IMG/VR virus record: IMGVR_UViG_3300007735_000608
Coordinates: 1 to 31,622 of that record
Source of the DNA: a virus
Reading direction: 5' to 3' (one strand)
DNA: 31,622 bases
How positions within the stretch are numbered: the stretch's first letter is position 1; every line of letters starts with the position of its first letter. The notes beneath the pieces were generated by a model that saw only the letters and a list, made by a program, of their open reading frames with translations, made no database searches and was not told the DNA's origin. Positions 1-31,622 of this stretch are shown here, in pieces. Both the position numbers and the translations under genes were made by a program.

Positions 1-21
1 GAAGCGCGGCAATCCCGGCTA
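1..21. repeat. Terminal direct repeat, left copy (assembly overlap)
   Basis: The first 21 bases are identical to the last 21 bases (31602-31622). Joining the copies gives a 31,601-bp circle and keeps the gene across the seam in frame. This is what a circular or circularly permuted genome looks like when assembled as a linear contig. The repeat length probably reflects the assembler rather than a physical end. Confidence 0.9.
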
Positions 22-148
22 TCCGAGCGCCGGCTACATCGCGTGGCTCCTATGGGGCGGCGATGCTGGCCGTACCTGGGCAAGAAAGATCATGCGCCAG
101 CAGGCGCGGATCGAAGCAGCAATCGAACGCAAGAAGGAGAGCACATGA
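2..148 (+). CDS. AWLLWGGD-motif phage protein, C-terminal part (continues from window end)
   Basis: This is the C-terminal part of a 147-residue protein whose start is at 31306. The open frame enters at base 2 and ends with TGA at 146-148. The visible end carries AWLLWGGDAGRTWA followed by a basic helix. I recognise this tryptophan/glycine motif as recurrent in small uncharacterised phage proteins, some of them encoded near portal and capsid genes. No biochemical role is known to me. The stop overlaps the scaffold gene start as ATGA, so the two are probably translationally coupled. Position between portal and scaffold suggests a head-assembly role, which is inference. Confidence 0.85.
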   Translation, partial: KRGNPGYPSAGYIAWLLWGGDAGRTWARKIMRQQARIEAAIERKKEST

Positions 149-714
149 GCACGGAAGAAGGAACCGTTCCCGCACCTGCCGCCGACGACAGCGGCGCAGC
201 CGCCCGCATCCGCCAGCTCGTGGCGCGAGTCAAGGAGCTCGAGGCCAAGGTGGCCGAGGTCGAGCCGCTCGCCCAGCAGGCCGACAAGTGGCGATCGCAG
301 TACGAGGAGGCGAAGGCGAGCAGCAAGGCCGAGCGCGAGGCGCTGCGCCTCGAGCGTGAGATCATGTCTGCTGGCGTCATGGACGCCGAGGGACTCGACT
401 ACGTGCAGCACGCATACTCCAAGCTCCCGGCCGAGGGCCGGCCTCCGATCGGAGAATGGCTGGCCAATCGGGACGGGCTGCCGAAGGCCGTGCGTGCGTA
501 CCTGTCTGACGCAGCACCTGCGCCCCAGCAGGCGCCGACACTGCCCTCGCAGACGGCACCGGCTACCGTGCCGATGCCGCGCACCTCGACGGCTACTGTT
601 CCGCAGGCGCCAGCAGAGCCGGCCGTGTGGAGCGCCGAGGCGATCTCGCGGCTGAGTCCGAGCGAGTTCAAGGCGCACAGAGACGCGATCATGGCCAGCC
701 TGCGAACGGCTTGA
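145..714 (+). CDS. Probable capsid scaffolding protein
   Basis: The product is 189 residues. The start at 145 is chosen because AAGGAGAG lies just upstream and ATGA overlaps the previous stop; an upstream in-frame ATG at 43 lies inside the preceding gene. Residues about 20-75 are a charged coiled-coil-like helix rich in Ala, Glu, Lys and Arg. A Pro/Ala/Thr-rich low-complexity linker follows (about 130-165), then a short helical C-terminus containing LSPSEFKAHRDAIM. A helical N-terminus, disordered linker and small C-terminal capsid-binding helix is the usual layout of scaffolds, and the major capsid gene follows directly. No protease motif is visible. Function is inferred from architecture and position. 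Confidence 0.75.
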   Translation: MSTEEGTVPAPAADDSGAAARIRQLVARVKELEAKVAEVEPLAQQADKWRSQYEEAKASSKAEREALRLEREIMSAGVMDAEGLDYVQHAYSKLPAEGRPPIGEWLANRDGLPKAVRAYLSDAAPAPQQAPTLPSQTAPATVPMPRTSTATVPQAPAEPAVWSAEAISRLSPSEFKAHRDAIMASLRTA

Positions 715-740
715 CAGTCTGTCACGACGCGCGGTAGGGT
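711..740 (+). promoter_or_regulatory. Candidate sigma70-type promoter for the major capsid gene
   Basis: A perfect -35 hexamer TTGACA (711-716) overlaps the scaffold stop codon. It is followed after 18 bases by TAGGGT (735-740), which matches three of six -10 consensus positions. The expected start near 747 would leave an untranslated leader of about 83 bases before the capsid ATG. The capsid gene follows one of the few real gaps in the late region, which suits a dedicated promoter for a highly expressed protein. Confidence 0.45.
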
Positions 741-746
741 AGCGAC

Positions 747-761
747 GAGGGCGCTGCCCTC
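747..761 (+). promoter_or_regulatory. 5' leader hairpin of the capsid mRNA
   Basis: GAGGGC-GCT-GCCCTC forms a perfect 6-bp stem with a 3-base loop. It sits where transcription from the 711-740 promoter would begin. No T-tract follows, so it is not a good terminator. A hairpin at the extreme 5' end is a known way to stabilise bacterial and phage mRNAs, and that role is inferred here. Confidence 0.4.
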
Positions 762-829
762 CCGCGATCGGGCACGAACTCCCGTCAACAGCGATAGGCG
801 CGGCCACAAACAGACCTACGGAGCCAAAA

Positions 830-1753
830 ATGGCAAACGAAGTGTACTTTAGTGGCCTGTCGGGCAATGCCCGCGTGGCCGCGATCCTCAATCAGGCCGT
901 GATCCAGAAGCTCACCGACACGGCGAGCCTCGTCAATCACCCGTCCATTCTGCAGCTCCGCGCCATGAACGGCAGCGGCTCGACCGTCGTGCAGGTGCCG
1001 GTCGTGTCCTGGGGCGCTGACTCCATGGCGGCCGTGGCTGAGAATGCCTCGGTCTCCAACACCGCGCTCACGAGCACCAACGCCAACATCACGATCGCGC
1101 GTCAGGCGCTGCGTCGTCAGATCTCTGACCTCGCTCAGCTGACCGCTACTGGCATCCCGCTTGACGTGACCATCGATAACCTCGCCTCCGATATGGTCGC
1201 CGCGTACAACAAGCGCGTCTCTACCATGATCTGCGCGCTGTCCTCCGGATTCTCCACCTCGGTCGGCTCGACGGGCGTGGACCTCTCGGTGTCCACGTTC
1301 TACTCCGGCATGTTCGCGCTGCAGCTCCAGAGCGCCAACGGGCCGTTCACCGCCATCCTGCACCCGCAGCAGCTGAACGACCTCATGAGCTCCCTGCGCT
1401 CCGAGACCGGCCCCGGCCAGTACATCGCGGCGAACCAGGAGATGCTCCTCGCGAAGGGCCAGGGCTTCGCCGGCACGCTCTACGGCGTGGACATCTTCAA
1501 GTCCTCGTTCGTCCCGACTGCCAACGCAGGCGCGGACTACCTGGGCATGATGATCGCCCCCGGCGCCATCGGCGTTGCGACCGGAACCGCTGCGCCTATC
1601 ATCGGTGCAACCACGGTTTTGGCGCAGTCTCCGATCGTTGTCGAGGCTGAAAGGGACGCCAGCAATGGCTCCACGATCATCGTGGGTAGCGCGTTCGTTG
1701 GCGTCGGCGAGATCGACGATGCCAAGGGCGTCGGCATCCTCAGCGACTTCTGA
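830..1753 (+). CDS. Major capsid protein (HK97-like fold expected)
   Basis: The product is 307 residues. It starts at ATG 830 with CGGAG a few bases upstream. The sequence is Ala/Ser/Thr/Val-rich without signal or membrane segments. A long helix around residues 105-145 (IDNLASDMVAAYNKRVS) looks like the spine helix. The segment around 180-225 (ILHPQQLNDLMSSLRSETG, then QEMLLAKGQGFAGTLYGVDIF) is typical of the peripheral and axial domains of HK97-type capsids of this size. The gene lies directly after the scaffold and is bracketed by hairpins at 747-761 and 1768-1804. No N-terminal delta domain is evident, which fits a separate scaffold. Confidence 0.85.
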   Translation: MANEVYFSGLSGNARVAAILNQAVIQKLTDTASLVNHPSILQLRAMNGSGSTVVQVPVVSWGADSMAAVAENASVSNTALTSTNANITIARQALRRQISDLAQLTATGIPLDVTIDNLASDMVAAYNKRVSTMICALSSGFSTSVGSTGVDLSVSTFYSGMFALQLQSANGPFTAILHPQQLNDLMSSLRSETGPGQYIAANQEMLLAKGQGFAGTLYGVDIFKSSFVPTANAGADYLGMMIAPGAIGVATGTAAPIIGATTVLAQSPIVVEAERDASNGSTIIVGSAFVGVGEIDDAKGVGILSDF

Positions 1754-1767
1754 TCGCTGATCTACAG

Positions 1768-1804
1768 GCGCCCGCGCTGGTGGTTAGTCTACTGGCGCGG
1801 GCGC
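1768..1804 (+). terminator. Strong GC hairpin after the capsid gene
   Basis: GCGCCCGCGC (1768-1777) pairs perfectly with GCGCGGGCGC (1795-1804) around a 17-base loop. Only TTCTGCG follows, so intrinsic termination would be weak. It may instead shield the 3' end of the capsid message or attenuate readthrough. The GGCGCCCG core recurs in the gaps at 4379 and 14549. Confidence 0.55.
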
Positions 1805-1835
1805 TTCTGCGTCTGCACTCTACGAAGGAGCAAAC

Positions 1836-2504
1836 ATGGCAGCGACATTCGGCACCGCAGGCTCGGGCAACTACTCGGCGCAGCCTGCACAGCGACCGGC
1901 AGCGATGAAGGAGCTTGTGAAGCTCGAGCCGAAGGCGGCATTCTGGTACATCCATCACCCGGCGCGCTGGTCCTACCGCGACGGCGAGTGGGTGCCGTGG
2001 CTGTCTACGATGATCGCAGACCCTGGCGTGTCGAACGTGGACCAGCACGGCAGCACGGAGGCCGCAGAGGTCGCGAAGCGCCGTCGAGGCTGGACGCTGA
2101 TCCCGTGGGACGCGATCGAGGGCGGCTACTGTGTCGCCTACGAGGGCGTGGCCGGACCTGTCCACATGTCCCGCTGGGAGACGCCGAAGTTGGTCGCAGG
2201 GCAGACGCGGATCACGAACGACGAAGAGGGCTACTGGGCCTTTTGCCGTTCGCTGGTAGGGCGCTACATTGAACTTCCCGATCCGGATTTCATCGCCGTC
2301 CAGATCGAGCGCCAAGAGAAGAAGGTCGAAGAGTGGCGTGAGAAGGCGCCGAGCTCGCCCTTCCACCGCGATGCGCTCGCGGTCGAGGAGGCGCTCCTCG
2401 AGAAGATGCGCGTGGCGATGGACCGCCTGTACAACCCGCCCGCCGAGGACGGCGAGCCGGAAGCGCCGAAGCCCGCGCCGAAGCGCGCACGAGCTCGCTC
2501 GTGA
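1836..2504 (+). CDS. Uncharacterised virion-module protein
   Basis: The product is 222 residues, starting at ATG 1836 behind GAAGGAGCAA. It has no signal or membrane segment. Residues about 30-150 are an aromatic-rich globular part (AFWYIHHPARWSYRDGEW; GWTLIPWDAIEGGYCVAYEG). Residues 155-200 are a charged helix, and the tail is Pro/Lys/Arg-rich (PKPAPKRARARS). I do not recognise the family. Its place between capsid and connector genes suggests a capsid accessory or connector-associated protein. The stop overlaps the next start as GTGA. Confidence 0.75.
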   Translation: MAATFGTAGSGNYSAQPAQRPAAMKELVKLEPKAAFWYIHHPARWSYRDGEWVPWLSTMIADPGVSNVDQHGSTEAAEVAKRRRGWTLIPWDAIEGGYCVAYEGVAGPVHMSRWETPKLVAGQTRITNDEEGYWAFCRSLVGRYIELPDPDFIAVQIERQEKKVEEWREKAPSSPFHRDALAVEEALLEKMRVAMDRLYNPPAEDGEPEAPKPAPKRARARS

Positions 2505-2650
2505 GCGGCGAGCGCCCCGGCTACCGGGAGGCAATGGAGCGCATGCAGCGCCAGCTCCGAGAGGGCGGCATGCCCGCCGACAAGGCGCGGCAGGTCGCGC
2601 AGGAGACAGCGCGCAAGCACGACCAGCGCCAAAGCGATAAGGGGAAGTAG
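2501..2650 (+). CDS. Small basic phage protein (49 aa)
   Basis: A GTG start overlaps the previous stop as GTGA, and the frame runs 49 codons to TAG 2648-2650. The product (MSGERPGYREAMERM, then GGMPADKARQVAQETARKHD) is a charged, probably helical peptide. Short proteins of this style, with a helix, a Gly/Pro break and a second helix ending in Arg/Lys/Asp, occur in other phage head modules, but I know no function. The exact overlap and the shared codon bias make it likely to be translated. Confidence 0.6.
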   Translation: MSGERPGYREAMERMQRQLREGGMPADKARQVAQETARKHDQRQSDKGK

Positions 2651-2662
2651 TAGGAGGCTGCG

Positions 2663-3418
2663 ATGTCGCTCGCGGAGACGATCTACACGGCGCGGTTTCG
2701 GTCCTCCGAGACGATCGAGCGCGGGCGCACGCAGATACTGACCTGTCCGGTGCAGCGGGCGGGCGCGACTGCTGCGCCCACGAGCGGCACGATCAGCATC
2801 TACCGTCCCGATCAGACGGCGCTCGTGAACGCGCAAGCCGTCTCGATCGTGTCGAGCGTGGCGCAGTACAGCCTCACTGGCGCCACGACGACGGCCGAGG
2901 CGCTCGGTGAGGGCTGGCTGGTCGAATGGAGCTTGCTACTCCCTGACGGCGTTACCCATACCTTCAGAAATGATGCGGCCGTGTGCAGGAGGTCGCTCTA
3001 CCCATGCATCTCCGACGCTGACCTCACGCAAAGGCATTCGGATCTGCCAGCGCTGCTCGGCTCGGCTACGTCGTATCAGGCGTACATCGATGAGGCGTGG
3101 GCGACGATCTGCAACCGGCTCATCGGAGAGGGCCGCAGGCCGTACCTGATCATCCAGCCTACGGCGCTTCGCCAGTGCCACCTAATGCACACGCTCGCCC
3201 TGATCTTCACGGATTTTCAAACTTCGGCCGGCGATACCTCGAGGTGGAGCGCTCTGGCTGCCTACTACAACACCGAGTATGCGACCGCCTGGGGAGCGCT
3301 CCGCTTCACGTATGACGAGGCCGACGAGAACGTCGTGGATCCGAGCAAGAAGAAGTCTGCGGCATCCACCGTGTGGCTGAACGGTCGTGGCCATAGCCTC
3401 GACGTGTGGTGGCGGTGA
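2663..3418 (+). CDS. Probable head-tail connector / neck protein
   Basis: The product is 251 residues, with AGGAGG five bases before ATG 2663. Residues 1-110 look like a beta-rich domain (CPVQRAGATAAPTSGTISIY; GWLVEWSLLLPDG). Residues 115-220 are helical (SDADLTQRHSDLPALLGSA; AYIDEAWATICNRLIGEGRR; LMHTLALIFTDF). Helical adaptors following the capsid gene usually dock under the portal, and the helical half has that character. The stop overlaps the next gene by one base (TGATG). The role is inferred from position and architecture; another minor virion role is possible. Confidence 0.6.
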   Translation: MSLAETIYTARFRSSETIERGRTQILTCPVQRAGATAAPTSGTISIYRPDQTALVNAQAVSIVSSVAQYSLTGATTTAEALGEGWLVEWSLLLPDGVTHTFRNDAAVCRRSLYPCISDADLTQRHSDLPALLGSATSYQAYIDEAWATICNRLIGEGRRPYLIIQPTALRQCHLMHTLALIFTDFQTSAGDTSRWSALAAYYNTEYATAWGALRFTYDEADENVVDPSKKKSAASTVWLNGRGHSLDVWWR

Positions 3419-3861
3419 TGGCGAGCAGGACGGTACGCCAGCTGCGTGAGGACGTGACCGCACGGATCCTTACGCTGTCAGGCTGGCGCGAGACGCGCGT
3501 AGCGCCTGACCTGTTCGGCGCCGACGCGGACAGCATCGCGCACAAAGCGTTTGCCGTGCTGTGCGGCACGACGGAGGATCAGCGTCTGTACCGAGGCAAA
3601 CCGGCCGAGGGAACGCTGGTCGAGACGCCGCTCGAGGTCCACTACACCTGGCGCCTCGCGCCAAAGGACATCAGCAACAGTTACGACGACGCGCTCGACG
3701 GAGAGCAGGCCATCGTCAACAAGTTGATGGCCTACGATGCGACGTGGCCGCTGAACTACAAGGTTCAGCTCGTCAGCCTGTCCCGCGAGACGAACGATGC
3801 CGCGGAGTGGGTTCGTGGTGTTATAGTGTTCCGCATCCAGCACGTCCTTCCGCTGCAGTGA
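3418..3861 (+). CDS. Probable tail terminator / tail completion protein
   Basis: The product is 147 residues, starting at ATG 3418, which overlaps the previous stop. A GTG at 3406 is the only nearby alternative. The pattern is a leading helix, a segment HKAFAVLCGTTEDQR, strands (LEVHYTWRLAPKD), a central helix (GEQAIVNKLMAYD) and closing strands (YKVQLVSLSRE; VRGVIVFRIQHVLPL). This alternating alpha/beta pattern, the size and the place immediately before the major tail protein fit siphovirus tail terminators. No catalytic motif is seen. An extended -10-like sequence near its 3' end may serve the next gene. Confidence 0.6.
   Translation: MASRTVRQLREDVTARILTLSGWRETRVAPDLFGADADSIAHKAFAVLCGTTEDQRLYRGKPAEGTLVETPLEVHYTWRLAPKDISNSYDDALDGEQAIVNKLMAYDATWPLNYKVQLVSLSRETNDAAEWVRGVIVFRIQHVLPLQ
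3819..3827 (+). promoter_or_regulatory. Extended -10 promoter candidate before the major tail protein
   Basis: TGTTATAGT is a TG-N-TATAGT extended -10 matching five of six -10 positions. It lies 41 bases upstream of the major tail protein ATG. No convincing -35 is present. Such an AT-rich perfect-spacing match is uncommon in this GC-rich genome, and related words precede other late genes. Confidence 0.35.
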
Positions 3862-3868
3862 GGTACAA

Positions 3869-4363
3869 ATGCCCCTGTCATCCGTAGTAAAGAACTACCG
3901 CGACGGCCTGATCACGTTGGCCTCTGGCGGCGGCTCTCCGATCACGCTGACCGTCCAGTACGAGAGCGGTGACTTCTCGCTGACCGGGTCCAATCAGGGC
4001 AACTACGACATCACCAAGTACCTCGATCGCGGAGACCTCGGATCCGTGAGAAAAACTGCTCGTAGCTTCCCCACGGGTAGTTTCTCGGCGCACCTCACGG
4101 AGCTGAGCGATGCGACGAACCTTACGCTTTGGGACGCGGTAAACCGCACGGGCGCGTTTGCCGCTGCGGTGTCCACACTCGGCGCAAACGCTGACGTGTA
4201 CACGTTGAACATCGTGCTCACCATCGAGGGCACCCAGTTTGGCGACGCCACCGATCACGTCCTGACGCTGAACGACTGCCGCTGCTCCATCGACGTGTCC
4301 GAGGGAGATCCTGACTCTTTCTCGATTTCTTTCGAAGTCCTCGGCACGATCACGGCCACCTGA
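3869..4363 (+). CDS. Major tail (tube) protein
   Basis: The product is 164 residues, starting at ATG 3869 after GAGG. It is almost entirely beta-strand in character (ITLTVQYESGDFSLTG; YTLNIVLTIEGTQFG; DSFSISFEVLGTI) with one likely helix near TNLTLWDAVN. That is the usual composition of siphovirus tube subunits, and the length is within the usual range. The gene sits directly before the tail chaperones and is followed by a hairpin with a T-rich tail, which would let it be expressed above its neighbours. Assignment rests on composition, size and gene order. Confidence 0.8.
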   Translation: MPLSSVVKNYRDGLITLASGGGSPITLTVQYESGDFSLTGSNQGNYDITKYLDRGDLGSVRKTARSFPTGSFSAHLTELSDATNLTLWDAVNRTGAFAAAVSTLGANADVYTLNIVLTIEGTQFGDATDHVLTLNDCRCSIDVSEGDPDSFSISFEVLGTITAT

Positions 4364-4380
4364 TCGCGCGGTGATCGACG

Positions 4381-4419
4381 GCGCCCGTCGTGCTACGGTA
4401 CGGCGGGCGCTTCGTTTTT
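4381..4419 (+). terminator. Terminator-like hairpin after the major tail protein
   Basis: GCGCCCGTCG (4381-4390) pairs with CGGCGGGCGC (4401-4410), with one G-T wobble, around a 10-base loop. TTCGTTTTT follows. This resembles an intrinsic terminator, probably a leaky one, because the chaperone gene starts at 4438. The loop contains TGCTACGG, similar to a sequence in the gap before the lysis genes. Confidence 0.6.
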
Positions 4420-4437
4420 GCGCCAAGGAGAAGGAGC

Positions 4438-4797
4438 ATGGACGTATCGATCAAGGGCCGCACGATCACTCTACAGGCGCCGGCCTCCCACGCAGCACGG
4501 ACGAAGGCGCTCGTGGCGCTGGCGCAGGATGGATGGCTCGGCCTGGGCGCGGCACTGGGCGTGTGCTGGGCCTCGCGCCCTGCCCTCAAGGCCACGCTCG
4601 CCGGCTGCAAGTGGGATCCGCTCGCCTACGGTGCAGCCGTGCGCGACGAGCTCCACGCCGCAGGTGTACCGGAGTCCGAGGTCAGCGAGGCCGCGAGCAA
4701 GGCCGTGCAGCTGCTCGTGGACTCCTACCCGCGCGAGGAGGCGGTGCAGGCACACGCGGATTTTTCCGTGGCCCCGACGGAGGACTCGACGCCGTAG
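4438..4797 (+). CDS. Tail assembly chaperone, short (G-like) form
   Basis: The product is 119 residues, starting at ATG 4438 behind AAGGAG. It contains an opening strand (MDVSIKGRTITLQAP) and then helices (AARTKALVALAQDGWLGLGAALGVCWA; AAVRDELHAAGVPESEVSEAASKAVQLL). It ends shortly after a T5 run at 4761-4765. Position between major tail protein and tape measure, plus an open -1 frame running past the stop, identifies it as the lambda G / HK97 gp14 type chaperone that binds the tape measure during tail assembly. The short form should be the main product. Confidence 0.8.
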   Translation: MDVSIKGRTITLQAPASHAARTKALVALAQDGWLGLGAALGVCWASRPALKATLAGCKWDPLAYGAAVRDELHAAGVPESEVSEAASKAVQLLVDSYPREEAVQAHADFSVAPTEDSTP

Positions 4798-4991
4798 CGC
4801 TCGAGATCGGCCTGACGTACTGCGGAGATCCTGACGCCTTCTACGCCTGGAGCGTGGATCAGCAGGAGCGCGTCCTCGGATGGTGGCGCGCGAAGCACAC
4901 GCCTGCGAAGTCTAAGCGCGGGCGAATGGCGCCGCGTGAGGGTGATACAGTGAGCGCGTCAGGCGCCGCGTTCTGGGGTCTTGGAGGCTGA
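4438..4991 (+). CDS. Tail assembly chaperone fusion (G-T) by -1 frameshift
   Basis: The frame at -1 to the short form is open through the overlap and ends at TGA 4989-4991. Slippage of one base within the T5 run (codons GAT TTT TCC at 4759-4767) would give about 184 residues, joining ADF to FRGPDGGLDAVALEIGL. The added T-like domain contains DPDAFYAWSVDQQERVLGWW, of the expected size for gpT-like extensions, with a Lys/Arg-rich tail. Without the shift, 4798-4991 would be an unusual non-coding gap in this compact operon. The exact slip codon is inferred. Confidence 0.75.
4759..4767 (+). promoter_or_regulatory. Slippery run for the -1 frameshift
   Basis: The zero-frame codons are GAT TTT TCC. 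The five-T run lets Phe-tRNA on TTT re-pair with TTT one base upstream. It is not a canonical X-XXY-YYZ heptamer, because the following TCC re-pairs poorly as TTC. It is the only homopolymer of this length near the end of the short reading frame. Confidence 0.55.
4943..4951 (+). promoter_or_regulatory. Extended -10-like sequence inside the chaperone T region
   Basis: TGATACAGT matches the TG-N-TATAAT extended -10 at four of six hexamer positions plus TG. It lies about 40 bases upstream of the gp10-like gene. No -35 is visible. It is listed because it resembles 3819-3827. Confidence 0.2.
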
Positions 4992-5573
4992 GTGGCTCGT
5001 GTAGTGTATGGAGGAGGGGGCGTCACAGTGGCCGTATCCGGCACGCTGGAGCGTACCCTCCGCGCTGCCTACACAGCCGCCACCAAGGGCATCGCTACCG
5101 CGATCGAGGGCATCGTGGACGAGGTAGCCGAGGATGCCCGAGACGACTGGTACGATCAGGTTGACAAGCGCTCGGGCGACTCGCAGGAGTCGATCACCTC
5201 GGAGATGCGGATCACGACGGACAAGGTGACCGGCGTCGTGTACGCGACCGAGAAGAAGACGTACATGATCAAGCGCCCCGGGCCTCTGAGCGTCAAGTCC
5301 TCGAGCAGGCTCGCGAACCCTGCGGTCTACTGGGAGGTCCGTGACTACTACCGCAAGAACGGGCAGATGCCGACAGGCTTCACCTTCGCGCGCCTGGACG
5401 AGAACGGCGACCCAATCGGCGTCCGCAAGATCCGGCCAAATCCGAAGGCCAGCGACGGGAGGAACATGTGGCTCGAGAACGTCAAGAAGCCCGGTAAGAA
5501 GCGCATCAACCAGCAGATCAGCACCATCCGTAAGGCCACAAAGAAGGCCGTGAAGGAGGCCACTCGTGGCTGA
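4992..5573 (+). CDS. HK97 gp10-like / minor tail completion protein
   Basis: The product is 193 residues. GTG 4992 directly follows the frameshift product's stop, with GGAGG five bases upstream. Residues 10-60 form a helix (TLERTLRAAYTAATKGIATAIEGIVDEVAEDARDDW), then strands (ITSEMRITTDKVTGVVYA) and a basic helical C-terminus (KKRINQQISTIRKATKKAVKEA). An amphipathic helix ending in DARDDW followed by strands is reminiscent of HK97 gp10-like proteins, normally encoded around the tail terminator; here it lies just before the tape measure. The assignment is moderate and a minor tail protein remains possible. Confidence 0.55.
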   Translation: MARVVYGGGGVTVAVSGTLERTLRAAYTAATKGIATAIEGIVDEVAEDARDDWYDQVDKRSGDSQESITSEMRITTDKVTGVVYATEKKTYMIKRPGPLSVKSSSRLANPAVYWEVRDYYRKNGQMPTGFTFARLDENGDPIGVRKIRPNPKASDGRNMWLENVKKPGKKRINQQISTIRKATKKAVKEATRG

Positions 5574-7443
5574 CATCGACCTCAGTGTATCGGCCAGCCT
5601 CGCGAGCCTCGAGGCACAACTGGCCAAGGTGCAGGACATGACGGCTGAGCAGGCAAAGCTCATCGTCAAGGATCTGCAGGCGTCGATCAAGGCCGCCGAG
5701 AAGGCGAGCAAGGAGAGCGCCGCAGCGACGAAGAGGGCGATGCAGGACACGCAGCGCGCCGCCGAGAAGGCTGCTGCTGCGACCACCGACGTAGGGGACA
5801 AGTTCGGAAAGGTCGGGAGTTCGGCTGGCAAGGTCGCAGGCGTCCTCGACCTCCTCGTCCCGGGCCTCGGCGGCGCTGCTCGCGGTGTCGCTGACGTAGC
5901 GGACGGTATGGAGGTCGCAGCGCAGGGCGGCGACAAGCTGGCTCTGGGGCTCGGTGCTGTTGGTGTCGCTATGGGCGCGGTGGCGCTCGCTACGCAGTAC
6001 TACGCAGAGCAGCTCGCGACGGTCGAGGAGGCAAACGCCAAGGCGGCGCAAGCTGCGACCGAGGCGGTCGCACGCACGAAGGCGCTCAAGGAGATTGAAG
6101 AGGAACTCGCCATCCAGACGGCGATCTCGACGGGCGCGATCACCGAAGAAGAGGCCGCGATCATGGCGCGGACTAAAGCGGTCAGCAGCGCCTATGAGGC
6201 CGAGCGTGCGTATCTCCAGTCGAAGGTGGCCAGCACGAAGGCCGCGCTCAGTGCCGAGGGCGCCACTGCTGACGCATACGGCACGTACATCGCAGCAGAG
6301 AAGGCACTCGCGGCGTTCAACGAGCGGGAAGGCGAGGCCGTAGCGCAAGCGCAGGCGCTGGAGGTTGCGAAGCAGCGTGAGGCCGCAGCACAGCGCGCCT
6401 CGGCTGCTGCTCGTGAGCGCGCCGCCGAGGCAGCAAAGCGTCTCGCCGAGGAAGAAGCAAAGTTCGAAGCTGCGAGCAAAGCGCGCTCGGACCTCGGCAG
6501 GCTGACGCTCGACTACGCCGCCGGCATGGAAAAACTCCAGCAGGCAGCAGCGGGGCAGGGCGACGAGGAGGCCAAGATCCTCGCGCGCGGGAAGGAGCGC
6601 CTCCAGCAGCTCGAGGAGCTCGCGCTCAGGACGCGCTACCTTGGGCTCACGAACGAGAAGCAGGCGGCAGTAGACGCCGCGCTTGAGAAGGCGCAGGTGC
6701 AGGTCAAGGCCGAGACACAGGCCGAGATTGACGCGATCGAGGCCGCAGCCGCCGAGAAGCGCGCCGCGCTGCGAGAGGAGGAGCTCGCAGCCGAGACAGC
6801 CGCAGCAGAGGAGAAGTCTGCAGCAGCGCGCGCAGCGCTCGAGGAGGGCTTCGGTGCGCTGAGTGGTCTACTGGAGGAGGGCGCAGCCGCGAGTGCCGAG
6901 AAGGTGCTCGCTCTCCAAGGTCAACTCGCAGATGGGAACGAGAAGCTGACCGAAGAGCAGAAGCAGGCGCTGAAGAAGCAGGTGGAGGCGCAGCGTGCTG
7001 CTGCGATCCGCGCGTTTGAGATCAACAAGGCAGCGAAATTGGCAGAGGCCGTGATCAACGTAGCCGCAGCCGTAGCCGCGAATGCGGCCAATCCGGTCGG
7101 TGCAGGGCTGGCCGCAGTGCTCGGTGGCGCCCAGATCGCCACGATCATGGCGCAGCAGCCCGCATTCCACAGCGGCGGCATGGTCGGCGGGCCGGATCAG
7201 GTAGGAGCGCGCCTTGTCGCAGGCGAGGGCGTGCTGTCCCGTCAGGGTGTGTCGAGCATCGGAGGACCGGAGGCCGTGCGTGCCGCGAATGCTGGCGTCT
7301 CGCAGGCGCCTGTCGTCGTGGCCGTCAGCCAGTATCGCCATGAAATTTTTCGGCCTTTCATCCGCGATCACCTCAGGCTCGGAGGGGATCTCGCAGACAC
7401 CATCCGCGGCTCGCGCACGATAGGTATGCGAGAGGCTCTGTAG
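5566..7443 (+). CDS. Tape measure protein
   Basis: The product is 625 residues, starting at GTG 5566 with AAGGAGG upstream and overlapping the previous gene by 8 bases. It is a long Ala/Glu/Lys/Arg coiled coil. Hydrophobic segments lie near residues 125-145 (LALGLGAVGVAMGAVALA) and 490-530 (AVINVAAAVAANAANPVGAG; GGAQIATIMAQQ). The C-terminus (FHSGGMVGG; ARLVAGEGVLSRQGVSSIGG) is a signature I know from many siphovirus tape measures. It sets tail length and crosses the host envelope at DNA entry. At roughly 1.5 angstrom per residue the tail would be near 90 nm, an estimate only. Confidence 0.9.
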   Translation: MADIDLSVSASLASLEAQLAKVQDMTAEQAKLIVKDLQASIKAAEKASKESAAATKRAMQDTQRAAEKAAAATTDVGDKFGKVGSSAGKVAGVLDLLVPGLGGAARGVADVADGMEVAAQGGDKLALGLGAVGVAMGAVALATQYYAEQLATVEEANAKAAQAATEAVARTKALKEIEEELAIQTAISTGAITEEEAAIMARTKAVSSAYEAERAYLQSKVASTKAALSAEGATADAYGTYIAAEKALAAFNEREGEAVAQAQALEVAKQREAAAQRASAAARERAAEAAKRLAEEEAKFEAASKARSDLGRLTLDYAAGMEKLQQAAAGQGDEEAKILARGKERLQQLEELALRTRYLGLTNEKQAAVDAALEKAQVQVKAETQAEIDAIEAAAAEKRAALREEELAAETAAAEEKSAAARAALEEGFGALSGLLEEGAAASAEKVLALQGQLADGNEKLTEEQKQALKKQVEAQRAAAIRAFEINKAAKLAEAVINVAAAVAANAANPVGAGLAAVLGGAQIATIMAQQPAFHSGGMVGGPDQVGARLVAGEGVLSRQGVSSIGGPEAVRAANAGVSQAPVVVAVSQYRHEIFRPFIRDHLRLGGDLADTIRGSRTIGMREAL

Positions 7444-7444
7444 C

Positions 7445-10400
7445 ATGGCTAGCGCGATCACCCGCTCGTACCTCCGAGGTCTGCTCCTTCCTGATCCACG
7501 CCTCACCTATGATGCGTACTCGTCCACGTTGAGCACCGCCACGCAGGCGGGTGCGATGCCTGGACAGGCGGCTGCAGCGCAGGACACCTACGCGGTCATC
7601 GCAGCGACTGGCACGCAGAGTGCAGGCGGGAGCCTGCAGGTGCAGGCGATCCGCGCCGGTATGCCCGGGCTGGACGATGCGGGCATCGTATGGCGCAACA
7701 CGGGCGACACGCTGTACCGAGGGCTCGACGTACCCGCGATCGTCAGCGGGTGGGGAAATGTCGCGTACACGACGACGGCTGGCCTGTACCGAGACGCCTA
7801 CGTGTTCAGCGCCAGCACGGATCGCCTGTACATCGTGTACGAGAACACGACGGCAGGCGCTGTGCGCTGCTCGTACCGGGCTGCAACCGCCTCGACGTGG
7901 ACGGATGTGCAGGTGTTCTCGCATGTCGGCGTGACCGGTAGTGTATACACTACGGGCGCTCGGGCCTGCGGGCTGGAGCTCCCGAGCGGGCGCGTCCTCG
8001 TGTTCTACTGCGTGGAGGACGCGACCGCTGCGACGGTCAACGTGGGCATGTCCTACAGCGACGACGACGGCGCGACGTGGACGCGAGGGCAGACGGGATG
8101 CCTTGAGGCCGCGATCAGCACGACGAGTCAGAGCATCCGGCGCCTGCGTGCTGCCTACCTGGCGGGACAGATCGTCCTCATGGTCGATGTGGTGGACACG
8201 TCCACCGCTTACTCGCAGCGCATGGCGCAGTACGCGAGCGCGGATCTGGGCGCGTCCTTCCAGCTCGTGGATCAGTACTCGGGCGCGGACCTCGACAACC
8301 ATGGCGGATTCCCTGACGTGGCCGCGCAGGGTGACGTGTTCGTCCTGACGTACATCCGCCGGGAGAACCATGCGACCTATGGCCTGCTCAACCGGCCGTG
8401 GTCGCGCACGCTGGCGAACGCCTACGCGCGCTTCACGGCTGCGACCGAGGTCCGCATGCAGGACGCGAGCAATCCGATGTCCTGGGCGACGGGCACGACG
8501 ACGTGGACCGATGCCGATATGGCGCTGTGCGCTGCGGAGGGCGGGCGCCTGTACGCGGTAGGACGTGACACGGTGTTTGCCACGGGCCTCGACGCTCTCG
8601 CTGTGCGCTCGACGGATGACGTAGGCGCGACATGGTACGGCCTCGGCTCGAGCTCGCATCCGACGACGAAGGCGATGCTCTGGCGCGGACAGTCCGACTC
8701 GGTGCATCCACGCTACCTGTCGGCTGCGTGGCAGCGTGGCCGGATGATGGTCGCCCACCAACACAACAGCGTCTCTGCGCTCGCGGAGGCATCCATCTCG
8801 ATCATGGCAGCAGGTGGATGGGCGACCGTCAATCTGCCCTCGCTGTCCGGCTCTCCGACGCACGCGCGCCAGGTCGCGTGGGAGCGGACGTGGCTCCCAT
8901 TCAGCCCGCCCGACACTACCGATGCGACGAGCTGGGCCTACACGTCTACCGGCGCACCCACGATCGCGTTCGACTCTGCCGGCATGAACATCACCGGTGG
9001 CGTAGGCGACTCCGCGACGTGGACCGGCTCGCCTACCGGCACGCTCCAGCAGGGCGTCATCGCGGAGGGATGGGTCGATGTAAACAACGGACAGAGCACG
9101 ATCCGCGTCCGTGCGGGTGTCGCTGGGCCTGCGTCGTTCGAGGCGGCGGTCGTTGCCACGCCGACGACGATCTCTCTGCTCGATGTGACGGGTGCAGTGA
9201 CGATCGCGACCGTCAACACGACCGCAGCCGCCTCGGGCGTGTGGCTGCGGATCTCGGTCGGTCGTGTGGCGAGCTCGGGCACCGGACAGTGCGTGGCATG
9301 GTACGCGCCTGGCTCTCGAGGAGACACCGAGGACCGCGCGTGGGTGCAGGTAGGTGCCTCGGGCGCGCTCGTGCAGGGCGTCTCCACGACACATCGCGTG
9401 CAGTTCACATCGGGCGTGGGCGCTGGCGTCGTGCTGAATAGCATCTGGCGGTGGATGTCCTACGTATCGGACTCCTACGCTGGCACCGCGCAGACCGGCA
9501 TCTACAACGCGCCCGCGAACCCGGGCGACCTCCTAGCGCGCGATCTCGCTGCTGAGCCGGTTTACGTCGCTGACGGCGTGAGCGTGTACGGCACGGACGG
9601 GCCGGCCTACCGCTCGGATACGTGGACGATCGCGGCCGACTACCGCTACCCGGTCCGCGCGATCCACGCCGAGGAGGAGCCGAGTCCTCGTCGTGCGTGG
9701 CGCTCCACGACGACGGCGAGCGAGCAGATCATCGCATGGCAGCTGGATGGCACGCTGACGAGTCCATTCCTGGGCCCGGCGCGCGTGCTGTACCTCGGCG
9801 GGATCAACTTCCGCACCGCCTATTGGGAGGGCCGAGACGGCGCGGGCGTGTGGCAGTCCATCGCCACCATCGACGCCGCGAGCGGGCAGACCGGCCTCGG
9901 CTACCTGCTCGACCACAACATCGTCACCGCTTCGGCGCCGCTCGGATCCAGCACGATCACCCGCACGATCATGGCGAACGAGCTGGCCGGCGCCTACTGG
10001 TCCTCGTCGGGCGGGACGCGCATCCGGCCGATCTCGGTCAACACGCCTGGTGTGTGGGCAGGATCGCTGTCGGGCGACGGGACGAAGATCCGCCTGCAGA
10101 TCACACCGCAGGCGGGCGATCCTACGAACGGCAACGACGGCGCGATCATCATGCCGAACGTGACGGTCATCGCGGCCGAGAGCACGACGCCGAGCACGGA
10201 ATACAACGCCTACCGCCTGCGGATCCCGGCGCAGACGACGAGCGAGGGCTTTTTCACGATCGGCGTGTGCGTCATGGGCTACTTCCATGTGTTCGGCCAG
10301 CAGTACAGTGCGAACCGCAGCCAGCAGATCTCGCCGTCCGTGGAGCTCGTGGAGGGCCGTGGCGGTGCTCGACGGGCTACCCGCCTCGGACCTGCGCGTC

Positions 10401-10762
10401 GGGCTGTCGAGGTGTCGTGGGACGAGGGCGTGGACGCGAAGCAGATCGGCAGCAACAATGCCGACTACGTGCGCCTCCATGCGAGCGGGCCGGCTATCGC
10501 CTCGGTTGCTGACGTGGCGCCCTCGATGCTGGGCGTCCTCGAGCAGCTCGACGGCGCAGTGACTCCGATCGTGTACCTGCCGCGCGTCGAGCCGATGTCG
10601 GGCGGGACGACGGTGCAGACGATCGTAGCGCCTCCGCTCATGCTCTACGGACGCATCCGCAGCGAGTCCCTGCAGGTGGACACGGTACAGGGTGACGAGT
10701 ACGACGCGATCACGGGTGAGGTCTACCGCCTCGCTCGCGTGCGGATCGAGGAGGAGCTGTGA
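7445..10762 (+). CDS. Large tail tip protein with sialidase-like propeller
   Basis: The product is 1105 residues, starting at ATG 7445 one base after the tape measure stop. Residues about 80-450 read as a beta-propeller. A canonical Asp box SDDDGATW lies at 205-212 and a degenerate one (STDDVGATW) at 389-397, as in BNR/sialidase repeats. Residues about 475-680 look like a concanavalin-type jelly roll. The last 150 residues are a beta-rich tail-module domain (VSWDEGVDAKQIGSNNADYV; PIVYLPRVEPMSGG). I cannot see a sialidase arginine triad with confidence, so it may bind rather than cleave glycan. Position after the tape measure suggests a distal-tail and receptor-recognition role. Confidence 0.7.
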   Translation: MASAITRSYLRGLLLPDPRLTYDAYSSTLSTATQAGAMPGQAAAAQDTYAVIAATGTQSAGGSLQVQAIRAGMPGLDDAGIVWRNTGDTLYRGLDVPAIVSGWGNVAYTTTAGLYRDAYVFSASTDRLYIVYENTTAGAVRCSYRAATASTWTDVQVFSHVGVTGSVYTTGARACGLELPSGRVLVFYCVEDATAATVNVGMSYSDDDGATWTRGQTGCLEAAISTTSQSIRRLRAAYLAGQIVLMVDVVDTSTAYSQRMAQYASADLGASFQLVDQYSGADLDNHGGFPDVAAQGDVFVLTYIRRENHATYGLLNRPWSRTLANAYARFTAATEVRMQDASNPMSWATGTTTWTDADMALCAAEGGRLYAVGRDTVFATGLDALAVRSTDDVGATWYGLGSSSHPTTKAMLWRGQSDSVHPRYLSAAWQRGRMMVAHQHNSVSALAEASISIMAAGGWATVNLPSLSGSPTHARQVAWERTWLPFSPPDTTDATSWAYTSTGAPTIAFDSAGMNITGGVGDSATWTGSPTGTLQQGVIAEGWVDVNNGQSTIRVRAGVAGPASFEAAVVATPTTISLLDVTGAVTIATVNTTAAASGVWLRISVGRVASSGTGQCVAWYAPGSRGDTEDRAWVQVGASGALVQGVSTTHRVQFTSGVGAGVVLNSIWRWMSYVSDSYAGTAQTGIYNAPANPGDLLARDLAAEPVYVADGVSVYGTDGPAYRSDTWTIAADYRYPVRAIHAEEEPSPRRAWRSTTTASEQIIAWQLDGTLTSPFLGPARVLYLGGINFRTAYWEGRDGAGVWQSIATIDAASGQTGLGYLLDHNIVTASAPLGSSTITRTIMANELAGAYWSSSGGTRIRPISVNTPGVWAGSLSGDGTKIRLQITPQAGDPTNGNDGAIIMPNVTVIAAESTTPSTEYNAYRLRIPAQTTSEGFFTIGVCVMGYFHVFGQQYSANRSQQISPSVELVEGRGGARRATRLGPARRAVEVSWDEGVDAKQIGSNNADYVRLHASGPAIASVADVAPSMLGVLEQLDGAVTPIVYLPRVEPMSGGTTVQTIVAPPLMLYGRIRSESLQVDTVQGDEYDAITGEVYRLARVRIEEEL

Positions 10763-12606
10763 GCGCTGATCTCTACTGGCTCCTCGATCTCGAGTTCGCC
10801 GGCCAGACGCTTCGTCTGAGCACGACCGAGCTCGACGTGACCAGCGACGACGGCGTGCTGCACTACGAGGGTGGCCTCGAGGAGGTCACGCTCTCGGAGG
10901 CGGTGGAGATCCTCGATAGCCAGCTGACCGAGGCGAGCGTCTCGATCTCGGCGCTGCTGCCCGTGGACGTGCCGACGCTGGTCGCGCGAGGCCATCGTCT
11001 CGAGGGCGCGACAGGCACGCTCGCGCTCTGGCGGGAGGGTCAGACCTACGAACAGCGCCGCGTGCGCCTGATCGGGCGTGTGCAGGATCCCGAGTATGGA
11101 TCGCGGTACGAGCCGATCGACTTCACCCTCGCGGACGAGGTGTGGCAGACGGACATCGAGACGCCTCCGCTCGGCCTCGAGGTGACGGGTGCGACGTGGC
11201 CTGACACTCTGCAGGACACGTACTTCGCGGGCTGGAGTGGCACGCTGCCAGACTTCTTCTCCTCGCTGACGAGCGAGGATCTGAACCTGCCGTATCCGGT
11301 CGTGTTCGGGAAGCCTGGGCGTACGAGCGGCCTGAGCGATCCTGCGTGGGAGGGTTCGATCGCCGTTCACATCTCGCGTGATCGCGGATCGCCGGGGGGA
11401 GCAGCAGCCGATCCCGGTCCTGTGATCGTCATCGCGGGACATCGCGTGCTGGCCGAGACGGTCTACCTGTACACGGAAAGCATCTCAAACGCGACCTGGA
11501 ACTACCACAAGGGCACGTTCACGCCGGGGCGTCCTGCCGATAACGGCTTTCTGGTGGAGCATTGGACCGATGCTCGAGGCAACATCGTGGCGGTATGCCC
11601 GGGCGTGGCACGCAGCGACACGAGCGGCGCCGAGAGCACCACAGTAAACGGCGTGGTCGTGAACACGCTCGGCAGCAACTACCCGAGCATCCAACTGGAC
11701 GACATCTCTTACCGCACCTACTCGGACGAGAATGGAGGGACGCTGTACGTCCCGATCTACGTCGGCTGGTACGATCGCACGCGTTCGGACGAGGGCGGCG
11801 GCATGGTCGGTGACGACGGCGAGCTCGTGCGCGGCGCAGGTGACGTGCTGACGTACCTGCTGCGTCAGACTGGCATGCAAGTAGACGCAGGACGCTGCGC
11901 CGCAGCCGCGAGCCTGCTCAACGACTACAAGATCGACTGTGCCATCGATGCGCGTGTGAACATCTGGGAGTGGCTGTCGGCAAACCTCCTGCCGCTCCTG
12001 CCCTGTTCGATCGCCACTGGGCCCGAAGGACTCTACCCGGTCCTATGGCGCTACGACGCACGGGCCGATCAGGCGCGGTGGACGATCGACGTAGACGCCG
12101 ATCCCACGATCTCGCGTGCGGGGCGCGTGAAGATCGACTCGAGCAAGGTGGCGAACCGTTTCAGGATCGACTTCTGCAGGAACCGGCGCACCGACGAGCC
12201 GATGCAGTATCGCGGCCTCGATGCGACCTACGATCCTGACGAGCCGAGCGTCCGAGGCTCCTACCTGTGCGCGGTGTCGCAAGCCCGGTATCGGTCCTCG
12301 CGTGACTCGGGCGTTCGCGAGAAGCAACTCGACACGTCCATCATCTGGGACGTGGCGACCGCAGACGCCATCCTCGCAGTGCAGGCGCGGGCCTATGCCC
12401 TGGCACGCCGCACGGTGTCCTACGTCGTGGGTGGCGAGCGCTGGGATGCGATCGAGCGCGGTGACATCGTGACGATCACCGACTCGGAGATCGGCCTCGA
12501 GGCGCAGGTGGCGATGGTCCGAGAGGTCCAGTGGGACAGCTCGGGCAGCGTCGGCCTCAGTCTGCTCATCATCGAGGATCCCGCGCGGGATAAGCGGAGC
12601 GCGTAA
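10759..12606 (+). CDS. Tail hub / baseplate-like protein
   Basis: The product is 615 residues and overlaps the upstream gene as GTGA. The N-terminus (LEFAGQTLRLSTTELDVTSDDG; ASVSISALLPVDVPTLVARG) and middle (GDVLTYLLRQTG; IDARVNIWEWLSANLLPLLPC) resemble tail hub proteins of long-tailed phages. The C-terminus (RWDAIERGDIVTITDSEIGL; AMVREVQWDSSGSVGLSLLI) is the strand-rich domain commonly seen at the end of such hubs. It would form the central tail tip ring that the tape measure threads through. No lytic domain is evident. The family assignment is by pattern and gene order. Confidence 0.65.
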   Translation: MSADLYWLLDLEFAGQTLRLSTTELDVTSDDGVLHYEGGLEEVTLSEAVEILDSQLTEASVSISALLPVDVPTLVARGHRLEGATGTLALWREGQTYEQRRVRLIGRVQDPEYGSRYEPIDFTLADEVWQTDIETPPLGLEVTGATWPDTLQDTYFAGWSGTLPDFFSSLTSEDLNLPYPVVFGKPGRTSGLSDPAWEGSIAVHISRDRGSPGGAAADPGPVIVIAGHRVLAETVYLYTESISNATWNYHKGTFTPGRPADNGFLVEHWTDARGNIVAVCPGVARSDTSGAESTTVNGVVVNTLGSNYPSIQLDDISYRTYSDENGGTLYVPIYVGWYDRTRSDEGGGMVGDDGELVRGAGDVLTYLLRQTGMQVDAGRCAAAASLLNDYKIDCAIDARVNIWEWLSANLLPLLPCSIATGPEGLYPVLWRYDARADQARWTIDVDADPTISRAGRVKIDSSKVANRFRIDFCRNRRTDEPMQYRGLDATYDPDEPSVRGSYLCAVSQARYRSSRDSGVREKQLDTSIIWDVATADAILAVQARAYALARRTVSYVVGGERWDAIERGDIVTITDSEIGLEAQVAMVREVQWDSSGSVGLSLLIIEDPARDKRSA

Positions 12607-13127
12607 TGCCAGCAGCACGCCGCCCGCTTCTGCCGCCGATCGCGAACATGAACGCCCGCGTGGGCGTGCGGGTCAACGCGGTCGGAGGCGGGACGACGCA
12701 GTATCTGCGCCGTGCAGTGCGCTTCCTCGCAGGGAGCGGCATCACGCTCTCGCTCGCGGACGACGCGGTGAATGAGGAAGCTGAGCTCACGATCACGAGC
12801 ACGGGCGGCGGTGGATCTGCGCCGACGACGCAGGTCATGTCCTACCGCCTATTCACGTCGGGCGTGGGCGCGGCCTCCACGACGGCGCTGACGACGGACT
12901 ACACGATCGCGGTGGATCCGACGACGACGGCAGCGACGGTCAATCTGCCGGCTGCTGCGACAGTCACTGGGCAGCTGTTCGTAGTGAAGCATCTGAACAG
13001 CAGCGCCAACACGGTCACGATCGACGCAAACGGCGCTGAGACGATCGACGGCGCGACGACTCTCGTCCTGACGGCGTACAACGCTGCGACAGTGCAGAGC
13101 ACCGGCTCTGCGTGGGTGGTCCTATGA
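12606..13127 (+). CDS. Tail fibre-like protein
   Basis: The product is 173 residues, starting at ATG 12606 overlapping the hub stop as TAATG. A basic N-terminus is followed by a strand-rich segment (RAVRFLAGSGITLSLADDAV; EEAELTIT), a GGGG hinge, and a C-terminal domain. That domain contains TVNLPAAATVTGQLFVVKHL, NTVTIDANG, TIDG and QSTGSAWVVL. The C-terminal pattern is common at the ends of phage fibre and tail-tip proteins. It probably joins the tail tip as an accessory fibre; the receptor is unknown. Confidence 0.6.
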   Translation: MPAARRPLLPPIANMNARVGVRVNAVGGGTTQYLRRAVRFLAGSGITLSLADDAVNEEAELTITSTGGGGSAPTTQVMSYRLFTSGVGAASTTALTTDYTIAVDPTTTAATVNLPAAATVTGQLFVVKHLNSSANTVTIDANGAETIDGATTLVLTAYNAATVQSTGSAWVVL

Positions 13128-13393
13128 GCTACCTCGTACCTCCGACGACGACGGCCGCGCGCGCGCCGCTCGCGACAGACGACGCAGGCGACGGCTACCG
13201 TGTCGGCTGGATTTGGGTGGATACAGCGGCAAAGAGCGTCTACATGCTCGCAGACGCGACGATCGGCGCGGCGGTGTGGCGTCAGGTAGCCGCTGCCATG
13301 ATCCTGTCCTACGCCAGCACGGCGGCCGAGATCGACTACCTACAAGCCGGCGCTACCGCAGCGTTCGCGGCCACCGATTACCGGGTGAACTGA
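13124..13393 (+). CDS. Small tail/fibre accessory protein
   Basis: The product is 89 residues, starting at ATG 13124 overlapping the previous stop as ATGA. The core (APLATDDAGDGYRVGWIWVD; KSVYMLADATIGAAVWRQV) matches a short motif I know from phage fibre-associated proteins, in which a time-varying or optional label is followed by GYRVGxIWV and AAVW. The rest is Ala-rich and helical. The next gene overlaps its stop by one base. Confidence 0.55.
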   Translation: MSYLVPPTTTAARAPLATDDAGDGYRVGWIWVDTAAKSVYMLADATIGAAVWRQVAAAMILSYASTAAEIDYLQAGATAAFAATDYRVN

Positions 13394-14364
13394 TGCCAAA
13401 CCCAACCTTGAACTGGCGCTACGTCGGAGTGCAGACCTTTACGGCCGGCTCCCTATCTGGGACGCTCGACGGTCTGTATACGCTCGGCATCGCGACGACG
13501 TATGCGGACGGCAGTGCTCGCACGCCTGGTACGGGTAGCGCATGGACGTGGGCACGCGAGCAGACGAGCGGCACGACCGTGGCGGTCTACGGCACCCCGC
13601 CAACGAACGCGCTCGGCATGCGCTACATCCTCGCCGGATCCACGTCGGCGGTCGCGTATACCGTCCTGACGCCTGACACCGCGACGGCTACCGGCCAGCT
13701 CGTCGGCGCAATGCAGAAGGGTGCAGGTGCATACACGACGTGGGGCAGCGCCACGCCGTTCACGAATGCCGGGTTTAGCGGCTACTGGCGAGCCGCTCGC
13801 CCGCACGCGACTGTCGCATACGACAGCATCTCGCTCTGGGAGTCGCAGGAGGCGTGCATGATCCAACTCGCGCAAGCGAGCACGGGCAGCACGAGCATCA
13901 ATGGGTTCGGCGCGCTGTTCGATCCGGTCGGCTCGACGGCCAATCAGGCCGAGAGCGACGGGCGTCTCTACAGCATGTTCACGGCCGGCTCGCTGAGTGT
14001 GACCAGTACGACGATGTTCAACACGTCGGGTGACGGGTCATCGTTTGGACAGCATGTCGCGACGGTTAACGGCTCGCACGCCGGCTTCTTCACGCCGGGC
14101 GCCAACACCATCCGCACGAGCACGCGGTTCGGGGCGTTCACGCCGTCGAACACGCTGACGACGGCCGATAGCGAGCCGGTAGGGATCCCGCTTGCGATCA
14201 CGGATCTGGTCACCGGGAACTTCCGTGGCGCATCCCGTCAGTGGTACGTCACCAAGGATCAGTTCTCGCGTGTGACCGTGATCGTGGCGCCAAACACGAT
14301 CGGCTACACGGTGGCCGCGACGATCAACACGACGGCCGGTGATGCCGTCATGGTGAGGTATTAA
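13393..14364 (+). CDS. Tail fibre / virion surface protein
   Basis: The product is 323 residues, starting at ATG 13393 (TGATG overlap). An in-frame start at 13213 would overlap the previous gene wholly and is rejected. The protein is rich in Thr, Ser, Gly and Ala and strand-like throughout. Aromatic pairs (LNWRYVGVQTF; GFSGYWRAARPH; SRQWYVTKDQFSRVTVIV) suggest a globular beta domain at each end. The central part, SISLWESQEACMIQLAQA to NQAESDGRLYSMFTAG, resembles virion proteins but I cannot name a family. Position among fibre genes supports a tail surface role. Confidence 0.55.
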   Translation: MPNPTLNWRYVGVQTFTAGSLSGTLDGLYTLGIATTYADGSARTPGTGSAWTWAREQTSGTTVAVYGTPPTNALGMRYILAGSTSAVAYTVLTPDTATATGQLVGAMQKGAGAYTTWGSATPFTNAGFSGYWRAARPHATVAYDSISLWESQEACMIQLAQASTGSTSINGFGALFDPVGSTANQAESDGRLYSMFTAGSLSVTSTTMFNTSGDGSSFGQHVATVNGSHAGFFTPGANTIRTSTRFGAFTPSNTLTTADSEPVGIPLAITDLVTGNFRGASRQWYVTKDQFSRVTVIVAPNTIGYTVAATINTTAGDAVMVRY

Positions 14365-14549
14365 TGCTCGACTACCTGAGCGCGGTGTGCGCCGCGAACC
14401 CTGACATCGCCACGCTCCACGTCCCGCAGCGCGTCCACGACGAGGCGGGCGTGGACATCGTGGACGGTCGCGCGCTCGTCATCTGGGCCGAGGAGTACTG
14501 CGAGGGACTACGGGTAGACGGTAGCCTGGTCGTGAGGTTCTTCGCGTAG
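14364..14549 (+). CDS. Small acidic protein of unknown function (61 aa)
   Basis: ATG 14364 overlaps the previous stop as TAATG and the frame has 61 codons. The product (MLDYLSAVCAANPDIATLHV; DIVDGRALVIWAEEYCEGLR) is acidic and soluble, with a likely alpha/beta fold. I do not recognise it. The exact overlap and codon bias support translation. It ends just before a promoter-like gap that precedes the lysis genes. Confidence 0.6.
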   Translation: MLDYLSAVCAANPDIATLHVPQRVHDEAGVDIVDGRALVIWAEEYCEGLRVDGSLVVRFFA

Positions 14550-14572
14550 GCGCCCGCGTGCTATAACGGCGC
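14550..14572 (+). promoter_or_regulatory. Promoter-like element in a small hairpin before the lysis genes
   Basis: GCGCC (14550-14554) pairs with GGCGC (14568-14572), and the loop contains TGCTATAAC (14559-14567). That is an extended -10 matching five of six positions. Its predicted start would be about 10 bases before the ATG at 14584. No good -35 is seen. The flanking GGCGCCCG core matches the hairpins at 1767 and 4379. Confidence 0.4.
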
Positions 14573-14583
14573 GAGAGGTGGCC

Positions 14584-14817
14584 ATGACAGACGGCGACTC
14601 CAGCGCTCTCGCAAGCCTGTTTGCTCAACACATGAAGCAGACGAGTATCGACCGGCGCGAGCAGACCGCCGAGTTTACGCGCGGGCTCGAGGCGCTGCGT
14701 ACCGACATCCGCGTGCTGGGTGGCCTCGCCCTCCTCGGCATCCTGGCGCTCGCCGGGATCCAGGTCACGACCGAGCATGTCACGCTCACGCCGCCAGTGG
14801 CGAAGGCGGCAGAATGA
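14584..14817 (+). CDS. Small single-TM protein, candidate holin
   Basis: The product is 77 residues. ATG 14584 is chosen because GAGAGG lies upstream at good spacing; GTG 14578 is possible. Residues 1-42 are a charged helix, 45-63 a hydrophobic segment (LGGLALLGILALAGIQV), and the tail is short. It directly precedes, and overlaps as ATGA, the cell-wall peptidase gene. That position suggests a holin or other membrane partner of lysis, controlling when the peptidase reaches the wall. The one-TM, N-helix layout is not specific. Confidence 0.55.
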   Translation: MTDGDSSALASLFAQHMKQTSIDRREQTAEFTRGLEALRTDIRVLGGLALLGILALAGIQVTTEHVTLTPPVAKAAE

Positions 14818-15284
14818 GCGACGTGAGCAAACACTTCTCGTGGGCGGAGTTGACGCGCACCGGCTCCACCGAGCTCCAGCAGATCAACCGGCAGGAGGCC
14901 GAGCAGTACCGCGCAGCGCTGACGGCGCTCGCCACTACGATCCTCGAGCCGATCCGTGCGAAGTTCGGCCCTTTGAAGGTGAATAGTGCGTTCCGAGGCG
15001 CGAGCGTGAACGCCAAGGTCGGCGGCAGCAAGACCTCGCAGCACCTGCGCGGCGAGGCCGCCGACATCGTGGCGCCCTCGGTCACGGTCGAGGAGCTCCA
15101 TCGCTGGATCGTCACCGAGTCGGGCCTGTCTTACGGACAGTGCATCCTCGAGAGGACGGCGCCCGCGCGTCCGTTCTCGTGGGTGCATGTTTCACTGGGG
15201 GCGCCTTGGCGATCGGATAAGCTGTGCCGTCAGGCGCTCGTCTACGACGGCGCTGGTCACTACACGACGTGGGAGCCAAAGTGA
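14814..15284 (+). CDS. Endolysin, M15-type (D-Ala-D-Ala/L,D) cell wall peptidase
   Basis: The product is 156 residues. It carries the M15 zinc-site pattern: SQHLRGEAAD at residues 75-84, with H77 and D84 as ligands, and WVHVS with H125 as third ligand. E113 is close to the expected catalytic region. SAFR at 58-61 is the usual upstream motif. There is no signal peptide or cell-wall-binding domain, so export needs a holin. It would cut peptidoglycan cross-links or stem peptides at lysis. It follows the membrane protein by an ATGA overlap and overlaps the next gene as GTGA. Confidence 0.85.
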   Translation: MSDVSKHFSWAELTRTGSTELQQINRQEAEQYRAALTALATTILEPIRAKFGPLKVNSAFRGASVNAKVGGSKTSQHLRGEAADIVAPSVTVEELHRWIVTESGLSYGQCILERTAPARPFSWVHVSLGAPWRSDKLCRQALVYDGAGHYTTWEPK

Positions 15285-15466
15285 AGATCGACTCAACCGA
15301 AGCCGCCGAGATCGCCGTCGAGGCGGCGCAGCTGATCGCTCACCTGCAGGGCGCGCTCCGCAAGGACGACGATGGCGTCGTGCGCCTCGATCCGGTCGAG
15401 GGCAAGAAGCTGGTCAAGCACCTGCTCAGCCTGACCAAGAGCATCTCCTTCGCCCTTCTCGACTAA
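15281..15466 (+). CDS. Small helical protein downstream of endolysin
   Basis: The product is 61 residues, from GTG 15281 overlapping the endolysin stop as GTGA. It is helical (EAAEIAVEAAQLIAHLQGAL; GKKLVKHLLSLTKSISFALL) with a charged loop between two helices. There is no clear membrane segment, though the second helix is amphipathic and moderately hydrophobic. The lysis-cassette position suggests an accessory role, but nothing in the sequence proves it. Confidence 0.6.
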   Translation: MKIDSTEAAEIAVEAAQLIAHLQGALRKDDDGVVRLDPVEGKKLVKHLLSLTKSISFALLD

Positions 15467-15475
15467 GGAGCCGAC

Positions 15476-15853
15476 ATGCCATCTCCTGAGTACCGCATCC
15501 TCAAGGTCGCCAGCGGCACGCTGTCGAACGCTGGCAGCACGACGAAGGCAACGCTGTCGCTGACGGACAGCACGCATGTCGTGCGCGTCTACCGAGTGAA
15601 GATCGCGCGCACGGCCGGCACGGCTACGACGTTCACGCCGCGCATCTACTCGTCGTCCTCGGGCACCGCGAACAGCCTCTCGCAGGAGTTCGCAGGGTCC
15701 ACCACAGCGATCGCGGACCTTTGCGACGTGGCGCTCGACGGCGTGTACTGCACGACGGACGCAGCCGGCGCCCTCTACCTCGAGCCTGGTCCGGTCGGCG
15801 TCAGCACGGACAACGCATTCTCTTACTCGGTCGTGTACGAGGTGATGGCATGA
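15476..15853 (+). CDS. Small virion/tail accessory protein
   Basis: The product is 125 residues, with AAGGAG before ATG 15476. It is strand-rich (ATLSLTDSTHVVRVYRVKIA; FSYSVVYEVMA) and Ser/Thr/Ala-rich, without signal or TM. Its stop overlaps the glycine-rich adhesin start as ATGA. It looks like a small single-domain beta protein carried with the adhesin, perhaps an adaptor or capping subunit. No family is recognised. Confidence 0.6.
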   Translation: MPSPEYRILKVASGTLSNAGSTTKATLSLTDSTHVVRVYRVKIARTAGTATTFTPRIYSSSSGTANSLSQEFAGSTTAIADLCDVALDGVYCTTDAAGALYLEPGPVGVSTDNAFSYSVVYEVMA

Positions 15854-16731
15854 CGACGCAGGCCAAGCCCACCTCGACGCGCGCCTCGACGGCGGCCGTG
15901 ACCGGCATGTTCGGCAACGGCGGCGATGGTGTCCTGACGGTCGTCGGCACGTACACTGCCAACACCGAGCGCCAGTGGCAGACACTGACGATCCCGAGCG
16001 GCGGTGTGTACAAGCCGGCCGGCTACAGGACGTTCGTGCGGGGCACCTGCACGATCGACTCGGGCGGCTCCTACAACGACGACGGCAACAGCGGCGCCTC
16101 GGGCGGCGCGTCCATCGCTGCGCGTCAGTGGCTCGGTGGCGGCGGCGGCGCGGGTGGCGCCCTGCGGAACACGACCGGCGCGGGTAACCTTGGCGGGGGC
16201 TCGGGCGGCAACAGTAGCCCGAATGACTCGGGCGCTGCGCCTACGGGTGGTGCGGGTGGACAGGGATCCGGCGCCTACCTGGGCGGCGCAGGTGGAGGCG
16301 CTGCCGCGCCGTCTCCTGTCGTCCGTGCTGCGGGTCACTGGTATCAGGGCCGCTACGGCGCGACGGCGTTCAACGGCGGCGGCGGCGGCGGCGGCGGTGG
16401 CTGCATCGTCAACACCGACGCGCCTGTCTCGGGACGTGGCGGCGGCGGTGCTGGGATCGTGTGGCTGGCAGCGGCCACGCTCGCCAACAGCGGGACGATC
16501 AGCGCGAACGGCGGTGCCGGCGAGAACGCGAGCGGCACGGCCACGCTCGGCGGTGCTGGCGGCGGTGGGGGTGGAGCAGGCGGCATCGTGTGGCTGATCA
16601 CCAACACGCCCTCGACGCAGTGCGGGACCGTGACCGCGAACGGCGGCGCAGGTGGAACGGGTATCGGATCGGGCACGACCGGCAGCGCTGGCAACGCCGG
16701 GACGGTCTGTCTCGTCAGTTTCGGAGGGTAG
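15850..16731 (+). CDS. Glycine-rich tail adhesin-like protein
   Basis: The product is 293 residues. Residues about 30-90 form a parallel-beta-like segment (TLTIPSGGVYKPAGYRTFVR; GTCTIDSGGSY). From 95 onward there are dense Gly runs, including nine or more consecutive Gly near residue 180. They alternate with short hydrophobic strands (AGIVWLAAATLANSGTISA; GGIVWLI). This layout, with repeated 'ANGGAG' turns, is a known phage tail family and resembles the polyglycine-II stacks of T-even gp38 adhesins. It probably forms the receptor-contacting tip; the target is unknown. The GC-rich repeats make it prone to recombination. Confidence 0.7.
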   Translation: MTTQAKPTSTRASTAAVTGMFGNGGDGVLTVVGTYTANTERQWQTLTIPSGGVYKPAGYRTFVRGTCTIDSGGSYNDDGNSGASGGASIAARQWLGGGGGAGGALRNTTGAGNLGGGSGGNSSPNDSGAAPTGGAGGQGSGAYLGGAGGGAAAPSPVVRAAGHWYQGRYGATAFNGGGGGGGGGCIVNTDAPVSGRGGGGAGIVWLAAATLANSGTISANGGAGENASGTATLGGAGGGGGGAGGIVWLITNTPSTQCGTVTANGGAGGTGIGSGTTGSAGNAGTVCLVSFGG

Positions 16732-16732
16732 G

Positions 16733-16933
16733 ATGACGCAGGATCTATTGATCGCACCGCCGACGTGGAGCACGACCGAGTGCGTGACGGTCGCCACGAC
16801 CGAGCACTGTGTCGCGTTCCTGACGGGCATCCCGCCGATCTATGAGGCGATCTCGACCGAGCAGGGCTGGACGCTGCCCTGCGTGATCACCGAGGACGAG
16901 ACGGGCGCTGTCACTGCCTGGAGGGCGATCTAA
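16733..16933 (+). CDS. Small protein of unknown function (66 aa)
   Basis: ATG 16733 sits after GGAGGG, directly behind the adhesin stop. The product (MTQDLLIAPPTWSTTECVTV; TGIPPIYEAISTEQGWTL) is acidic, with two cysteines in the first half and one later. No domain is recognised. It overlaps the next gene as TAATG. Being sandwiched between adhesin and another small beta protein suggests a minor virion or assembly role. Confidence 0.6.
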   Translation: MTQDLLIAPPTWSTTECVTVATTEHCVAFLTGIPPIYEAISTEQGWTLPCVITEDETGAVTAWRAI

Positions 16934-17274
16934 TGCCGGCCGTCAATCTCGCACTCCTGCCGACGATCCCGTATGTGTACTCGGGCACGACGCCGGCCGC
17001 GGTGAATACCTGCCAGCTTGTCACGATCCCGAGCGTGCCTGGCGTGGGCGTCACGATCCACAATCGCGACAAGGCGTCGAAGGCGTTGCGGATCTCGTTT
17101 TCGCCGGCCCTGACGCAGGACGGCGCGGCGCCGTCGATCTTTTTCACGGTCGGTGAGCCGATCGTTATCAAGGCAGACAGTAGCCACCACAGCGGGTTCC
17201 AAGGCGCGCACGTCCTTGCGCTGTTCAGCGACTCGGCCAGCGTAAACTACGAGCTGATCTTCACTCCGACGTGA
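16933..17274 (+). CDS. Small beta-rich virion-like protein
   Basis: The product is 113 residues, starting at ATG 16933 overlapping the previous stop. The pattern of strands (QLVTIPSVPGVGVTIHNRDK; ALRISFSP; SIFFTVGEPIVIKA; NYELIFTPT) resembles small jelly-roll virion proteins. No signal or TM is seen. Its stop overlaps the next start as GTGA. Confidence 0.6.
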   Translation: MPAVNLALLPTIPYVYSGTTPAAVNTCQLVTIPSVPGVGVTIHNRDKASKALRISFSPALTQDGAAPSIFFTVGEPIVIKADSSHHSGFQGAHVLALFSDSASVNYELIFTPT

Positions 17275-17909
17275 GCTGCCCTGTCGCTGGCGAGGTGATC
17301 GAGCTCGACGCCATGAGCGCCGAGCGCCTCGAGGGCTGCGACATCCCCGAGGGCGTGACCTTCCGAATCCACTATGGAGACACGATGGACCCTGTAGCCG
17401 AGCCTGAGACGCCGCCTACCGCGCCTGTCGAGGCTCCTATCCCTCCTGCGTCTGAGGCTCCGACGGGCCTCCCGGTAGGCACTCCTGTTCTCCCTGAGGA
17501 GTCTCAGACGCAGGCTCTCTCGCCCTCCGACACGATCGACGTGTCGCAGGTGCAGGCGCTCGCTGGCGGCGATCCGATGATCATGCTGGCGGTGCTGCTG
17601 ATCATGGTGCTGGGTGGCGGCGCCGGCTGGAAGTTCTGGACCCAGTACAGCCAGCAGAAGCACGAGCAGGCGCTTGAGCGCCTCAAACTCGAGCGTGACA
17701 TGGCAGGGCACGGAGGCGCCTCGCCGCCTCCCTGTCAGACGGCGCATGCCGAGCTCGAGCGCAAGCTGGCAGCGCTCGACAAGCGGCACAGCGACCTCGC
17801 CAGGAAAGTCGGTCTCATGATCAGATCCGACTCTCCTGGCGTCGAGGAGCTGGACGAGCGCCTTGCCCGCGTCGAGAAGCAGGTCAAGGCGATGGCGCGG
17901 GAGCGCTGA
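17271..17909 (+). CDS. Proline-rich single-TM coiled-coil protein
   Basis: The product is 212 residues from GTG 17271 (GTGA overlap). An in-frame ATG at 17385 with GGAG upstream could give a second, 174-residue form. Residues 40-85 are Pro/Glu/Ala-rich, 103-121 a membrane segment (MIMLAVLLIMVLGGGAGW), and 125-145 and 158-212 charged coiled coil. This is compatible with a spanin-like or membrane-anchored accessory protein, but the long soluble N-terminus is atypical for a spanin. It is the last late gene and overlaps the convergent zinc-ribbon gene by 26 bp. Confidence 0.6.
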   Translation: MSCPVAGEVIELDAMSAERLEGCDIPEGVTFRIHYGDTMDPVAEPETPPTAPVEAPIPPASEAPTGLPVGTPVLPEESQTQALSPSDTIDVSQVQALAGGDPMIMLAVLLIMVLGGGAGWKFWTQYSQQKHEQALERLKLERDMAGHGGASPPPCQTAHAELERKLAALDKRHSDLARKVGLMIRSDSPGVEELDERLARVEKQVKAMARER

Positions 17910-18087
17910 TCTCGACCTCGACTGTGTAGACGATGTGCTCGCAGGCCACGCAGCGACGACGCCTGACGACGTAGATGGGCACGTCACCTATGAGGCGCTT
18001 CGCAGCACGGCGCTTCGCTGGCGAGCACCCAGCAGGCTGCATCGTCTGCACGACCTGCAGGTCACCTCCGCAGCGTGTGCAGGTCAT
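17884..18087 (-). CDS. Small zinc-ribbon protein (NrdR-like cysteine pattern)
   Basis: The product is 67 residues. C3-x2-C6 (MTCTRCGG) and C46-x2-C49 (RRRRCVACEH) form a four-cysteine ribbon. The RRRRC...C spacing recalls the N-terminal zinc ribbon of NrdR, although no ATP-cone follows. It could bind nucleic acid or protein. It is the last gene of the leftward block; its start overlaps the previous stop as ATGA and its end overlaps the convergent late gene. Confidence 0.65.
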   Translation of the reverse strand: MTCTRCGGDLQVVQTMQPAGCSPAKRRAAKRLIGDVPIYVVRRRRCVACEHIVYTVEVEISAPAPSP

Positions 18088-18449
18088 AGGTCGCCCTCAT
18101 CGCGCAGCAGTTCGCGCGCATAGACCGCGAGCTGCGCCCGCTCGTGCGGCTCCGAAAAGCACACGGCGTCGAGGAAAACGCGGCGGGCCTCGCCAGCCTC
18201 GAGCTCCTGCATGCGAGTACGGAGAGCCGCGAGCTCCTGCCCGAGCCGATCAGCCTCGGCACGCGCCCACGTATACGCCTCGCGCATCTGCCGGTTCTCC
18301 GCGCGGACCTCCTCGAGCGCTCGCAGGCCGTCGTCCATGACCTCGGCCGGCGTGATCACAGCGACACCGCCTGCTGCCCTCCACGCGAGCTTGCGGAGGG
18401 CAGACTGCGCCTTGTCGATCTGAGGGCAGGTGTGGCCTGGGGGCTTCAC
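18084..18449 (-). CDS. Helical early protein with CPQID motif, unknown function
   Basis: The product is 121 residues, from GTG 18449 overlapping the upstream stop as GTGA with GGAG ahead. The N-terminus has PPGHTCPQIDKAQSALRKLA, reminiscent of a short motif in other phage early proteins. Residues about 45-90 are a coiled coil (RAENRQMREAYTWARAEADR). The C-terminus is acidic. It is part of the tightly overlapping leftward operon. The function is unknown. Confidence 0.65.
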   Translation of the reverse strand: MKPPGHTCPQIDKAQSALRKLAWRAAGGVAVITPAEVMDDGLRALEEVRAENRQMREAYTWARAEADRLGQELAALRTRMQELEAGEARRVFLDAVCFSEPHERAQLAVYARELLRDEGDL

Positions 18450-18658
18450 TTCACATCTCCATACCCGGGCAACGGCTTGTCGATCTGACCGTGCCGGATG
18501 AGGCCGACAACGAACCACAAGAGCACGACGAAGGACCATACGACACCATGCGCCCACCCGGGCGGGTCGAACCGATCGAGCAACAGGTAGACGATCACCG
18601 TCGTCTGTATGGGGTAGTAGGTCGGCAGTGCCGAGCGTGGCAGTACATAGCGGGTCAT
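18446..18658 (-). CDS. Small two-TM membrane protein
   Basis: The product is 70 residues. ATG 18658 is preferred because it overlaps the upstream stop as ATGA. Two hydrophobic segments, IQTTVIVYLLL and GVVWSFVVLLWFVVGLI, are separated by DRFDPPGWAH. This hairpin topology suits an inner-membrane protein. It could influence host membrane or superinfection, but that is speculative. It is not next to the lysis genes. Confidence 0.6.
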   Translation of the reverse strand: MTRYVLPRSALPTYYPIQTTVIVYLLLDRFDPPGWAHGVVWSFVVLLWFVVGLIRHGQIDKPLPGYGDVK

Positions 18659-18993
18659 GGCGCAGCCTCCAGCGCCGCGACGAGAGCCTCCTCTTCGCTC
18701 TCGACCCATTGTCCGCGATGATGCGGGCTACAGTCAAACTGATACCCGTGCTCTCTGGTGATCTTGATGCTCACCTGTAGGGACGGAACAGCGTAAGCCT
18801 CCCGCACCATCGCCAGCACGCACCCGCGCGTGGCAGGGTCGCGCAGGTCAGGCACGTCCACGTCGTTTGACCAGCGCCAGAGCAGCGACTGATCCCACGT
18901 CCTGCCCTGCATGTCGAGCATGCCGCGCATCGGTCGAAAGTGCTTGCACGCGACGAGGCGCTTGCCGAGGGCCGTGGCTTCGGTGTCGGTCAT
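18655..18993 (-). CDS. Conserved phage early protein (DPATRGCVLAMVREA type)
   Basis: The product is 112 residues, starting at ATG 18993 overlapping the previous stop as ATGA. The pattern FRPMRGMLDM, then DLRDPATRGCVLAMVREAY and a closing EEEALVAALEAA, is one I have seen in uncharacterised proteins of diverse phages. No catalytic motif is obvious. It is probably a small alpha/beta protein of early function, co-translated with its neighbours. Confidence 0.65.
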   Translation of the reverse strand: MTDTEATALGKRLVACKHFRPMRGMLDMQGRTWDQSLLWRWSNDVDVPDLRDPATRGCVLAMVREAYAVPSLQVSIKITREHGYQFDCSPHHRGQWVESEEEALVAALEAAP

Positions 18994-19277
18994 GGCTGTT
19001 CGTTCCTCCGCAACTGCCCGAGCGTGACGATCTCTCCATACTCGGACACCGCATAGTCGCTGTCGAGCCCCGTCGCGTAGACGGTCGTGCGTCCGCCCGA
19101 TCTCACTGCAGCGTGGTCGTCGCCGGCGACCATGCGCGCATAATCCTCGTGGATCGCTCCGATGATCTGACCCGCAGCCGCGCGGATGATTACAGACGGT
19201 GCTTCGATGTTCACAGCCACAGGCGGCACACGTTCGAGCGTAAATCCGTCTCGGATCTTGTAGTACGTCGTGCTCAT
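18990..19277 (-). CDS. Early protein of unknown function (95 aa)
   Basis: The product is 95 residues, starting at ATG 19277 with GGAGGAG just upstream. A longer frame exists but would swallow the neighbour's start. The sequence (MSTTYYKIRDGFTLERVPPV; SVIIRAAAGQIIGAIHEDYA; RTTVYATGLDSDYAVSEYGE) suggests a small alpha/beta fold. No family is recognised. Its start lies inside the downstream copy of the 32-bp repeat described at 19275-19306. Confidence 0.6.
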   Translation of the reverse strand: MSTTYYKIRDGFTLERVPPVAVNIEAPSVIIRAAAGQIIGAIHEDYARMVAGDDHAAVRSGGRTTVYATGLDSDYAVSEYGEIVTLGQLRRNEQP

Positions 19278-19474
19278 CGCTCCTCCTCGCGGCGGTGATC
19301 GCCGCGTTGATGCTCCGGCACCCACTTCGGCGTCGGACACCACGCCCGGTGCGGGCGCGTAGTGCGAATGTGCGCTCCGCACGACGGGCATTGGTCGCAG
19401 CGGCACCCGCCGTTCGTCCGCATCCCGCCACGCTGGGTGGCATAGCGACACGAGTTGTCTCCACAGTCCGGCAT
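19274..19474 (-). CDS. Cysteine-rich putative zinc-finger protein in a repeat-flanked cassette
   Basis: The product is 66 residues, with GGAGGAG before ATG 19474. Cysteines at 4, 9, 24, 26, 29, 32 and 46, with the CDQCPSCG core, suggest one or two zinc sites. The end (HRREEER) matches the end of the upstream gene's product (HRREEE) because both are encoded in 32-bp direct repeats flanking this gene. It is probably nucleic-acid or protein binding. The gene looks like a removable cassette. Confidence 0.65.
   Translation of the reverse strand: MPDCGDNSCRYATQRGGMRTNGGCRCDQCPSCGAHIRTTRPHRAWCPTPKWVPEHQRGDHRREEER
19275..19306. repeat. 32-bp direct repeat, copy 1 (gene-junction repeat A)
   Basis: This matches 19472-19503 with two mismatches in 32 bases. 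On the minus strand it carries the codons for HRREE at a gene end, the GGAGGAG ribosome site and the next ATG. The offset between copies is 197 bp, so they bracket exactly one gene. Confidence 0.85.
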
Positions 19475-19503
19475 CACTCCTCCTCGCGGCGGTGCTCGCC
19501 GCG
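19472..19503. repeat. 32-bp direct repeat, copy 2 (gene-junction repeat A)
   Basis: This is the partner of 19275-19306. It lies at the junction of the 101-residue gene and the cysteine-rich gene. Both copies include stop/start signals in the same arrangement. Confidence 0.85.
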
Positions 19504-19779
19504 CTCGATCATTTCGGCCATCGGCCAAACGCGCGGTCGGAAGTCGATACTCGCATCCTGCTCGCGCAAGAATGCCACCACGGCGGCGCGCTCGCGCTTC
19601 GCGTCCTCGGCGTTCGCGTTCTCGGCGCGGGCGGCTTCCTCGACCATCAGCCGTAGGTCGTGGGCCTCCTCGCGTAGCCGCTCGATCTCCGCGACAAGAA
19701 CCTCTTCCATGTCGCGGGGCAACGGACGGGTCGGGTGCTCCACGCGCCATGCGCGGTAAGCGTCGAGGTCGATGCTCAT
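19474..19779 (-). CDS. Coiled-coil early protein (101 aa)
   Basis: The product is 101 residues, starting at ATG 19779 overlapping the upstream stop as ATGA. The N-terminus is MSIDLDAYRAWRVEHPTRPL. Residues about 25-70 form a coiled coil (EVLVAEIERLREEAHDLRLM), and the C-terminus is charged, ending HRREEE. It is probably a soluble dimer. The family is unknown. Its last codons fall within repeat copy 2. Confidence 0.65.
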   Translation of the reverse strand: MSIDLDAYRAWRVEHPTRPLPRDMEEVLVAEIERLREEAHDLRLMVEEAARAENANAEDAKRERAAVVAFLREQDASIDFRPRVWPMAEMIERGEHRREEE

Positions 19780-20033
19780 GCGACCTCCCAGCGGTACTCG
19801 ACAGTCCGCGCGAACCCGTCCCGCGCGCCGCCTCGGTTCCAGCGACGCTCGATCGGTGTCCGCTTCACGAGCGATCGTGCGTGTAGACGGTTCAGCACCT
19901 GGTCGGCCTTTGTCGTGCGCCAGCCAAGCGTCTGCCGCAGGTAGCGAGTGGTCGAGCCTGGATGCTCGGCGACCGCCATGAATGCGCGAGCGTCGGCCAC
20001 CTCGGCACGCTCATAGGTGCGCTTCAGCGCCAT
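19776..20033 (-). CDS. Winged-helix DNA-binding protein
   Basis: The product is 85 residues, from ATG 20033 with GAGG upstream; a longer frame reaches 20090 inside the Gp157 gene. Residues about 12-50 read as a winged helix: helix (ARAFMAVAEHPG), helix-turn-helix (TTRYLRQTLGWRTTKADQVLNRL) and wing region (SLVKRTPIERRWNR). It could regulate the early genes or act in recombination, lying next to gp157-like and ERF genes. The target is unknown. Confidence 0.6.
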   Translation of the reverse strand: MALKRTYERAEVADARAFMAVAEHPGSTTRYLRQTLGWRTTKADQVLNRLHARSLVKRTPIERRWNRGGARDGFARTVEYRWEVA

Positions 20034-20521
20034 CGGACACCTCGACGGGTCACGAGGTCCACGCCCTCGATCCGCGCGCCGGCCTGACATGCAGCCTTGA
20101 GCGCCGCTTTGTCGGCGTCGATCGAGACACGCTGGTACTCGGTCGGAAGCGCCTGCGGCTCCACGCTGATCGAGACGCTGACCGTCTCAGCGAGCCACGC
20201 CGAGAACAGCGGCGCCTTGACCTTCGGCTCCTCACCGAGCGCTTCACGCGCGACGAGGAGCTCGGAGGCCATGCCCTTCACGCGCTCGGCTTGCGTTTCG
20301 AGGTAGCGGCGGCGCTTGGCGAGCGTCTGCTCGAGGGCTCGCAACTGGTCGCCCTCGGCGTCCATGCGGCGCACGACGGCCCAGTAGGCAGTCAGCTTGT
20401 CCTCGGTGCCGTCGATCCACGCCGCGAGCTCAGACGAGAGCACGTCGGCGTCGGCACCTTCGGGCGCCTCGAGGAGCGCTACGAGCGCCCCGGCCTGCTT
20501 CAACAGATCATGTCCGGTCAT
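20024..20521 (-). CDS. Gp157-like (siphovirus Sfi21 gp157 family) protein
   Basis: The product is 165 residues. The first 110 residues are helical with acidic patches (LAAWIDGTEDKLTAYWAVVR; LEQTLAKRRRYLETQAERVK). The C-terminus (ALPTEYQRVSIDADKAALKA; ARIEGVDLVTRRGVRW) has the strand pattern typical of the Gp157 family. That family is usually found beside single-strand annealing genes and is thought to work with phage recombination or resistance functions; its mechanism is not settled. It lies directly downstream of ERF. Confidence 0.75.
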   Translation of the reverse strand: MTGHDLLKQAGALVALLEAPEGADADVLSSELAAWIDGTEDKLTAYWAVVRRMDAEGDQLRALEQTLAKRRRYLETQAERVKGMASELLVAREALGEEPKVKAPLFSAWLAETVSVSISVEPQALPTEYQRVSIDADKAALKAACQAGARIEGVDLVTRRGVRWR

Positions 20522-20529
20522 AGGTCACC

Positions 20530-21264
20530 TCAGAACGGCATGTCATCGATGTCGGGAGGCGGGCCTTCGGGCAGCGGTGCCGCCTCCTGGCGCTGCGGCT
20601 TCTTCGGGCCGCGAGGAGGCCAAATCACGCCGCCGCAGTCACGATCGCGGCACTTGAAGTCAGGCGCCTTGGGATTGGTCTTGGGCTTCTCCGGCGTGCC
20701 CCGGTTGTCCCACATGCGACCGCCGCAGGTAGGACAGGAGGGATCATCGCCCGTCCCGCTCGCATGCGGCGTAAACGTCGTCGTGCTGCCGGCAAAGGTC
20801 TGCTCGACCTTCTGCGCTGCACGCTGCAGCTCGGGCGACGGAGCACGAGGCGCCTGGACAGGAGCGGGTGCCATCGCAGCGGCGCCGTCATCGTCTGCTT
20901 CCGACGACAAGCCGCAGACGGCGGACAGGGCGTATCTCCGCAAATAGGTCAGGGCGCTCCCGACGCTGGGGGCGTCGTGCTTCGCGAGGCGCACGCCAGC
21001 GGTGCTCTGCAGGAACTCGCCGGACGTGTGGAGCAGGAGCGTCGTCAAGGTGACGACATCGCCCTCGAGGCCCGCGTGCTGGCTGAGCGCCAGACCGTGC
21101 TTCGCAAGCGGGCCGCGCACCGCCTCGAGACAGGCGGCGAGGTCTGCGTACCGGGACCGGAAGTGTGCATTGACCGCCTCCTTGCGGGCGGGTTCGAGGT
21201 CGGCCTGCATTGACGAGAGCGCCTTGGCGAGCTCTCCGAGGGTGTTGGACGCGAATACGGACAT
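20530..21264 (-). CDS. erf: ERF-family single-strand annealing protein with zinc ribbon and SSB-like tip
   Basis: The product is 244 residues. Residues 1-130 carry the ERF signature (ALSSMQADLEPARKEAVN; SRYADLAACLEAVRGPLAKH; GSALTYLRRYALSAVCGL), which forms rings that anneal complementary strands in phage recombination and circularisation. A Pro/Ala linker follows, then a zinc ribbon with C177, C180, C205 and C210. The protein ends in PDIDDMPF, which resembles the acidic tip of bacterial SSB proteins (DDDIPF). No phage SSB gene is seen. A GGAG site precedes ATG 21264. Confidence 0.85.
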   Translation of the reverse strand: MSVFASNTLGELAKALSSMQADLEPARKEAVNAHFRSRYADLAACLEAVRGPLAKHGLALSQHAGLEGDVVTLTTLLLHTSGEFLQSTAGVRLAKHDAPSVGSALTYLRRYALSAVCGLSSEADDDGAAAMAPAPVQAPRAPSPELQRAAQKVEQTFAGSTTTFTPHASGTGDDPSCPTCGGRMWDNRGTPEKPKTNPKAPDFKCRDRDCGGVIWPPRGPKKPQRQEAAPLPEGPPPDIDDMPF

Positions 21265-21266
21265 GA

Positions 21267-21380
21267 CTACTCCTGCTCAGTGGTGATGGTGACAGTGGAC
21301 GGCTCAGGCTCGATCCACGCGAGGACGGCGCCAAGGCCGAGCGTGACGAGGAAGGCGACGACGAGGGTATCCTTGATCAT
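21267..21380 (-). CDS. Tiny single-TM protein (37 aa)
   Basis: ATG 21380 overlaps the upstream stop as ATGA with GGAGA ahead, and the frame ends at TAG just before the ERF gene. The product (MIKDTLVVAFLVTLGLGAVL, then AWIEPEPSTVTITTEQE) is one membrane helix with a short polar tail. It may act at the host membrane. It could also be a translational spacer, but the hydrophobic run is unlikely to be chance. Confidence 0.6.
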   Translation of the reverse strand: MIKDTLVVAFLVTLGLGAVLAWIEPEPSTVTITTEQE

Positions 21381-21862
21381 GCGATCTCCGAGAGGATGGT
21401 AGGGTCGGTGACGTAGCAGGTGACGACGACGCGGCGCGACAGGCTCCACGTCACTGTGTAGGCGACAGGCGTGCGTGCGTAGTACGCGCGGGAGGGCGCC
21501 ATCTGACAGACGACACGAGCAGACTCGTTATGCACGCCGATCTCGATGCATCCCTCCGCGAGCGTCCAGCGCAAGCAGAGATCCGCATTGCCGATCGCCT
21601 CGAGGTTGTGGGCGAGGTGCAGCAGCTGCACGTAGTCGTGCGCCTCGATGTCCTCGCACTGCGGGACGATGGTCTGCAGTACGTACACGTCGCCATCCGT
21701 CCATCGCACGGCCATGCCGTCGATCTCGGCGGTCGGCGGGCGCGAGGGCGCAGCGCCGAACAGGTGCAGGCGTCCGCCATGCACGATCGCGCCGGTCTTG
21801 ACGCGCTTGAGTAGGTCGTACGCCGCTTCGGCCAGCACGACGATCGGTCGGTAGGGTTCCAT
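21377..21862 (-). CDS. First gene of the leftward operon, unknown function
   Basis: The product is 161 residues. Of the tandem ATGs (21865, 21862) the second has the better spacing to AAGGAG. The sequence (PIVVLAEAAYDLLKRVKTGA; DGMAVRWTDGDVYVLQTIVP; YVQLLHLAHNLEAIGNADLC; AYTVTWSLSRRVVVTCYV) reads as a mixed alpha/beta globular protein without motifs that I know. It is the first gene after the leftward promoter. Confidence 0.6.
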   Translation of the reverse strand: MEPYRPIVVLAEAAYDLLKRVKTGAIVHGGRLHLFGAAPSRPPTAEIDGMAVRWTDGDVYVLQTIVPQCEDIEAHDYVQLLHLAHNLEAIGNADLCLRWTLAEGCIEIGVHNESARVVCQMAPSRAYYARTPVAYTVTWSLSRRVVVTCYVTDPTILSEIA

Positions 21863-21882
21863 CATCACTCCTTGTGGCACCA

Positions 21883-21912
21883 CATGTAGTGCGTGCTCGT
21901 GGAGGATGTCAA
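21883..21912 (-). promoter_or_regulatory. Leftward promoter candidate
   Basis: A perfect TTGACA on the minus strand (21912 to 21907) is followed after 18 bases by TACATG, matching three of six -10 positions. The -35 lies inside the 16-bp palindrome. It would drive the leftward ERF operon. Confidence 0.4.
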
Positions 21913-21923
21913 CGCGCGTTGAC
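21908..21923. promoter_or_regulatory. Palindromic operator between divergent promoters
   Basis: GTCAACGCGCGTTGAC is a perfect 16-bp palindrome. Each arm contains TTGAC, forming the -35 of the rightward (21919-21924) and leftward (21912-21907) promoter. A dimeric repressor bound here would block both. The XRE-type protein encoded at 21955 is the obvious candidate. Confidence 0.65.
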
Positions 21924-21947
21924 GCTTTTTTCTGACGGTAGTAGAAG
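21919..21947 (+). promoter_or_regulatory. Rightward promoter candidate
   Basis: TTGACG (21919-21924), a 17-base spacer with six T's, then TAGAAG (21942-21947) match sigma70 at five and four of six positions. The expected start (about 21953-21955) coincides with the ATG at 21955, so the first gene may be read from a nearly leaderless mRNA. Confidence 0.5.
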
Positions 21948-21954
21948 AGAGGGC

Positions 21955-22221
21955 ATGGAACCGAGAGACACCATCCACCGCATGTGCGCTGCCCACAACG
22001 TGTCGCGCCGCCAGCTTGTGCAGGCGTTTGAGGAGCGGACGTGTCGCCCTTCGCGTGCGCGCGTACACTACTACTGGACCGGCGAGCGGGCGCCCGATCC
22101 CGAGGGCGCGGCGATCCTATGCTCCGCGCTCGACCTCACGGCGCGCGAGTGTCTCGAGCTCTACGAGGCGTGCGGGATCCCGACGCCCGATCCTGTCTGG
22201 GAGGCTGTCCATGGACTCTGA
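21955..22221 (+). CDS. XRE/Cro-type helix-turn-helix regulator
   Basis: The product is 88 residues. The helical pattern TIHRMCAAHNVSRRQLVQAF, then a long loop with ARVHYYWTGERAPDP, then AAILCSALDLTARECLELYE, fits the five-helix XRE fold. HNVSRRQLV would be the first part of the HTH. It is the first gene right of the palindromic operator and likely autoregulates both promoters. An upstream in-frame start at 21874 would cross the operator and is rejected. Confidence 0.6.
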   Translation: MEPRDTIHRMCAAHNVSRRQLVQAFEERTCRPSRARVHYYWTGERAPDPEGAAILCSALDLTARECLELYEACGIPTPDPVWEAVHGL

Positions 22222-22450
22222 TCTCGAGCTGCTCGACGTGAAGTGGCGCGCCATCATGATCGAAGTGGAGAAGTACCGCAGGAAGGCGCGCACCGAGTAC
22301 ATGGACGCGCGGACCTCCGAGTGGTGGTGCGATCAGGTGCACCTGGCGCGATCCGAGGAGCGTCGGCGTGTCGTGGAGTACCTGCGCCGACATGGGGCCG
22401 AGACGATGGCCGACGACATCGCAGCCGCGTACCACACGGAGGAACCATGA
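22211..22450 (+). CDS. Small charged helical protein (79 aa)
   Basis: The product is 79 residues, starting at ATG 22211 behind GGGAGG and overlapping the regulator by 11 bases. It is helical and charged (LDVKWRAIMIEVEKYRRKAR; EERRRVVEYLRRHGAETMAD). No domain is recognised. Its stop overlaps the methyltransferase start as ATGA. Confidence 0.6.
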   Translation: MDSDLELLDVKWRAIMIEVEKYRRKARTEYMDARTSEWWCDQVHLARSEERRRVVEYLRRHGAETMADDIAAAYHTEEP

Positions 22451-23064
22451 GCCTGCGGGTACTCGTCGCATGCGAGTTCAGCGGCACGGTGCGCGATGCG
22501 TTCGCAGCGCTCGGACATGAAGCATGGTCCTGCGATCTGCTTCCATCAGCGGCGCCTGGGCTGCACTATCAGGGCGACGTGCGCGACATCCTCACGCAGC
22601 GATGGGATCTCATCATCGCTCACCCACCATGCACGTTCCTGTCAGTGTCTGGCATGCACTGGACGCGCCGAGGGCTGCGGGATCCGCAACTCACCGAGGA
22701 TGCGCTCGAGTTCGTGCGTCTGCTGATGGACGCACCATGCGCGCATGTTGCGGTGGAGAACCCCGTCAGCGTCATCTCGTCTCGGATCAGGAAGCCTGAT
22801 CAGATCGTCCATCCGTGGATGTTCGGGCATGATGCGTCTAAGGCGACGTGCCTGTGGCTACGCGGCCTGCCAGCATTGACGCCGACTCAGCAGGTGGAGC
22901 CGAGGATCGTCAACGGGCGCAAGCGCTGGGCGAACCAAACGGACAGTGGGCAGAACCGTCTCGGGCCGTCACCTGATCGATGGGCGAAGCGCGCGGCTAC
23001 CTATGATGGGATCGCCCGTGCCATGGCAGAGCAATGGACCGCATACCTGGAGACTTCGCCATGA
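22447..23064 (+). CDS. C5 cytosine DNA methyltransferase-like protein
   Basis: The product is 205 residues. Motif I-like LVACEFSGTVRDAF (residues 6-19) would hold the S-adenosylmethionine site. HPPCTF (59-64) contains the catalytic Cys62 of motif IV. ENP at 104-106 replaces the usual ENV of motif VI. The target-recognition region is very short, as in other compact phage enzymes of this type. It probably modifies phage DNA to evade host restriction; activity is not proven. It overlaps the neighbours by ATGA on both sides. GGAGG precedes the start. Confidence 0.75.
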   Translation: MSLRVLVACEFSGTVRDAFAALGHEAWSCDLLPSAAPGLHYQGDVRDILTQRWDLIIAHPPCTFLSVSGMHWTRRGLRDPQLTEDALEFVRLLMDAPCAHVAVENPVSVISSRIRKPDQIVHPWMFGHDASKATCLWLRGLPALTPTQQVEPRIVNGRKRWANQTDSGQNRLGPSPDRWAKRAATYDGIARAMAEQWTAYLETSP

Positions 23065-23528
23065 GCGTCCTCGGCATCGACCCGGGCCTCGACGGCGCCC
23101 TCGTCGTCTACGCGCACGGGCGCATCGTGGAGCAGCGCTGCACGCGCGACCTCTGCCCAGACGGCTACGTCCCCGAGCAGATGGACGGGCTGGTAGGCCA
23201 GTGGTGCAGCGAGCACCTCGTGACCGTGGCCGTCCTCGAGCGCGTGGCCTCTCGACCTGGGCAGGGTGTCGCGTCGATGTTCAAACTCGGCTACGGCGTG
23301 GGCCTGTGGCGCGGGATCCTTGCGGGGCGCGTGCCGCACGTCATCGAGCCGACGCCGCAGGCGTGGCAGCGCGTCGTCCTGCGCGACATTCCTGGCGAGG
23401 GCAAGGCGCGGTCGATCGCTCGCGCGTCCATGCTGGCAGGGCTGGATCTGACGCCGGGCAGGCGCCGCAAAGCCCACGACGGGCTGGCCGATGCTGCATG
23501 CCTCGCGCTGTATGGGGCGGCGCTATGA
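23061..23528 (+). CDS. RuvC-like Holliday junction resolvase
   Basis: The product is 155 residues. It shows the RuvC-type acidic residues: D7 in LGIDPGLDGA, E60 in VLERV, and D140/D144 in HDGLADAACLALYG. The central SRPGQGVASMFKLGYGVGLW is also typical. It would cut branched DNA arising from recombination or replication, resolving it before packaging. It begins with ATGA overlap to the methyltransferase and ends by overlapping a small membrane-protein gene. Confidence 0.85.
   Translation: MSVLGIDPGLDGALVVYAHGRIVEQRCTRDLCPDGYVPEQMDGLVGQWCSEHLVTVAVLERVASRPGQGVASMFKLGYGVGLWRGILAGRVPHVIEPTPQAWQRVVLRDIPGEGKARSIARASMLAGLDLTPGRRRKAHDGLADAACLALYGAAL
23493..23515 (+). repeat. 23-bp direct repeat, copy 1 (gene-end repeat B)
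   Basis: This is identical to 23681-23703. Both are read in the same frame as AACLALYG at the C-termini of the RuvC-like and the small membrane protein. The offset of 188 bp brackets the latter gene. Confidence 0.9.
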
Positions 23529-23716
23529 CGCCGGAACAACGCATAGGTCAACTGACTCGTGAACTGGAAGCAGAGCGAGAACGCATCTATGCGAAGTACG
23601 ACGCGGCACACGCAGCAGACGAGCGGCGCGCTGTGTTGATCATTTTTGTGATCAGCGTCGGATCCAGTCTGTGTGCAGGCGCTGCATGCCTCGCGCTGTA
23701 TGGAGCGACTCTCTAA
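23525..23716 (+). CDS. Small single-TM protein in a repeat-flanked cassette
   Basis: The product is 63 residues, starting at ATG 23525 overlapping the resolvase stop. Residues 1-30 are a charged helix (RIGQLTRELEAERERIYAKY) and 36-60 a membrane segment (AVLIIFVISVGSSLCAGAAC). Its last twelve residues (GAACLALYGATL) nearly repeat the resolvase end (DAACLALYGAAL), from the identical 23-bp DNA. Either the gene was inserted by duplication of the junction, or its end was captured from the resolvase. The function is unknown. Confidence 0.6.
   Translation: MTPEQRIGQLTRELEAERERIYAKYDAAHAADERRAVLIIFVISVGSSLCAGAACLALYGATL
23681..23703 (+). repeat. 23-bp direct repeat, copy 2 (gene-end repeat B)
   Basis: This is the partner of 23493-23515. 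After the repeat the two sequences drift (GGCGGCGCTATGA versus AGCGACTCTCTAA), and the second copy lacks the ATG of the first. Confidence 0.9.
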
Positions 23717-23734
23717 AAATCTTCATCCTGCTCC

Positions 23735-23762
23735 TTGCACTCGATACATGGTGCGTTATTCA
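23735..23762 (+). promoter_or_regulatory. Weak promoter candidate in the 23.72-23.81 kb gap
   Basis: TTGCAC (23735-23740), 16 bases, then TATTCA (23757-23762) loosely fit sigma70. It lies in a 95-base gap before the gene at 23812, which has its own strong ribosome site (GAAGGAGCAA). Confidence 0.25.
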
Positions 23763-23811
23763 AGGTGTGTCGGGCGGCAATGAAGCCGGCGACAGAGAAG
23801 GAGCAACGACC

Positions 23812-23991
23812 ATGTACGAGTGCACGAACGATCGCTACTGCGCCACCACTGAGATGTTTGAGAGCGTCGAGGACTTCATCGCCATGTGCGAGCAGGTATT
23901 CGGCAAGGCGCCTGTCCTGCTGGTCACGCCGTATGGCGTTGTCATCGATCCCGTGCGCGGAGAGACCGTGCTGCGCGAGGTGGCGGTATGA
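23812..23991 (+). CDS. Small early protein of unknown function (59 aa)
   Basis: ATG 23812 follows GAAGGAGCAA. The product (MYECTNDRYCATTEMFESVE; DFIAMCEQVFGKAPVLLVTP; YGVVIDPVRGETVLREVAV) is acidic with three cysteines and an alpha/beta pattern. No family is recognised. It overlaps the next start as ATGA. Confidence 0.6.
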   Translation: MYECTNDRYCATTEMFESVEDFIAMCEQVFGKAPVLLVTPYGVVIDPVRGETVLREVAV

Positions 23992-24209
23992 CTCACGGTG
24001 GACCTCGCCCCGGCGCTGGCCGTCCTCGCACCTGGGCTACGAAGCCGATCGCTCGCACGCTCCGCATGTCGGAGGAGGCGTGGGCTACCCTCGACGCGTT
24101 GACGATCGTCCTCGGTTCGAGCACATCGCAGGCGGCAGCAGCTGCGATCTGCATGGCGGCTGAGGGCATCGGCCTGCGGCGCAAGGTGGCCAGCGACAGC
24201 GAAGCGTAG
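23988..24209 (+). CDS. GGPRPGAGRP-motif, ribbon-helix-helix-like protein
   Basis: The product is 73 residues, starting at ATG 23988. The N-terminal GGPRPGAGRP is a widely seen phage DNA-binding-protein opener. It is followed by a ribbon-like RTLRM and helices (SEEAWATLDALTIVLG; STSQAAAAAICMAAEGI). This suggests a small ribbon-helix-helix DNA-binding protein. It is the last gene before an intrinsic terminator. Confidence 0.6.
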   Translation: MTHGGPRPGAGRPRTWATKPIARTLRMSEEAWATLDALTIVLGSSTSQAAAAAICMAAEGIGLRRKVASDSEA

Positions 24210-24252
24210 TACGAGCAGAGCGCATCACGTTCTTCCTCCTCGTGATGTCCGG

Positions 24253-24286
24253 TCGGAGCGGGTACCAGCCGCTCCGATCTTTTTTT
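24253..24286 (+). terminator. Intrinsic terminator
   Basis: TCGGAGCGG (24253-24261) pairs perfectly with CCGCTCCGA (24269-24277) around a 7-base loop, followed by TCTTTTTTT. It should end transcription of the early genes before the replication operon. The end of its T-tract forms part of the next promoter's -35. Confidence 0.9.
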
Positions 24287-24313
24287 GCCACCTCGTCATC
24301 CTCCTGCTATGTG
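24285..24313 (+). promoter_or_regulatory. Promoter for the regulator-primase operon
   Basis: TTGCCA (24285-24290), a 17-base spacer and an extended -10 TGC-TATGTG (24305-24313) form a good promoter: five of six -35 positions, TG extension and three of six -10 positions. It starts inside the terminator tail and overlaps the operator on its right. Confidence 0.55.
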
Positions 24314-24327
24314 TTACGTGTGACACA
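24310..24327. promoter_or_regulatory. Imperfect palindrome, candidate operator
   Basis: TGTGTTACGTGTGACACA has TGTGT and ACACA arms and 14 of 18 symmetric positions. It covers the -10 and the start region just before a ribbon-helix-helix gene, the usual position for autoregulation. Confidence 0.55.
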
Positions 24328-24337
24328 CAGGAGGCAT

Positions 24338-24538
24338 ATGGAAAAGCATCTGACGGTGCGCCTTGAGGCGCAGGAAGTGGAGCGGGCCGAGCGCCTGGCG
24401 GTGCAGAGCGGAACGACTCGCAGCGATGTCGTGCGCGCCGCGCTGCTGCGCGGCCTCGCCATGCTCGAGGAGCAGGTGACGGTAGACATTCACGCGGCGC
24501 TCGCAGCGCGGGCCATCGTGCTCGGAGGTGGCAAGTGA
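24338..24538 (+). CDS. Ribbon-helix-helix (CopG/Arc-type) regulator
   Basis: The product is 66 residues, starting at ATG 24338 after AGGAGG. KHLTVRLEAQEVERAERLAV, QSGTTRSDVVRAALLRGL is the classical pattern: a ribbon strand (HLTVRL), helix A and helix B with a SDVVR turn. It probably binds the palindrome upstream as a dimer and controls its own expression with the primase-helicase, whose start overlaps as GTGA. Confidence 0.75.
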   Translation: MEKHLTVRLEAQEVERAERLAVQSGTTRSDVVRAALLRGLAMLEEQVTVDIHAALAARAIVLGGGK

Positions 24539-26880
24539 ACGACTGGAACCCTGTGTTTCGCAACTCGGCCATCCGGTACGTCGAGAAGCGCAACTGGCAT
24601 GTGTTCGCGCTGCAGCCGCGGACGAAGCTGCCTGCCACTACGCACGGATGGAAGGATGCAGTCAATGACGCGGAGGCCGTGCGCGAGATGTGGGGCGCGC
24701 GTGAGTGCAACATCGGACTCGCGTGCGGTCCGATCAGTGGCGTGTTCGTGCTCGACGTGGACGCCACGCCGCCTAAGAGTGGAGGGCTGACAGGACCGGA
24801 GGCACTTGCCATCCTAGAGGAGCGCAATGGCGCGCTCCCGCCGACGCTGCGAGTCAGCACGGGCGGCGATGGATGGCACATCTACTTCCGCTGGCCGCAA
24901 TGGCGACCGCTCCGCAACCGAGCGCGGATCAAGATCGATGGTCAGCAGACAGGTCTCGATGTCCGAGCCGAGGGTGGGTACGTCGTGCTTCCTCCGAGCA
25001 TCCATCCGAGTGGCGGTGTGTACCGCTGGGACATGGAGCGCACCGAGCTCCTCGACGCGCCTGGTTGGTTGCTCGATCTACTCGACCCGCCGAAGATTGA
25101 AGCGCCGAAGGCTCTGCAGGCTACCGCGCCCGTCTCGGCCTCCGACACTGAGCACTACGGGCGCAAGGCATTGAGCAACGCAGTGGAGCGCATCCACGCA
25201 GCCGCCGAGGGCGATCGGCATGGTGCGATCTACCGAGAAGCAGCGGGCATGGGCGAGCTCGTGGCAGGTGGCGTCCTGCAGGCCGATGTCGTTGAGGCCG
25301 CGCTTGTCGCTGCAGGGCTGGCGATCGGAAAGGCCCGCGCCGAGGTCGAGCGCACTGTCCGAGACGGGATGAAGCAGGGTGCCACGCAGCCGCGCACGCC
25401 GCAGCCGAGGCCCGTACCCGGTACGGCTGTCGCGCCGAATGGCAACATCTACCGTCCATCGGATGCCGGCAATGCTGAGCGCCTCGTGGATCGTTTTGGC
25501 CCTGACGTGCGGTGGAGTGACGGCGTGCAGGGTGACGGCTGGCTCGTGTGGGACGGCACGCGCTGGGCGCCCGACAACATGCGCCAGCTCAACACCTATG
25601 CGTTGCACGTCGGACGGGACGTGATCGCGCATGCTGCAGCCGTGTCGCAGCAACTGCGAGACGTGCAGGCCCGAGCGGGTAGTCCTCCATCGCCTGCAGA
25701 GTCGGCACAGATCTCGGCGCTCCGCACGGAGGCCAAGCTCTGGGAGCGCTGGGCGCGTGACTCCGAGATGGTTGGACACGTCAAGGCCATGCAGACGCTG
25801 GCGCAGGGGCATGTGGCGATTGATCAGGAGCGCCTCGACGCCGATGCCTGGGCGCTGAACACTCCGAGCGGTGTCGTGCGTTTGCTGACGGGTGGCCTCG
25901 AGCCGCATGACCGAGACGCGCTGCACACGAAGATTACGGGCGCTTCGCCCGAGGGTGACTGTCCGATATGGATCGCCTTCCTGACGCGGATCATGGGCGG
26001 CGATGCCGAGATGGTCGCGTTCCTGCAGCGCGTCGTCGGGTACTGCCTGACAGGCTCGACCCGCGAACAGTGCATCTTCATCCTGTACGGCAATGGGTCG
26101 AACGGAAAGAGCACCTTCCTCGACACGATCCGCTCGGTGCTGGGTGACTACGTGAGGCACGCGCGGGCCGAGACGTTCATGAAGGACAACCGTGGCGGCG
26201 GGATCCCGAATGACGTGGCAGCGCTTCGCGGCGCGCGGGTCGTGACCGCCTCGGAGCCGTCACAGGGCGAGCGCCTGGACGAGTCGCTCGTGAAGGAGAT
26301 GACGGGCGACAGCGCCATGACGGCGCGGTTCATGCGCGGCGAGTTCTTCACGTTCCAACCGCAGTTCAAGGTGCTGCTCGCGACAAACCATCGCCCCGTC
26401 ATCCGTGGCACGGATCACGGGATCTGGCGCCGCATCCGGCTGGTCCCGTTCACTGAGAAGATCTCGGACGAGGAGAAGGATCGGGAGCTCGGCGCCAAGC
26501 TCGCGCGTGAGGCGAGCGGGATCCTGCGCTGGGCCGTCGAGGGCTGTCTCGCGTGGCAGCGCGAAGGATTGAACCCGCCTGAGGCCGTGCTCATGGCGAC
26601 GGACGCCTACCGTGCAGACATGGATCTGCTTGGCCATTTCCTTGCCGAGCGCTGCGTCGTGGGCGCACAGACGGTCAAGAACACGCCGCTCTACAAGGCG
26701 TTCTACGACTGGTGTACTGACAACGGCGAGAAGCCCCGCTCTCATAAGTGGATGTCCGAGGCGCTTCAGGATCGAGGCTTCAAGCAGAAGGGCGGCCACA
26801 AGGACGGCCGCACCTGGATCGGCCTCGGCCTGATCGAGGATCAGCTGCCGCAGATCCGTGAGGTTCCGAAGCACTGGTAG
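24535..26880 (+). CDS. Primase/polymerase-helicase fusion (AEP prim-pol plus D5/SF3 helicase)
   Basis: The product is 781 residues. Residues about 5-190 are an archaeo-eukaryotic primase domain: catalytic D74 and D76 (VLDVDA), STGGDGWHIYF with H115, then GLDVRAEGGYVVLPPSIHP. Residues about 430-730 are a D5/SF3 helicase: D5-N-like segment, Walker A GNGSNGKST at 519-527, then VTASEPSQGERLDE and LLATNHRPVIRG. A phage P4 alpha-like fusion can prime and open an origin. No phage DNA polymerase was found, so elongation likely relies on the host. A likely origin follows. Confidence 0.9.
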   Translation: MNDWNPVFRNSAIRYVEKRNWHVFALQPRTKLPATTHGWKDAVNDAEAVREMWGARECNIGLACGPISGVFVLDVDATPPKSGGLTGPEALAILEERNGALPPTLRVSTGGDGWHIYFRWPQWRPLRNRARIKIDGQQTGLDVRAEGGYVVLPPSIHPSGGVYRWDMERTELLDAPGWLLDLLDPPKIEAPKALQATAPVSASDTEHYGRKALSNAVERIHAAAEGDRHGAIYREAAGMGELVAGGVLQADVVEAALVAAGLAIGKARAEVERTVRDGMKQGATQPRTPQPRPVPGTAVAPNGNIYRPSDAGNAERLVDRFGPDVRWSDGVQGDGWLVWDGTRWAPDNMRQLNTYALHVGRDVIAHAAAVSQQLRDVQARAGSPPSPAESAQISALRTEAKLWERWARDSEMVGHVKAMQTLAQGHVAIDQERLDADAWALNTPSGVVRLLTGGLEPHDRDALHTKITGASPEGDCPIWIAFLTRIMGGDAEMVAFLQRVVGYCLTGSTREQCIFILYGNGSNGKSTFLDTIRSVLGDYVRHARAETFMKDNRGGGIPNDVAALRGARVVTASEPSQGERLDESLVKEMTGDSAMTARFMRGEFFTFQPQFKVLLATNHRPVIRGTDHGIWRRIRLVPFTEKISDEEKDRELGAKLAREASGILRWAVEGCLAWQREGLNPPEAVLMATDAYRADMDLLGHFLAERCVVGAQTVKNTPLYKAFYDWCTDNGEKPRSHKWMSEALQDRGFKQKGGHKDGRTWIGLGLIEDQLPQIREVPKHW

Positions 26881-26932
26881 GGGACGGATCGAGGGGACAG
26901 ATCATACCCATCTAAAACATAGGCAGTAGGCT

Positions 26933-26951
26933 CAAGGGGACAGGTGGACAG
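26933..26951 (+). repeat. Left arm of the 19-bp inverted repeat
   Basis: CAAGGGGACAGGTGGACAG is the exact reverse complement of 27036-27054. The arms enclose 84 bases that include the DnaA-box-like sequence. Confidence 0.9.
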
Positions 26952-26991
26952 GTTGGTGCAGACATCATCTGCTCCTATACACGTAAGGCAG

Positions 26992-27000
26992 TTATCCATA
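26992..27000 (+). promoter_or_regulatory. DnaA-box-like sequence
   Basis: TTATCCATA matches the DnaA box consensus TTATNCACA at all but one position. It lies between the arms of the inverted repeat. Confidence 0.5.
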
Positions 27001-27035
27001 GGCCTCGTATAGAAATCAATCAACCCTGCTTTGAT

Positions 27036-27054
27036 CTGTCCACCTGTCCCCTTG
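27036..27054 (-). repeat. Right arm of the 19-bp inverted repeat
   Basis: CTGTCCACCTGTCCCCTTG is the perfect reverse complement of 26933-26951. Related ACCTGTCCCCC words follow at 27085-27095 and 27108-27118. Confidence 0.9.
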
Positions 27055-27150
27055 CAGTATTGATGCGGGTTGTAGAAGGGCGACACCTGTCCCCCGTCCC
27101 GTCCCCAACCTGTCCCCCGACAACAGACGACAACATCAGAGGAGGTAGAG

Positions 27151-27444
27151 ATGAGTGAGCATGAACTACGAAGCGGGAACGATCCGAGGCTGTACCTGGA
27201 GTCGGACGGAGAGATCTGCTGTTCCGGCTGCGGCTTCCACTGCCTACAGTGGCACGAGCAGCGCTCGTCCTCGCGCGATCAGAGCGTGCTGATCCGCACG
27301 CGATGCGAGGGCTGTACCCGTGTCGCTGACCTGCATGTCGTCTGGTACAAGGGTTCAATCCTGACACGCTGGTACGTCGTGGCCGAGCGATCAGACTTCG
27401 AAGCGCCTGCACCGCCGATGCAATGGCCTCCGGCGCGTACCTGA
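27151..27444 (+). CDS. Putative zinc-binding protein beside the origin
   Basis: The product is 97 residues with GGAGG before ATG 27151. CCSGCGFHC (C23, C24, C27, C31) and CEGC (C52, C55) suggest a treble-clef or ribbon zinc site. The rest is strand-like with aromatic residues (ADLHVVWYKGSILTRWYVV). It could bind the iteron DNA next to it or serve as a small regulator. I know no family for it. Confidence 0.6.
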   Translation: MSEHELRSGNDPRLYLESDGEICCSGCGFHCLQWHEQRSSSRDQSVLIRTRCEGCTRVADLHVVWYKGSILTRWYVVAERSDFEAPAPPMQWPPART

Positions 27445-27572
27445 GAACAGGAAGGGTCGTGTATACCGACGGACCCCCCCGGGACCGCGATAGCCCCTCG
27501 ACCCACGCCCCCCACGCGCTTTATTGAATGGTCCCGTTCAAGGTCGATAGACTACGCTGAAGGAGCAAGAAC
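27445..27572. other. Intergenic gap with C-tract and inverted repeat
   Basis: The 128-base gap between the zinc protein and the terminase block has a 7-C tract at 27474-27480 and several C-rich words. Its right end carries TTGAATG/CGTTCAA (27524-27541) and a possible promoter. No ORF is apparent. Confidence 0.5.
27524..27553 (+). promoter_or_regulatory. Promoter and inverted repeat before the packaging genes
   Basis: TTGAAT (27524-27529), 18 bases, TAGACT (27548-27553) match four of six positions each. TTGAATG and CGTTCAA (27535-27541) form a 7-bp inverted repeat with one mismatch that covers the -35 region. A start near 27560 would precede the ATG at 27573. Confidence 0.4.
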
Positions 27573-27950
27573 ATGCCGATCCGAGGCAAACCGCCGAAGA
27601 AGAAGCCGATGGTGGCGATGACGCCGGAAGAAGCGACGACAGCGCCCTATGTGGACTACCTTCGCGCGAAGCTGATCCAGCTCGAGCAGGCGACGATCGA
27701 TGCGAACCGGGCCGGCTCCTGGCAAGCCATGTTCTCGGGCGCACAGAAGGCGATGGAATGTCGTCGCGAACTGGATGCAGAGATCGCGAAGGCGTCCTCG
27801 CCAGACTCGAGCATGAGCGACGAGCAGCTGCTCGGGATCATCGTGGGCGCTGTCGCCTCGCTGCCACCGCAGCACCTCGAGCGCCTCGAGGACGCGATCG
27901 AGATGCGCCGCACGGGTCGCGTCGTGCGCCTCGAGAGGACGACCGCATGA
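27573..27950 (+). CDS. Possible small terminase subunit
   Basis: The product is 125 residues, with GAAGGAGCAA before ATG 27573. A basic N-terminus (MPIRGKPPKKKP) is followed by long helices (PYVDYLRAKLIQLEQATIDA; SWQAMFSGAQKAMECRRELD) and an acidic, helical C-terminus ending in LERTTA. Basic start plus helical oligomerisation region, two genes before the large terminase, suits a small terminase that recognises the packaging site. No helix-turn-helix is obvious, so the assignment is moderate. Confidence 0.5.
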   Translation: MPIRGKPPKKKPMVAMTPEEATTAPYVDYLRAKLIQLEQATIDANRAGSWQAMFSGAQKAMECRRELDAEIAKASSPDSSMSDEQLLGIIVGAVASLPPQHLERLEDAIEMRRTGRVVRLERTTA

Positions 27951-28189
27951 GCGCATACGGCTACGAGCTCGTCCGGTCAGTGGTCGTAGGCGAGCGCGAG
28001 GTGGATGGACAGCGCGTGCCCGTCGAGGACCGCGTGGAGCGCTGGCCGATCCGCACGAACAAGGGATCGTACTGGATCGTGCTGCAGGACGTGAGCGAGG
28101 GACAGGCGCGCAAGGCGCGGACGTTCTACAGCCGTAAGGCGGCGCTTCAGAGTTTCGACCGCCTCCAGCGTGAGCGAGCCGGCCTGTGA
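27947..28189 (+). CDS. Small conserved-looking protein before terminase (80 aa)
   Basis: The product is 80 residues, with ATGA overlap on the left and GTGA overlap on the right. It has an opening strand pair (GYELVRSVVVGEREVDG; VEDRVERWPIRTNKG), then SYWIVLQDVSEGQARKART, and a basic helix (SRKAALQSFDRLQRERAG). I do not recognise the family. Position suggests a packaging accessory. Confidence 0.6.
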   Translation: MSAYGYELVRSVVVGEREVDGQRVPVEDRVERWPIRTNKGSYWIVLQDVSEGQARKARTFYSRKAALQSFDRLQRERAGL

Positions 28190-29577
28190 ACCTCGCCGCA
28201 CTGGCCTCGGCATCGCACGTCCTCCAGCGTCGTGCGGAGAGCGATCCGCTCGCGTACTTCCGGCCGACGCCGCCTCAGCTGGAGTTCCTGCGCTCGACGG
28301 AGCGCATCCGGCTCTACCGCGGCGCCAATCAGGTAGGAAAGACCTGGGTCGGCATGGCCGACACGATCTGGCGGTGCCTCGGATCGCATCCATACCAGCC
28401 TGTCCGGCCAGCACCGATCGAGGCGCACGTCGTCACGGTCACGTCGCAGCAGGGCGTAGCCATTCAAGAAAAATGCTGGGCGCTGCTGCCGAAGGACGCG
28501 ATCTCGCCGGATGTCGAGTTCATCCCTGGCCGCGGCTTCCGCGGGCGTCAGCCGATGGTCACGTTTCGCAACGGGTCGATCCTGAAGTTCCGCAGCGTCC
28601 AGCAGGGCGCGCTCTCGATGGCCGGATCTACGCTCGATCACCTGCTGATCGATGAGCCACCCGAGGAGACGCTGTGGAACGAGCTCGTCCCGCGCGTGTT
28701 CCGCAAGCAGGGGACGATCAGCCTTACGCTCACGCCAGTAGGCCAGCCGCTCGGCTGGCTGAAGAAGCTCGTGGAGGAGCGGCGCGTCCATGACATCTGC
28801 GCTCCGCTCAGCGTGGAGAACACGACGCCGATCGGAGGCAAGCCGCTGCTCACGCAGGAGCGGATCGATGAACTCGCGGCGCACATCCTCGAGGCCGAGC
28901 GCGGACAGCGCCTGTTTGGCGAGTGGGAGACGGTGTTTGTCGAGGGCCGGGTGTTCCCGATGTTCGACCCGAAGAAGCACGTTCGCGACGAGGCGCCCGA
29001 GGGTGATTGGCTGATCGGCGTCGGCGTCGATCATGGCAAGGAAAGCGGAGCGCAGGTGGCGATCCTGTCAGCGATGCGGACGACGGAGGAGGGCCATCAC
29101 CAGATCCGCGTGCTGGATCAGGTACAGAGCGACGGCATGACGACGCCGGAGCAGGACGCCCGCGCGATCCTCGACATGCTCAAGCGGTGTGGCATCCGCT
29201 GGGAGGAGGTCGACCGCTGGGTGGGCGACCGCGCCGCGATCAGCAGACGCGGAGGGGCCATAAAAAGCAATGCGATGTTGGTCCAAGCGATCGAGCGCGA
29301 CCTGCGCCTCCCGATCGGTGCATGGCCGGCTCGCTTCCACACGGCCTTCAAACCGAAGGGGTCGGTCTATGCCGGCTATCGCCTGTTGCAGGCCGCCATG
29401 CTCAGGGGACCGGAATATTTCATGGTCCACCCGCGCTGCAAGCGCCTGATCGATGACCTGTCGCGCTTCGACGGTCGCGAGTCGAGCGAGCACAAGCACT
29501 CGATTGACGCGCTGCGATACACCCTCGAGCTCGTGACGCGGCGTCTGTATGCGCCGCAACTCGTCCGTATCGGATAG
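28186..29577 (+). CDS. terL: Terminase large subunit
   Basis: The product is 463 residues. Walker A GANQVGKT lies at 46-53 and Walker B LLIDEPPE at 153-160 (D156, E157), which make up the packaging ATPase. The nuclease domain shows acidic residues in VGVDHGKE (D282), WVGDRAA (D348) and HKHSIDALRY (D441). It cuts and pumps DNA through the portal. It starts at GTG 28186 overlapping the previous stop; the portal gene follows after one base. Confidence 0.9.
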   Translation: MNLAALASASHVLQRRAESDPLAYFRPTPPQLEFLRSTERIRLYRGANQVGKTWVGMADTIWRCLGSHPYQPVRPAPIEAHVVTVTSQQGVAIQEKCWALLPKDAISPDVEFIPGRGFRGRQPMVTFRNGSILKFRSVQQGALSMAGSTLDHLLIDEPPEETLWNELVPRVFRKQGTISLTLTPVGQPLGWLKKLVEERRVHDICAPLSVENTTPIGGKPLLTQERIDELAAHILEAERGQRLFGEWETVFVEGRVFPMFDPKKHVRDEAPEGDWLIGVGVDHGKESGAQVAILSAMRTTEEGHHQIRVLDQVQSDGMTTPEQDARAILDMLKRCGIRWEEVDRWVGDRAAISRRGGAIKSNAMLVQAIERDLRLPIGAWPARFHTAFKPKGSVYAGYRLLQAAMLRGPEYFMVHPRCKRLIDDLSRFDGRESSEHKHSIDALRYTLELVTRRLYAPQLVRIG

Positions 29578-29578
29578 G

Positions 29579-31306
29579 ATGGCCCGCATGCACTACGCGA
29601 ACCTGCAGCTCCCGAAGCCGCCCGCTCCTGGCAACCCTTCTGAGGCCAGCCGCTGGGAGCACACTCGGCATCGACGCGCGCTCATGGAGGGCACCTGGCT
29701 GTCGCTGCTCGAGTCGCGTCTGCAGGAGCAGCTCGGCAGCGTGCGTCGTGCTGCCTGGGGACGAGCGGACCAGAGCGCTAATCCCTATAAGGTGGTGGCC
29801 ACCGAGCTCGCCACGCTCTACGACGCACCGCCCGATGTCCGCCACCATGCCAGCGTGGACAACGCCGAGGCGCTGACGGGCGAGGGCGGGTTGATCGACC
29901 GCGCAAACCTCTGGCCTCAGATGTCCCGCTTCCAGAGCATGGTGATCGCGCTCCGCGAGATGTGGATGCGCGTGGATGTCGAGGACGGGCGCCTCTCCTA
30001 CCGCCCGGTGTCGCCTGACATGACGATCGCAGAGGCCGATCCGAGCCGGCCTACCGTGCCGCTCATGTTCGCGGAGCTCCGGCCTCGCATGATCAACGGC
30101 AAACCGACGTGGACCTGGGATGCGTTCGACATCCGCGATCCCGAGTACCCGACGTACCGGGTTCACATCGCGACGAACGGGGCCGAGTTCGGCGAGGACA
30201 TCACCCGGCAGGTGCTGGGCGCGGACTACAGCGGCGAGGCGTACCCGTACCGGCGCTCCACGGGCGCTCCGGTCCTGCCGGTCGTGCTGTACCATGCCAG
30301 CCTTTACGGCGATCGGCTGTTTGACGCATACTGCGGGATCGAGCTGCTGGAGGGCAGCCTCAATCTCTCGGTGCTCTACACCTACTTGAACCACTGCATG
30401 CGGGACGCATCCTTCCCGCAGCGCTACGCGGTCGGCGTCCGAGTCGCTGGACTCGAGCAGGTAGACGGACAGACGCGCTCGGCACGGACCGAGGTGATCA
30501 CGGATCCCACAACGATCCTTATGTTTGATCCGATCAGTGAAACACAGCAGAGTATGGTAAGCCAGTTCCAAGCCGGCGCGGACGTGGAGAAGCTGGAGAG
30601 CACGATCGCCGCGATTGCTCATAGATTGGCTACCGACGCTGGCCTCTCGCCTTCGGAGCTCCAGCGCACGAGCGGCTCGGCCAAGAGCGGGTACGCGATC
30701 AGCTTGTCGAACGAGGGCAAGCGTGTTGTCCAGCGTCGCTACGTGGCGCAGTTCCGCTACGCGGACGAGGCCCTCGTGGGCCTTAGCGCCATCATCTACA
30801 ATCGCGCGATGGGCACGCAGTTCCCAGAGGGCGGGTACTCGGTGATCTACCGAGAGATCCCGCTGTCGCCCGAGGAACTGTCGGCACGCCGCGAGCACGT
30901 GATGGCCATGATGGACGCGGGCCTGATGGATCGCGTCGAAGCCCTCCGGTACTTCGGCTCGATGACCGAGCAGGACGCGGTCGCGCGGCTGAAGGCCATC
31001 GACGAGATGAGCGGAAAGGCGCCGCCTGCAACGGCAGAAGAAGGAGCAAGGCCGGAGGCGGCGCCTGTCGCGCCCGTATCCTCTGCGCCCGTCGTCGAGG
31101 TCGATGAGGCCGTGGACGAGCTCCGCGCATCCGAGGAGGCGCTCGCCGGCATGCTCGACGGTACGCTGACGGACGATCAGCGCGACATGTTGCGCGCTGT
31201 GCTCGAGAGCGTGCGCGAGGCCCGCGGCTACCTGACCGGCCGAGAGGTCGAGGCCGAGGTCGAGCTGCCAGGTGAGGTCGAGAGCGAAGCCTCCGAGGAG
31301 TCGTAG
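29579..31306 (+). CDS. Portal protein
   Basis: The product is 575 residues from ATG 29579, or 572 from ATG 29588, which has AGGATGG at good spacing. An N-terminal helical region (RRALMEGTWLSLLESRLQEQ) is followed by strands in the wing/clip (VLPVVLYHASLYG). A helical core (IELLEGSLNLSVLYTYLNHC; QFQAGADVEKLESTIAAIAH; SLSNEGKRVVQRRYVAQFRY) fits portals of this size. The last 120 residues are acidic and Ala-rich (EEGARPEAAPVAP; ELRASEEALAGML), a common disordered portal tail. It forms the dodecameric ring through which DNA enters. Confidence 0.85.
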   Translation: MARMHYANLQLPKPPAPGNPSEASRWEHTRHRRALMEGTWLSLLESRLQEQLGSVRRAAWGRADQSANPYKVVATELATLYDAPPDVRHHASVDNAEALTGEGGLIDRANLWPQMSRFQSMVIALREMWMRVDVEDGRLSYRPVSPDMTIAEADPSRPTVPLMFAELRPRMINGKPTWTWDAFDIRDPEYPTYRVHIATNGAEFGEDITRQVLGADYSGEAYPYRRSTGAPVLPVVLYHASLYGDRLFDAYCGIELLEGSLNLSVLYTYLNHCMRDASFPQRYAVGVRVAGLEQVDGQTRSARTEVITDPTTILMFDPISETQQSMVSQFQAGADVEKLESTIAAIAHRLATDAGLSPSELQRTSGSAKSGYAISLSNEGKRVVQRRYVAQFRYADEALVGLSAIIYNRAMGTQFPEGGYSVIYREIPLSPEELSARREHVMAMMDAGLMDRVEALRYFGSMTEQDAVARLKAIDEMSGKAPPATAEEGARPEAAPVAPVSSAPVVEVDEAVDELRASEEALAGMLDGTLTDDQRDMLRAVLESVREARGYLTGREVEAEVELPGEVESEASEES

Positions 31307-31622
31307 TGCCGTTCGTCTCGGAAGCGCAGCGGCGGTATCTGCGGCTGAATGAGCCTGCGGTCTACCGCGAGTTCAAGCGCGCGGAAGAGCGTGGCGATCT
31401 CGACCTGCGTCCGCCAGCGACCGTAGCCGCCGCCGCAAAGCGCGGCCTCGAGCTGCGTGCGGAGTTCAACCGAGGCGGCACGGCGGTCGGTGTCGCGCGG
31501 GCGCGCGACCTGAGCAACCGTCGAGAGCTGAGCATCGAGACGATCAAGCGGATGAACGCCTACTTCACTCGCCATGAGATCGACCTCGAGGCGCCGGCCG
31601 CGAAGCGCGGCAATCCCGGCTA
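31306..31622 (+). CDS. AWLLWGGD-motif phage protein, N-terminal part (runs off window end)
   Basis: GTG 31306 overlaps the portal stop by one base. The frame covers 105 complete codons, then continues at base 1 when the circle is closed, giving 147 residues in total. The N-terminus (VPFVSEAQRRYLRLNEPAVY) is helical. Residues about 60-90 (GTAVGVARARDLSNRRELSI; ETIKRMNAYFTRHE) match the usual partner of the C-terminal AWLLWGGD motif in other phages. The role is unknown; it is encoded between portal and scaffold. Confidence 0.85.
   Translation, partial: MPFVSEAQRRYLRLNEPAVYREFKRAEERGDLDLRPPATVAAAAKRGLELRAEFNRGGTAVGVARARDLSNRRELSIETIKRMNAYFTRHEIDLEAPAAKRGNPG
31602..31622. repeat. Terminal direct repeat, right copy (assembly overlap)
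   Basis: This is identical to bases 1-21. It lies inside the AWLLWGGD-motif gene, and the frame is preserved across the join. Confidence 0.9.

What the first reader, a model, noticed from the sequence alone, without database searches (positions are those of the whole stretch)
26881..27150. Iteron- and DnaA-box-containing origin with a 19-bp inverted repeat
GGGGACAGGT-type words occur in both orientations around an 84-base spacer with TTATCCATA, right behind a P4-like primase-helicase. This resembles plasmid or satellite origins more than typical siphovirus ones. The opposed iterons could allow bidirectional loading or a large cruciform.
Basis: partly seen in the sequence, partly recalled or inferred. 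Interest (0 to 1): 0.7.

Follow-up and report, generated by a model that had tools for sequence, protein, structure and literature searches.

The report
Satellite-type replication origin in a phage
Just after its primase-helicase gene this phage carries a mirror-symmetric set of short repeats around its most AT-rich stretch, almost certainly its DNA replication start site; the same layout, known from phage satellites, turns out to be common in ordinary phages with this enzyme.

Summary
Between the Prim-Pol/D5 primase-helicase gene (24535-26880) and the next ORF lie nine G(G/T)GGAC(A/G)G words, four forward on the left and five reversed on the right. They form a near-exact dyad with 19-bp arms (26933-26951 / 27036-27054) and an 84-bp spacer that is the AT-richest stretch of the genome. 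Shuffles never reach this. The 'DnaA box' is at chance level.

Best reading: the phage's own origin, read by the enzyme's C-terminal winged helix (modelled here; resembles the phage P4 alpha origin-binding domain). Opposed iterons sit directly 3' of the primase gene in most of 88 related phage loci, with a different word per family. In L112/L113, phages with a 79-80% identical terminase but a swapped replication module, these words are gone and another opposed set follows the new helicase gene. Three relatives' contigs begin at the base matching 27486, marking the genome end elsewhere, so the repeats are not the packaging site.

The layout is that of P4 crr and SaPI/PICI origins: a new member of a known kind. 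New points: it is common in tailed phages, against a published claim of uniqueness to PICIs; and iteron words co-vary with the winged-helix domain. No binding or replication was tested.

The parts
24242..24538 (+). Ribbon-helix-helix (CopG/Arc-like) ORF directly upstream of the primase, 4-bp overlap; same gene order as pRN1 (orf56-orf904-origin)
   Evidence: Pfam RHH_1 1e-4, phrog_3431 Arc-like; pRN1 annotation
24535..26880 (+). Primase-helicase (781 aa): Prim-Pol + D5_N + SF3-type ATPase (DUF5906) + C-terminal winged helix; proposed initiator
   Evidence: Pfam/PHROG; alignment with phage primases
26428..26877 (+). C-terminal 150 aa holding the winged-helix domain, proposed iteron reader
   Evidence: AlphaFold2 pLDDT 85; Foldseek: RFX DBD, ASFV PrimPol C-term, Cdc6/Orc1, P4 alpha OBD 1ka8 prob 0.85
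26880..26887 (+). iteron L1 GGGGACGG (first base is the last base of the primase stop codon)
26893..26900 (+). iteron L2 GGGGACAG, mirrored by 27087-27094
26936..26943 (+). iteron L3 GGGGACAG, mirrored by 27044-27051
26944..26951 (+). iteron L4 GTGGACAG, tandem with L3 (8-bp period), mirrored by 27036-27043
26933..26951 (+). left arm of the 19-bp perfect inverted repeat
26952..27035 (.). 84-bp spacer, part of the AT-richest stretch of the record; contains a 10-nt alternating purine-pyrimidine run; proposed unwinding element
27036..27054 (-). right arm of the 19-bp inverted repeat (iterons R4 27036-27043 and R3 27044-27051)
27087..27094 (-). iteron R2 GGGGACAG
27099..27106 (-). iteron R1 GGGGACGG (mirror of L1, shifted 1 bp)
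27110..27117 (-). extra outer iteron GGGGACAG without left counterpart

Best explanation
The region 26880-27117 is the replication origin of this phage, of the P4-crr / SaPI-PICI type. Proposed mechanism: the primase-helicase made from the gene just upstream binds the 8-bp iterons through its C-terminal winged helix. Two mirror-image iteron clusters position two enzyme rings facing each other across the AT-rich 84-bp spacer. The spacer melts, the SF3 helicases unwind outward, and the Prim-Pol domain makes primers, giving self-loaded, probably bidirectional initiation. Shown here: the sequence layout, its significance, its linkage to the primase across phages, its exchange with the replication module, and a winged-helix model. 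Inferred: protein binding, ring loading, melting and direction.
For: Layout and significance. Downstream 350 bp enriched in short repeats in 66 of 88 primase loci at p<=0.01, and ahead of every control segment of its locus in 57; inverted-repeat score >=12 in 61 of 89 against 0.7% of 2457 control segments. Tandem iterons, spacer, reversed tandem iterons is the recurrent pattern. P4 crr in the same position with GGTGAACA. GenBank rep_origin at the same place in phiadh and A2. Closest primase relative found, L108 (46-49%), has AGGACACAT iterons, sharing GGACA. Same backbone with swapped helicase has swapped iterons. Winged-helix model. Iteron similarity follows the winged helix and not the ATPase part in two primase clusters. 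Literature: a PICI pri-ori construct maintained a plasmid and needed both parts (PMC6092414); SaPI Rep reads the downstream iterons with its C-terminal domain, apparently as two hexamers (PMC7581432).
Against: No replication, binding or copy-number data for this phage. GC skew shows no sign switch here. A minority of loci (phiC31, TG1, Kurnik, L048, L053 and others) lack the signal. The winged-helix/iteron covariation could partly reflect physical linkage, since the iterons adjoin the 3' end of the gene. Foldseek matches are weak by E-value (best 0.0033).
Confidence: 0.88

Rival explanations
1. Stem-loop (cruciform) origin: the 19-bp arms extrude a hairpin with an 84-nt loop, and the initiator recognises the structure rather than the repeated words, as proposed for plasmid pRN1.
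For: Single-strand folding is far better than shuffles (z -7.0). The arms match each other better than tandem units do here (19 vs 11) and in 12 of 20 primase clusters. pRN1's origin needs both arms and loop (PMC4234260); 3-bp loop deletions kill it (PMC3869888).
Against: Outer iterons at 26880, 26893, 27087, 27099 and 27110 lie outside the hairpin. Arms are internally tandem with 8-12 bp period in many loci, and pRN1 and pHEN7 arms are too, by eye. 8 of 20 clusters have stronger direct than inverted repeats, or a tie. [quoted passage not shown]
Confidence: 0.12
2. Packaging (cos/pac) recognition site beside the terminase genes.
For: Within about 1.1 kb of the terminase large subunit gene; near the inferred genome end.
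Against: L112 and L113 keep terminase and the 27451-27933 block but lose these words along with the primase. Three relatives' contigs begin at the base matching 27486, about 370 bp away. Same layout beside primases in P4, phiadh and A2, the last two with GenBank rep_origin there.
Confidence: 0.03
3. Operator array for a regulator: the RHH protein (24242) or the CxxC protein (27151).
For: RHH proteins bind short repeats; both genes are adjacent.
Against: Array is 3' of the operon with no promoter-like site; the recurrent partner across phages is the primase 3' end, with varying neighbours; iteron words follow the primase's own winged helix.
Confidence: 0.05

Closest known systems
PICI/SaPI replication origins (pri-rep-ori)
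   Same: Directly 3' of the initiator gene; [quoted passage not shown] read by the initiator's C-terminal domain (PMC6092414, PMC7581432)
   Different: Here in a phage with its own terminase, head and endolysin genes and a fused Prim-Pol; iteron word differs; the PICI paper says no other known bacterial replicon has this organisation
Phage P4 ori/crr with alpha protein
   Same: crr directly 3' of alpha; 8-bp type 1 repeats GGTGAACA in both orientations, one base from GGTGGACA here; fold-level match to the alpha origin-binding domain
   Different: P4 needs a separate ori about 4.5 kb away; crr is a 120-bp direct duplication; according to PMC4234260 alpha's primase is Toprim-type, not Prim-Pol
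Origins of phages phiadh and A2 (GenBank rep_origin)
   Same: Same place and layout: opposed iterons around an AT-rich spacer
   Different: Different words (GTGTAGGGTT, ACGGGAGGAT); AT-rich hosts
Archaeal plasmid pRN1 origin
   Same: Same gene order RHH - Prim-Pol/helicase - origin; 21-bp arms and 58-nt loop against 19 and 84; arms contain tandem TGTCCA
   Different: Described as stem-loop without iterons, possibly rolling circle (PMC4234260, PMC3869888); arm polarity reversed

Membership tests
P4/SaPI/PICI-type origin | Located immediately 3' of the initiator (primase-helicase) gene | tested here: met
   First word begins on the last base of the stop codon
[quoted passage not shown]
P4/SaPI/PICI-type origin | Initiator is an SF3/D5-type helicase with C-terminal dsDNA-binding domain | tested here: met
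   Domains; winged-helix model (binding itself not tested)
P4/SaPI/PICI-type origin | Initiator binds the iterons specifically | not testable with these tools
   Indirect only: covariation, module swap
P4/SaPI/PICI-type origin | Initiator gene plus region sustains replication of a plasmid | not testable with these tools
   Shown for a PICI in PMC6092414
PICI (the element itself) | Satellite without its own head/terminase set, dependent on a helper | tested here: not met
   Record has terminase large subunit, major head protein and endolysin matches
DnaA-dependent (oriC-like) origin | Cluster of DnaA boxes beyond chance | tested here: not met
   One 1-mismatch box, 1.28 expected; 0.36 vs 0.20 per kb across relatives
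pRN1-type stem-loop origin | Long hairpin 3' of a Prim-Pol/helicase gene | tested here: met
   19-bp stem, 84-nt loop; fold z -7.0
pRN1-type stem-loop origin | No iteron structure | tested here: not met
   Nine iterons, five of them outside the hairpin
cos/pac site | Moves with the terminase genes / at the genome end | tested here: not met

The most novel reading that the evidence does not exclude
Prim-Pol/D5 and VapE-type primase-helicases of tailed phages, satellites and archaeal pRN plasmids share one origin design: mirrored tandem winged-helix sites around a 55-120 bp melting spacer directly 3' of the gene. The word is set by the recognition helix and wing of the enzyme's own C-terminal domain, so origins could be predicted from sequence, and the pRN1 'stem-loop' is really such an iteron dyad. 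In GC-rich phages the spacer often holds alternating purine-pyrimidine (CG/CA) runs in place of an AT tract.
Probability: 0.4. Interest if true: 0.65.

Novelty: new member of a known kind. Interest (0 to 1): 0.45.

Why it matters
It gives a concrete, testable origin for an uncultured phage. It also shows that the origin design said to be unique to PICIs (PMC6092414) is common in tailed phages with the same kind of enzyme. The same-backbone swap (window versus L112/L113) and the iteron/winged-helix covariation offer a route to a recognition code and to predicting phage origins from sequence.

Tried and rejected
Exact 16-mer scan of viral contigs gave only scattered hits without a primase, so the word itself is not widely shared. 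Primase scan of viral contigs with the single protein found nothing; an alignment query worked. DnaA-box idea rejected. Packaging-site idea rejected. Terminator/promoter scan: nothing inside the region. Rfam: only a sub-threshold snoRNA match. GC skew uninformative. Universal iteron polarity: only 13 of 17 clusters G-rich on the left by similarity to GGTGAACA, and pRN1 and L112 are opposite by eye, so not claimed. Covariation across distant primases (ATPase part <60% identical): none; seen only within clusters. pDL10 arms are not obviously tandem.

Full report
WHAT IS THERE. The intergenic stretch 26881-27150 follows a 781-aa Prim-Pol/D5 primase-helicase (Pfam Prim-Pol 2e-40, D5_N 2e-25, DUF5906, weak Pox_D5; PHROG DNA primase). 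It contains nine words G(G/T)GGAC(A/G)G: forward at 26880, 26893, 26936, 26944; reversed at 27036, 27044, 27087, 27099, 27110. Three of the four left words are mirrored to the base about a centre at 26993.5, the fourth with a 1-bp slip. The inner pairs make the 19-bp perfect inverted repeat with an 84-bp spacer. No shuffle of the record gives an arm above 16 or more than two such words in 270 bp. The spacer region is the AT-richest 100 bp of the record, 54%. The TTATCCATA 'DnaA box' is at chance.

THE GENOME. The record is a phage: terminase large subunit, major head protein, endolysin and primase are recognisable. Its ends overlap by 21 bp, and relatives run across the junction, so it closes to a circle of about 31.6 kb. 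Three relatives (L114, L115, L117) have contigs that begin at the base matching window 27486, which I read as the physical genome end; the origin would then lie about 0.5 kb from the right end of the linear molecule.

RELATIVES. Among 88 D5-type primase loci (80 viral contigs, known phages, the window; a few dropped for short flanks) the 350 bp after the primase stop shows excess short repeats at p<=0.01 in 66, and outranks every other segment of its locus in 57. An ungapped inverted-repeat score of 12 or more occurs in 61 of 89 (P4 included) against 0.7% of 2457 control segments. Many loci are related: at 60% identity there are 29 primase clusters, of which 17 contain such a locus. The pattern is tandem words, a spacer of roughly 50-150 bp, reversed tandem words, with a family-specific word: CTGACGG, GTTACT, GTGAACG, GGGTTAC, GTGTAGGGTT and others. 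phiadh and A2 records annotate rep_origin exactly here. P4's crr lies in the same place, with GGTGAACA. The closest primase relative found, in a Gemmatimonadetes MAG (L108), has AGGACACAT repeats in both orientations. A minority, including phiC31, TG1 and Kurnik, lack it.

A NATURAL SWAP. L112 and L113 share the terminase (79-80% identity) and the adjoining block 27451-27933 with the window, but carry a separate Prim-Pol gene and a VapE-like helicase. GGGGACAG is absent. Instead TGCCATACC/TGCCACACC words in opposed tandem sets follow the new helicase gene (L112 4773-4944). The repeats therefore travel with the replication enzyme and not with packaging.

THE READER DOMAIN. The C-terminal 150 residues model as a winged helix (pLDDT 85). 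PDB fold matches include RFX DNA-binding domain, ASFV PrimPol C-terminus, Cdc6/Orc1 and the P4 alpha origin-binding domain (probability 0.85, but E 0.43). Within two primase clusters iteron similarity tracks this domain (partial rho 0.49, 0 of 2000 permutations; 0.67, 2 of 2000) and not the ATPase part (-0.08, -0.27). Caveat: the domain's codons adjoin the iterons, so joint inheritance could give part of this. Across distant primases no such signal is seen.

MECHANISM AND LITERATURE. SaPI Rep helicases recognise, with their C-terminal domain, an origin of iterons directly downstream of their gene and appear to bind as two hexamers; the SCC helicase Cch2 binds its direct repeats through its C-terminal domain, and its inverted repeats are dispensable for binding (PMC7581432). 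[quoted passage not shown] The survey here contradicts that last point, on sequence grounds. For pRN1 the 3' region is essential and was called a stem-loop without iterons (PMC4234260, PMC3869888); its arms contain tandem TGTCCA with 9-bp period, and pHEN7's are similar, while pDL10's are not obviously so.

VERDICT. A replication origin of the P4/SaPI/PICI type, read by the phage's own primase-helicase: confidence 0.88 for origin, lower for the detailed ring-loading and direction. A cruciform contribution is not excluded (fold z -7.0; arms more alike than tandem units in 12 of 20 clusters).

Noticed in passing
window 1-21 and 31602-31622: 21-bp terminal direct repeat and relatives spanning the junction: the record is probably a complete circularly closed assembly although classed linear.
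   Followed up: yes
window 27451-27500: Conserved non-coding block GTGTATACCGA..GG.CCCCCCC upstream of the ORF at 27573; three relatives' contigs (L114, L115, L117) begin at the base matching 27486: candidate cos-like genome end.
   Followed up: partly
L112 2680-4944; L113 3090-5348: Replication module exchanged for separate Prim-Pol plus VapE-like helicase with its own opposed iterons TGCCATACC/TGCCACACC.
   Followed up: yes
spacers in relatives, e.g. L012, L069, L073, L094, L095: Origin spacers of many GC-rich phages hold alternating purine-pyrimidine runs of 18-28 nt (CGCGCG/CACGTA), longer than anything elsewhere in the locus; AT-rich phages have TATATA. Possible melting or Z-DNA element.
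   Followed up: partly
L103 5084-5104 / 5163-5183 (pRN1); L104 (pHEN7): Arms of the published 'stem-loop' origin consist of tandem words (TGTCCA x2; GTCACCACT/GTCACAACT), 9-bp period.
   Followed up: partly
window 18653-19526 vs L112 1015-2471: A stretch of the window matches several separate places in L112 on the opposite strand, as if a repeated and inverted gene family lies in the early region.
   Followed up: no
L112 5561-6004: Mom-like DNA modification gene next to the terminase gene in a relative.
   Followed up: no
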